Source of the DNA: Cyclobacteriaceae bacterium
GTDB taxonomy: Bacteria > Bacteroidota > Bacteroidia > Cytophagales > Cyclobacteriaceae
Reading direction: 5' to 3'
DNA: 42,892 nt
NCBI GenBank assembly: GCA_026989505.1
Contig: JALSJF010000248.1
Coordinates: forward strand, 1 to 42,892
Position 1 is the first letter of the stretch; each line of letters starts with the position of its first letter. Of this stretch, positions 1-42,892 are shown piece by piece. A program made the position numbers and the translations under genes. The notes under the pieces are model-generated. The model was not told where the DNA came from. It did no database searches and was given only the letters and a program-made list of their open reading frames with translations.

Positions 1-2
1 CG

Positions 3-773
3 CCTATAGCCTGGAAAACCGGGACCAGCTTTGGCCTGCGCGATGGCTGGGCTATTGGTATCACCACTAACTATGTGGTAGGCGTATGGGTAGGCAATGC
101 CGATGGCGAAGGCCGCCCCGGGCTTACCGGCCTTCAGGCGGCAGCGCCCCTGTTATTTAAAATATTTGACCTGCTGCCGGGTGAGGCCGAATTTGCTGAA
201 CCTTTTGGCCAGCCGACAGATGTGTGCAGGCAAAGTGGTATGCGGGCCGGGGAAAATTGTCCCGCTACCACCAGCATTGCCTTACCGGAATACCTTGCCG
301 GCACCCGCTCCTGCAGCTATCACCAGCTTATTCACCTGAACAAAGCCGGCAACCGCCAGGTGAACAGCAACTGCTACGCAATTAACGATATACAAACTGT
401 TGCCTGGTTTGTGCTGCCTCCGGTGATGTCGTGGTATTACCAAAAGTATCATCCCCGCTACCGGAAGCTGCCCCCCTTTGCCAGCGGCTGCAATACAATG
501 GCCAAAGGCAGGTTATTCGGGCTTATCTACCCCCGCCAATTCACCCGCGTTTACATACCGGCAGAACAGGATGGCCAGCGGGGAAAAGTGGTATTTGAGG
601 CTGCGCATGAGAATAAACAGGCCATCCTCTACTGGCACCTTGATGACAAGTTTCTGGGCATGACCGAAGGTACGCATCAAATGGGCATCCAGGCCGCCAA
701 AGGGCTACATACCCTTACCCTGGTAGATAACCAGGGCCATGAACTCGAACAACGGTTTGCCGTGATCAATTAG
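3..773 (+). CDS. pbpC: Penicillin-binding protein 1C, C-terminal part (5' truncated by window)
   Basis: The open frame is already running at base 3 and its true start lies upstream of the window. It opens with the transpeptidase KTGTS box (PIAWKTGTSFGLRDGW), the third active-site motif of the penicillin-binding domain. The region after it resembles PBP1C (VVGVWVGNADGEGRPGL), and the last ~90 residues look like the BiPBP_C beta domain found at PBP1C C-termini. PBP1C is an inner-membrane bifunctional glycosyltransferase/transpeptidase acting on periplasmic peptidoglycan. In many bacteria its gene follows an alpha-2-macroglobulin gene, which would be outside this window. Six cysteines lie in the linker between the two domains. 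The PBP call is secure; the 1C subtype is likely from the C-terminal domain. Confidence 0.88.
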   Translation, partial: PIAWKTGTSFGLRDGWAIGITTNYVVGVWVGNADGEGRPGLTGLQAAAPLLFKIFDLLPGEAEFAEPFGQPTDVCRQSGMRAGENCPATTSIALPEYLAGTRSCSYHQLIHLNKAGNRQVNSNCYAINDIQTVAWFVLPPVMSWYYQKYHPRYRKLPPFASGCNTMAKGRLFGLIYPRQFTRVYIPAEQDGQRGKVVFEAAHENKQAILYWHLDDKFLGMTEGTHQMGIQAAKGLHTLTLVDNQGHELEQRFAVIN

Positions 774-1073
774 ACCTGCCGGATAGCCGGATAAACCGTG
801 AATCCGGAAACGGGCAGTTTCTTCACGTACCACAAAAAAATCAGCTATCAATAAAAGGTAAAATCCATTGAAGATGGCAAAGCCCATTCTGGCGAACCGG
901 TGATGCAACAAACAAAAGCAAATACCCCGATCTGCGGAAGGAAGTATCTACCTGAGCTCGGTTTATAGCGATTACAAAATGGCGTTGCCTATCTGTTGAC
1001 TTCTAACCCGAAAAATTCACAAAAGTTTTTCGCCCACAGGGCCGATGACCCCGAGGTCTCGGGGCATCAGGGG

Positions 1074-1145
1074 TTAACCTCCGCTGAATCGGAGTCTAAG
1101 GACCTAATGTAATTATTCACGACTTTCGTGAATAAACCGGACTAA
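1074..1145 (+). repeat. Degenerate relative of the 86-bp TTAACCC element
   Basis: This 72-base stretch begins TTAACCT, contains TAATGTAATTATT, then a perfect 10-base hairpin (TTATTCACGA, loop CTT, TCGTGAATAA), and ends AACCGGACTAA. The order and the hairpin match the elements at 13217-13302 and 36883-36968, although the ends are diverged and the length is shorter. I read it as a decayed or variant copy; the ends are uncertain. Confidence 0.5.
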
Positions 1146-1275
1146 CCAGGGCGTTGCCTTGTCTTGAAATATTTCAGGCCTTAAGCCTGTTGGGGGCAAA
1201 GAAACTATTCTTCTGCAGATAGTTCCGGGTATTCAGGGCACCCGAGTTAATCTCCTTGTTCCGAACGCCTGATAT

Positions 1276-1299
1276 AATATTACGATCAAAAATATTACG
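1276..1299 (+). promoter_or_regulatory. Direct repeat AATATTACG x2, possible operator
   Basis: AATATTACG at 1276-1284 is repeated exactly at 1291-1299, a 15-base start-to-start spacing. It lies about 60 bases upstream of the hydrolase start codon, where a promoter would be expected. Such spacing could suit a regulator or an autoregulated ECF promoter, but no known consensus is matched. Confidence 0.3.
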
Positions 1300-1358
1300 C
1301 CATAGTGTAATAAATATGGAGGTGGCTAATCTAAAGGGTAAACCTAAACCAAAATACT

Positions 1359-2240
1359 ATGAAAAGATTAGCCATTGTATTAAGCATACTCGCCATACAA
1401 AGCCCGGCCTGGGCACAATATTCCGAAGAAGGGTACCCATTTAAAACCGAGGTAAAGGGAGCAGGAAAACCCATTATCCTGATCCCCGGACTATCCAGTT
1501 CAGGCGATGTATGGCAGCAAACCGTTGATTTACTGCAAGAAAACTTCGCCTGCCATGTGCTCACCCTGGCAGGCTTTGCCGGCCAGCCACCAGTAGATCT
1601 TACTAACGGGTACTTACCGGTAATGAAGTCAGCAATCGAAACCTATATCAAAAACGAACTAACGGCCAGGCCTGTCCTGATCGGGCATAGCCTTGGTGGC
1701 TTCCTGGCCATGGAAATTGCGGCCACCGCCCCTGAACTGGCCGTAAAAGTAGTGGTAGTGGATGCCTACCCCTTTATGGCCGCAGCCTACAACCCGGCAG
1801 CCACCGTAGCGGCCGTCAGGCCACAAGCACTAATGATGAAAGAATTGCTGTTAAATGAGCCCGACAGTGCCTTTGCCAGCCAACAAACAGCCACATTACC
1901 AACCATGATCACCCCGAAAGACAAAATTTCTTTGGCTAGCCAATGGTCACTGGCATCTGACCGGCCAACAATTGCCGAAGCAATGTTTGAACTGATGACT
2001 ACTGACCTGCGCAACAATATTGGCAACATCAGGGTGCCATTATTGGTGCTTGGTAGTTGGTACGGAGGCAAAGATTATGGTATAACCAAAGAAATGGTAA
2101 CAACCAGCTACATTAATCAATTTACCAAAACAAAAAACTGTAAAATAAAAATTGCCGCTACAGCTAAACACTTTATTATGTGGGATGATTTTGAGTGGTT
2201 TTATAACGAAGTTGATACTTTTATACGCGATGGCCAGTAA
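1359..2240 (+). CDS. Secreted alpha/beta-fold hydrolase
   Basis: This is a 293-residue protein with a Sec signal peptide (MKRLAIVLS... ending AWAQ, cleavage near residue 20), so it probably acts in the periplasm or outside. It has the alpha/beta hydrolase layout: an oxyanion-loop region IILIPGLSSSGDVW near residues 39-52, the nucleophile elbow GHSLGG with Ser111, and a likely catalytic His271 in AKHFIMWDD. The substrate cannot be told; esterase, lipase-like or haloperoxidase-like activities are all possible. The gene is first in a three-gene operon. Its last 11 bases overlap the sigma factor gene, so the two are probably translationally coupled. The start at 1359 gives a complete signal peptide. 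Confidence 0.85.
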   Translation: MKRLAIVLSILAIQSPAWAQYSEEGYPFKTEVKGAGKPIILIPGLSSSGDVWQQTVDLLQENFACHVLTLAGFAGQPPVDLTNGYLPVMKSAIETYIKNELTARPVLIGHSLGGFLAMEIAATAPELAVKVVVVDAYPFMAAAYNPAATVAAVRPQALMMKELLLNEPDSAFASQQTATLPTMITPKDKISLASQWSLASDRPTIAEAMFELMTTDLRNNIGNIRVPLLVLGSWYGGKDYGITKEMVTTSYINQFTKTKNCKIKIAATAKHFIMWDDFEWFYNEVDTFIRDGQ

Positions 2241-2730
2241 GAAGGAACTGTTTAACCTGTTCTATGGGGAGTCTAAGGATAAGCTTTACCGCCTATGCCT
2301 GGGATTTACCGGCAACACGGCCGATGCCGATGATCTGTTTCAGGAAGTATTGATAAAAATTTGGCAAAACCTGGAAAGTTTTCGTAAGGAAAGCAAGTTA
2401 TCAACCTGGGCTTACCGGGTAGCCACCAACACGGCCATGCTGTTCCTGAAAAGGAGAACCCAACTGTATGACCGACAAACCACCCTGGATACCACAGTAC
2501 AGCAAACACCGGTGGCACCAGGACCGGAAGCAGCAGTGCAGAAGGAAGAACAGATAAGTAAGCTGTATCAGGCCATTGCCACTTTAAAAGAAATCGACCG
2601 GATCATCATTAGCTTATTGTTTGAAAAATGCAGTTATCAGGAAATAGCCAGCATTACCGGATTAAGCCCCACCAATGTAGGCGCCAGAATAAACCGAATT
2701 AAAAATTCATTAAGTAAAAAACTAGTATAA
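2230..2730 (+). CDS. ECF-type RNA polymerase sigma factor
   Basis: The 166-residue protein has sigma-70 region 2 at about residues 5-75 (KLYRLCLGF, DADDLFQEVLIKIW, STWAYRVATNTAMLFLKRR). Region 4 lies at about 110-165 (ISLLFEKCSYQEIASITGL, then GARINRIKNSLSKKL), the helix-turn-helix that reads the -35 element. I chose ATG 2230 because it opens directly on the conserved ELFNLFYGESKDKLYRL segment; a longer frame from 2152 would overlap the hydrolase by far more. The gene overlaps the hydrolase end by 11 bases and is followed two bases later by a membrane protein gene, a position typical of an anti-sigma partner. It may transcribe its own operon. Confidence 0.93.
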   Translation: MASKKELFNLFYGESKDKLYRLCLGFTGNTADADDLFQEVLIKIWQNLESFRKESKLSTWAYRVATNTAMLFLKRRTQLYDRQTTLDTTVQQTPVAPGPEAAVQKEEQISKLYQAIATLKEIDRIIISLLFEKCSYQEIASITGLSPTNVGARINRIKNSLSKKLV

Positions 2731-2732
2731 TC

Positions 2733-3323
2733 ATGGATAGAAAATTAAAAGAAATGCAAGCCATGTGGCAAGCCCAAAATGTTGAAGTTCCGGATGCCAC
2801 AATCCTGGTAAAACAATTGCAAAAAATTGACAGAAGGGCCAAAGTTGAGCGATACATCATGCTGTTTACCGCCCCATTAACCACGCTATTCCTACTTTGG
2901 CTACTGCCCGTACTTGAAAGTATGTACTCGCTGGTAGCCGTTGTATTAATAGGCAGCGGTATGTACATGGTATTGCAGCAGGCAGACAAGGCCAAGCCCG
3001 GCAACCTGGCTAAAAAGCTTGATTTTAGCAACCGGAGTTTTATTGAATCACAAATCGGTAAACTCAGGCAATTAATCCTTATCGCCTCGAAATACATGTG
3101 GTTTTATACGGGGATGCTGATAGCCGGTATAAACCTGGGATACATTGATGCTTTAGCTGATTATTCCATGGAAACACGGGTAACAGTTCATGTATCCTTA
3201 TCGGTAACCATACTGTTCTTCATGTATTTCAGCATTAAAAAACGCCTGCAAAAGTATGGCCGGGAAATTGTGCCGCTCATTGATAGGCTTGAGTCTGTCA
3301 GAGCACAACTGGCAAACGTATAA
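2733..3323 (+). CDS. Hypothetical membrane protein, candidate anti-sigma partner
   Basis: The 196-residue protein starts with a charged ~45-residue cytoplasmic segment (MDRKLKEMQAMWQAQN...). Four probable membrane helices follow: near 46-60, 62-82, 115-137 and 147-168. A basic, amphipathic tail comes last (KKRLQKYGREIVPLIDRLE). No zinc-binding HxxxCxxC anti-sigma motif is present, so it is not a classical ZAS-type anti-sigma factor. Its place directly behind an ECF sigma gene (two-base gap) and the soluble N-terminal segment make it a candidate membrane regulator of that sigma factor. This is inference from context; the family itself is not recognised. Confidence 0.75.
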   Translation: MDRKLKEMQAMWQAQNVEVPDATILVKQLQKIDRRAKVERYIMLFTAPLTTLFLLWLLPVLESMYSLVAVVLIGSGMYMVLQQADKAKPGNLAKKLDFSNRSFIESQIGKLRQLILIASKYMWFYTGMLIAGINLGYIDALADYSMETRVTVHVSLSVTILFFMYFSIKKRLQKYGREIVPLIDRLESVRAQLANV

Positions 3324-3389
3324 ATTTAAGCAAACGGGAATTTCCTTTATAAAAGTAAAAAACCGTTGTTAAAATTTAGGTGGTTTTAT

Positions 3390-3421
3390 TACCACGGGAG
3401 GATGCCCGTGGTATTTTTTTT
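3390..3421 (+). terminator. Rho-independent terminator
   Basis: A perfect 9-base stem TACCACGGG (3390-3398) and CCCGTGGTA (3405-3413) with a six-base loop is followed by eight T residues (3414-3421). It ends the hydrolase/sigma/membrane-protein operon. It also sits just beyond the stop codon of the convergent transketolase gene, where the stem could help block read-through, but the T tract serves only the plus strand. Confidence 0.9.
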
Positions 3422-3425
3422 AATG

Positions 3426-5417
3426 CTACAACACGGCCAGCACTTCCTCTACCAGATGTTCGGCCGTAAGGCCCAGGTGCTGATAAATCTCCTTATAAGG
3501 TGCCGAAGCGCCAAACCGGTCAAGGCCCACTACCCTGCCCTGCAAACCCACATACTTATACCAGCTCAAGGTTGCCCCGGCCTCAATGGCTACCCGGGCG
3601 GTACAGTTAGCCGGCAACACCGTTTCGCGGTAAGCCGGGGCCTGCTCTGCAAATAGTTCCGTGCTGGGCATTGACACCACCCTGATTTTTTTACCCTGGT
3701 CATTCAGCCGCTGTTTGGCCTCCAGGGCAATCTCAACTTCCGAACCGGTGGCAATAATAATAGCGGTAAAACCTTCATCTTCAGCCAGCACATAACCGCC
3801 CCTGGCCGCATCGTTAACCTTATCGGCCGCCATCACCGGCAAGGCCTGCCGGGTAAGCACCAGGCAGGTGGGCCCCTCCTTGCGCCTCAATGCTGCGCGC
3901 CAGCCGGCAATGGTTTCGTTGGCATCGGCAGGGCGGAAGACAGTAATATTCGGCATTGCCCGCAAAGAAGCCAGATGGGCAACCGGCTGGTGGGTAGGGC
4001 CGTCTTCCCCCAGGCCAATAGAATCGTGGGTGAGCACATAGATTACCCGGATACCCATCAGAGCCGCCATGCGCATAGCCGGGCGCATATAATCGCTGAA
4101 CACGAAAAAGGTGCCGGCATAGGGGATTACGCCACCGTGCAGGGCCATACCGTTCATGATGGCCGCCATGCCATGTTCGCGGATACCGTAGTGTATATAA
4201 CGGCCCACAGGGTTATCGGCACTAAAAGCCGTTTCCCCTCTGGGGAAAGTGTTGTTCGAAGGGGTTAAATCGGCAGAGCCCCCTATCAAAGCCGGAATGC
4301 GGGCAGCAATTTGATTCAACACCGCCCCGCTGGCCGAACGCGTGGCTTTGGCCTCCCCGGCAACAAAAGGTTCAATCTCCAGGACATCAACATCTACCAC
4401 ATCCAAAGATTTGAATTCAGCCGCAAGGTCAGGGTATTGGCTTGCATACGCAGCAAATAAGGCCTCCCATTCCGCCTGGGCAGCAGCACCATTGGCAATA
4501 GCCTCCCTGAAAAACGACAGCACCTCATCCGGCACATAAAATTCTGTATCTGCCGGCAAGCCCAGGTTTTCTTTGGCCCGCTTTATTTCCTCAGGGCCCA
4601 GGGGCGAACCGTGTACCCCGGAAGTGTTCTGCTTATTGGGGCTGCCCTTGCCAATGATGGTCTTACAAGAGATAATAGAAGGCCGCTGGCCCTCGGCCCT
4701 CGCCTGTTCAATAGCCGCAGCAACGGCTTCCGGATCGTGGCCATCTACCTGCTGTGTATGCCAGCCGTAGGCTTCAAAGCGCTTTAGCACATCTTCGGTA
4801 AATGACAAAGAGGTATCCCCATCAATAGTAATATTATTATCATCATACAATACCACCAGCTTGCCCAACCGGTTATGCCCGGCAAAGGCACAGGCCTCAT
4901 GCGATACCCCCTCCTGCAAATCGCCATCGGAAGCAATAACATACGTGTAATGATCGACAATATTTAACCCGGGGCGGTTATAGCGGGCTGCCAGCGAGGC
5001 TTCGGCCAGGGCAAAGCCCACGGCATTGGCTATCCCCTGCCCCAGGGGGCCGGTGGTGGTTTCTACCCCGGGGGTATGGCCATATTCGGGATGGCCCGGG
5101 GTTTTACTCTGCCATTGGCGGAAAGCCCGCAGGTCATCCAGGCTAAGATCATAACCGGTTAAATGCAAGAGCGCATAGACCAGCATGCTGCCGTGCCCCC
5201 CGGAAAGGACAAACCTGTCGCGGTCGGCCCAGTCAGGGTTTTCAGGATTGTGCCTGAGAAATTTAGTCCATAGTACGGTAGCTATTTCAGCGGCCCCCAT
5301 AGGCAGGCCGGGATGGCCCGAGTTGGCACGCTGAACGCCATCCATGCTTAAACCGCGAATTATATTGGCCGCTTTCACCATGAAACCGGGGGAAACATTC
5401 TGATCTTTAATTAGCAT
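3426..5417 (-). CDS. tkt: Transketolase
   Basis: Transketolase moves two-carbon ketol units between sugar phosphates in the non-oxidative pentose phosphate pathway, using thiamine diphosphate. Family motifs are clear: [19 protein letters not shown] at the N-terminus, the [17 protein letters not shown] segment, the ThDP/metal motif [14 protein letters not shown]...DDNNITIDG, the pyrimidine-domain run [15 protein letters not shown], and [21 protein letters not shown]. The predicted length is 663 residues, normal for the full-length enzyme. ATG 5417 is chosen. A GTG at 5480 would add 21 unconserved residues, and ATG 5381 ([10 protein letters not shown]) is a reasonable alternative start; none has a clear ribosome-binding site. 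It is a single gene, divergent from the cysteine-cluster gene at 5581. Confidence 0.96.
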
Positions 5418-5567
5418 AACAGGTAAGGTATGATGGTCGTTAAACTTATTGCTGCTTAAATCAGCATAAAAATAAAACACGAAGTAACGGATTACCTCCG
5501 GTTTAAAAAAATTATTTGGGAACGATGGTAATTTGGCCGGATGAGTGTATCCTTTACCTTGGCATAC

Positions 5568-5575
5568 TACCTTTG
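5568..5575 (+). promoter_or_regulatory. Bacteroidota -7 box (TACCTTTG)
   Basis: TACCTTTG fits the TAnnTTTG -7 element exactly. It ends only five bases before the ATG at 5581, so a transcript started at the usual distance would be leaderless or nearly so. No TTTG is found at the -33 position. The match is short, so it could be chance. Confidence 0.45.
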
Positions 5576-5580
5576 CGGTT

Positions 5581-6063
5581 ATGCCCGAAGAATATCAACA
5601 ATTGCTGTTGCAGGCCAAAAAGAAGCAAAAAGATATTGCCAAAACCATCAGCCGGTTAAGTAAAATGCGCAAAGGGGAGGTGGACAGAAAAATCCATCCT
5701 TTGCACCACAAGGCTTTTAACCATATTAACTGCCTGGCCTGTGCCCATTGTTGCAAAACCACGGGCCCCTTATTTACCCGGAAAGACATTACCACCATTG
5801 CCAAACATCTTAAACTGGCCCCTGCCGAATTCATCGATCGCTACCTGCGCCTTGACGAAGACAATGACTACGTGCTACAATCGCTACCCTGTACCTTTCT
5901 GGGGGAAGATAATTATTGCACCCTCTATGCGGTGCGGCCGAAAGCCTGCCGGGAATACCCGCATACCGACAGGGTAAACCAGGCCGGCATTTTAACCCTG
6001 GCCAAAAAGAATGCCGCTATTTGTCCGGCTGTGGCAGAAATTTTCCTCACACTAAGCAAATAA
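5581..6063 (+). CDS. YkgJ-type CxxCxxCC cysteine-cluster protein
   Basis: The 160-residue soluble protein carries the CxxCxxCC signature as C51-LA-C54-AH-C57-C58. Further cysteines follow at 104, 113 and 123 ([26 protein letters not shown]). This pattern defines the zinc/iron-chelating YkgJ family (PF03692), whose members probably bind a metal or Fe-S cluster; the exact role is unknown. The first 45 residues are lysine-rich and helical. ATG 5581 is preferred over an upstream GTG at 5545 because a -7 promoter box lies between them. The next gene, otsAB, begins 64 bases later and may share the transcript. Confidence 0.9.
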
Positions 6064-6127
6064 CCTGTTCCGGGCACCCATTTTATACCGTTATGCCTTA
6101 TCTTAGAAAAGGATAAACATTTACATC

Positions 6128-8302
6128 ATGGGCCGTCTTGTTATCATTTCCAACCGCTTACCGGTAACCATTACCGAGAAGAAGGGCAAGCTCAGCATCC
6201 GGCCCAGTGCCGGGGGGTTGGCCACCGGCCTCAACTCGTTAAAAAATAATTATGAAGTAATCTGGGTAGGCTGGCCGGGGTTGCCGGTAAGCAAGGCTGC
6301 CAGCAAAAAGACCATTAACAGCCTGTTACAGGAAATGGCCATGCACCCTGTTTTTATTGATAGTTCTAAGTTTAATAATTATTACGGGGGATTTAGCAAT
6401 TCAACCCTCTGGCCCCTGTTTCATTATTTTCAGCAATATACTGATTTTGTTTCCCGCACCTGGCAGGACTACAAAGAGGTAAACGGGCTGTTTGCCGAAA
6501 AAGTGGCTAAAATTGCCCGTAAAGATGATATTTTTTGGGTGCAGGACTACCAATTGATGTTGGTGCCGCAACTGTTGCGCAGCAAATACCCCCGGGCCAC
6601 CATCGGTTATTTTCATCACATCCCCTTCCCTTCGTATGAGCTTATGCGTACCCTCCCCTGGCGCGATGCCCTCATGCGCGGGGTGCTGGGGGCCGATCTG
6701 GTAGGCTTCCATACCTTTGATTATGTGCGCCACTTTACCAGCGCTACGAGCAGGATACTTAACTACGATGACCATTACCTGGGCCGGGTGCGGTTTCAGA
6801 ACCGGGTGGTGGACATCGACTCCTTTCCCATGGGTATTGACTACGACAAATTTGCCAAAGCTACCCACGACCCGGAAGTAGCGAAAGAACTGGAGCGCTA
6901 CATCAAAGAAACGCGGGGCGAAAAAATAATCCTCAACATCGACCGCCTCGACTACTCCAAAGCCCTGCCCCAACGGTTGCGGGCTTTTGATCTGTTCCTG
7001 ACCAAATATCCGAATTACCGTAAAAAGGTTTCGATGCTGGTTATCCTGGTGCCGTCCCGCGATACCGTGGGCCGCTACCGCAGGCTGAAAGAAGAAATCG
7101 ACCGTATTGTGGGCTATATTAACAGCAAATACGGCCGCATAAGCTGGACCCCGGTACATTATTATTACCGGTCGGTAAAGTTCAGCCGGCTGGTAGCCTG
7201 GTATAAACTGGCCCCTGTGGCCCTTATCACCCCCTACCGCGATGGCATGAACCTGGTGTCGAAAGAGTACCTGGCCTGTAAAACTGATGGCAAGGGGGTG
7301 TTGATTTTGAGTGAAATGGCCGGGTCATCCAAAGAGTTGATTGGCGCCCTGCAGGTGAACCCTAATAATACCGAAGCTATTGCCGATGCCCTGCACCAGG
7401 CCCTGCAAATGCCGGAGGAAGAACAAATAAAGCGGGTACGCAAGATGCAAAAGGTGCTGCAACGCAATAATATCAACTACTGGGCCAGGCATTTTCTTGA
7501 ACGGCTGCAGGAAGTTCACCAGGCCTCGCTGACCATCTATGAGCAGTTTTTTAACCCCAAAGTTGAAAAACAACTGTTGGCCAAATACCGGCAGGCCCCC
7601 AGGCGGCTGATCTTCCTGGATTATGATGGCACCCTGACCAATTTCCGCTCTGATCCGGCCCTGGCGGCACCCGGCAAGCATCTTTACCAAACCTTATCTG
7701 AACTTAGCCAACAACCCGAAAACCAGGTGATCCTGATTAGCGGCCGGGATAAAGAAACCCTGGAGCACTGGTTTGGCCCGTTGCCCCTCGATATTGTGGC
7801 CGAACACGGGGCCTGGTACAAAAAAAATGGCCATAAGTGGCGACAATATGCCAAACTGGACAACTCCTGGAAAGAGGAATTACGGCCTATCTTCAACCAA
7901 TTTACCGACCGTACGCCCGGCTCCTTCCTGGAAGAAAAAAACTACTCCCTGGCCTGGCACTACCGCAAAACCGATCCCGGACTTGCTGAAATGCGTAAGC
8001 ACGAGTTTATGGACAAGCTAAGCCATGCGATCTATGGTAAAAGCCTGCAAATAATGGAAGGCAACAAGGTTTTGGAAGTGAAAAATGTAGAGATAAACAA
8101 AGGTACAGCCGCCAAACGCTGGCTGGCCAACGAAACCTGGCCGTTTATCCTGGCGATTGGCGATGACTATACCGATGAGGACACCTTCAAAGCCATGCCC
8201 AAACAGGCTTACACCATAAAGGTTGGCTTTAACGAAACAGCCGCCCGTTATAATATTTCTACCGTTGAAGACGTGCTTTCTTTGCTGGATAAGCTGCTCT
8301 AG
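6128..8302 (+). CDS. otsAB: Bifunctional trehalose-6-phosphate synthase/phosphatase
   Basis: The 724-residue protein fuses both steps of trehalose synthesis. Residues ~1-470 are a GT20 OtsA-like glucosyltransferase joining UDP-glucose and glucose 6-phosphate: SNRLPVT at the start, the SAGGLATGL loop, WVQDYQLML, GFHTFDYVRHF, and the nucleotide-sugar-binding run TPYRDGMNLVSKEY. Residues ~490-724 are a HAD-type OtsB phosphatase, with motif I LDYDGTLT (Asp498, Asp500), motif II SGRDKETLE and the acidic motif GDDYTDEDTF. Order and length match fused enzymes known from Bacteroidota. Trehalose is a compatible solute and stress protectant. A GH15 hydrolase that may degrade trehalose is encoded at 13772-15574. 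Confidence 0.95.
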   Translation: MGRLVIISNRLPVTITEKKGKLSIRPSAGGLATGLNSLKNNYEVIWVGWPGLPVSKAASKKTINSLLQEMAMHPVFIDSSKFNNYYGGFSNSTLWPLFHYFQQYTDFVSRTWQDYKEVNGLFAEKVAKIARKDDIFWVQDYQLMLVPQLLRSKYPRATIGYFHHIPFPSYELMRTLPWRDALMRGVLGADLVGFHTFDYVRHFTSATSRILNYDDHYLGRVRFQNRVVDIDSFPMGIDYDKFAKATHDPEVAKELERYIKETRGEKIILNIDRLDYSKALPQRLRAFDLFLTKYPNYRKKVSMLVILVPSRDTVGRYRRLKEEIDRIVGYINSKYGRISWTPVHYYYRSVKFSRLVAWYKLAPVALITPYRDGMNLVSKEYLACKTDGKGVLILSEMAGSSKELIGALQVNPNNTEAIADALHQALQMPEEEQIKRVRKMQKVLQRNNINYWARHFLERLQEVHQASLTIYEQFFNPKVEKQLLAKYRQAPRRLIFLDYDGTLTNFRSDPALAAPGKHLYQTLSELSQQPENQVILISGRDKETLEHWFGPLPLDIVAEHGAWYKKNGHKWRQYAKLDNSWKEELRPIFNQFTDRTPGSFLEEKNYSLAWHYRKTDPGLAEMRKHEFMDKLSHAIYGKSLQIMEGNKVLEVKNVEINKGTAAKRWLANETWPFILAIGDDYTDEDTFKAMPKQAYTIKVGFNETAARYNISTVEDVLSLLDKLL

Positions 8303-8350
8303 GTTTTAAATTTCGTTATCCCCGGCACAAAAAATCAGCCGGTAAATCAA

Positions 8351-8358
8351 TAACTTTG
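8351..8358 (+). promoter_or_regulatory. Bacteroidota -7 box (TAACTTTG)
   Basis: TAACTTTG is an exact TAnnTTTG match 24 bases upstream of the yaaA start codon. The matching -33 TTTG is not evident at the normal spacing, so the call rests on this box and its position. Confidence 0.45.
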
Positions 8359-8382
8359 TTTCTCATGTAAACCCTGTTCGCT

Positions 8383-9144
8383 ATGCTACTTGTTATTTCC
8401 CCGGCCAAATCTTTCAGTAAAGAGACCAAAGCCCCCGACCTGGAATATACCCAACCACAATTTTTACACCAAAGTAAACAACTGATGGGCAAGCTGCGCG
8501 GCCTGAGCCAAAAGGAACTGGCCGAGCTAATGAAACTTAGTGACGAACTGGCAGCGCTGAATACCGCCCGGCACAAAGCGTGGTGCCCCCCTTTCACCCC
8601 TGAGAATGCCCTGCCGGCCATCTTTGCCTTTACCGGTGAAGTTTACCGGGGGCTTGATGCCCGCAGCCTACGCCCGGATGACCTGCATTATGCCCACCAC
8701 CACCTGCGCATCCTCTCGGGCCTCTACGGCTTGCTGCGCCCGCTTGACCTCATCCAGCCCTACCGGCTGGAGATGGGCAGCAAGTTGCCCTACCGCCAGC
8801 ATAACAACCTGTATAAATTTTGGGGTGATACCCTCACGCAAGTGATTAATGCCTTGCTGCAACAAGAAAAAGTCTTGGTCAACCTGGCCTCCAACGAGTA
8901 TTTTAAAGCCATCAACCCTAAAAAAATAGCCGGGAGGATTATCACCCCCGTCTTTAAGGATTTCAGCAATGGCCAATACAAAATGCTGATGACCTATGCC
9001 AAGCATGCCCGCGGAGAAATGGCCCGCTTCATCATCCGCGAGCGCCTCGAAGACCCCGGGTTGCTTAAAGGCTTTACCGGAGGTGGCTATTGTTATAGCC
9101 CGGAGATGTCGGATGAAGACACTTTCGTATTTATTCGTGGCTAA
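8383..9144 (+). CDS. yaaA: YaaA family peroxide-stress protein
   Basis: The 253-residue protein matches the YaaA (DUF328/UPF0246) family from end to end. It begins MLLVISPAKSF, continues with FTGEVYRGLDA and RILSGLYGLLRPLDLIQPYRLEMG, then NLASNEYFKAI, and ends with the usual ...FTGGGYCYSPEMSDEDTFVFIR region. In E. coli, YaaA limits intracellular iron and so protects DNA and proteins during hydrogen peroxide stress; the biochemistry is not settled. The start codon directly precedes the conserved LLVISPAK. The gene lies seven bases before an HD-domain gene, suggesting one transcript. Confidence 0.95.
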   Translation: MLLVISPAKSFSKETKAPDLEYTQPQFLHQSKQLMGKLRGLSQKELAELMKLSDELAALNTARHKAWCPPFTPENALPAIFAFTGEVYRGLDARSLRPDDLHYAHHHLRILSGLYGLLRPLDLIQPYRLEMGSKLPYRQHNNLYKFWGDTLTQVINALLQQEKVLVNLASNEYFKAINPKKIAGRIITPVFKDFSNGQYKMLMTYAKHARGEMARFIIRERLEDPGLLKGFTGGGYCYSPEMSDEDTFVFIRG

Positions 9145-9150
9145 TTTTTG

Positions 9151-9804
9151 ATGAATAAAGACACCATTATAACAAAGACAGAGGCATTTGTAAAAACAAC
9201 GCTGGCCGGGGCCGAAGGCGGCCATGACTGGTGGCATGTGTACCGGGTTTGGCAAATGGCCAAACATATTGCCCGGAAGGAGAAAGCCGACATGTTTATA
9301 GTTGAACTAGGCGCCCTTCTGCACGATATAGCCGACAGCAAGTTTCATAACGGTGATGAAAAAATCGGCCCGGAAAAAGCAGCCACTTTCCTTGAAGGGT
9401 TATCCGTCCCCAGTCAGGTTATCGGGCATATAGTAAACATTATCAAACACATCTCTTTCAGAGGGGGCAACCATACCCAAGGCTTTTACTCCCCCGAGTT
9501 GGCCGTAGTTCAGGATGCCGACCGCCTGGATGCCATGGGGGCCATCGGTATAGCCCGGGCCTTTAATTATGGGGGGTATAAAAACCGAGAACTCCATAAC
9601 CCAGCCCTTAAGCCCGATTTGCAGATGACCAACGCAACCTATAAAAAGAATACAGGGCCCACAATCAATCATTTCTATGAAAAACTATTGCGGCTAAAAG
9701 ACCGGATGAACACCCCAACCGGCAAAACCATAGCCAAACAGCGGCACCGGTATATGGAAGGGTTCCTGCAGCATTTTTTTAACGAATGGGAAGGAAAAGC
9801 CTGA
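9151..9804 (+). CDS. HD-domain phosphohydrolase (YedJ/YpgQ-like)
   Basis: The 217-residue soluble protein has the HD metal-binding pattern: GGHDWWHVYRV (His25), LLHDIAD (His58-Asp59) and the later acidic segment QDADRLDAMGAIGIAR (Asp122/Asp124). This arrangement, with GHDxxHVxRV at the front, is that of the YedJ/YpgQ subgroup. Some members of that subgroup hydrolyse (d)NTPs or related phosphates; the substrate here is not known. ATG 9151 is used; a TTG three bases upstream is in frame but less likely. It lies seven bases after yaaA and probably shares its transcript. Confidence 0.9.
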   Translation: MNKDTIITKTEAFVKTTLAGAEGGHDWWHVYRVWQMAKHIARKEKADMFIVELGALLHDIADSKFHNGDEKIGPEKAATFLEGLSVPSQVIGHIVNIIKHISFRGGNHTQGFYSPELAVVQDADRLDAMGAIGIARAFNYGGYKNRELHNPALKPDLQMTNATYKKNTGPTINHFYEKLLRLKDRMNTPTGKTIAKQRHRYMEGFLQHFFNEWEGKA

Positions 9805-9834
9805 TAAATACTTCCTCCGGTCAACGGGGATAAT

Positions 9835-9850
9835 TGTGATAATAATCACA
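9835..9850. promoter_or_regulatory. CRP/FNR-family palindrome TGTGA-N6-TCACA
   Basis: TGTGATAATAATCACA is a perfect two-fold symmetric TGTGA-N6-TCACA site, extended on one side to TTGTGA. This form is recognised by CRP and by HcpR-like CRP/FNR family regulators. It ends six bases upstream of the probable -33 element of the cytochrome c gene, a position compatible with activation. Which regulator binds cannot be told from sequence. Confidence 0.6.
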
Positions 9851-9856
9851 TAAACC

Positions 9857-9888
9857 CTTGTTGGTTTCATTTTCCGTAACGAACTTTG
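9857..9888 (+). promoter_or_regulatory. Probable sigma-ABfr promoter of the cytochrome c gene
   Basis: CTTG at 9857-9860, a 20-base spacer and GAACTTTG at 9881-9888 resemble TTTG-N19-TAnnTTTG, with one mismatch in each box. It lies just downstream of the CRP/FNR-type palindrome and about 130 bases upstream of the ATG at 10021, leaving a long leader of roughly 125 bases. Confidence 0.45.
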
Positions 9889-10020
9889 CACTATATAAAG
9901 TTCCGGCAGGGACCTACCGCACTACTTAGTCTTGTTGTCAGGTTTTTAATAGGATAGCAAAACCGTTATTATAATATTTTTGCCTACTCCTTTGTTGTAA
10001 TCACCCATAAACAGGGCGCT

Positions 10021-10680
10021 ATGAAAAATCTGATTAAATCCACCCTCGGCAGTTGGCTTATCCTGCTTGCTATTTTCAGTTATGGCCAGGGGCTAAGAAA
10101 CAGCCACCACGACTTTACCGGGGCCTCCTGGAGCAATGGTGAGGCCTGCCTCCCTTGTCACACGCCCCACAATGCCAATATGGAAGTACCCAATGCCCCG
10201 CTATGGAACCACGAACAAACCGTTGCCACCTTTCAGCTATACAGTAGCGCTACCTTAGATGCTTTACCGGGCCAGCCTGCCGGCCATTCAAAGCTTTGTT
10301 TCTCGTGCCATGACGGCACGGTAGCCATTGAAAACCATAGCGGCAATACCGGGGGCAGCCAATTTGCCGGCTTTGGTAACCTAACCACTGATTTAGGCGA
10401 TGACCACCCTATTTCCTTTGCGTACAGCACTACCCTGGCCACGGCTGACGGCCAACTTTATGACCCGGTTACTACCCCCTCCGGACTTGGGGGGACCATA
10501 GCCACCGACTTGCTGGAAAACGGCTATATGCAGTGTACCTCCTGCCACGATCCGCACATCAGCCGCAATACCGAAGGCTGTGTAGGCTGCCATGTTACCA
10601 TCCCGGGCCGGCCGGTGCCCATGTCGCTGTGGAGGGATAACACCGGCAGCGCCCTTTGCCTGACTTGTCATAAGAAATAG
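10021..10680 (+). CDS. Secreted five-heme cytochrome c family protein
   Basis: The 219-residue protein has a signal peptide (hydrophobic stretch ~10-20, YGQG near residue 24) and five CXXCH heme-attachment motifs: CLPCH 43-47, CFSCH 93-97, CTSCH 172-176, CVGCH 187-191 and CLTCH 213-217. The last ends just two residues before the C-terminus. Additional histidines in C-x-x-C-H-x-P-H form (CHTPH, CHDPH) are possible distal ligands. It resembles the doubled-CXXCH class of periplasmic multiheme proteins (PF09699). No oxidoreductase or quinol partner gene adjoins it, so its electron partner is unknown. A CRP/FNR-type site upstream suggests control by oxygen, nitrosative stress or carbon status. Confidence 0.9.
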   Translation: MKNLIKSTLGSWLILLAIFSYGQGLRNSHHDFTGASWSNGEACLPCHTPHNANMEVPNAPLWNHEQTVATFQLYSSATLDALPGQPAGHSKLCFSCHDGTVAIENHSGNTGGSQFAGFGNLTTDLGDDHPISFAYSTTLATADGQLYDPVTTPSGLGGTIATDLLENGYMQCTSCHDPHISRNTEGCVGCHVTIPGRPVPMSLWRDNTGSALCLTCHKK

Positions 10681-10715
10681 GTAGATGATAGGTATCGAAA
10701 ATTTACCTGGTTTAA

Positions 10716-10746
10716 TTTGTTGGTTTTACTATTTATCGTAATATTG
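10716..10746 (+). promoter_or_regulatory. Sigma-ABfr promoter of arsM
   Basis: TTTG at 10716-10719, exactly 19 bases, then TAATATTG at 10739-10746 match TTTG-N19-TAnnTTTG with a single mismatch. The -7 box ends 22 bases before the arsM ATG at 10769. It is one of the best promoter matches in the window and indicates that arsM has its own transcript. Confidence 0.65.
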
Positions 10747-10768
10747 CAATATACTAAACAATTACACA

Positions 10769-11623
10769 ATGAAATCTACCGAAGAAGTAAAGAATATCGT
10801 TAAAGAGAAATACCGTGAAATTGCTTTGCAGGATAAAGGCCGCAACGCCTCCTCCTGTTGTGGCGCCACTACGCCAGCAAACAAGGTTTACACTATTATG
10901 ATGGATGATTACAGCGGTATTAAAGGTTATGCGGCCGAGGCCGACCTTGGCCTGGGCTGCGGCCTGCCCACCCGCTTTGCCCGGATAAAACCAGGCGATA
11001 CGGTGATTGACCTGGGTTCAGGGGCCGGCAACGATTGTTTTGTGGCCCGCCATGAGGCCGGCCCGGAAGGCAAAGTAATTGGCATCGATTTTACCGAAGC
11101 CATGATAGCCAAAGCGCGGATTAATGCTGGCAAGCTGGGTTATACTAATGTAGAGTTCCGTTATGGCGATATTGACAATATGCCGGTAACCGATAATACG
11201 GCTGATGTAATCGTTAGCAATTGTGTTCTCAATCTGGTGCCCGACAAAGAAAAGGTCATCCGCGAGATTTACCGCGTACTTAAACCGGGTGGCCATTTTT
11301 CTATTTCAGATATTGTGCTGGTGGGCGAACTGCCGGCCGGATTGCGTGAAGATGCCGAAATGTATGCCGGCTGTGTGGCCGGGGCCATTCAGAAAGAGGA
11401 ATACCTGGGCTTTATCACCTCTGCCGGCTTTACACAGGTTACCGTACAAAAAGAAAAAGTGATCATCATTCCCGATGAGGTCCTGGCAAAATACCTTTCA
11501 GCTGAAGAAATAAACCAGATGAATAAACAAAATTTGGGTATATTCAGTATCACGGTATATGCTGTTAAGCCCGGGGAAACGCAACCTGCTGCAGGAAAAA
11601 AGGCAACGAAATGTTGCGCATAA
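10769..11623 (+). CDS. arsM: Arsenite S-adenosylmethionine methyltransferase
   Basis: The 284-residue protein has a class I SAM-dependent methyltransferase core: motif I VIDLGSGAGNDCFVA at ~79-93, GIDFTEAMIAKAR, GDIDNMPV, and NCVLNLVPDKEKVIREIYRVLKPGG. ArsM hallmarks are an N-terminal cysteine pair (SSCCGA, C30-C31), GLGCGLP (C64), and the cysteines C152 and C202, which are 50 residues apart like the two As(III)-binding cysteines of characterised ArsM enzymes. A final KCCA adds two more. It methylates arsenite to less retained, partly volatile products in the cytoplasm. No arsR, arsB or arsC lies nearby, so it is a solitary detoxification gene with its own promoter. Confidence 0.93.
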   Translation: MKSTEEVKNIVKEKYREIALQDKGRNASSCCGATTPANKVYTIMMDDYSGIKGYAAEADLGLGCGLPTRFARIKPGDTVIDLGSGAGNDCFVARHEAGPEGKVIGIDFTEAMIAKARINAGKLGYTNVEFRYGDIDNMPVTDNTADVIVSNCVLNLVPDKEKVIREIYRVLKPGGHFSISDIVLVGELPAGLREDAEMYAGCVAGAIQKEEYLGFITSAGFTQVTVQKEKVIIIPDEVLAKYLSAEEINQMNKQNLGIFSITVYAVKPGETQPAAGKKATKCCA

Positions 11624-11714
11624 CTTTTGTCCTCAACCCCATATTACCCGGTTAGCCAGGCCAAATTTTCCCTCTATGATGCTGGCTTACCAGAGCGTAT
11701 TTTGGCAAAAAATA

Positions 11715-13193
11715 TCATTCTCTCCCATAGAGCTTTTTGCCGGCTGCTTCATATTTATCCCCGGGCACCCAGAAAGGGGTTTCTTTCCTGTTGGCTATAC
11801 TGCGTACCACGTAAGCATAGGCTTTAAAATATTGGGCGAGGTATGCAAAATCAAGCGATGCGGCTTCATCGGTAACCTGGTGGTAATACTTCAGAATCTC
11901 CTCATCAAACGCAGTAAACCCGGTACTAAACGTTGGGGCCGGAATACCTCTGGCGGCAAAAGAAACATTATCCGAGCGGTCGAACAGGTTTTCTTCCGGG
12001 GCCGGGTCGGCCAGGGGTTCCAGTCCGAATGCCCTGATTGCTTCCCTGATCTCCTTTTCTGCCGTGGTGCGTGTCAGGCCCATAACCGACACTTTGGTAA
12101 CATCATTATACCCGCCACCATCGATGTTCAGGTTATAAACAATTTTATGAAGGGGTACGGGAGGGTTTTCAGCATACCATTTACTGCCCAGTAAGCCCTT
12201 TTCTTCCCCGGTGCAGGCCAGGAAGAGCACCGAACGCTTCACCGGCAAGTTTTGCAACGATTCGGCAGCCGCCAAAATAGCCGCCACGCCAATGGCATTA
12301 TCGCGGGCACCGTTATAGATCGAATCCTCCCCATGTGTGTTGTGCTTAACACCAATATGGTCGTAGTGGGCCGAAAGCAGAATATATTCATCCTTTAATT
12401 GCGGGTCGGAACCTTCCACCACACCGATTACGTTCCTGGCCGGTAACGGAGCCCTTTGCCGCTCTGCCAGTGCTATTGTGCCGGTTAACTTTTTGGCTGT
12501 GCTGAACTTCAGGGCCAGTTTGCCCCCCGGGTCGGCTAACCATATATGGCCAAGTTTTATTTCATCAGCCGCTTCGCTGGCCAGGCCCAACCGCGAGCCG
12601 GAAAGATAGCCTACCAGGGTCTTCCAGGGTAAGGTCTGCGAAGCGTATAATTCTACCAAAGCCACTGCTCCCCTGACCCGGGCATTTTTATTTTTCTCTC
12701 TTCTTGCCCTAAACATTTGCTGCGGGGTATCGTCAGGCGCATATCCTGCCCGGGCGACCACAATTTTGCCGGCAATTTCTTTTTTGTCCATATCTTCCGG
12801 CAGGCCATAGCCAACAAACACCACCCCGGTTTGGGCCGAAAGGTTGACCGCCTGCATCACCAATAAGGCTTTACCCTGTTCAAAAACCTGTCCGTTAACG
12901 GCAAAGCTCCCTTTTTCCGCGGGGCCGACCCTTTCAAGGGCTACATTCTGGTAATAAGACCCATTGAATGGCTGTACCCCATACCTGCGGTATTGCGCGG
13001 CAATATAGGCCGCAGCAATATCAATTTCCGGTGAGCCGGTTTCGCGTCCCCGCAGTTCATCGGCTGCCAAAAACCAAATGTGGGCGGCTGCCGCATCGGT
13101 ATTAACCCTGCTTTGCCTAAGGGCGCGATCATCCTGGGCATACAGCCCACCCCCGGATAACAGGAATGCCGTGATTAGAAGTAGTTTTTTCAT
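11715..13193 (-). CDS. Secreted M28-family zinc metallopeptidase
   Basis: The 492-residue protein starts with a signal peptide (MKKLLLITAFLLSGGGLYAQ). A PA-like insert carrying VVFVGYGLP and IAGKIVVARAGYAP follows, then a peptidase M28 catalytic domain. Co-catalytic zinc residues can be seen: LLSAHYDHIG (His), NGARDNAIGVAAIL (bridging Asp), CTGEEKGLLGS (Glu-Glu), NLNIDGGG (Asp) and a final KYYHQVTDEA (His). It is probably an exported aminopeptidase. The start at 13193 is preferred because it gives the signal peptide directly; an in-frame ATG at 13235 would add 14 residues in front of it. An 86-bp repeat element ends 24 bases upstream of the start and may carry or displace its promoter. Confidence 0.92.
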   Translation of the reverse strand: MKKLLLITAFLLSGGGLYAQDDRALRQSRVNTDAAAAHIWFLAADELRGRETGSPEIDIAAAYIAAQYRRYGVQPFNGSYYQNVALERVGPAEKGSFAVNGQVFEQGKALLVMQAVNLSAQTGVVFVGYGLPEDMDKKEIAGKIVVARAGYAPDDTPQQMFRARREKNKNARVRGAVALVELYASQTLPWKTLVGYLSGSRLGLASEAADEIKLGHIWLADPGGKLALKFSTAKKLTGTIALAERQRAPLPARNVIGVVEGSDPQLKDEYILLSAHYDHIGVKHNTHGEDSIYNGARDNAIGVAAILAAAESLQNLPVKRSVLFLACTGEEKGLLGSKWYAENPPVPLHKIVYNLNIDGGGYNDVTKVSVMGLTRTTAEKEIREAIRAFGLEPLADPAPEENLFDRSDNVSFAARGIPAPTFSTGFTAFDEEILKYYHQVTDEAASLDFAYLAQYFKAYAYVVRSIANRKETPFWVPGDKYEAAGKKLYGRE

Positions 13194-13216
13194 GAACCTG
13201 ATTTTTTCCGTGAAAG

Positions 13217-13302
13217 TTAACCCTGATGTAATCAACTGACAAACAATTGCTTGGCGGTTAATTTACGTCATTATTCATAATTTTGAGAATAATTCGGGTT
13301 AA
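13217..13302 (+). repeat. 86-bp TTAACCC element, copy A
   Basis: This element begins TTAACCCTGATGTAAT and ends GGGTTAA, giving a perfect 7-base terminal inverted repeat. Inside, ATTATTC (13270-13276) pairs with GAATAAT (13287-13293). It matches the copy at 36883-36968 in length (86 bases exactly), in its first 16 bases, in the CGTCATTATT block and at its end. It sits in the upstream region of the M28 peptidase. It has no coding capacity; it could be a MITE-like or REP-type sequence, or a shared regulatory cassette. Confidence 0.75.
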
Positions 13303-13401
13303 ACCCGTTTCGAAGATAACGAAAAATAACCCGGGGAGTGGCAAAACAGTACGTACAAAAGGTTCTCATTGTACAGACAATGGCCTATCTTTAACCTCGC
13401 C

Positions 13402-13767
13402 ATGAAGATTAAAAAAGTCAATCTGCAAAAAGCCTTTGCAAGTATCGGTGACTACTGGAACCCCAAAATTATCGGTGAGCTAAATGGCCAGCAGGTAAAG
13501 GCTGCCAGGCTAAAGGGCGCGTTTGTCTGGCACCATCATGACCAGGAGGATGAAATGTTTTGGGTCATCAAGGGCCGGTTAAAGATGATGTTAGCAGATA
13601 AGACCATCGAGGTGCTGCCAGGCGAGTTCCTCATTATTCCTAAAGGCGTAAACCACAAACCTGTGGCCGATGAGGAGGTGGAAATCTTGTTGTTTGAACC
13701 GGCCAGCACCCTGAACACGGGAAATGTTGAAAACAAGTTCACCAGGCGAAACCCGGAAAACCTCTAG
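13402..13767 (+). CDS. Cupin-domain protein
   Basis: The 121-residue protein is a single small beta-barrel cupin. Motif 1 is WHHHDQEDEMFWVIKG (His44-His46, Glu49/Glu51), followed by PGEFLIIPKGVNHKP, which supplies the last metal-binding His (His85). Small single-cupin proteins of this kind bind a metal, but their substrates vary widely and none can be assigned here. ATG 13402 is chosen; an upstream TTG at 13369 would add 11 residues unlike the family. The gene converges on the GH15 gene with only four bases between the stop codons. Confidence 0.88.
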   Translation: MKIKKVNLQKAFASIGDYWNPKIIGELNGQQVKAARLKGAFVWHHHDQEDEMFWVIKGRLKMMLADKTIEVLPGEFLIIPKGVNHKPVADEEVEILLFEPASTLNTGNVENKFTRRNPENL

Positions 13768-13771
13768 CGGC

Positions 13772-15574
13772 TTATCTTGTTGGCACCTCCTCGATTAAAA
13801 AGTTAGGTTTATCCAGTTTCCGGGCAATACGGAAGGCGGCATTCATCAGCCCCACATGGCTGTAGGTTTGCGGGAAGTTGCCCCACTGGCTGCCGGTGGC
13901 GGCATCTACATCTTCGCTGTGCAGGCCCAGGTGGTTGGTATAGGTTAGCAGGTGCGCAAATATTTCGGAGGCTTCCTTTACCCGGCCTACAGCCGCCAGG
14001 GCCTCAACATACCAGTAGGCACAAATCAGGAAAGTGCTCTGCGGCTCACCAAAGTCATCTTCGTGGCGGTAGCGGTAAAAGAGGCCCTCACCGGTACGCA
14101 ATTCTTTCTCCAGCGCCTGTAGATGTTCTTTGGCCCGGTCTGATTTGGGATCGAGATAATTCATGGTAATAAGCTGCAACTGGCTGGCATCCAGGCGGTC
14201 GGCTTCAATGGAGGAAGAATAGGCCTTCAACGCAGGCTTATAGCATTTTTCTATCTGCGCAGCCGCGTCATCCCTTATTTTGGTGGCATAATCCAGCATC
14301 AGTTCATCCTGTAAGTGTTTGGCAATCTTAATAGCCGCATTGGCCCCCGCCCAGTGAAACTGAAAAGTATAGCAATGGCGGAAACTCATATTGCGCAATT
14401 CCCACAACCCGGCATCGGGTTCGTCCATGGTATTGGCAATATTGTTCAGCAAGTCCATCACAATATCGGTTGAGCGGCCGCGGCCGGAAGTACTCAGCCG
14501 TTCATCGGTATAGAGGGGCAGGATTGACACCAGCATTTGGCCATAAACATCATTTTGAATATGTTCTTTAGCCTGGTTGCCAATACGCACCGGTTTATTG
14601 CCGAGGTAGCCTTCTAAGTCAAGTTCTGCCTCATCAAAATTTTCCTTGCCGAGGATATTATACACCGGGTTGTAGCGCAGATGGCTGTTTACCGATATAT
14701 TTTCTACATAGTTAGAGTATTTTTCAAGCTCCTCAAACTGGCCAATAGCGCTGAGGGCATTCAGGGTATAATACGAATCACGCATCCAGCAATAGCGGTA
14801 ATCCCAGTTCCGCCCCGCCCCCGGGTGTTCGGGCAGGCTGGTGGTGGTGGAGGCGGTAATGGCCCCGGTGTCTTCAAACTGATGCATTTTAAGGGTTAAA
14901 GCCGAACGGATAACGGCATCCTGCCAAACCGGGCCAATGGTACAGTGGCGGATCCAATCCTGCCAGTAATTGATGGTCTTATTCAGAAAATCTTCAGCGG
15001 TACTGATAATCGGCCCTTCTAACGGCACGCCCCAGGTTAAGAATAAATATACCGGCTCACTCAGTTGAAACGATTTGCCATCGAGCAAGTAATTTAACGA
15101 GACGTTGGTGGACAAGCGCACCGGCTGGGCAAACCCCGTAAACCGCAAATGGCTGCTGCCCGGCATTACCTGTGGTTTAACCCTGCCATACTCCCCCCGG
15201 GGGTCGCACACCACCTTAATCTTCGGCACCCCTTTCAGCGGCTCTATTTTGCGCACCAGCATTAGCGGGCGGTAGTGGCGGTCGTAGTTCTCAAACCGGG
15301 GGGCGAAGTCGGTAACTTTAAAGCGGCCGTCTTCACTCTCTATTTCGGTACACAGCACATTGGTGTTTTTCAGGTAGTACTGTTTGGTTTTAACTACCGT
15401 GCGGTCAGGTTTGACACTAAATTCACCCCCCTTTTCCTTATCGAGAAGGCCGCCAAAAACAAAGCTGCTATCGAACCGGGGCCAGCATAGCCACTGCACA
15501 TTGGCCCGGGTATCTATCAGTGCCTGAAAAGAACAGTTGCCGATAAGGCCCATATCGTAGGTATGTCTGGCCAT
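13772..15574 (-). CDS. Glycoside hydrolase family 15 protein (trehalase or glucoamylase type)
   Basis: The 600-residue cytoplasmic protein has the bacterial GH15 architecture: an N-terminal beta-sandwich domain beginning MGLIGNCSFQALID and DVQ-like NVQWLCWPRFDSSFVF, then an (alpha/alpha)6 barrel. Barrel motifs include GRNWDYRYCWMRDSYYTLNAL, GYLGNKPVRIGNQA with QNDVYGQML, and near the C-terminus HSEDVDAATGSQWGNFPQ, which should hold the catalytic base glutamate. Enzymes of this form hydrolyse alpha-glucosidic bonds; several close to otsA genes are trehalases. The otsAB fusion lies 5.5 kb away, so trehalose turnover is plausible, but glucan or oligosaccharide substrates are not excluded. No signal peptide is present. 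Confidence 0.9.
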   Translation of the reverse strand: MARHTYDMGLIGNCSFQALIDTRANVQWLCWPRFDSSFVFGGLLDKEKGGEFSVKPDRTVVKTKQYYLKNTNVLCTEIESEDGRFKVTDFAPRFENYDRHYRPLMLVRKIEPLKGVPKIKVVCDPRGEYGRVKPQVMPGSSHLRFTGFAQPVRLSTNVSLNYLLDGKSFQLSEPVYLFLTWGVPLEGPIISTAEDFLNKTINYWQDWIRHCTIGPVWQDAVIRSALTLKMHQFEDTGAITASTTTSLPEHPGAGRNWDYRYCWMRDSYYTLNALSAIGQFEELEKYSNYVENISVNSHLRYNPVYNILGKENFDEAELDLEGYLGNKPVRIGNQAKEHIQNDVYGQMLVSILPLYTDERLSTSGRGRSTDIVMDLLNNIANTMDEPDAGLWELRNMSFRHCYTFQFHWAGANAAIKIAKHLQDELMLDYATKIRDDAAAQIEKCYKPALKAYSSSIEADRLDASQLQLITMNYLDPKSDRAKEHLQALEKELRTGEGLFYRYRHEDDFGEPQSTFLICAYWYVEALAAVGRVKEASEIFAHLLTYTNHLGLHSEDVDAATGSQWGNFPQTYSHVGLMNAAFRIARKLDKPNFLIEEVPTR

Positions 15575-15699
15575 TGGTTATTTGCAGGTTAAAAATAATG
15601 CCATGCTTAGCATATCCCTTTTTGATGCTGTAGTATAAAAATAGTTGTTTATCGGGTATTTTTTATCGAAAAGTTGCCAGAAGATACTTTAGTAATTGT

Positions 15700-16584
15700 C
15701 TATTTGTTTATCTGGGCAATATCATACCGGGCTATCTTTTTGCTTATGTTGGATATTCGATCGATTTCCCCTTCCTTATTTACGGTAACCTTGTAGTATT
15801 TAGTAAAATGGGGGGTGGCCTTATACGTGTTGCACCTTTCCATAGTCTCCGTTTTTAAACATATAGCTGTAAAATATTTGGCAGGCACCCTGATCGTCTG
15901 ATAACTTTTAGCCGGCAGGTCGATGACTTTATCATGGCCAATGTGTAGAGAAATTTTTGTTTTTTTCTTTTTCCGGTCACGATAAAATACGATGGCCCCC
16001 TGGCTGTAGTTTTCCGGTAACACAGGCGGCTTATGGCTTAAATAATTATACCTTTTTACAGCCTCAACCACAGTTTTCTGATCAATACTCCCAGCAGTGT
16101 TAATCATATTTATCACCTCCGGCTGGCCGGCAAATAAAACTTTCAGGGTACTCAGGTTACTTTTTTTCCTAAAGGCCCTGCCATCAAATACCTTTTGTAA
16201 TTTTCCTTTTTTCAAGACGTACAAATTAACCGTAGGATTCCTGGATAAATGGCCAAAGGCATCGGTAGTTAGATCACCAAGCTCAGTCTTAGCATATAAC
16301 ACTATTTTTCCGTCAGCAAGCCGTGGCAGAAAACTACGGTTACCCGGCACCTTATAATACATTATATTCTCATCGCGGGAATAATAGCCAACTACCCGGC
16401 TAAGCCAAACCTCCTTTTTTCCCCTATAGCCGGTTTGTTTTACCACCACTTTCTTCCCTTTAATAGTATAATTCAGATAGTTTATTTGCTGGCCATTGGT
16501 CAGTACCAAATAGAAAGGTGACTGCTGGGCCAGGGAAAATGAGGCTTCCAGCATTAAACAAAATAATAAGCTGATTGGTTTCAT
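15700..16584 (-). CDS. Hypothetical secreted protein
   Basis: The 294-residue protein has a signal peptide (MKPISLLFCLMLEASFSLAQ). The first mature third looks like a small beta-rich domain (FYLVLTNGQQINYLNYTIKG, KVVVKQTGYRGKKEV) of the kind seen in cell-surface Bacteroidota proteins of unknown role. The C-terminal part (AIVFYRDRKKKKTKISLHIG...IDLPAKSYQTIRVPAKYF) resembles a short beta-sandwich and contains two cysteines (CLKTETMERC) that may form a disulfide. It is lysine-rich and has no recognisable catalytic motif. It stands alone, with over 100 non-coding bases on each side. I do not recognise the family. Confidence 0.8.
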   Translation of the reverse strand: MKPISLLFCLMLEASFSLAQQSPFYLVLTNGQQINYLNYTIKGKKVVVKQTGYRGKKEVWLSRVVGYYSRDENIMYYKVPGNRSFLPRLADGKIVLYAKTELGDLTTDAFGHLSRNPTVNLYVLKKGKLQKVFDGRAFRKKSNLSTLKVLFAGQPEVINMINTAGSIDQKTVVEAVKRYNYLSHKPPVLPENYSQGAIVFYRDRKKKKTKISLHIGHDKVIDLPAKSYQTIRVPAKYFTAICLKTETMERCNTYKATPHFTKYYKVTVNKEGEIDRISNISKKIARYDIAQINK

Positions 16585-16802
16585 GGTTGCATTTAAAGTG
16601 ACATACTACCACGAAGTAATAAAAAAATATATTTTAATCAAAATTAGTTAGAATTAATTGCTTGATTTTTCTTTAGCGAGGTGCCAAAGCCACCCTAAAT
16701 TCTGTTTGTTGGGGCCGTATAAGGTAATTGGCCTGGTCAACCTAAATTACCCGGTCAAGTTCATCGGCAATAAATACTGTTGGCAAAACCTGCCGTTCGC
16801 TT

Positions 16803-17642
16803 TTACATGTCATCGATAACCCGCAAAAAAGTTTCGGGCTCCGGCCGCAGGCGGTAGTTGTCGGTTTGGTCAACAAAAGCTATCCTGCCCTCTTCATCGG
16901 TAATCATAACCGTTGGCAGCACGGTATCGCTGGCATAGCCCAACACCTCCATGCCCAAAGGGGTACCCTGCTGATGGTCAATCTGCAGCTTTCTGGCCAT
17001 CGCATTATTTTTATCGGTTAAAAACCTGAAGGCGACAGCCATTTTACCGGCCAGGGCCGCGGTTAACCTGGCCGGTTGCGGGCTGATCAGGCAAACTTCT
17101 ACCCCCCGGCTATGCAGTTCCTGGTACCGGGCGGTAATTTCTTTGACCTGCGCCATGCATAAAGGGCACCAGTTGCCCCGGTAAAACAGGTAGATCACCT
17201 TTTTGCCCCGTAAAGATGTCGTAGAAAATACCTGGCCGTCTTCAATAAAATTTAATTCCGGCAGTTTATCCCCCGGCTTGAGTTGCCCCCGCGCTACCGG
17301 CAAAGCAGAATACCAAAACACATACAACAGCCACAAAACCATGCTGGCCAACGACAGGTAGAGGTAAACCCCCGGCACCTGCTGCCGGTAAACGCCCGCG
17401 GCCACCAGCAAAGTGCCAAAGGCTATGCTCAGGGTAAGCATGGTTAACGACCGGGAAGTACGGGCGGGCGGTTTGCCGGCCATAAAGAACAAAAAAAAAC
17501 CAAAAGGCACCACCGATGCCAACCCAAAACCCGGAAAATAATAGCTGAAATCCCCCATCACCAGCTCTTTGATGAATAAATAGCTAAAAACCGCCCACAG
17601 GGTAATAGCCGTTGAAATAAAAATTGCTTTAATCCGGTTCAT
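16803..17642 (-). CDS. Membrane-anchored AhpC/TSA-type redoxin
   Basis: The 279-residue protein has four probable membrane helices in its first ~112 residues (near 6-26, 40-56, 66-84 and 92-111). A thioredoxin-fold domain follows, with GDKLPELNF, IYLFYRGNWCPLCMAQ and LPTVMITDEEGRIAFVD. The YRGxWCPxC box places C159 as the peroxidatic or attacking cysteine and C162 as the second cysteine of a CXXC pair. The last segment continues the redoxin fold to DQTDNYRLRPEP. Helix count and charge leave it open whether the redoxin faces the cytoplasm or the periplasm. It may reduce peroxides or disulfides at the membrane. It is divergent from the DUF1295 gene, 33 bases away. Confidence 0.87.
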   Translation of the reverse strand: MNRIKAIFISTAITLWAVFSYLFIKELVMGDFSYYFPGFGLASVVPFGFFLFFMAGKPPARTSRSLTMLTLSIAFGTLLVAAGVYRQQVPGVYLYLSLASMVLWLLYVFWYSALPVARGQLKPGDKLPELNFIEDGQVFSTTSLRGKKVIYLFYRGNWCPLCMAQVKEITARYQELHSRGVEVCLISPQPARLTAALAGKMAVAFRFLTDKNNAMARKLQIDHQQGTPLGMEVLGYASDTVLPTVMITDEEGRIAFVDQTDNYRLRPEPETFLRVIDDM

Positions 17643-17654
17643 ACATACACCTTT

Positions 17655-17662
17655 TACTTTTG
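17655..17662 (+). promoter_or_regulatory. Bacteroidota -7 box (TACTTTTG)
   Basis: TACTTTTG matches TAnnTTTG exactly and ends 13 bases upstream of the ATG at 17676. No clear -33 TTTG is found at the standard spacing. It lies in the 33-base gap between divergent genes, where a promoter is needed. Confidence 0.4.
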
Positions 17663-17675
17663 ATTAAACCCTATT

Positions 17676-18569
17676 ATGCGTATAATAGTTCTCAATTCAA
17701 AAAAATCATCGTTGAAATCAAAATCACGGTTAACTGTCTTCTGGCTCTACCTCGCTGTCCTGGCAGCCGGTGGTTTCATGACGGTGTACCTGCCGGGCAA
17801 TGATCCCCTCGGTAAACTCTTTTTTATTGATGTATGCATGACCCTGCTGGTATTTATTTTTAGTTTTAAATACCATAATGCCAGCCTGTACGACCCCTAT
17901 TGGAGTGTCATTCCCTTCGGCATATTGTTTTACTGGCTTTATATTTTCGGACCGGAAGTTATTACCCTGAAAATTTTCATCACCGCTTTCATTGTCTCCT
18001 TTTGGTCATGGCGCCTTACCGGCAACTGGCTGCGCGGCTGGCGAGGGCTTGATCATGAAGACTGGCGCTATGTGCAGTTAAAACAACAAACCGGCAAGTG
18101 GTACCTGCTGGTCAACTTTCTGGGTATTCATCTGTTTCCAACCCTGGTGGTATTTGTGGCTGCCATGCCGTTGTACTATATTTTTATGTTCGCCAGCGAA
18201 ATAAACGGGGTAACCTGGGCCGGCTTTACCATTGCCCTGGGGGGCGTGGTTTTAGAAACCATTGCCGACAACCAGTTATATCAATTCAAGATAAAAGAAA
18301 ACAACCCCATAGCGGTGATGCGCTTTGGGGTCTGGCGTTACCTGCGTCACCCCAATTATCTGGGCGAAATACTTTTCTGGCTGGGCCTGATGCTGATGGC
18401 CTACACCCCTTACACAACGCTCTCGTTGGTGGCCGGGGTGGTAGTTATCGTGGCTATGTTTGTCTTTATCTCCATCCCTTTGCTTGACAAGCGCCTGCTG
18501 AAAACGAAGCCCGGTTACCTTATTTATAAAGAAAACACCCGGGCCTTACTACCCAAACTGCCAAAATGA
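17676..18569 (+). CDS. DUF1295 membrane protein (steroid 5-alpha-reductase-like)
   Basis: The 297-residue protein is a polytopic membrane protein with about seven hydrophobic helices. It carries the DUF1295 signature near the start (NASLYDPYWSVIPFGI), FWSWRLTGNWLRGW and DWRYVQLKQQTGKWYLLVNF mid-way, and the C-terminal cofactor motif FGVWRYLRHPNYLGEILFWLGL. The last resembles the NADPH- or SAM-binding end of steroid reductases and isoprenylcysteine methyltransferases. The physiological substrate is unknown. It ends in a four-base ATGA overlap with the next gene, so the two are almost certainly co-translated. Confidence 0.88.
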   Translation: MRIIVLNSKKSSLKSKSRLTVFWLYLAVLAAGGFMTVYLPGNDPLGKLFFIDVCMTLLVFIFSFKYHNASLYDPYWSVIPFGILFYWLYIFGPEVITLKIFITAFIVSFWSWRLTGNWLRGWRGLDHEDWRYVQLKQQTGKWYLLVNFLGIHLFPTLVVFVAAMPLYYIFMFASEINGVTWAGFTIALGGVVLETIADNQLYQFKIKENNPIAVMRFGVWRYLRHPNYLGEILFWLGLMLMAYTPYTTLSLVAGVVVIVAMFVFISIPLLDKRLLKTKPGYLIYKENTRALLPKLPK

Positions 18570-19507
18570 ACCGGAGCCTGATCATTATATTCTCGTTGAT
18601 AATCTGGAGTTGCTCGCAGCCCCAGCAGCCGATAGCAGAACCGGAAGTGTTCATCGTTGTGCTGGGCATAGCCCAGGATGGCGGCTACCCGCAAACAGCC
18701 TGCCGCAAAAGCTGTTGCCTGCCGGTTTGGCAGGGGCAGGCCAAGCCTGAGAAAGTGGTTTCCCTGGGCCTGGTTGACCGGCCCCATAATAAGGTCTATC
18801 TTTTTGATGCCACCCCGGATTTTAGGGCACAATTGCAAATGCTGCTCAGCTACCTGCCACAGGGCGACCTTAACTCAGTGGGTGGTATTTTCTTAACGCA
18901 CGGCCATATTGGCCATTATACCGGCCTGATGCACCTCGGCAGGGAGGCCGTTGGCGCCACAGAGGTACCTGTGTATGCCATGCCCCGTATGCGCGGCTTT
19001 TTACGCCAAAATGGCCCCTGGAGCCAGTTGGTTGCCCTGAAGAATATTATCCTTAAACCATTAACGGCTGATTCTACCCTGCAATTGACCGGCAATATCA
19101 GCCTTGAGGTATTTTTGGTGCCCCACCGTGACGAATATACCGAAACCGTGGGGTTTAAGATTAAAACCCACAGCAAATCAGCCCTGTTTATCCCCGATAT
19201 TGACAAGTGGGATAAATGGGACAGGGATATTGTTGACGAGGTGACCCAATCAACCTACGCTTTTCTTGATGCTACTTTTTATAGCGAAGATGAACTCCCC
19301 GGGCGCGATATGCAGGCTATCCCCCACCCCTTTGTGCCCGAAACCATGGCCCTGTTTGCCACGCAACCCGATAGTATTAAAAGCAGGATTAATTTCATCC
19401 ACTTCAACCACACCAATGATTTACTGCGGGCATCAGCGGCCCTGCAAGAGGTGCGCCATAGTATATTCAGGGTAGCGAGGGAGGGCAGCGTCTATGCACT
19501 AAATTGA
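18566..19507 (+). CDS. PqqB-like metallo-beta-lactamase-fold hydrolase, lipoprotein
   Basis: The 313-residue protein begins with a lipoprotein signal (LIIWSC, Cys16), so it is probably anchored in the envelope. The mature part has the metallo-beta-lactamase-fold start VVLGIAQDGGYPQTACRKSCC, then FDATPDF, and the metal loop LTHGHIGHYTGL (His113, His115, His118). It resembles PqqB-type proteins but sits in no pyrroloquinoline quinone cluster. The usual HxHxDH Asp is Gly117, so the second metal site is altered. A cysteine triad (C47, C51, C52) follows the QDGG motif. It overlaps the DUF1295 gene by four bases. The function is not known. Confidence 0.87.
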   Translation: MNRSLIIIFSLIIWSCSQPQQPIAEPEVFIVVLGIAQDGGYPQTACRKSCCLPVWQGQAKPEKVVSLGLVDRPHNKVYLFDATPDFRAQLQMLLSYLPQGDLNSVGGIFLTHGHIGHYTGLMHLGREAVGATEVPVYAMPRMRGFLRQNGPWSQLVALKNIILKPLTADSTLQLTGNISLEVFLVPHRDEYTETVGFKIKTHSKSALFIPDIDKWDKWDRDIVDEVTQSTYAFLDATFYSEDELPGRDMQAIPHPFVPETMALFATQPDSIKSRINFIHFNHTNDLLRASAALQEVRHSIFRVAREGSVYALN

Positions 19508-19584
19508 TTAATATTGTACTTTTAACGTGAAAGACTGACTTTTAAAGCTACTTTTACAGGCTATTACTATCTAATCTGATAATT

Positions 19585-20754
19585 ATGTACCGCAAATCTT
19601 TCAATATACCCGCGCTGGGCAGCATTTTGCTGGCGGTGATCTTTCTTGCCTCCTGTGACCAGGAAATTAAAAATCAATCAACAGCGCCTCCGGAAATAAG
19701 CGTAGTGGAAGTTATCCAAAAGGATGTGCCCATCTATGATTATTTTGTCGGACAAATTTACGGGCAGGAGGATGTATCGATAAACGCCCGGGTAGAAGGT
19801 TACCTGACCGGGATTTATTTCCGTGAAGGCGCCCGGGTAAACAAGGGCGACTTACTTTATACCATAGACCCCGAACCGTTTATTGCTGCGGTAGCCAGTG
19901 AAAAGAGCAAAGTGGCCGAAGCCCAAACGCGACTGCTAAATGCCGAAAATGAATATGCCCGTTACCAGCCCCTGGCCGAAATTGATGCGGTGAGCCAAAG
20001 CGACCTGGATTTTGCCAAAGCCAACCGTGATGCCTCGGCAGCAGCCCTGGAAGCCACCAAGGCCTCCTTGCGGATGGCGCAAATCAACCTGGGCTATACC
20101 AGGATAAAATCACCCATAACCGGCTTTATTGGCAAGACCCACGCCCGGATAGGTGAATTTGTCGGCCGCAACCCCAATCCGGTCATTTTAAATACCGTTT
20201 CCAAAGTAGATAGTGTCAGGGTGCAGTTTTTCCTTACCGAAACCAAGTACCTGATCCTGGCCAAAGAATTTGCCGCAAATAAGAAAACAAAGGAAGAAAT
20301 ACGTGCAGAAACTGAAATAGAAATCTCGCTTATCTTATCCGATGGCTCCACCCATCCTTATAAAGGAAAGATAGATTTCATCAACCGTGAAGTTGATGCC
20401 GAAACCGGGGCCATTTTGGTACAGGCTTCCTTCCCCAATCCTGACCTTATCCTGAAGCCGGGTCAGTTTGCCCGGGTAAAGATTATGATGTACGAAGAAA
20501 AAGGCGCCATTTTGGTGCCCCAGCGCTGTGTATCCGAACTGCAGGGCCGCTACTCGGTGTTTGTGGTTAACGATGAAGGCAAGATAGAATCTAAACAGCT
20601 TACCATTGGCCAAAAGCTTGGCGATCTTTACCTGGTAACCGAAGGGTTGCAGGCCAAAGACAAAGTTGTCCTCGAAGGGTTACAAAAAGTAGGCTCCGGT
20701 ATGGTCGTCACCCCCAAAGTGGTAGCGTTTACCCGTAAATCACAACCGCAATAA
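19585..20754 (+). CDS. RND efflux periplasmic adaptor subunit
   Basis: The 389-residue protein is a lipoprotein (LLAVIFLASC, Cys24) of the AcrA/MexE membrane-fusion family. Expected parts are present in order: the barrel-sandwich start DYFVGQIYGQEDVSINARVEGYL with YFREGARVNKGDLLYTIDP, an alpha-helical hairpin (residues ~100-165, rich in Ala/Glu/Lys), the return strand GYTRIKSPITGFIGKTHARIGEFV, a beta-barrel domain, and a membrane-proximal domain beginning near ILVPQRCVSELQGRYSVFVV. It links the inner-membrane pump at 20761 to the outer-membrane channel at 23942 in one operon. There is no linked TetR-type regulator. Confidence 0.95.
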   Translation: MYRKSFNIPALGSILLAVIFLASCDQEIKNQSTAPPEISVVEVIQKDVPIYDYFVGQIYGQEDVSINARVEGYLTGIYFREGARVNKGDLLYTIDPEPFIAAVASEKSKVAEAQTRLLNAENEYARYQPLAEIDAVSQSDLDFAKANRDASAAALEATKASLRMAQINLGYTRIKSPITGFIGKTHARIGEFVGRNPNPVILNTVSKVDSVRVQFFLTETKYLILAKEFAANKKTKEEIRAETEIEISLILSDGSTHPYKGKIDFINREVDAETGAILVQASFPNPDLILKPGQFARVKIMMYEEKGAILVPQRCVSELQGRYSVFVVNDEGKIESKQLTIGQKLGDLYLVTEGLQAKDKVVLEGLQKVGSGMVVTPKVVAFTRKSQPQ

Positions 20755-20760
20755 CTCGCT

Positions 20761-23700
20761 ATGGCAGAGAATAAAGGTAATTTTTTCGTCCACCGGCCTA
20801 TTGTAGCGATGGTTATCGCCATCGTAATTATCATTGTCGGTACCATCTCCATGATCGGCCTGCCCATTGAGCAGTACCCCAACCTTACCCCGCCTATTGT
20901 AGAGGTGCGGGGAACTTACACCGGGGCCAATGCCATCAGTGTGGAAGAATCGGTAGCCACCCCCCTGGAGCAGGAAATAAATGGGGTTGATAACATGATT
21001 TACATGAAATCAACCAACTCCAACGATGGCACCATGAACATCGAGGTTTCTTTTGATGTGGGTACCGACCCCGACATGAATACGGTACTGACCCAAAACC
21101 GGGTTTCTGCGGCTTCGGCCAAACTGCCGCCTGCGGTAACCAAGTATGGCCTTACCACCAAAAAATCATTGCCCAATATTATCATGCTGGTCACCCTTAC
21201 TTCTGACGGGCGTTATGACCAGGATTTTCTGGGCAACTATGCGCTGATCAACATCAAAGACCAACTGGCCCGGCTCAAGGGCATTGGCCGGGTGGAAGTG
21301 CTGGGAGCGGCCAATTACTCGATGCGCATTTGGGTAAAACCCGACCGTTTGTCGCACATGGGGTTAACCGTGCCGGAAATCATTGCGGCCATTAACGAGC
21401 AAAACGTGATTGTGCCCGGGGGCAAATTTGGCGCTGAACCCGCCCCTCCCGGTACCGAGTTCACTTATACCGTACGCCTGCCGGAACGGTTTAACTCCCC
21501 GGAAGCCTTTGGCGAAATTGTAGTCAGGACACAGCCAGACGGTTCGCAAATTAAATTGCGCGATGTAGCTACTATTGACCTGGGCGTGGAAACCTATAAT
21601 ATGATCTCCCGGCTGAATGGCAAAACCGGGGCTATCATCGCCCTTTATCAGGCCCCGGGCTCTAATGCCGTGGAGCTGGCCCAAAGCATAAAGGATAATA
21701 TGGAGGCCATGGCGCATAGCTTCCCCGAGGGTATCCGTTACGATGTATCCCTGGATACCACCAAGGCCATTGATGCCGGTATCCGCGAAATCATTATTAC
21801 CTTGTTTATTGCCCTGGCCCTGGTAATTTTAGTGGTGTTTATTTTTATCCAGGACTGGCGGGCAACCCTCATCCCCACCATCGCCATTCCGGTATCGCTG
21901 GTAGGGGCCTTCATCTTTTTTCCCATGCTTGGCTTTACCATTAATGTGCTGTCGTTGCTCGGGCTGGTACTGGCCATTGGTATTGTGGTAGATGATGCCA
22001 TCGTGGTAGTTGAGGCCGTGCAGGTAAATATCGAGAAGGGCATGAATGCCAAGCAAGCTACGATTGCCGCTATGCGGGCGGTCACCGCTCCGGTTATTGC
22101 CACTACCCTGGTATTGGTTGCCGTATTTATCCCCGTAGCGGGCATGGCCGGTATCACCGGCATCCTTTATCAGCAGTTTGCCATCACCATTGTGGTATCC
22201 GTAATCGTATCCTCGCTAAATGCCCTTACCCTGAGCCCGGCCCTGTGCTCTATCTTGTTGAAAAAACCCGAGCCCTACAAAGGGCCGCTGGGATGGTTCT
22301 TCGGTAAATTTAACCGGGGCATGGACCGCACCACCGACTCCTACATGAGCTTTACCCATGTGATTACCCGCAAGATCAAGCGCGGGGTGGTTTTTATTGT
22401 AATCATGACCGTAGCGGCCGGCATTTTTGGTAAGATGGTGCCGGGCGGCTTCATCCCGGAAGAAGACATGGGTTATTTCTATGTTAATGTGCAGTTGCCT
22501 GATGCCGCTTCGTTGCAACGTTCTGATGAAATAACCCAAAAGGTAGAAAAAATATTGATGGATTTTGAGGAGGTTGAGTTTGTTACCACCGCCACCGGTT
22601 TTAGTATCCTGTCCGGGGCCATGATCTCCAATACCGGCTTCCTTTTTGTTTCGCTGAAAAACTGGGACGAACGGCCCTACACCGCCCGGCAATTGTTGGC
22701 CCAGGTTAATCAAAAGCTGGCCGTAAACGTAAAAGGGGCACAGGTTTTCGCTTTTGGACCGCCTGCCCTGCCCGGCCTCGGCAATGGTTCGGGTTTTAGT
22801 ATTATGTTGCAGGATAAAGGTGGCAATAACCCTGATTACCTGGCCGTGAATACCATGAAATTCCTCAAGGCAGCCAACGAGCGCCCTGAGATCGGGGCCG
22901 CCTTTACTACTTTCCAGGCTAATGTTCCGCAACGGTTTATGGACATCGACAAGGAAAAGGCCCTTAAGCTGGGCATCAACCTCAACGACCTGTACACTAC
23001 CGTAGGCGCTTTTATGGGCGGGGCCTATGTGAATGATTTTACCCGTTTCGGGCGCCTGTACAAAACCTATATCCAGGCCGAGCCACAATACCGGGTTGAT
23101 GAATCCCAGATCAGCAACTTCTTTATCAAAAACAAATTCGGCAAAATGGTACCGTTAGGCACCGTGGCCACGGTAAAGCCTATTTCGGGCCCTGATTATA
23201 CCATTCGTTTCAACCTTTACCGGTCGGTTGAGGTCACAGGCGGTCCGGCCCCCGGCTTCACCTCCGACCAGGCCAGAAATGCCCTCAAGGAAGTAGCGGC
23301 CCAAGTACTGCCACAAGATATGACCTATGCCTGGAATGCCATGTCGTACCAGGAAGAAAAAGCTTCGGGGTCGCTGATGGGAATTCTTACCTTTTCGCTG
23401 CTTTTTGTGTTTCTTATCCTGGCCGCCCAGTACGAAAGCTGGTCGTTGCCTTTCAGTATCTTGCTGGGCACCTCGTTTGCCATTTTCGGGGCCTTGTTTG
23501 CCCTATGGGCAGCCCGGCTCTTCAGCCCCACTTTCGAGAACAATATTTTTGCCCAGGTATCTTTTGTGATGCTGATTGGCATGGCGGCTAAAAATGCTAT
23601 TCTGATTGTAGAGTTTGCCAACGAGGAGTTTAAAGGTGGTTTAAGTTTGTTTGAGGCAGCCATTAAAGCGGCCAAATCAAGGTTTCGCCCTATCCTGATG

Positions 23701-23940
23701 ACGGCCTTTTCCTTTATCCTCGGTGTTTTTCCGCTGGTGGTAGCTTCCGGTTCCGGTGCCGAAGCAAGAAAAGTAATGGGCATGGCTTTGCTTGGCGGCA
23801 TGAGCCTGGCTACCCTGTTGGGGGTGTTTATGTACCCCATGCTGTTTGTGTTTATTGGTAAAATGGCCGGCTATGAGAAAAAAAGGGCCCTGGCCGAAGG
23901 AAATAATGATGAAGGAGAAGCCCAACGTTTAGATAGTTAA
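20761..23940 (+). CDS. RND efflux pump, inner-membrane permease (AcrB/HAE1 type)
   Basis: The 1059-residue proton-driven exporter has the standard RND plan: TM1 with FFVHRPIVAMVIAIVIIIVG, two large periplasmic loops and two six-helix bundles. Proton relay residues are seen as Asp411-Asp412 in TM4 (GIVVDDAIVVVE) and Lys944 in TM10 (GMAAKNAILIVEFA). GxGxIP-like PGGFIPEEDMGYF begins the second porter half. Length and motifs fit the hydrophobe/amphiphile (HAE1) subfamily that exports drugs, bile salts or dyes; the natural substrate cannot be inferred. It starts six bases after the adaptor gene and ends one base before the channel gene. Confidence 0.97.
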   Translation: MAENKGNFFVHRPIVAMVIAIVIIIVGTISMIGLPIEQYPNLTPPIVEVRGTYTGANAISVEESVATPLEQEINGVDNMIYMKSTNSNDGTMNIEVSFDVGTDPDMNTVLTQNRVSAASAKLPPAVTKYGLTTKKSLPNIIMLVTLTSDGRYDQDFLGNYALINIKDQLARLKGIGRVEVLGAANYSMRIWVKPDRLSHMGLTVPEIIAAINEQNVIVPGGKFGAEPAPPGTEFTYTVRLPERFNSPEAFGEIVVRTQPDGSQIKLRDVATIDLGVETYNMISRLNGKTGAIIALYQAPGSNAVELAQSIKDNMEAMAHSFPEGIRYDVSLDTTKAIDAGIREIIITLFIALALVILVVFIFIQDWRATLIPTIAIPVSLVGAFIFFPMLGFTINVLSLLGLVLAIGIVVDDAIVVVEAVQVNIEKGMNAKQATIAAMRAVTAPVIATTLVLVAVFIPVAGMAGITGILYQQFAITIVVSVIVSSLNALTLSPALCSILLKKPEPYKGPLGWFFGKFNRGMDRTTDSYMSFTHVITRKIKRGVVFIVIMTVAAGIFGKMVPGGFIPEEDMGYFYVNVQLPDAASLQRSDEITQKVEKILMDFEEVEFVTTATGFSILSGAMISNTGFLFVSLKNWDERPYTARQLLAQVNQKLAVNVKGAQVFAFGPPALPGLGNGSGFSIMLQDKGGNNPDYLAVNTMKFLKAANERPEIGAAFTTFQANVPQRFMDIDKEKALKLGINLNDLYTTVGAFMGGAYVNDFTRFGRLYKTYIQAEPQYRVDESQISNFFIKNKFGKMVPLGTVATVKPISGPDYTIRFNLYRSVEVTGGPAPGFTSDQARNALKEVAAQVLPQDMTYAWNAMSYQEEKASGSLMGILTFSLLFVFLILAAQYESWSLPFSILLGTSFAIFGALFALWAARLFSPTFENNIFAQVSFVMLIGMAAKNAILIVEFANEEFKGGLSLFEAAIKAAKSRFRPILMTAFSFILGVFPLVVASGSGAEARKVMGMALLGGMSLATLLGVFMYPMLFVFIGKMAGYEKKRALAEGNNDEGEAQRLDS

Positions 23941-23941
23941 T

Positions 23942-25384
23942 ATGATGTTTACGCTAAAGACCATAACCAAACTTTTTTTTCTGAGCATAGTAGTAACATT
24001 TATTGTTAGCAGTTGTAAGGTTGGCCCTGATTTTACCAAGAGTGACCCGCCCACAGCCGCCACGTTCAGGTATGACAGTCTTAAATCAGATACCGTAGTA
24101 AACCTGCGGTGGTGGACTTTGTTCAATAACGCGGAGTTAGACAGCCTGATTGCTACCGGCCTCAGGGAAAACAAGGATGTACTCACCGCTGCCAGCAGGG
24201 TAGAGCAGGCCAGGATAACCGTGGGCTTTACCAGGGTAGATATTTATCCCGGAATTGGGGTAACCGGCAGTGCCGCCTTAGGCAATGTGCTGGGCAACCA
24301 ACCCTTAAGTAATGATGCGGGCATCTACTTAGGCGGGCTCACCTTAAACTGGGAGATCGACTTCTGGGGCAAATTCCGCAGGGCAACCGAAGCGGCCCGG
24401 GCCAATTTTGTTGCTTCGCAATATGCCCAGCGCACCATACAGCTTGACCTGATAGCCGCTATCACCCAAACTTATTTTCAGTTGCTGGATTACCGGTTAC
24501 GTCTTAAAATAACTAAAAATACCCTGGCTTCAAGACAAAAAGGACTGGCTATAATTGCCGCTAAATTTGACAAAGGCGTGGTGCCGCGCATAGACTTGAA
24601 CCAGGCACAAATTCAACTGGCCATTGCCAAATCGAGTGTACCTTTTTATGAAAGACAGATAGCCACTACACAAACAGCACTGGCAATTTTGTTAGGGCGG
24701 AACCCCTACCCGATAAATGATACCGCAACATTGGCAAATCAGGATTTCCCGGCCGAAATCCCACCGGGTATCCCTTCAACCCTGTTAGCAAGGAGGCCCG
24801 ACATCATCGCTGCCGAAAACCGTTATCATGCTGAAATAGCCAATGTTGGTGTTGCCGAAGCCCAGCGCCTGCCGGCCATCAGCCTTACCGGCCTAATCGG
24901 AGGGTTAGCTACCCAGCAGTTGTCAAGTGCCGCTACCGGTGGTCTGGCCTGGAGTGCCAGTGCCGGGTTATTGGGGCCATTGATTTACTGGGGTAAAAAT
25001 AAAAAACGGGCTGAGATTCAGAAACAAGTAGCCCTGCAATCTGCTTATGCGTATGAAAACACAGTTATTCAGGCCTTCAAAGAGGTAGAAGATGCCCTTA
25101 TTGCCATTAGTACCTATAAAAAGGAGCTGGCCGCACGAAAGGAGCAAATGGAAGCAGCCCTCAGCGCCCGTAACCTTTCGCTGCAAAGATATGACCGCGG
25201 GGTAACCAGCTACCTCGAAGTGCTGGAAAATGACCGCTCAGCTTTTGATGCTGAACTGCAGTACGCCCAGGTCAGGCAGCAACTACTCAGCAGTTACATC
25301 TTTTTGTATAAAGCCCTGGGGGGTGGCTGGATTACCCCTGACGAAGAGCAAGCGGCAAATCAGGCTGCCCCTGATGAAAATTAG
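23942..25384 (+). CDS. RND efflux outer-membrane factor (OprM/NodT family)
   Basis: The 480-residue TolC-type channel is a predicted outer-membrane lipoprotein (VVTFIVSSC, Cys25). It has the tandem outer-membrane efflux repeats: LRWWTLFNNAELDSLIATGLRENKDV opening the first half, LNWEIDFWGKFRRATEAARANF, then ARRPDIIAAENRYHAEIANVGVAEAQRLP opening the second half. The C-terminal half holds a long coiled-coil region and SLQRYDRGVTSYLEVLENDRS. It completes the tripartite pump. ATG 23942 is followed immediately by a second ATG (23945) that could also serve. Its stop codon interlocks with that of the convergent epimerase gene. Confidence 0.95.
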   Translation: MMFTLKTITKLFFLSIVVTFIVSSCKVGPDFTKSDPPTAATFRYDSLKSDTVVNLRWWTLFNNAELDSLIATGLRENKDVLTAASRVEQARITVGFTRVDIYPGIGVTGSAALGNVLGNQPLSNDAGIYLGGLTLNWEIDFWGKFRRATEAARANFVASQYAQRTIQLDLIAAITQTYFQLLDYRLRLKITKNTLASRQKGLAIIAAKFDKGVVPRIDLNQAQIQLAIAKSSVPFYERQIATTQTALAILLGRNPYPINDTATLANQDFPAEIPPGIPSTLLARRPDIIAAENRYHAEIANVGVAEAQRLPAISLTGLIGGLATQQLSSAATGGLAWSASAGLLGPLIYWGKNKKRAEIQKQVALQSAYAYENTVIQAFKEVEDALIAISTYKKELAARKEQMEAALSARNLSLQRYDRGVTSYLEVLENDRSAFDAELQYAQVRQQLLSSYIFLYKALGGGWITPDEEQAANQAAPDEN

Positions 25385-26403
25385 GCCGGGCCTAAGCCTA
25401 AGGCTACACCATTGCCCGGTTTTGCCGGGTAAATTATCCTGCCGTTGTCAAAGGTAACCCCGGTAGCCGGGTCGTTGGTGATTAACAGGGTACCATCGGC
25501 ATCAAGGTGATCGAGCAGGGGGGCCAGTTGCGTAACAGCCGAAATGCCTACGGAAGATTCCGTCATACAGCCGGCCATTACCTGCATGCCCAGGGTGCGG
25601 GCGCGGTCAATCATTCTCCGGGCGGGGGTAATACCCCCACATTTGGTGAGTTTGATGTTGATGCCGTGAAAATACCCGGCACATTTATCCACATCCCCTT
25701 CAACCAGGCAAGCCTCATCGGCAATAACCGGTAACACACTGTTTTTATACACTTTCTTCATGCCCTGCCAGTCATCCGGGTCCAGGGGTTGTTCAATAAA
25801 CTCAACCCCAAGTTGTTGTAGTTCTGTAGCGTTGGCAATGGTCTCATCGGCCGTCCAGCCACAGTTGGCATCTACGCGGAAAACCGCCTCTGTCTGTTGC
25901 CGCAGGGCACGAATGATTTCAATATCATTTTTTGTACCCAACTTAATTTTATAAAGGGGCCACGGCATAGCGGCCATTTTAGCAACCATTTCTTCAACCG
26001 GGGCAATGCCAATGGTATAATCGGTCATGGGTACCGGTTGGTTGGTGTGGCCAATATACTCCCGGGTGGTAACCCCATGCTTCTTGCCATACCAATCATA
26101 GGCCGCCTCATCTATGGCGCACAAAGGGAAGCTGCCTATAGCTATATTATTGGCTATATGGTGATGAAGGTCCTCAGGAGCAGATAACCTGTACCCGGCA
26201 AGCTCTTCCGCAGCCCGTTTAAGGTCGGCCACAAGGGCGGCATAGGTAATACCAAAATACGTATTCACCGTAACTTCGCCATACCCGGTATGACCGTCCT
26301 GACGTAAACTAACAATAATAGTTTTTTGTACATCCCGCTGACTATGGGCTGTTTTAAAGGTGCTTTTAAGCTTTAAATCGAATTCCTGATAAGTTATCTC
26401 CAT
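25381..26403 (-). CDS. L-Ala-D/L-Glu (dipeptide) epimerase, enolase superfamily
   Basis: The 340-residue protein has the enolase-superfamily capping domain at its start (residues ~1-120) and a modified TIM barrel. Catalytic residues are visible: the KxK pair YKIKLG (Lys152, Lys154), metal ligands Asp178 (FRVDANCGW), Glu204 (FIEQPL) and Asp229 (IADEAC), and the second lysine in NIKLTKCGG. A DADG motif near the C-terminus is of the DxD type that binds the dipeptide amino group in Ala-Glu epimerases. Such enzymes epimerise muropeptide-derived L-Ala-D-Glu during peptidoglycan recycling. It lies 14 bases after the MATE gene in the same direction and is probably in its operon. Confidence 0.92.
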   Translation of the reverse strand: MEITYQEFDLKLKSTFKTAHSQRDVQKTIIVSLRQDGHTGYGEVTVNTYFGITYAALVADLKRAAEELAGYRLSAPEDLHHHIANNIAIGSFPLCAIDEAAYDWYGKKHGVTTREYIGHTNQPVPMTDYTIGIAPVEEMVAKMAAMPWPLYKIKLGTKNDIEIIRALRQQTEAVFRVDANCGWTADETIANATELQQLGVEFIEQPLDPDDWQGMKKVYKNSVLPVIADEACLVEGDVDKCAGYFHGINIKLTKCGGITPARRMIDRARTLGMQVMAGCMTESSVGISAVTQLAPLLDHLDADGTLLITNDPATGVTFDNGRIIYPAKPGNGVALGLGPA

Positions 26404-26417
26404 AGCATAAGGTAAAG

Positions 26418-27752
26418 TTACAGGGCTATACGTTTATTGGCCAGTTTGATGAACCGCAGGAAGACCCAGATGGCGGCTATGGTCAGGCCAAAAAATATAC
26501 CGAACCAAATACCATTGGCCCCATAACCATATTGAAAGGCCAGAATGTAAGCCAGGGGCAGGGCAATTACCCAATAGGCAAAAAAGGTAATCATAGTGGG
26601 TATTTTTACATCTTTCATCCCCCTGAGGGCGCCCAGCATGATAACCTGCACACCATCCGAAAGCTGAAACAAGGCCGCGATGATAAGCAATGAAGAAGCA
26701 ATTTCAATTACGGCTACCTCATCGTTATACAACAACGGCAGATAATTACGGCCGGCAATAAAAACTATTGCAAAAAAAGTCATCAGACTTGCCCCCATGC
26801 CCACCAGGGTAAGGGCAGCCCTTTTCATGGTTTTATAGTTTCGTTTACCCAACTGATTGCCCACCCGGATGGCGGCAGCCGCCCCCAGGCCGGAAACCGT
26901 CATATAGGTAATGGAAGCCAGGTTGATGGCAATCTGATGGGCCGCCTGGGTTACCGCCCCTATCCAGCCCATCATCAGGGCTGCCATGCTAAAGGCCCCG
27001 ATCTCAAACACAAACTGCAAGCCGGCCGGCACGCCTATGCGCAGTAAATCCCTGATCAGCTTTAAATCCAGGTTTTTTAACCCCATGCCCGATAAATAGG
27101 GTTTAAAACGGTGGTTGGTCAGTACATAAACAACCAAGCCCACCGCCATTACCGTGCGGGCAATTAACGTGGCAATACCTGCCCCCAGCAGGCCCAGGGC
27201 CGGGAAACCAAATTTACCATAGATAAGTATATAGTTCAGGATAATATTCAACACGTTCATACTCACCGATACCACCATCGGCACCTTGGTCATCGATAAG
27301 CCCTCGCTGAACTGGCGAAAGGTTTGAAAAACCAGCAAGGGTATCATGGAAAAACCAATAACAAACATATAGGGAGTGGCCTGCTCCACCACGGCTGCCT
27401 CCTGACCAAAAAGGTGGAGGTAATTGGCCGCCACCATCACCAGGCCGAAAAGGACAATACCCAGCAGCGCATTCACGACCAGCCCATGGCGTAATACCTG
27501 GCCACACGCCTTTTTTTTTCCCTCGCCATCGGCAAAGCCAACCAGGGGGGTAATAGCAAACGATACCCCCAGGCCAAACGTCATAAAGAAGTAAAAGATG
27601 GCGTTGCCCAGCGAGGCCCCGGCCAGCGGGATATAGCCTACCTGCCCTACCATCATATTATCGGCCACGCCCACCATTACCTGCCCCAACTGGCTGGCCA
27701 TTACCGGCACAGCGAGGTTAACATTGATACGTAAGTGTTCTCTTATGGTCAT
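26418..27752 (-). CDS. MATE family multidrug/cation exporter
   Basis: The 444-residue protein is a polytopic membrane protein of about 12 helices with MATE signatures: VPVMASQLGQVMVGVADNMMVG in helix 1-2, GFSMIPLLVFQTFRQFSEGLSM, and an internally repeated second half starting LKLIRDLLRIGVPAGLQFVFE with TVSGLGAAAAIRVGNQLGK. It exports drugs or organic cations in exchange for Na+ or H+. ATG 27752 is used: it opens right at the first conserved segment, while an in-frame extension to 27986 runs antisense through rnhB. The downstream dipeptide epimerase suggests a possible link to peptide or muropeptide handling, though that is only context. Confidence 0.93.
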   Translation of the reverse strand: MTIREHLRINVNLAVPVMASQLGQVMVGVADNMMVGQVGYIPLAGASLGNAIFYFFMTFGLGVSFAITPLVGFADGEGKKKACGQVLRHGLVVNALLGIVLFGLVMVAANYLHLFGQEAAVVEQATPYMFVIGFSMIPLLVFQTFRQFSEGLSMTKVPMVVSVSMNVLNIILNYILIYGKFGFPALGLLGAGIATLIARTVMAVGLVVYVLTNHRFKPYLSGMGLKNLDLKLIRDLLRIGVPAGLQFVFEIGAFSMAALMMGWIGAVTQAAHQIAINLASITYMTVSGLGAAAAIRVGNQLGKRNYKTMKRAALTLVGMGASLMTFFAIVFIAGRNYLPLLYNDEVAVIEIASSLLIIAALFQLSDGVQVIMLGALRGMKDVKIPTMITFFAYWVIALPLAYILAFQYGYGANGIWFGIFFGLTIAAIWVFLRFIKLANKRIAL

Positions 27753-27831
27753 TTTACCGGCAACAGGGCGACAAAAATAGGGTAAAACCACGTAGCCGCT
27801 GGGCAAAATATGGTATTTTAGCCGCGGAATT

Positions 27832-28428
27832 ATGTTAGCGGCCCGATTTTCCCCCAACTTACGCGAGGCAGGCTGTGATGAGGCCGGACGCGGTTGTCTT
27901 GCCGGCCCCGTAGTGGCGGCAGCGGTAATATTGCCGGATAGTTTCACCCACCGGCAATTAAACGACTCAAAAAAGCTGTCGGCCAAAGCACGCCAGCAAC
28001 TGCGGATAATTATTGAACAGGAAGCCCTGGACTGGGCTGTAGCCTTTGTTGATAATCAGGAAATTGATAAAATCAATATTTTAAAGGCTTCCTTTCTGGC
28101 CATGCACCGGGCTGTTGAACAGCTCACCCGGAAGCCGGACTTACTGCTGATTGACGGTAACCGGTTTACCCCTTACCCCGGCATAGCCCATAAATGTTTT
28201 GTTAAGGGTGATGGCCGGTTTCTAGCCATTGCCGCTGCTTCCATCCTGGCCAAAACCCACCGCGATGAATATATGCAGCAACTTGACAAAAAACACCCCG
28301 GCTACGGCTGGGGGAAAAATATGGGCTACCCCACACAGGCACACCGCCAAGCCCTTAAAACCCTGGGGGTTACCTCCTATCACCGGCAGAGCTTTCAGTT
28401 ATTGCCACGGCAGTACGCGTTGTTTTAG
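27832..28428 (+). CDS. rnhB: Ribonuclease HII
   Basis: The 198-residue enzyme removes RNA from RNA-DNA hybrids and misincorporated ribonucleotides. The RNase HII signature EAGCDEAGRGCLAGPVVAAAVIL is present with the first two catalytic acids (Asp and Glu of CDEAGRG). LLIDGNRF supplies the third, and AAASILAKTHRDEYM the last Asp. The HPGYGWGKNMGYPTQAHRQAL segment near the end is also typical. Length is normal for the family. It is divergent from the MATE gene (79-base gap), and its 3' end abuts the heptanucleotide array. Confidence 0.97.
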   Translation: MLAARFSPNLREAGCDEAGRGCLAGPVVAAAVILPDSFTHRQLNDSKKLSAKARQQLRIIIEQEALDWAVAFVDNQEIDKINILKASFLAMHRAVEQLTRKPDLLLIDGNRFTPYPGIAHKCFVKGDGRFLAIAAASILAKTHRDEYMQQLDKKHPGYGWGKNMGYPTQAHRQALKTLGVTSYHRQSFQLLPRQYALF

Positions 28429-28603
28429 CGTTTGAAGCTGGGAGTTTGAAGTTCGGAGTTTTAAGTTTTAAGTTCGCAGTTGATGATGTAAATCGTAAAT
28501 CGCAACTCGTAACTCGTAACTCCTAATTCTTAACTCGTAATTCCTAATTCTTAACTCGTAATTCTTAACTCGTAATTCCTAACCCATCAACCGTAATCCG
28601 TAA
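28429..28603. repeat. Inverted heptanucleotide repeat array, 25 units
   Basis: Starting on the base after the rnhB stop codon, 25 consecutive heptads keep one phase. The left eight or so read AGTTNNN (for example AGTTTGA, AGTTCGG, AGTTTTA twice, AGTTCGC). The right ones read mostly CTCGTAA, TTCTTAA or TTCCTAA, equivalent to AACTCGT or AATTCTT. Left units on the minus strand read AACTNNN, so the array reverses orientation near 28480-28492 and could fold into a long imperfect hairpin. It ends a few bases before the moeA stop codon. It resembles the 7-bp STRR repeats described in cyanobacteria and has no coding potential. Confidence 0.85.
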
Positions 28604-28609
28604 TTCCCA

Positions 28610-29803
28610 TCATCTATATCCCCAGCACGGGAACACCTCCCCGGCTTTAAACGTATCTTTCCCTTGTGGCAGTTCCAGGAAAGCATCGGCTTCGGGCAGG
28701 TTGGCGAGATCACCCGAACCCTGCCCGGGGGCAGGCGTGGCCAAAAGCCGGCCGTGGTCATCAAAATGCAATTTTACCTGCAAAAAGTAGGTGAGGTTGG
28801 GTTTAAAGGTAAAATCTTCCGCCAGCACGGCCTTGGGGGCTTTGGGTTCCACGCCTGCCGAGCGGTATAAAAAGGGCACCACATAGCGGATGAGGCCCAC
28901 AAAACTCGACACCGGGTTGCCCGGCAAAGCAAATACCACCGCCTTTTTATACCGCCCAAACCAGAAGGGTTTGCCCGGGCGCTGGGCAACAAAATGAAAT
29001 AGCTTTTCTACCCCCAGTTCAGCCAGGATTTCCGGCACAAAATCCAGCTTGCCCTTTGATACCCCGCCACTCAACACCACGGCATCATAGTTGGCCAGGA
29101 TTTCTTTCAGCCCCTGGCGGATTTGCGCTTTATCATCGAGCAGATGGAAAGCCTTCGCTACAAATTTATGCGCTTGTAAAGCGGCTACCAGGGCGTGTAC
29201 GTTCGATTTTCTTATCTGATGCGGCAGTGGCATGGCCTCAATCTCCACCAACTCATCCCCGGTAGCAATTACCGCCACCCGGGGGCTGCGGGCCACGGTA
29301 ACCTCAACCCTGCCCACCGTAGCCAGAACGGCAATTTCAGCCGGGCCCAACACCCGGTCGGCCGCCAGGAGCACCGCCCCCAACTGGCGGTCAGCGCCTT
29401 GCAAATGTACATGCTGGCCCGGTTTTACCTGATGGCCGGCCCTGATGACCGCCTTGCCCCCGTTGAGGGTGACCTCCTCATACTTTACTACCGTATCGGC
29501 ATTAGCCGGCATCACCGCCCCGGTCATTACCTCTAAGCAACCATCACTGCCGGTGAGTGTCTTTTGCGGGGTGCCGGCTGCCGACAGCCCCTCAACCACA
29601 AATTCCCGCACCCCTTTTTCCCAGGCGGCAAATTGAATAGCGATGCCATCCATCATTACCCGGTTGAAAGGCGGAAAATCACGATCGGCCACCACCGCCT
29701 GTTTCAGCACCCTGCCCATAGCCCCGGCCAGTGGTATTGCTTCTGTGCCCAGGCCTAATAACGATGCCCCTATAACATTATCTGCTTCATTTACTGATAC
29801 CAT
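28610..29803 (-). CDS. moeA: Molybdopterin molybdotransferase
   Basis: The 397-residue protein inserts molybdate into adenylylated molybdopterin, the last step of molybdenum cofactor synthesis. Family features are an N-terminal VSVNEADNVIGASLLG segment, the RDFPPFNRVMMDGIAI motif (usual form: DxPxFDxSxMDGYA), TGAVMPANADTVVKYEE, GDELVE in the MoCF domain, the SGGVSKGKLDFVPEIL loop, and PGNPVSSFVGLIRYVVPFL. A domain-IV barrel follows. ATG 29803 is chosen; another ATG at 29821 adds six residues. No other molybdenum cofactor gene is adjacent. Its 3' end lies next to the heptanucleotide array. Confidence 0.95.
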   Translation of the reverse strand: MVSVNEADNVIGASLLGLGTEAIPLAGAMGRVLKQAVVADRDFPPFNRVMMDGIAIQFAAWEKGVREFVVEGLSAAGTPQKTLTGSDGCLEVMTGAVMPANADTVVKYEEVTLNGGKAVIRAGHQVKPGQHVHLQGADRQLGAVLLAADRVLGPAEIAVLATVGRVEVTVARSPRVAVIATGDELVEIEAMPLPHQIRKSNVHALVAALQAHKFVAKAFHLLDDKAQIRQGLKEILANYDAVVLSGGVSKGKLDFVPEILAELGVEKLFHFVAQRPGKPFWFGRYKKAVVFALPGNPVSSFVGLIRYVVPFLYRSAGVEPKAPKAVLAEDFTFKPNLTYFLQVKLHFDDHGRLLATPAPGQGSGDLANLPEADAFLELPQGKDTFKAGEVFPCWGYR

Positions 29804-29930
29804 AACCAAGCGTTTCGGCAAATATAATCAGAAGAAAGCGGCTACATTGCAACCATAATCGTATAAAACCATATCCATCGGCAATAAGCCAAAATCAACT
29901 ATCTTTACGCAACCAAAAACCAAAATCAAC

Positions 29931-31967
29931 ATGAGAAATACAACAGCAAGTTTTCTATTATTTTTATTTGTCTCGGTAAGCGCCTACGGCCAGCAACCGG
30001 TAAATCTTGAGTCGGTAGAACCCGGCCGCTTCGACCAGGGCAAAATGTGGACGTTTGAAAATGCCCCGGTGGCCTATTTTAAGGAAGCCTATGGTTTTGA
30101 TGCCACCGGTGAATGGTTGGAGGATGCCCGTAAATCGGCTATCCGCTTTGCCAGTTGGTGTTCGGGGTCGTTTATCTCTGCCGATGGCCTGATCCTGACC
30201 AATCATCATTGCTCCCGCGGGGTAGTGGCTTCGGTAATGAAAGAAGATGAAAATTTTGACGAGAACGGTTTCTATGCCCCCACCCTGGCCGATGAAAGAC
30301 GCGCTCCCAACCTGTATGTTGACCAGATGGTGATGCTGGCCGATATTACCAGCGAGGTAAAAGCCATGGCTGACCTCAGCCCCGATTCTGCCCTGCAAGT
30401 TATCCAACAACGCTATCAGCAAAAACCGGATTGGCAGGGGTTGCGCCTGGAAACCCGCACTTTTTACAGTGGCGGCCGCTATTCACTCTACGGGTTTAAG
30501 CGCTATAACGATATCCGCCTGGTACTTTACCCCGAACTGGCATTGGGCTACTTCGGTGGCGACCCGGATAATTTTACCTATCCGCGTTATAACCTCGATT
30601 TTACCCTCTGGCGCGCTTACGATGAAAACGGGCAGCCCCTGAAGCCTGCTAATTACTTTGCGTTTAACCCGGCCGGGGCCAAAGAAAACGAACCGGTATT
30701 CGTAATTGGTAACCCCGGCAGTACCGGCCGGTATTTAACCATGGCCCAACTTTATTTCCAGCGCGACATTACCGTACCGGTAATCCTCTCGTACCTGCGC
30801 GACCACATGGAAATTCTGCTGGCAGCCGCGGAAACTATTGAGGACGTCTATAAAAAAGACAGCGTGGTAAACCTGGCCTTTGGCCTGAGCAATTCCAATA
30901 AAGCGTACACCGGACGGTTAAACGGCTACTACGATCAGGTGTTGATGACCAAAAAAGAGAAAAAAGAGCAACAGGTCAGGGCCAATGTAACCCTTGAAGG
31001 GGAAGACCCCTGGCAAGCGCTGGCCAATAATGTAAAAGAGGCCGGTAAATATTATCCTGAAGTGCTGTTGCTGCGCCCGGGAAACCTGCAGGGAAAAGTA
31101 AACCAACTGATTCACCAATTATATGATTATCAGCAGGTGCTGGTGGCCGAAGATGAAGACGGAATTAACGAGGCCCGCGAGTCTATCGGGAAAATCCTGT
31201 CGGGGTTTGACCCGCAACTGGAAAAGGCCTTGTTTACCGTGCTGCTGGAAGAATTGCATAAGCACTCTACCCAGGGCTATATTGAGGGCCTGCTGGCCGG
31301 CAAGTCGCCTGTTAACCGGGTAGAGGAAATATTCAATACCAGTATCCTGCTCAACGACCAGGAAAAATTCTTCAAGCTAAAGGCCAGGAAACTGGCCAAA
31401 GAGCCGCTGCTGGCTTTTGCCGAAGTTTTTGCCCCCATGTATAAAAACTCGCGTAGTGAATATGGCCGTATTTCTGCCGGCAACAAAGCGTACGAAGAAA
31501 AAATCATGAACCTGCAATATGAATTAAGCGGGGTAAGCAGCCCCCCGGATGCCACCTTCTCCCTCAGAATTGCCGATGGGGTAGTAAAAGGCTATGAATA
31601 TAATGGTACCGAAGCCCCTTATTTTACCACTTATTTCGGGCTTTACGACCGGTATTACAGCCATGAAAAAAAGTATCCGTGGAACCTGCCGGAAAAATGG
31701 CTTAACCCTTCGTTGGAGTTACTGAAATCACCCCTGAACTTTGTCTGCACAGCCGATATTATTGGCGGCAATTCGGGCAGCCCGGTGATTAACACCAAAC
31801 AGGAAGTAGTGGGTTTGGTCTTTGACGGCAATATTGAAAGCTTACCCGGATACTTTATCTTTGACAATACCTACAACCGCACCGTATCGGTACATGCCGG
31901 GGGTATTGCCGCGGCCTTAAAATATGTTTACCATGCCGACAGGATAGTGGAAGAATTATCCCATTAA
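29931..31967 (+). CDS. S46 family dipeptidyl-peptidase (DPP7-like)
   Basis: The 678-residue exported serine peptidase has a signal peptide ending near residue 20 (SAYGQ). Chymotrypsin-fold catalytic elements of family S46 are present: SGSFISADGLILTNHHC (His92/93), FGGDPDNFTYPRYNLDF (acid residue), and GGNSGSPVIN (Ser615). S46 enzymes release dipeptides from the N-terminus of oligopeptides in the periplasm of Bacteroidota that feed on protein. After the serine, GLVFDGNIESLPG has Gly where DPP11 enzymes carry a specificity-setting Arg, so preference for hydrophobic rather than acidic P1 residues (DPP7 type) is likely. It is a single gene with a terminator downstream. Confidence 0.93.
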   Translation: MRNTTASFLLFLFVSVSAYGQQPVNLESVEPGRFDQGKMWTFENAPVAYFKEAYGFDATGEWLEDARKSAIRFASWCSGSFISADGLILTNHHCSRGVVASVMKEDENFDENGFYAPTLADERRAPNLYVDQMVMLADITSEVKAMADLSPDSALQVIQQRYQQKPDWQGLRLETRTFYSGGRYSLYGFKRYNDIRLVLYPELALGYFGGDPDNFTYPRYNLDFTLWRAYDENGQPLKPANYFAFNPAGAKENEPVFVIGNPGSTGRYLTMAQLYFQRDITVPVILSYLRDHMEILLAAAETIEDVYKKDSVVNLAFGLSNSNKAYTGRLNGYYDQVLMTKKEKKEQQVRANVTLEGEDPWQALANNVKEAGKYYPEVLLLRPGNLQGKVNQLIHQLYDYQQVLVAEDEDGINEARESIGKILSGFDPQLEKALFTVLLEELHKHSTQGYIEGLLAGKSPVNRVEEIFNTSILLNDQEKFFKLKARKLAKEPLLAFAEVFAPMYKNSRSEYGRISAGNKAYEEKIMNLQYELSGVSSPPDATFSLRIADGVVKGYEYNGTEAPYFTTYFGLYDRYYSHEKKYPWNLPEKWLNPSLELLKSPLNFVCTADIIGGNSGSPVINTKQEVVGLVFDGNIESLPGYFIFDNTYNRTVSVHAGGIAAALKYVYHADRIVEELSH

Positions 31968-32014
31968 GCCTCCGGCAGCAAAATAACAAACTGCTGGGCT
32001 TGTCCCACAAACTG

Positions 32015-32053
32015 CGGGTCGCATGAACAACTTGTTTTTGCGGCCCGTTTTTT
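32015..32053 (+). terminator. Rho-independent terminator after the S46 peptidase
   Basis: CGGGTCGCA (32015-32023) pairs with TGCGGCCCG (32039-32047), nine pairs with one G-T, and the 15-base loop can itself form AACAA/TTGTT. Six T residues follow (32048-32053). It lies about 50 bases past the S46 stop codon. Confidence 0.75.
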
Positions 32054-32101
32054 ATTGGCAATACAATCGCAGGTATAGTTCCGTTTTTAATCTGCAAGCC
32101 C

Positions 32102-32109
32102 TACTTTTG
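32102..32109 (+). promoter_or_regulatory. Bacteroidota -7 box (TACTTTTG) upstream of pdhB
   Basis: TACTTTTG matches TAnnTTTG and ends 23 bases before the pdhB ATG. The -33 region (AGTT near 32077) is weak. Together with the terminator just upstream, it supports a separate transcript for pdhB. Confidence 0.45.
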
Positions 32110-32132
32110 CACCACCAAATGCAACCGCAGTT

Positions 32133-33110
32133 ATGAGAGAAATTCAATTTAGGGAAGCCCTTGGGGAAGCCATGAGCGAAGAAATGAGGCGTGATGGGAA
32201 CGTCTTTCTTATGGGTGAAGAAGTGGCTGAATATAATGGCGCCTACAAAGTAAGCCAGGGCATGCTGGCCGAGTTTGGCCCCGAAAGGGTTATTGATACC
32301 CCCATTACCGAGCTTGGCTTTGCCGGCCTGGGTGTGGGTGCAGCCATGAACGGCCTGCGGCCGATAATTGAATTTATGACTTTCAATTTCTCGCTGGTAG
32401 CCATTGACCAGATTATTAACTCGGCTGCCAAAATGCTTTATATGAGTGGCGGGCAGTTTCCCATACCCATGGTGTTTCGCGGCCCTACAGGCAATGCCGG
32501 TATGCTGTCGGCCCAGCACTCGCAAAATTTTGAGAACTGGTTTGCCAACACCCCCGGGTTAAAAGTAGTGGTCCCTTCTACCCCCTATGATGCCAAAGGC
32601 CTGCTCAAGGCCTCCATCCGCGATAACGACCCGGTGATTTTTATGGAATCGGAGCTGATGTACGGCATGAAAGGCGAGGTGCCCGAAGGCGAATACCTGC
32701 TGCCCATAGGGGTGGCGGAAATAAAACGCGAAGGTACCGATGTAACCCTGGTAACTTTTGGCAAAATTTACCATGAAGTAGTAAAAGCGGCCGATGAACT
32801 GGCCAAAGAAGGGGTAAGCGCAGAGATTATTGATTTACGCACCGTACGCCCTATCGATTACGACATGGTGATTAACTCGGTTAAAAAAACCAATCGCCTG
32901 GTCGTAGTTGAAGAAGCCTGGCCCCTGTCGTCCATTGCCTCAGAAATAACTTATCACGTACAAAAATATGCGTTCGACTACCTTGATGCCCCGGTGCAGA
33001 AGGTAAACAACCAGGACCTGCCCCTGGGCTATGCCCCTACCCTTATTGAAGCTACCTTGCCCAATGCCAAACGGACCATTGAAGCGGTAAAAGCGGTAAT
33101 GTACCAATAG
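32133..33110 (+). CDS. pdhB: Pyruvate dehydrogenase E1 component, beta subunit
   Basis: The 325-residue protein is the beta chain of the thiamine-dependent E1 of the pyruvate dehydrogenase complex, which feeds acetyl-CoA to the citric acid cycle. It matches the family throughout: IQFREALGEAMSEEMRRDGNVFLMGEEVAEYNGAYKVSQGML, DTPITELGFAGLGVGAAMNGLRPI, EFMTFNF, then the transketolase C-terminal domain with VVEEAWPLSSIASEI. The alpha subunit, E2 and E3 genes are not adjacent. This solitary placement is notable, because E1 alpha and beta must assemble as a heterotetramer. A related branched-chain 2-oxoacid E1 beta is possible but less likely. Confidence 0.92.
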   Translation: MREIQFREALGEAMSEEMRRDGNVFLMGEEVAEYNGAYKVSQGMLAEFGPERVIDTPITELGFAGLGVGAAMNGLRPIIEFMTFNFSLVAIDQIINSAAKMLYMSGGQFPIPMVFRGPTGNAGMLSAQHSQNFENWFANTPGLKVVVPSTPYDAKGLLKASIRDNDPVIFMESELMYGMKGEVPEGEYLLPIGVAEIKREGTDVTLVTFGKIYHEVVKAADELAKEGVSAEIIDLRTVRPIDYDMVINSVKKTNRLVVVEEAWPLSSIASEITYHVQKYAFDYLDAPVQKVNNQDLPLGYAPTLIEATLPNAKRTIEAVKAVMYQ

Positions 33111-33125
33111 CCCCGCTCCACCCGC

Positions 33126-34508
33126 TTACTTTTTCTTATTCTTATACTGTCCGGGGTCAATAGTATGTTTGGCCAGCAGCCGGTAAAACGACCTGCGCGG
33201 CATGCGGGCATAATTGGCAGCCATGGTTACGTTGCCGTGTGATTTGTTGAGGTAGTGATGTAAAGCATGTTGCTCAAAATCGGCCGTTACCATCTCCCGG
33301 GCAGCCATAAAGCCTTTCTCAAAATTCGACAGGCCCTCGGATTGAATCGACATGGGCAAATGTTCGGAGTCAATGAGATGGTTATCCGTAAGGATAATTG
33401 CCCGCTCAATAACCGCTTGCAACTCGCGCAAATTACCCGGCCAATCGTACTGAATAAGTTGGTCGAGGGCCGCAGAAGAAACCCGTTCTACTTTTTTGTT
33501 TAGCTTTAGCACCCCCTTTTTTAAAAAATGATAGATATACAGGGGCAGATCTTCTTTGCGGTGGCGCAAGGCCGGCAACTCAATGGTAAAGGTGTTTAAC
33601 CGGAAGTACAAATCCTGGCGGAATTTGCCAGCTTTAATCATTGCCTCCAGGTTTTGGTTGGTAGCCGCAATAAGCCGGGCATTGATAATCTGCGTTTCGT
33701 TACTGCCCACCGGCCGCACTTCGCCAAATTGCAAAAACCGCAGGAGTTTTACCTGCATCGGCATAGGGATATCGCCAATTTCATCCAAAAACAAGGTGCC
33801 GCCATCGGCCATCGCCAGCAAACCCTTTTTATTGCTCAGCGCCCCGGTAAAAGCCCCTTTCACATGCCCGAAAAGCTCACTTTCAATAATATCGGCTGAA
33901 AAGGCCGTACAATTTACTTTGATAAAAGGCTTATCGCTCAGGGCACTGCGGTTATAAATAGTTTCTGCCGCCAGTTCCTTGCCGGTGCCGGTCTCGCCCA
34001 CAAACAACACAGTGGAACTGGTGGGGGCTACCTGGTTGATCATCTTCTCCAGGTTTTTCATCAGCGGTGAACTGCCAAACACCATATCGGTAGCCTGCGC
34101 CTGGTGTAACTCGCTAATGGCAGAATACCTTTCGCGCAAATATTGGTTGTTTGAGCGTTCCTCAAGCAAGGCCCAAAGAAACCTCGATGCCGCCCCGGAG
34201 ATCATGCGCACGGCCGGAGGCTTGTGGGCCAGGATTTCTTTATGCACCCCGGGGCTACCGGTAACCTCAATCACAATATCATAGGTTATTTTGCCGGTCG
34301 TAAAAACCTCTTTAAAATCGGTGTGGGTTTGCAAGTGGGCCTCCCGGGCCAGCACCATCCCTTCCGCCTCTTCATCGGTATCAATAACCATAGCAATTTC
34401 TACGGTAGGATCGGCCAGAAAAAACTCGATCAGCGCCCGGCCGCCTTTCCCCGCCCCGATGATAATGATACGGGTGATGATATCTTGTTTGCCGGAGGAT
34501 GAAGCCAT
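33126..34508 (-). CDS. Sigma-54-dependent activator with N-terminal Rossmann domain
   Basis: The 460-residue protein has three parts. Residues ~12-110 look like a Rossmann nucleotide-binding domain: IIIIGAGKGGRALIEFF (glycine-rich turn at 18-23), an acidic strand end AMVIDTD, then DIVIEVTG. Residues ~142-375 are an AAA+ sigma-54 activator domain with Walker A GETGTGKE (171-178), the sigma-54-contacting GAFTGA loop (218-223), Walker B LFLDE (239-243) and arginine-finger region FRQDLYFR. A Fis-type helix-turn-helix follows at ~426-447 (GNVTMAANYARMPRRSFYRLL). No receiver, GAF or PAS domain is present, so the Rossmann domain, perhaps binding NAD(H) or NADP(H), is the likely sensor. It faces hypF divergently. 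Confidence 0.92.
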   Translation of the reverse strand: MASSSGKQDIITRIIIIGAGKGGRALIEFFLADPTVEIAMVIDTDEEAEGMVLAREAHLQTHTDFKEVFTTGKITYDIVIEVTGSPGVHKEILAHKPPAVRMISGAASRFLWALLEERSNNQYLRERYSAISELHQAQATDMVFGSSPLMKNLEKMINQVAPTSSTVLFVGETGTGKELAAETIYNRSALSDKPFIKVNCTAFSADIIESELFGHVKGAFTGALSNKKGLLAMADGGTLFLDEIGDIPMPMQVKLLRFLQFGEVRPVGSNETQIINARLIAATNQNLEAMIKAGKFRQDLYFRLNTFTIELPALRHRKEDLPLYIYHFLKKGVLKLNKKVERVSSAALDQLIQYDWPGNLRELQAVIERAIILTDNHLIDSEHLPMSIQSEGLSNFEKGFMAAREMVTADFEQHALHHYLNKSHGNVTMAANYARMPRRSFYRLLAKHTIDPGQYKNKKK

Positions 34509-34595
34509 TCGTCTGGTACACGGTTTCTAAAACATAAAACTAACCTTTTTAAAGCAAGTCAACAATAAAACTATTCTTGTAGTATATTCGTTGCC

Positions 34596-36854
34596 ATGGA
34601 TACCTTCCACATTCATCTGCAAGGCATTGTACAGGGCGTAGGCTTTCGTCCCTTGGTGTATCAACAGGCGCAGAATTACGGCCTCCGTGGCTGGGTAAAC
34701 AATACCAACGATGGTGTCCATATCGAAATCAACGCCACCGGCAGACAAGCGCAGGAGTTTTACCGGTTCATCGTTGCCAATCCACCCAGGCTGGCCGTCA
34801 TCACTAACCACACCATGGCCAGGGTAGCCAATAGAGATTACGCCAGCTTCACCATTATTGAGAGCGGCACCGATGTCAGGCCCAACCTGCCCTTAACCCC
34901 TGATTATGCCCTGTGTGACGATTGCCGGAACGACATTGCTACAACAACCAACCGCAGGCATAACTACGCCTTTACTACCTGCACCAACTGCGGGCCACGA
35001 TATTCCATCATCACCGCCCTGCCCTATGACCGCCCCCATACCACAATGGCCGTTTTTGCCCAATGCCCCGATTGCGCGCAGGAATATAACAACCCGCTTG
35101 ACCGCAGGCACTTTTCGCAGACCAACTCCTGTCCGGCTTGTGGTATTGCTTTATTTACCGACCATGAAACCAAAACAACGATCCCGCAACTTGTAACCTC
35201 CTTACGGCAAGGTAACATTATTGCGGTCAAAGGCATTGGTGGCTTCCTGCTGCTATGTGATGCCGGCAACCGCAGGGCTATCGACAAGCTGCGGCAACGA
35301 AAAAACCGGCCGGCAAAGCCTTTTGCGGTCATGTATCCCGACCTTCCCTCGGTAAAAACCGACTTCTGTGTCAGCAAAACCGAGGAACAATGGCTTACCA
35401 ATGAGGTGTCGCCCATTGTTCTGTTAAAGCCCCGGCCGGTAACCTGCCGCCTGGCCCGGGAGGCCATTGCCCCGGGCTTAAAGCGCCTCGGTTGTATGTT
35501 ACCTTATGCCCCTTTGTTCCACTTGTTGTTGCAGGGGTTTCGCCAACCGGTGGTGGCCACCAGTGGCAACATCAGTGGCTCGCCCATCATCTATACTAAT
35601 CAACAAGCGGCAACGGAGCTGGCCGGAATTGCCGATAGGGTTGTTTACCATACCCGTGATATTGTCATTCCCCAGGACGACTCGGTAATGGTCTTCAGCG
35701 AAAAATCCCAACAAAAAATACTCCTGCGCAGGTCGCGGGGGCTGGCGCCAACCCTGCTCAAGCCTGGTTTCACCCTACCCGATAATACGATACTGGCAGT
35801 CGGGGCGCAAATGAAGAGCAGTTTCGCCTTTACCAATAAAGGGCTTCTTTATGTGAGCCAATATCTGGGTGATATGGACAATTACCTCACCCAAACTGCT
35901 TATGACCATACGGTCAAACATTTCTTTAAGGTATTTCAGGCCCATCCGCAACGCATAGCCGGGGATTTGCACCCCGGCTATTTTACCACCCAATACGGGC
36001 ATGACCTGGCCAGAGAATATGCTGTTCCTTTTGTCGGGGTGCAACATCATAAGGCTCACTTTTTTGCCGTACTGGCCGAAAATAAATTGTTGGCCCGGCA
36101 AGAGCCGGTGCTGGGGGTTATCTGGGATGGCACTGGCTATGGTGAGGACGGCCAGATTTGGGGCGGGGAGTTTTTTGTTTATCATCACGGCCGTGCTGAC
36201 CGTGTTGCCCACATCCCCTATTTTCCTTTTATCCTGGGCAATAAAATGCCCCGCGAACCGCGTATTTCTGCCCTGGCCATTATGCCGGACAGCCCGCTGA
36301 CTGCCGCCATGTTTACCAAAACAGAACACACCCTCTACACCAGGATGCTGCTCCAGCCAACGTTGCATACTTCCAGCATGGGGCGCTTGTTTGATGCCGT
36401 AGCTGCACTTACCCTGGGCGTCAACAAAACTTCTTATGAAGGAGAGGCTGCCATGCTGTTAGAAACAGCCGCCACTTCCTGGTTCGATAAATACCCGATA
36501 GCGGATACCCCGGCCTATGCCATCGACAGCCGGTGGGAAAATATTTTAGTGTACTTATCACAGCAAATAGCAGCCGATTTAAAGGCGAAAGAACCAGCCG
36601 GCAAAATTGCGGCCCGGTTTCACCTGTTCCTGACAGAACTGATAAAACACCAGGCCCGGCAGCAAAATAGCAGGCGGCTGGCCTTTAGCGGGGGGGTGTT
36701 CCAAAACAACCTGTTGGTTGACCTGCTACAAGAAATACTGGGCGGAGAATTTTCTTTATACTTCCATCAACAACTCCCTGCCAATGACGAATGTATTTCG
36801 TTCGGTCAATTGGCTTATGTAGTACACCATACGGATGAGATTTCTGCCGGCTGA
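34596..36854 (+). CDS. hypF: Carbamoyltransferase HypF (hydrogenase maturation)
   Basis: The 752-residue protein makes the thiocarbamoyl donor for the cyanide ligands of [NiFe] hydrogenase, from carbamoyl phosphate and ATP, and passes it to HypE. Domains in order: acylphosphatase-like (GIVQGVGFRPLVYQQA, Arg18, WVNN with Asn36), two zinc fingers (C107/C110/C129/C132 and C157/C160/C179/C182), a YrdC-like domain (~190-375), and a Kae1-like transferase with HHKAH (His484-His488) and VIWDGTGYGEDGQIWGGEF. It looks intact. No other hyp gene or hydrogenase gene lies in the window. The 87-base gap to the divergent sigma-54 activator may carry shared control. Confidence 0.95.
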   Translation: MDTFHIHLQGIVQGVGFRPLVYQQAQNYGLRGWVNNTNDGVHIEINATGRQAQEFYRFIVANPPRLAVITNHTMARVANRDYASFTIIESGTDVRPNLPLTPDYALCDDCRNDIATTTNRRHNYAFTTCTNCGPRYSIITALPYDRPHTTMAVFAQCPDCAQEYNNPLDRRHFSQTNSCPACGIALFTDHETKTTIPQLVTSLRQGNIIAVKGIGGFLLLCDAGNRRAIDKLRQRKNRPAKPFAVMYPDLPSVKTDFCVSKTEEQWLTNEVSPIVLLKPRPVTCRLAREAIAPGLKRLGCMLPYAPLFHLLLQGFRQPVVATSGNISGSPIIYTNQQAATELAGIADRVVYHTRDIVIPQDDSVMVFSEKSQQKILLRRSRGLAPTLLKPGFTLPDNTILAVGAQMKSSFAFTNKGLLYVSQYLGDMDNYLTQTAYDHTVKHFFKVFQAHPQRIAGDLHPGYFTTQYGHDLAREYAVPFVGVQHHKAHFFAVLAENKLLARQEPVLGVIWDGTGYGEDGQIWGGEFFVYHHGRADRVAHIPYFPFILGNKMPREPRISALAIMPDSPLTAAMFTKTEHTLYTRMLLQPTLHTSSMGRLFDAVAALTLGVNKTSYEGEAAMLLETAATSWFDKYPIADTPAYAIDSRWENILVYLSQQIAADLKAKEPAGKIAARFHLFLTELIKHQARQQNSRRLAFSGGVFQNNLLVDLLQEILGGEFSLYFHQQLPANDECISFGQLAYVVHHTDEISAG

Positions 36855-36882
36855 AAGGGCAGGGCCGCTTTGTATTGCCCTA

Positions 36883-36968
36883 TTAACCCTGATGTAATTA
36901 ACTGATAAACAGTTATTTATTAATTAATTTCGTCATTATTGACGAAAATCGTGAATAATCCGGGTTAA
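36883..36968 (+). repeat. 86-bp TTAACCC element, copy B
   Basis: It begins TTAACCCTGATGTAAT, ends GGGTTAA (perfect 7-base terminal inverted repeat) and is exactly 86 bases, like the copy at 13217-13302. Its internal hairpin is stronger: ATTATTGACGA (36935-36945), loop AAA, TCGTGAATAAT (36949-36959), with one central mismatch. It fills most of the gap between hypF and the purine nucleoside phosphorylase gene, in the same orientation as copy A. Confidence 0.75.
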
Positions 36969-36998
36969 ATTACGATAATTGCCGCATATTTTTTTGCT

Positions 36999-37808
36999 AT
37001 GGAAAAGATCAGGGAAGCCGTCAGCTACATTCAGCAAAAATGCCAGCAACAGCCCGAAACAGGCGTGATACTGGGTACCGGCCTGGGAGGTTTGGTAGAA
37101 AAAGTAGCCATCAGTTGCGAAATACCGTATGACAAAATCCCCCACTTTCCGGTTTCTACCGTTGAAAGCCACCATGGCCGGTTGTTGTTCGGTCACCTTG
37201 AAGGAAAAACCGTAGTGGTCATGCAGGGGCGGTTCCATTATTACGAAGGCTATACCATGCAGCAGGTTACCTTCCCGGTACGGGTAATGAAACTACTGGG
37301 CATCAAAACCCTGCTGGTTTCCAATGCGGCCGGGGGCCTGAACCCGGAATTTAAGGTAAGTGATTTGATGATCATTAACGACCATATTAACCTGCTGCCG
37401 GCCAACCCGCTTACCGGCCCCAACTACAACCAACTTGGCCCTAGGTTCCCCGACATGAGCGAACCCTACAACCGTACCCTGATTAAAAAAGGCCTGGAAA
37501 TCAGCGAGTCGCTAACTACTACGGTACATCAGGGCGTATATGCTGTGGTAACCGGCCCCAACCTGGAAACCCCGGCCGAATACCGCTACCTGCAAACAAT
37601 CGGGGCCGATGCCATTGGTATGAGTACGGTACCCGAAGTGATTGTGGCCCGCCATATGGATATCCCGGTATTTGCAGCCTCGGTGATAACTGACCTGTGC
37701 TACCCCGGGGCTATAGAAAAAGTTTCGGTAGAAAAAATCATTGCCGCAGCCAACAAAGCGGAGCCCAACCTTACGGCCCTTTTCCGCCAACTTATTGGCA
37801 GCCTCTAA
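36999..37808 (+). CDS. punA: Purine-nucleoside phosphorylase (trimeric type)
   Basis: The 269-residue enzyme splits purine nucleosides with phosphate to base and (deoxy)ribose 1-phosphate in purine salvage. It matches the trimeric PNP family: [17 protein letters not shown] (phosphate-binding loop), [76 protein letters not shown] and [16 protein letters not shown]. The Asn near [10 protein letters not shown] that contacts the base in some members is replaced, since the segment here reads [11 protein letters not shown] (Asp), which may alter purine choice. Its stop codon interlocks with the convergent head-GIN gene. The promoter probably overlaps or adjoins the 86-bp element upstream. Confidence 0.94.
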
Positions 37809-38533
37809 GGGACAAACAGCAACTGGCCCCGGCTTTCTTCAACTACATTAAGAGCGGCCGGGATCTGACGGTGCATCACCACATCACCGAAACTATAAAT
37901 CCCCCCGTAAATACTATCCGAAACATTCACGTGCAGGGTGTTGGAGCCATAATGGGCTATTTTACCTAACCCCGCCTGCAAGCCTTCCCCAAAAAATATA
38001 CCGTCATTCCAGTAAAACCATAAATCGAGTTGGTTCACCGTGCCCTCAATATAAAAATTAGTAAGGCCGTTGGTAACAAGGTTAAGCCCGTTGAGCTTTA
38101 CGGTAAGGTAAAAGTCACCGGAAGACTCCAGCGCTTCCAGTTTAAGCTGGTCATAAACCAGGGTGTCTGTACTAAGAATGTTGCCCGAACCCCGTAAGGT
38201 GACCCGCTCCAGCCGGGGGGCGGTTACGTCCACTACCGGGTCAACGTATTTTCGGGTCCAGTTGCAGGTATTCAGGTTATCAAGATACAAAACCCCATCC
38301 ACCACTTCAACCCTGATGCCGGCCAGCAAATTACTGCCCGTGGTAACGGATACCTCCTGCACCGTACCGGAGGTAATATTTACTTCAATATTGCTGCTGA
38401 CATCAATGGCGCTGAAGCCGGCCACGCTAAAGGTAGCTGTCTCCAGGGGGCCGCTGGCTTTAAAACAGCCCGCCCCATCGGGGTTACAGGCCAGCATTGC
38501 TCCGAGTAATAGTATGTAGCTTATCTTTTTCAA
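37805..38533 (-). CDS. Head-GIN (DUF2807) lipoprotein
   Basis: The 242-residue protein is a predicted lipoprotein (LLLGAMLAC, Cys16). Its mature part is a repetitive beta-helix-like DUF2807 domain: [77 protein letters not shown]. Such proteins are abundant in Bacteroidota and are thought to sit on the outer membrane or cell surface; their ligands are unknown. It overlaps the upstream PagL-like gene by four bases (ATGA type), so the two are probably translated together. Confidence 0.9.
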
Positions 38534-39657
38534 AATCTAACTCCTATGCCATATTCAAGTACTTCGGCCACGGCAAAATGGCTTTTTAATGTGAGCGAAG
38601 CATAAACATGCTCAGTAAAATAATATTTCAGGCCCACCTTAAAATACATCCAATCGCTTGGCGTATAGGGTTTATAAAAATAAACCCCCACCTGGGTAAC
38701 CAGGGCCAACCGGTGCAGGATCAACTCATGGCCTATCATAACAGACGCACTCCGGTAATCCGGAAAACCTTCATTTAGTGGTTGCTTGTTTTCGATTTCA
38801 GCTTTGTAGGCCTTGTTAACAAAGCCTTCCAGTCCGGCATCAAGAATACTCTTTTTACCAACCCGTTTATTCCAGAAAACCGCAAAGGCATAATAGGGCA
38901 GCCTGCCGGAACCAATCGGTTTTTTCTCATTGAAACCAATCCTGAAATCAACGTTTATATAGGCTTTGGTACTATAACCCTGTTGGTTTATTTTATCGGT
39001 TTTAAATTCGGGTTCTTCGGCAGACAACATATACCTGGCCCCAATATTCAGGTTGATGATGTTCATCCCCAAATTAGGTTGTTGACGCGAGGCATTTGAA
39101 AAATGCGATAACAGCAGGGTGGTACCCACCCTTACCCGCGATGAAACCCGTCTTTCATAGCCTACCCCCAGGTTAATGCTCCAGGGCATCGGGGCACTGA
39201 CCAGGGTGTTTTTGTTATTGTTGTCCTTATCATAGGCTTTGGTAACATAGGCCAAACCAAAACCCAAACGGGCCTGAAAATCGTTTTTACTCCGGGTATA
39301 GTCGTTCAGGTGAAAAATAAGCCCCGCGTTCAGGGTCATGGCTTTGCCCAGCACCTCATCATTTTTCAGGTCAAAGTAGCTAAATGAAAAGTTGATAGTC
39401 GGATAACCATAAATTTGTTCCCAGGCTTTATGACCATAGGAATATTTACTGAAATTCAGCCGGAAACCGGTTGGGTGCCCCTTTATCAGTTGACCAATAA
39501 CATCACGGTGCTTGATAATAAAGCCACCCAATACATCAGCCCCAACCGCATAGGTATAAGGTGTGGTGCGCTCCTGGGCGACAAGCAAATGGCCGGCCAT
39601 GAGAAATAGCCCGAGATATATTAGTTTTGAACGATGAAGCACTGGTTTTAAAAACAT
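38530..39657 (-). CDS. PagL-like lipid A deacylase / acyloxyacyl hydrolase family, outer membrane
   Basis: The 375-residue protein has a signal peptide (LIYLGLFLMAGHLLVAQ). The rest is an alternating beta-barrel pattern ending with an aromatic C-terminus (EYGIGVRF), as in outer-membrane proteins. The segment LLLSHFSNASRQQPNLGMNIINLNIG fits the PagL pattern, with the His-Ser pair of the catalytic site, so 3-O-deacylation of lipid A is a plausible activity. It is longer than typical PagL, with an extra C-terminal barrel region. ATG 39657 is chosen; an ATG at 39699 would add 14 residues antisense to the divergent gene. It overlaps the head-GIN gene. Confidence 0.82.
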   Translation of the reverse strand: MFLKPVLHRSKLIYLGLFLMAGHLLVAQERTTPYTYAVGADVLGGFIIKHRDVIGQLIKGHPTGFRLNFSKYSYGHKAWEQIYGYPTINFSFSYFDLKNDEVLGKAMTLNAGLIFHLNDYTRSKNDFQARLGFGLAYVTKAYDKDNNNKNTLVSAPMPWSINLGVGYERRVSSRVRVGTTLLLSHFSNASRQQPNLGMNIINLNIGARYMLSAEEPEFKTDKINQQGYSTKAYINVDFRIGFNEKKPIGSGRLPYYAFAVFWNKRVGKKSILDAGLEGFVNKAYKAEIENKQPLNEGFPDYRSASVMIGHELILHRLALVTQVGVYFYKPYTPSDWMYFKVGLKYYFTEHVYASLTLKSHFAVAEVLEYGIGVRF

Positions 39658-39674
39658 CAATTGACAAATATAGA

Positions 39675-40373
39675 ATGAAGCTGGCAGACAAAATAGCAAT
39701 TGTAACCGGATCGAGCAAAGGGATAGGCCTGGCTACGGCAAAGAAATTGCTGGAAAAAGGGGTAAAAGTAGCCGGCTGGAGCCGCTCGGCCACCCCCATA
39801 AAGCACCCCAACTTTACCTCTGTGCAGGTAGATGTAGGCAGTTATGATGAAGTAAAAAAGGCTTTCGGACAAACCATTCAACGTTTTGGCGAAGAAGTTG
39901 CCATCCTGATAAATAATGCCGGCCTGGGTTTTGAAGGTGATTTTGAGTCGCTGGCTGAAGAAAAATGGCACCTGATGTTTAGCACCAATGTTGACAGTAT
40001 TTTTTATTGTACACAATTGGTTATCCCCAAAATGAAAAACCTTGGCGAAGGCCATATTGTCAATATTTCTTCCATTGCCGGCACCAATGGCATAGCCGGC
40101 ATGGCCGCTTATTGTGCTACCAAACATGCCGTACGGGGCATTTCACATGCTTTATTCAAAGAATTACGAAATTATGGCATCAAAGTAAGCACCGTATATC
40201 CCGGCTCTACCCAAACTAACTTTTTTGCTGATTTCACCTCGGTTGCCAGTAATGAAAATATGATGCAGCCTGAAGATATTGCCCTGACAATCGCCCAGTT
40301 GCTGGAAACTTCGGCAAATTATTTGCCGGTTGACATCGAAGTAAGACCTTTGCAACCTAAAGGAAAACAGTAG
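39675..40373 (+). CDS. Short-chain dehydrogenase/reductase (SDR)
   Basis: The 232-residue protein is a classical SDR: TGSSKGIG (cofactor loop, residues 11-18), LINNAGLGFEG, VNISSIAGTNG (catalytic Ser region) and YCATK (Tyr146, Lys150). It most resembles FabG-like 3-oxoacyl reductases or broad carbonyl reductases, but the substrate is unknown. Its start, MKLADKIAIVTG, is only 17 bases from the divergent PagL-like start, so the two promoters must overlap each other or lie inside the neighbouring coding sequence. gldA begins three bases after its stop codon, so it probably heads the gld operon. Confidence 0.92.
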   Translation: MKLADKIAIVTGSSKGIGLATAKKLLEKGVKVAGWSRSATPIKHPNFTSVQVDVGSYDEVKKAFGQTIQRFGEEVAILINNAGLGFEGDFESLAEEKWHLMFSTNVDSIFYCTQLVIPKMKNLGEGHIVNISSIAGTNGIAGMAAYCATKHAVRGISHALFKELRNYGIKVSTVYPGSTQTNFFADFTSVASNENMMQPEDIALTIAQLLETSANYLPVDIEVRPLQPKGKQ

Positions 40374-40376
40374 GGT

Positions 40377-41297
40377 ATGTCCATTGAAGTAAGTAGTTTG
40401 GTAAAAAAGTACGGCCGGCAAAAGGCCGTTGACAACCTGACTTTTGCTGTTGGCAAGAACGAAATTGTCGGTTTCCTGGGACCTAACGGAGCCGGCAAGT
40501 CAACCACGTTAAAAATAGCCACCGGTTACCTTACCCTAACTACGGGCACAGTAAAAATTTGCGGCCTTGATGTAACCGCCCAACCTATTGCGGTGAAAAA
40601 GAAAATCGGCTACCTGCCCGAACATAATCCGCTTTACTTAGAAATGTATGTGCACGAATACCTGCAGTTTTCCGGCCGGTTTTACGGTCTCAGGGGCAAA
40701 CTTTTGCGCCACCGGGTTAACGAGGTAGTTGCCATGTGCCAGTTACAAGTGGAACAGAACAAGAAAATCGGCCAGCTTTCAAAAGGGTACCGCCAGCGGG
40801 TGGGGCTGGCGCAGGCCTTGCTGCATGAACCGGAGGTGCTTATCCTTGATGAACCTACCTCCGGCCTGGACCCGAACCAGCTTATTGAAGTACGGGAATT
40901 GATCAAAACCATCAGCAAAGATCGCACGGTCCTCTTCTCTACCCATATAATGCAGGAAGTGCAGGCCATTTGCGATCGGGTAATCATCATCAACAATGGC
41001 AAATTAGTGGCTGATGATACCCTGGCCAATATCCTGGAGGGCCAGGCCAGGCAAGTGCTGGAAATAGAGTTTGCCGGAGAAATTGCCCGTGAAAAAATAA
41101 CTGGTTTTGCCGGCCTGGTACGCTTAACCCCGTTGGGTAATAATTGTTATGAAATAGAGTTAGATTATAGCCACGATGCCCGTCCGGAGTTGATGAAGCT
41201 TATCACCAGGCATGAACTGCCCCTGATAGGCATTAAACAAAAAGAAGTAACCATGGAAAAAGTTTTTAGCGCCTTAACCAAAAAGCCCGATGCTTAA
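40377..41297 (+). CDS. gldA: Gliding motility ABC transporter ATPase GldA
   Basis: The 306-residue ABC ATPase has Walker A GFLGPNGAGKST, the Q-loop region IGYLPEHNPLY, signature LSKGYRQRVGLAQALLH, Walker B VLILDEPTSGLDP and the H-loop STHIMQEV. The C-terminal ~90 residues form the extension typical of GldA/DrrA-like exporters. Together with GldF and GldG it forms an ABC transporter needed for gliding in Flavobacterium; its substrate is unresolved. gldF overlaps its end by eight bases. The three genes are contiguous here. Confidence 0.94.
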   Translation: MSIEVSSLVKKYGRQKAVDNLTFAVGKNEIVGFLGPNGAGKSTTLKIATGYLTLTTGTVKICGLDVTAQPIAVKKKIGYLPEHNPLYLEMYVHEYLQFSGRFYGLRGKLLRHRVNEVVAMCQLQVEQNKKIGQLSKGYRQRVGLAQALLHEPEVLILDEPTSGLDPNQLIEVRELIKTISKDRTVLFSTHIMQEVQAICDRVIIINNGKLVADDTLANILEGQARQVLEIEFAGEIAREKITGFAGLVRLTPLGNNCYEIELDYSHDARPELMKLITRHELPLIGIKQKEVTMEKVFSALTKKPDA

Positions 41298-42015
41298 TAT
41301 TTTCCGCAAAGAAATAAACGAATACCTCAGCTCATTGATCGCCTATGTGGTTATTGGGGTTTTCCTTACCGCCCTGGGCCTGCTCACCTGGATTTTTCCC
41401 GAAACCAATGTGCTTGATTACGGCTATGCCGATATGGGCACCCTGTTTACCCTCGGGCCCTTTGTGTTGATGTTTCTCATTCCGGCCATCACCATGAAAA
41501 TGTTTGCCGAAGAGTTAAAAACCGGCAGCTTCGAAATCCTTGCCGTTAAGCCGGTAGCTATTTGCGATATCGTGCTTGGTAAGTTCCTGGCCAGTTGGGC
41601 AATTTCAATTATCGCTATTTTGCCCACCCTGGTTTATTTTTTCAGCCTTTATCAGTTAGCCAGCCCACGGGGTAACATCGATATAGCCGGTATTGCCGGC
41701 TCATACATTGGCCTGCTCATTCTCTCTGCCGTTTTTACCGCCCTGGGGTTACTGGCCTCTTCGCTTACCCGAAACCAGGTCATTGCGTTCGTGCTGGCAG
41801 CATTTTTATCGTTTCTGGTATTCACCGGGCTCAACTCCCTGGCCAATATCAATGTTTGGTCGGCCCTGGCCCCCCTGCTCAGCTACCTTAGCTTAGAGCA
41901 ACACTATAATGCCATGAGCCGTGGGGTGCTTGACTCGCGCGATATTGTTTACCTGTTCAGCGTAACTGTTTTGTTGTTGTTTTTTACCCGTTTAAAACTT
42001 ACGTCACCGCAATGA
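41290..42015 (+). CDS. gldF: Gliding motility ABC transporter permease GldF
   Basis: The 241-residue protein is an ABC-2-type permease with about six membrane helices. It matches GldF by the FRKEINEYLSSLIAYVVIGVF start, LTWIFPETNVLDYGYADM, FLIPAITMKMFAEELKTGSFEILAVKPV and SLEQHYNAMSRGVLDSRDIVY. It should form the membrane channel for the GldA ATPase with GldG. Its start lies eight bases inside gldA, and its end shares an ATGA overlap with gldG, so translation of the three is coupled. Confidence 0.94.
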   Translation: MLNIFRKEINEYLSSLIAYVVIGVFLTALGLLTWIFPETNVLDYGYADMGTLFTLGPFVLMFLIPAITMKMFAEELKTGSFEILAVKPVAICDIVLGKFLASWAISIIAILPTLVYFFSLYQLASPRGNIDIAGIAGSYIGLLILSAVFTALGLLASSLTRNQVIAFVLAAFLSFLVFTGLNSLANINVWSALAPLLSYLSLEQHYNAMSRGVLDSRDIVYLFSVTVLLLFFTRLKLTSPQ

Positions 42016-42892
42016 ATTGGTTAGCCGGCAGAAAAACCACCTCCATCTTGCAGGCCCTGCTGGCCCTGGCCCTGTTTGTGCTGGCCAACCAGGCGGCCAA
42101 CCGCCTTTTCTTCCGCCTCGACCTAACCGAAGATAAACGGTTTTCTATCACCGAGGCCACCAAACAACAACTAACTAACCTCCCCGATGTTATTTCCATC
42201 GAGGTATATCTGGCCGGGGAATTACCGGCCGGTTTTAAACGGGTACAGCAGGCCTTGCTCGAGACCTTAGATGAGTTCAGTGTGTACGCCCAGGGTAAGC
42301 TCACCTATCAGGTAATTGACCCCGCCACTGCCACCAGCGCCAAAGCCCGGGCCGAGTACATGCAAACGCTTATGCGCAAGGGCCTGCAACCCACCGATGT
42401 ATTTATCAATGAAGAAGGCAAAAAGGTGCAAAAAAGGATTTTTGTAGGGGTAATAATCAACTACGGTAGCCGCGAACTGGCCGTGCAGCTTTTTAAGGGC
42501 AACAAAACCGCCTCTCCCGAAGAACGCCTGAACCAATCGATAGAAAGCCTTGAGTATGAGCTGGCCAATGGCCTGCATGCCATAACCCAGGAGGTACGGC
42601 CCCTTATCGGCCTGGTAACCGGCCATCATGAGATGGACTCGCTTGACTTATTTAGTTTTACCCGGTTATTGCAAGAGCAGTTCCGGGTGAAAAATGTCCA
42701 CCTCCGGCAATTGTCTGATTTACCTCCTGACGTGCTCATGATAATCCAGCCGAAAACGGCCTACACCCTTATGGATAAATACTACCTGGATCAGTACATA
42801 ATGCAAGGGGGCAAGGTGGTTTTTCTGTTAGATAAAGTGGCGGTAAACATGGACAGTGCCGCTGCCGGCACGTATAGCTTCCCTTATGAACT
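42012..42892 (+). CDS. gldG: Gliding motility ABC transporter protein GldG, N-terminal part (3' truncated by window)
   Basis: The frame opens at an ATGA overlap with the gldF stop and is still open at the window end, giving about 293 residues. It has one membrane helix near the N-terminus (SILQALLALALFVLANQAA). The GldG start FRLDLTEDKRFSITEATKQQL follows, then the periplasmic ABC-2-associated domain (VISIEVYLAGELPAGFKR, ESLEYELANGLHAI, RPLIGLVTGHHE). The C-terminal helix lies beyond the window. It is required for gliding in Flavobacterium. Confidence 0.92.
   Translation, partial: MNWLAGRKTTSILQALLALALFVLANQAANRLFFRLDLTEDKRFSITEATKQQLTNLPDVISIEVYLAGELPAGFKRVQQALLETLDEFSVYAQGKLTYQVIDPATATSAKARAEYMQTLMRKGLQPTDVFINEEGKKVQKRIFVGVIINYGSRELAVQLFKGNKTASPEERLNQSIESLEYELANGLHAITQEVRPLIGLVTGHHEMDSLDLFSFTRLLQEQFRVKNVHLRQLSDLPPDVLMIIQPKTAYTLMDKYYLDQYIMQGGKVVFLLDKVAVNMDSAAAGTYSFPYE

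Follow-up and report, generated by a model that had tools for sequence, protein, structure and literature searches.

The genes rnhB and moeA converge on a contig of a Cyclobacteriaceae bacterium (JALSJF010000248.1), and the DNA between their stop codons is a 7-base repeat almost end to end, whose direction reverses part of the way across. This raises the question of why an array in such a place should be inverted, and in particular whether its two halves form a transcription stop serving both genes or follow some wider rule for repeats beside genes. The locus was analysed within the whole stretch of 42,892 nucleotides, here called the window, and was compared with arrays elsewhere in the same draft genome, in relatives and in cyanobacterial plasmids.

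Two arrays between rnhB and moeA

The features of the locus are listed below; gene calls throughout come from our own codon-score script and not from annotation.

27832..28428, plus strand: rnhB, ribonuclease HII (198-aa ORF; PF01351, E 1.1e-41)
28430..28484, plus strand: left arm, AGTTNNN heptads, G-rich on the plus strand (G 17, C 4), outward from rnhB (lag-14 segment 28430-28481, score 20; AGTT 6, AACT 0)
about 28485..28487, strand not applicable: turn between the arms, with a shift of core register (AGTT at phase 2 mod 7, AAYT at phase 0 mod 7)
28488..28604, plus strand: right arm, AAYTCNT heptads, C-rich on the plus strand (C 31, G 10) and of ARTT type in the moeA sense (lag-7 segment, score 56, identity 0.75; AACT 6, AGTT 0)
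28610..29821, minus strand: moeA (403-aa ORF; PF03453, PF00994, PF03454), stop codon 28610-28612, 5 bp past the array

The rnhB stop at 28428 on the plus strand and the moeA stop codon on the minus strand enclose a gap of 181 bp, or about 25.9 heptads. Lag-7 identity over 28429-28603 is 0.685, compared with 0.27±0.03 in base shuffles (maximum of 5000, 0.381) and 0.375 in the next-best 175-bp stretch of the whole window, and the lag-7 segment runs on to 28604; TRF describes the array with 14-, 7-, 21- and 35-bp solutions. The original prediction of an array filling the gap is thus borne out, as is its reversal of direction. On the plus strand, AGTT recurs every 7 bases in the 55-bp left arm and is confined to it, while AACT or AATT recurs every 7 bases in the 117-bp right arm (AACT 6, AATT 5; units TAACTCG, TAATTCC and TAATTCT), and AACT is absent from the left arm. 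The further claim that one heptad phase is kept across the reversal does not stand: the period is constant, but the register moves at the turn, with 6 of 6 AGTT cores at one phase and 12 of 12 AAYT cores at the other. The arms have the ARTT/AAYT core in common and are scarcely alike at the other three positions. The gap therefore holds two arrays of opposite direction, not one, and when each is read outward in the sense of its own gene, G exceeds C in both, by 17:4 in the left arm (rnhB sense) and by 31:10 in the right (moeA sense). Upstream, a MATE-like ORF on the minus strand (26418-27986, from the first TTG) overlaps rnhB on the opposite strand; the gene caller starts it at 27752, and the longer TTG start is probably an artefact.

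Termination and the origin of the spacer

Inverted arms lying between convergent stops had been taken as a possible two-way terminator, in which the arms would fold in both transcripts and halt RNA polymerase, perhaps together with Rho. Several observations are compatible with such a role: the plus-strand RNA of the gap can make a long interrupted hairpin of -33.9 kcal/mol, a Rho gene is present in the genome, and T-runs follow some arrays elsewhere (L059, L298). However, many shuffled sequences fold as well. The plus-strand fold has a z of -1.5 and was equalled by 13 of 200 shuffles, that of the minus strand (-31 kcal/mol, z +1.08) was equalled by 178 of 200, and the best ungapped hairpins of two array segments reached p 0.12-0.13 against dinucleotide shuffles. 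A scan of 27800-29300 returned no terminator-like site in the gap, its sole site being at 29191 within moeA, with 2.4 expected by shuffling. The gap also lacks the T-tract after a stable hairpin that defines an intrinsic terminator, and an Rfam search of 28000-29000 that admitted E values up to 1 was empty. Moreover, the array is missing from a congener, and of the arrays elsewhere many have a single arm and others stand ahead of a start codon. Given the unremarkable folds on both strands and the absence of a T-tract, a scan site and an Rfam match, a bidirectional terminator is an unlikely explanation of the gap; with Rho encoded, Rho-dependent termination may still take place there.

In the congener, G001 of the same genus, rnhB and moeA are likewise convergent, and their frames overlap by 12 bp with no array between them (locus L042; rnhB stop at 2100, moeA stop codon 2089-2091). 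It follows that the spacer in the window species consists wholly of array and is absent in the congener. The earlier proposal of a spacer formed by slippage is plausible and is backed by this arrayless overlap, which does not polarise insertion against loss. The window's MoeA finishes at a YR, that of most relatives at the corresponding position or a few residues beyond, and that of the congener is five residues longer than the window's; from these ends, either the array state or the overlap state may be the older. The comparison is one between species, with the array present in the window species and absent in one congener.

A strict core pattern, four consecutive AAYTNNN units, matched the genome 11 times, always within the window array, and its reversed control pattern had no match. 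A looser pattern added arrays C25 and C244, and stretches sampled from the draft (287 kb of 3.51 Mb) added C110 and C180. These four contradict the refuting outcome named in advance, that the genome would hold no other 7-base arrays; with a period of 7 far above chance and further arrays in the genome, the gap array agrees in both respects with an intergenic heptanucleotide simple-sequence repeat. Three of the four, C244, C110 and C180, stop 4, 6 and 5 bp short of a start codon, and C25 has a stop 35 bp away and a start 58 bp away. The window array is the sole convergent-gap case among them, the context of C110 being incomplete. The core pattern also occurs in 24 of 29 relatives, which by itself is weak evidence, because by our own count the reversed control occurs in 20 of them.

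Polarity of arrays at gene edges

Our main result concerns the side on which the G lies: the G-richer strand of these arrays runs outward from the adjacent gene, at either end of that gene. Of 237 arrays, 108 with 7- or 8-bp units were no more than 30 bp from a gene edge, with one array kept per edge, L092 removed (same contig as L047) and no duplicated sequence among them. The G-rich strand pointed outward in 78, the reverse way in 21 and neither way in 9, and the outward:reverse ratio was 31:7 at starts and 47:14 at stops. Background intergenic segments divided 350:287 for the same polarity (Fisher p 5.5e-6, a value that, like our binomial ones, treats arrays as independent, an assumption that may fail for arrays from the same genome). 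In the sense of the gene, G exceeded C in arrays near stops by 32:10, compared with 164:134 in random intergenic segments, and C exceeded G near starts by 18:4, compared with 186:153. The ratio was 51:9 at a score of at least 18 and 94:33 when the limit was set at 60 bp.

The polarity is found across most of the material. In the window's own genome, all five array edges within 30 bp follow it. Ten sample groups follow it, G027 (1:4) and Nostoc UHCC (3:4) go against it, and the random stretches of the relative G010 (3:3) and Bernardetia (1:1) are even; Bacteroidota without G010 gave 36:9 with 3 ties. The rule was first formulated from the Bacteroidota sets; the one later test, on cyanobacterial plasmids picked for their match to the window array, gave 28:6 (5 ties) within 30 bp and 38:10 (6 ties) within 60 bp. 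Purine skew was a weaker descriptor (68:36), and T over A showed no such tendency (50:51). Among the few arrays at control lags (n=28; lags 7, 8 and 14 excluded), 10 followed the polarity and 15 went against it. Proximal and distal array halves had identities of 0.758 and 0.725 (p 0.15, 45 arrays), in which no direction of growth was seen.

Two candidate causes were set aside. Arrays without GGG or CCC retain the polarity (57:18, 9 ties), so quadruplexes are not required and cannot be the general cause. Stop codons supplied in all frames were a suggestive reason in G010; elsewhere, arrays within 60 bp of a stop divided into 8 sense, 5 antisense and 3 ties, and in the right arm beside moeA it is the antisense strand that is rich in stops (7 versus 15).

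Selection on untranslated regions could also shape the bias, if arrays were born in random orientation and survived only where the leader ahead of a start was poor in G or the trailer behind a stop richer in it. The bias at both kinds of edge agrees with such sorting, as does the scarcity of arrays in divergent gaps of G010 (1 of 27). Yet it accounts for starts better than for stops, and the division by sense-strand stops just given shows no consistent preference outside G010; we consider it improbable as the main cause. Our preferred reading is that such arrays grow, or are retained, in a direction tied to the coding edge.

Inverted arrays bear on another possible origin, in which a break in the gap was followed by extension of the 3' ends with the G-richer heptad, templated or by foldback, and the extended ends were joined like fused telomere arrays. 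Such end addition predicts a G-first order, which is what prevails: rows with two complementary periodic arms comprised 31 G-first, 9 C-first and 5 neutral cases (n=45, with the L047/L092 locus counted twice), or 30:9 without the duplicate (Fisher p 4.6e-4 against 183 ordinary intergenic hairpins, which lack the bias at 59 G-first, 73 C-first and 51 neutral). Inverted arrays of cyanobacterial plasmids were G-first in 12 and C-first in 4 of 18 (p 0.077 alone), and Rehm et al. 2015 (PMC4692102) report 70 and 75 GGGAATC pairs in convergent orientation in two Xanthomonas genomes. Against it, a search of the genome for Ku, the one enzyme sought, found none, which makes classical end joining unlikely; and by itself it fails to account for one-armed arrays that follow the nearest gene edge. 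End addition is thus a very unlikely origin of the window array. Among classed inverted rows, 14 of 41 lie in convergent gaps (p 6e-4), or, by our own count, 8 of 32 when nine G010 rows are left out.

In the window, the inversion is the gene-edge polarity obeyed at both gene ends. Since outward polarity at both genes of a convergent gap requires the halves to be inverted, the gap is probably explained by two gene-anchored heptad arrays that meet head-on, one starting where rnhB ends and one where moeA ends; in each, the G-richer (ARTT) strand runs 5' to 3' away from its own gene. The heptad units may have arisen by replication slippage, and a likely history is that two arrays grew in this way, each under the gene-edge polarity, until an inverted array occupied the convergent gap. 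With no promoter in the gap, such an array may be tolerated there, and it would have no dedicated terminator function. The gap array resembles a spacer of a known type, born of slippage and subject to a directional rule, more than a transcription stop made for the purpose. A broader form of the rule, that 7-8 bp intergenic arrays of distant phyla have one polarity whatever the gene direction and without need of G-runs, is put forward tentatively. If true, these arrays would be the products of a directional process, one that recognises coding edges or is stopped by them, rather than neutral microsatellites, and inverted arrays in convergent gaps would be the two-sided outcome of that process.

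Known heptad repeats and arrays in relatives

Cyanobacterial STRR are tandem heptads in intergenic DNA with CCCCART-like units, and the comparison with them made in the original prediction is fair in kind, both being tandem intergenic heptads, but not in unit. In Rehm et al. 2015 (PMC4692102), the GGGAATC and GGGGA(C/T)T repeats of Xanthomonas and Nostoc are described as quadruplex-forming, a polarity preference is stated for such heptads, and quadruplexes are discussed with no regulatory role found. Those units bear G-runs, whereas the window arms are rich in AT. A single GGG run and no repeated G-tract occur in the left arm, C is more abundant in the right arm, and in neither do the tandem units supply the four G-runs or more of a quadruplex heptad. 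MacGregor 2015 (PMC4679880) describes TAACTGA arrays upstream of starts in Beggiatoaceae, Cyanobacteria and five Bacteroidetes, and reports that among longer simple repeats heptads are the commonest in many bacteria. As in the window array, the 7-bp unit begins TAACT and the location is mostly intergenic, often just upstream of starts, where the TAACTCG dialect described below also stands; unlike them, the window array has TAACTCG/TAATTCT units and lies between two stop codons, and so has neither the unit TAACTGA nor a position just upstream of a start codon. A partial literature search yielded no statement that we recognised of a polarity for AT-rich heptads. The polarity is common to AT-rich and G-rich units, to starts and stops, and to Bacteroidota and cyanobacterial plasmids, and is reported in Xanthomonas. 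Quadruplex formation is thereby no longer a necessary cause, and models of array origin or retention gain a simple, checkable constraint; the polarity is the part of these findings worth following. The array showed little homology to mobile DNA, a phage search giving two weak matches and a plasmid search mainly cyanobacterial arrays.

In a seven-genome sample of 2.29 Mb (own genome included, six relatives by 20-kb stretches), segments scoring at least 13 outnumbered those of one dinucleotide shuffle by 39:4 at lag 7, 25:0 at lag 8 and 14:2 at lag 14; lags 6 (23:0) and 15 (24:2) were also in excess, and lag 1 (25:36) was not. The exact dialect TAACTCGTAAYTCNTAAYTC occurs in 6 of 118 family genomes, and the TAACTCG dialect lies upstream of starts in G092, G061, G046 and G120. 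Array length differs at one gene edge, the folD start, which an array of the TAACTCGTAAYTCNTAAYTC dialect precedes in G092 (27 bp, L316 1498-1524) and in G061 (180 bp, L319 1465-1644), two genera whose FolD proteins are 81% identical (PF00763/PF02882 in the G092 protein), and a TAACTCGTAAYTCNTAAYTC dialect array stands before ftsZ in G046.

Whether such arrays favour convergent pairs, as had been asked of them, depends on the genome. They do in G010, whose dialect is ARTTGAC: among 27 sites examined (38 sites counted in 70 pattern matches), 15 were convergent, 11 tandem and 1 divergent, with convergent gaps making up 12.3% of intergenic bases (p 9e-8). They do not in 134 loci anchored on rnhB or moeA, a set that includes both L047 and L092 (same contig) and the copies L291 and L294, where 4 of 27 intergenic arrays were convergent against 14% expected. 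In the seven-genome sample 9 of 38 arrays were convergent, 5 of them from G010 and 2 being the window itself. A general convergent preference was therefore rejected, the effect being strong in G010 only. An arrangement like that of the window occurs in another order, in L114 (Bacteroidales UBA1182), where two convergent genes flank ARTTGAG units that lie in the sense of each gene.

Some further repeats were noted in these genomes. G010 also carries octad arrays of the CACAAAGA/TCTTTGTG kind as inverted G-first pairs (L191 6209-6241, L196 6598-6651, L201 6921-7002, L313 1312-1377), and several of its heptad arrays (L296, L299, L301, L310) have beside them some 40 bp of similar, non-repeat sequence (GATTTCATAATCGCCG...GGTGTA-like). 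In G017, heptad arrays are followed or flanked by octad arrays in a recurring order (L171 17154-17263, L187 16152-16258, L188 5091-5205), a series that looks like a dispersed composite element.
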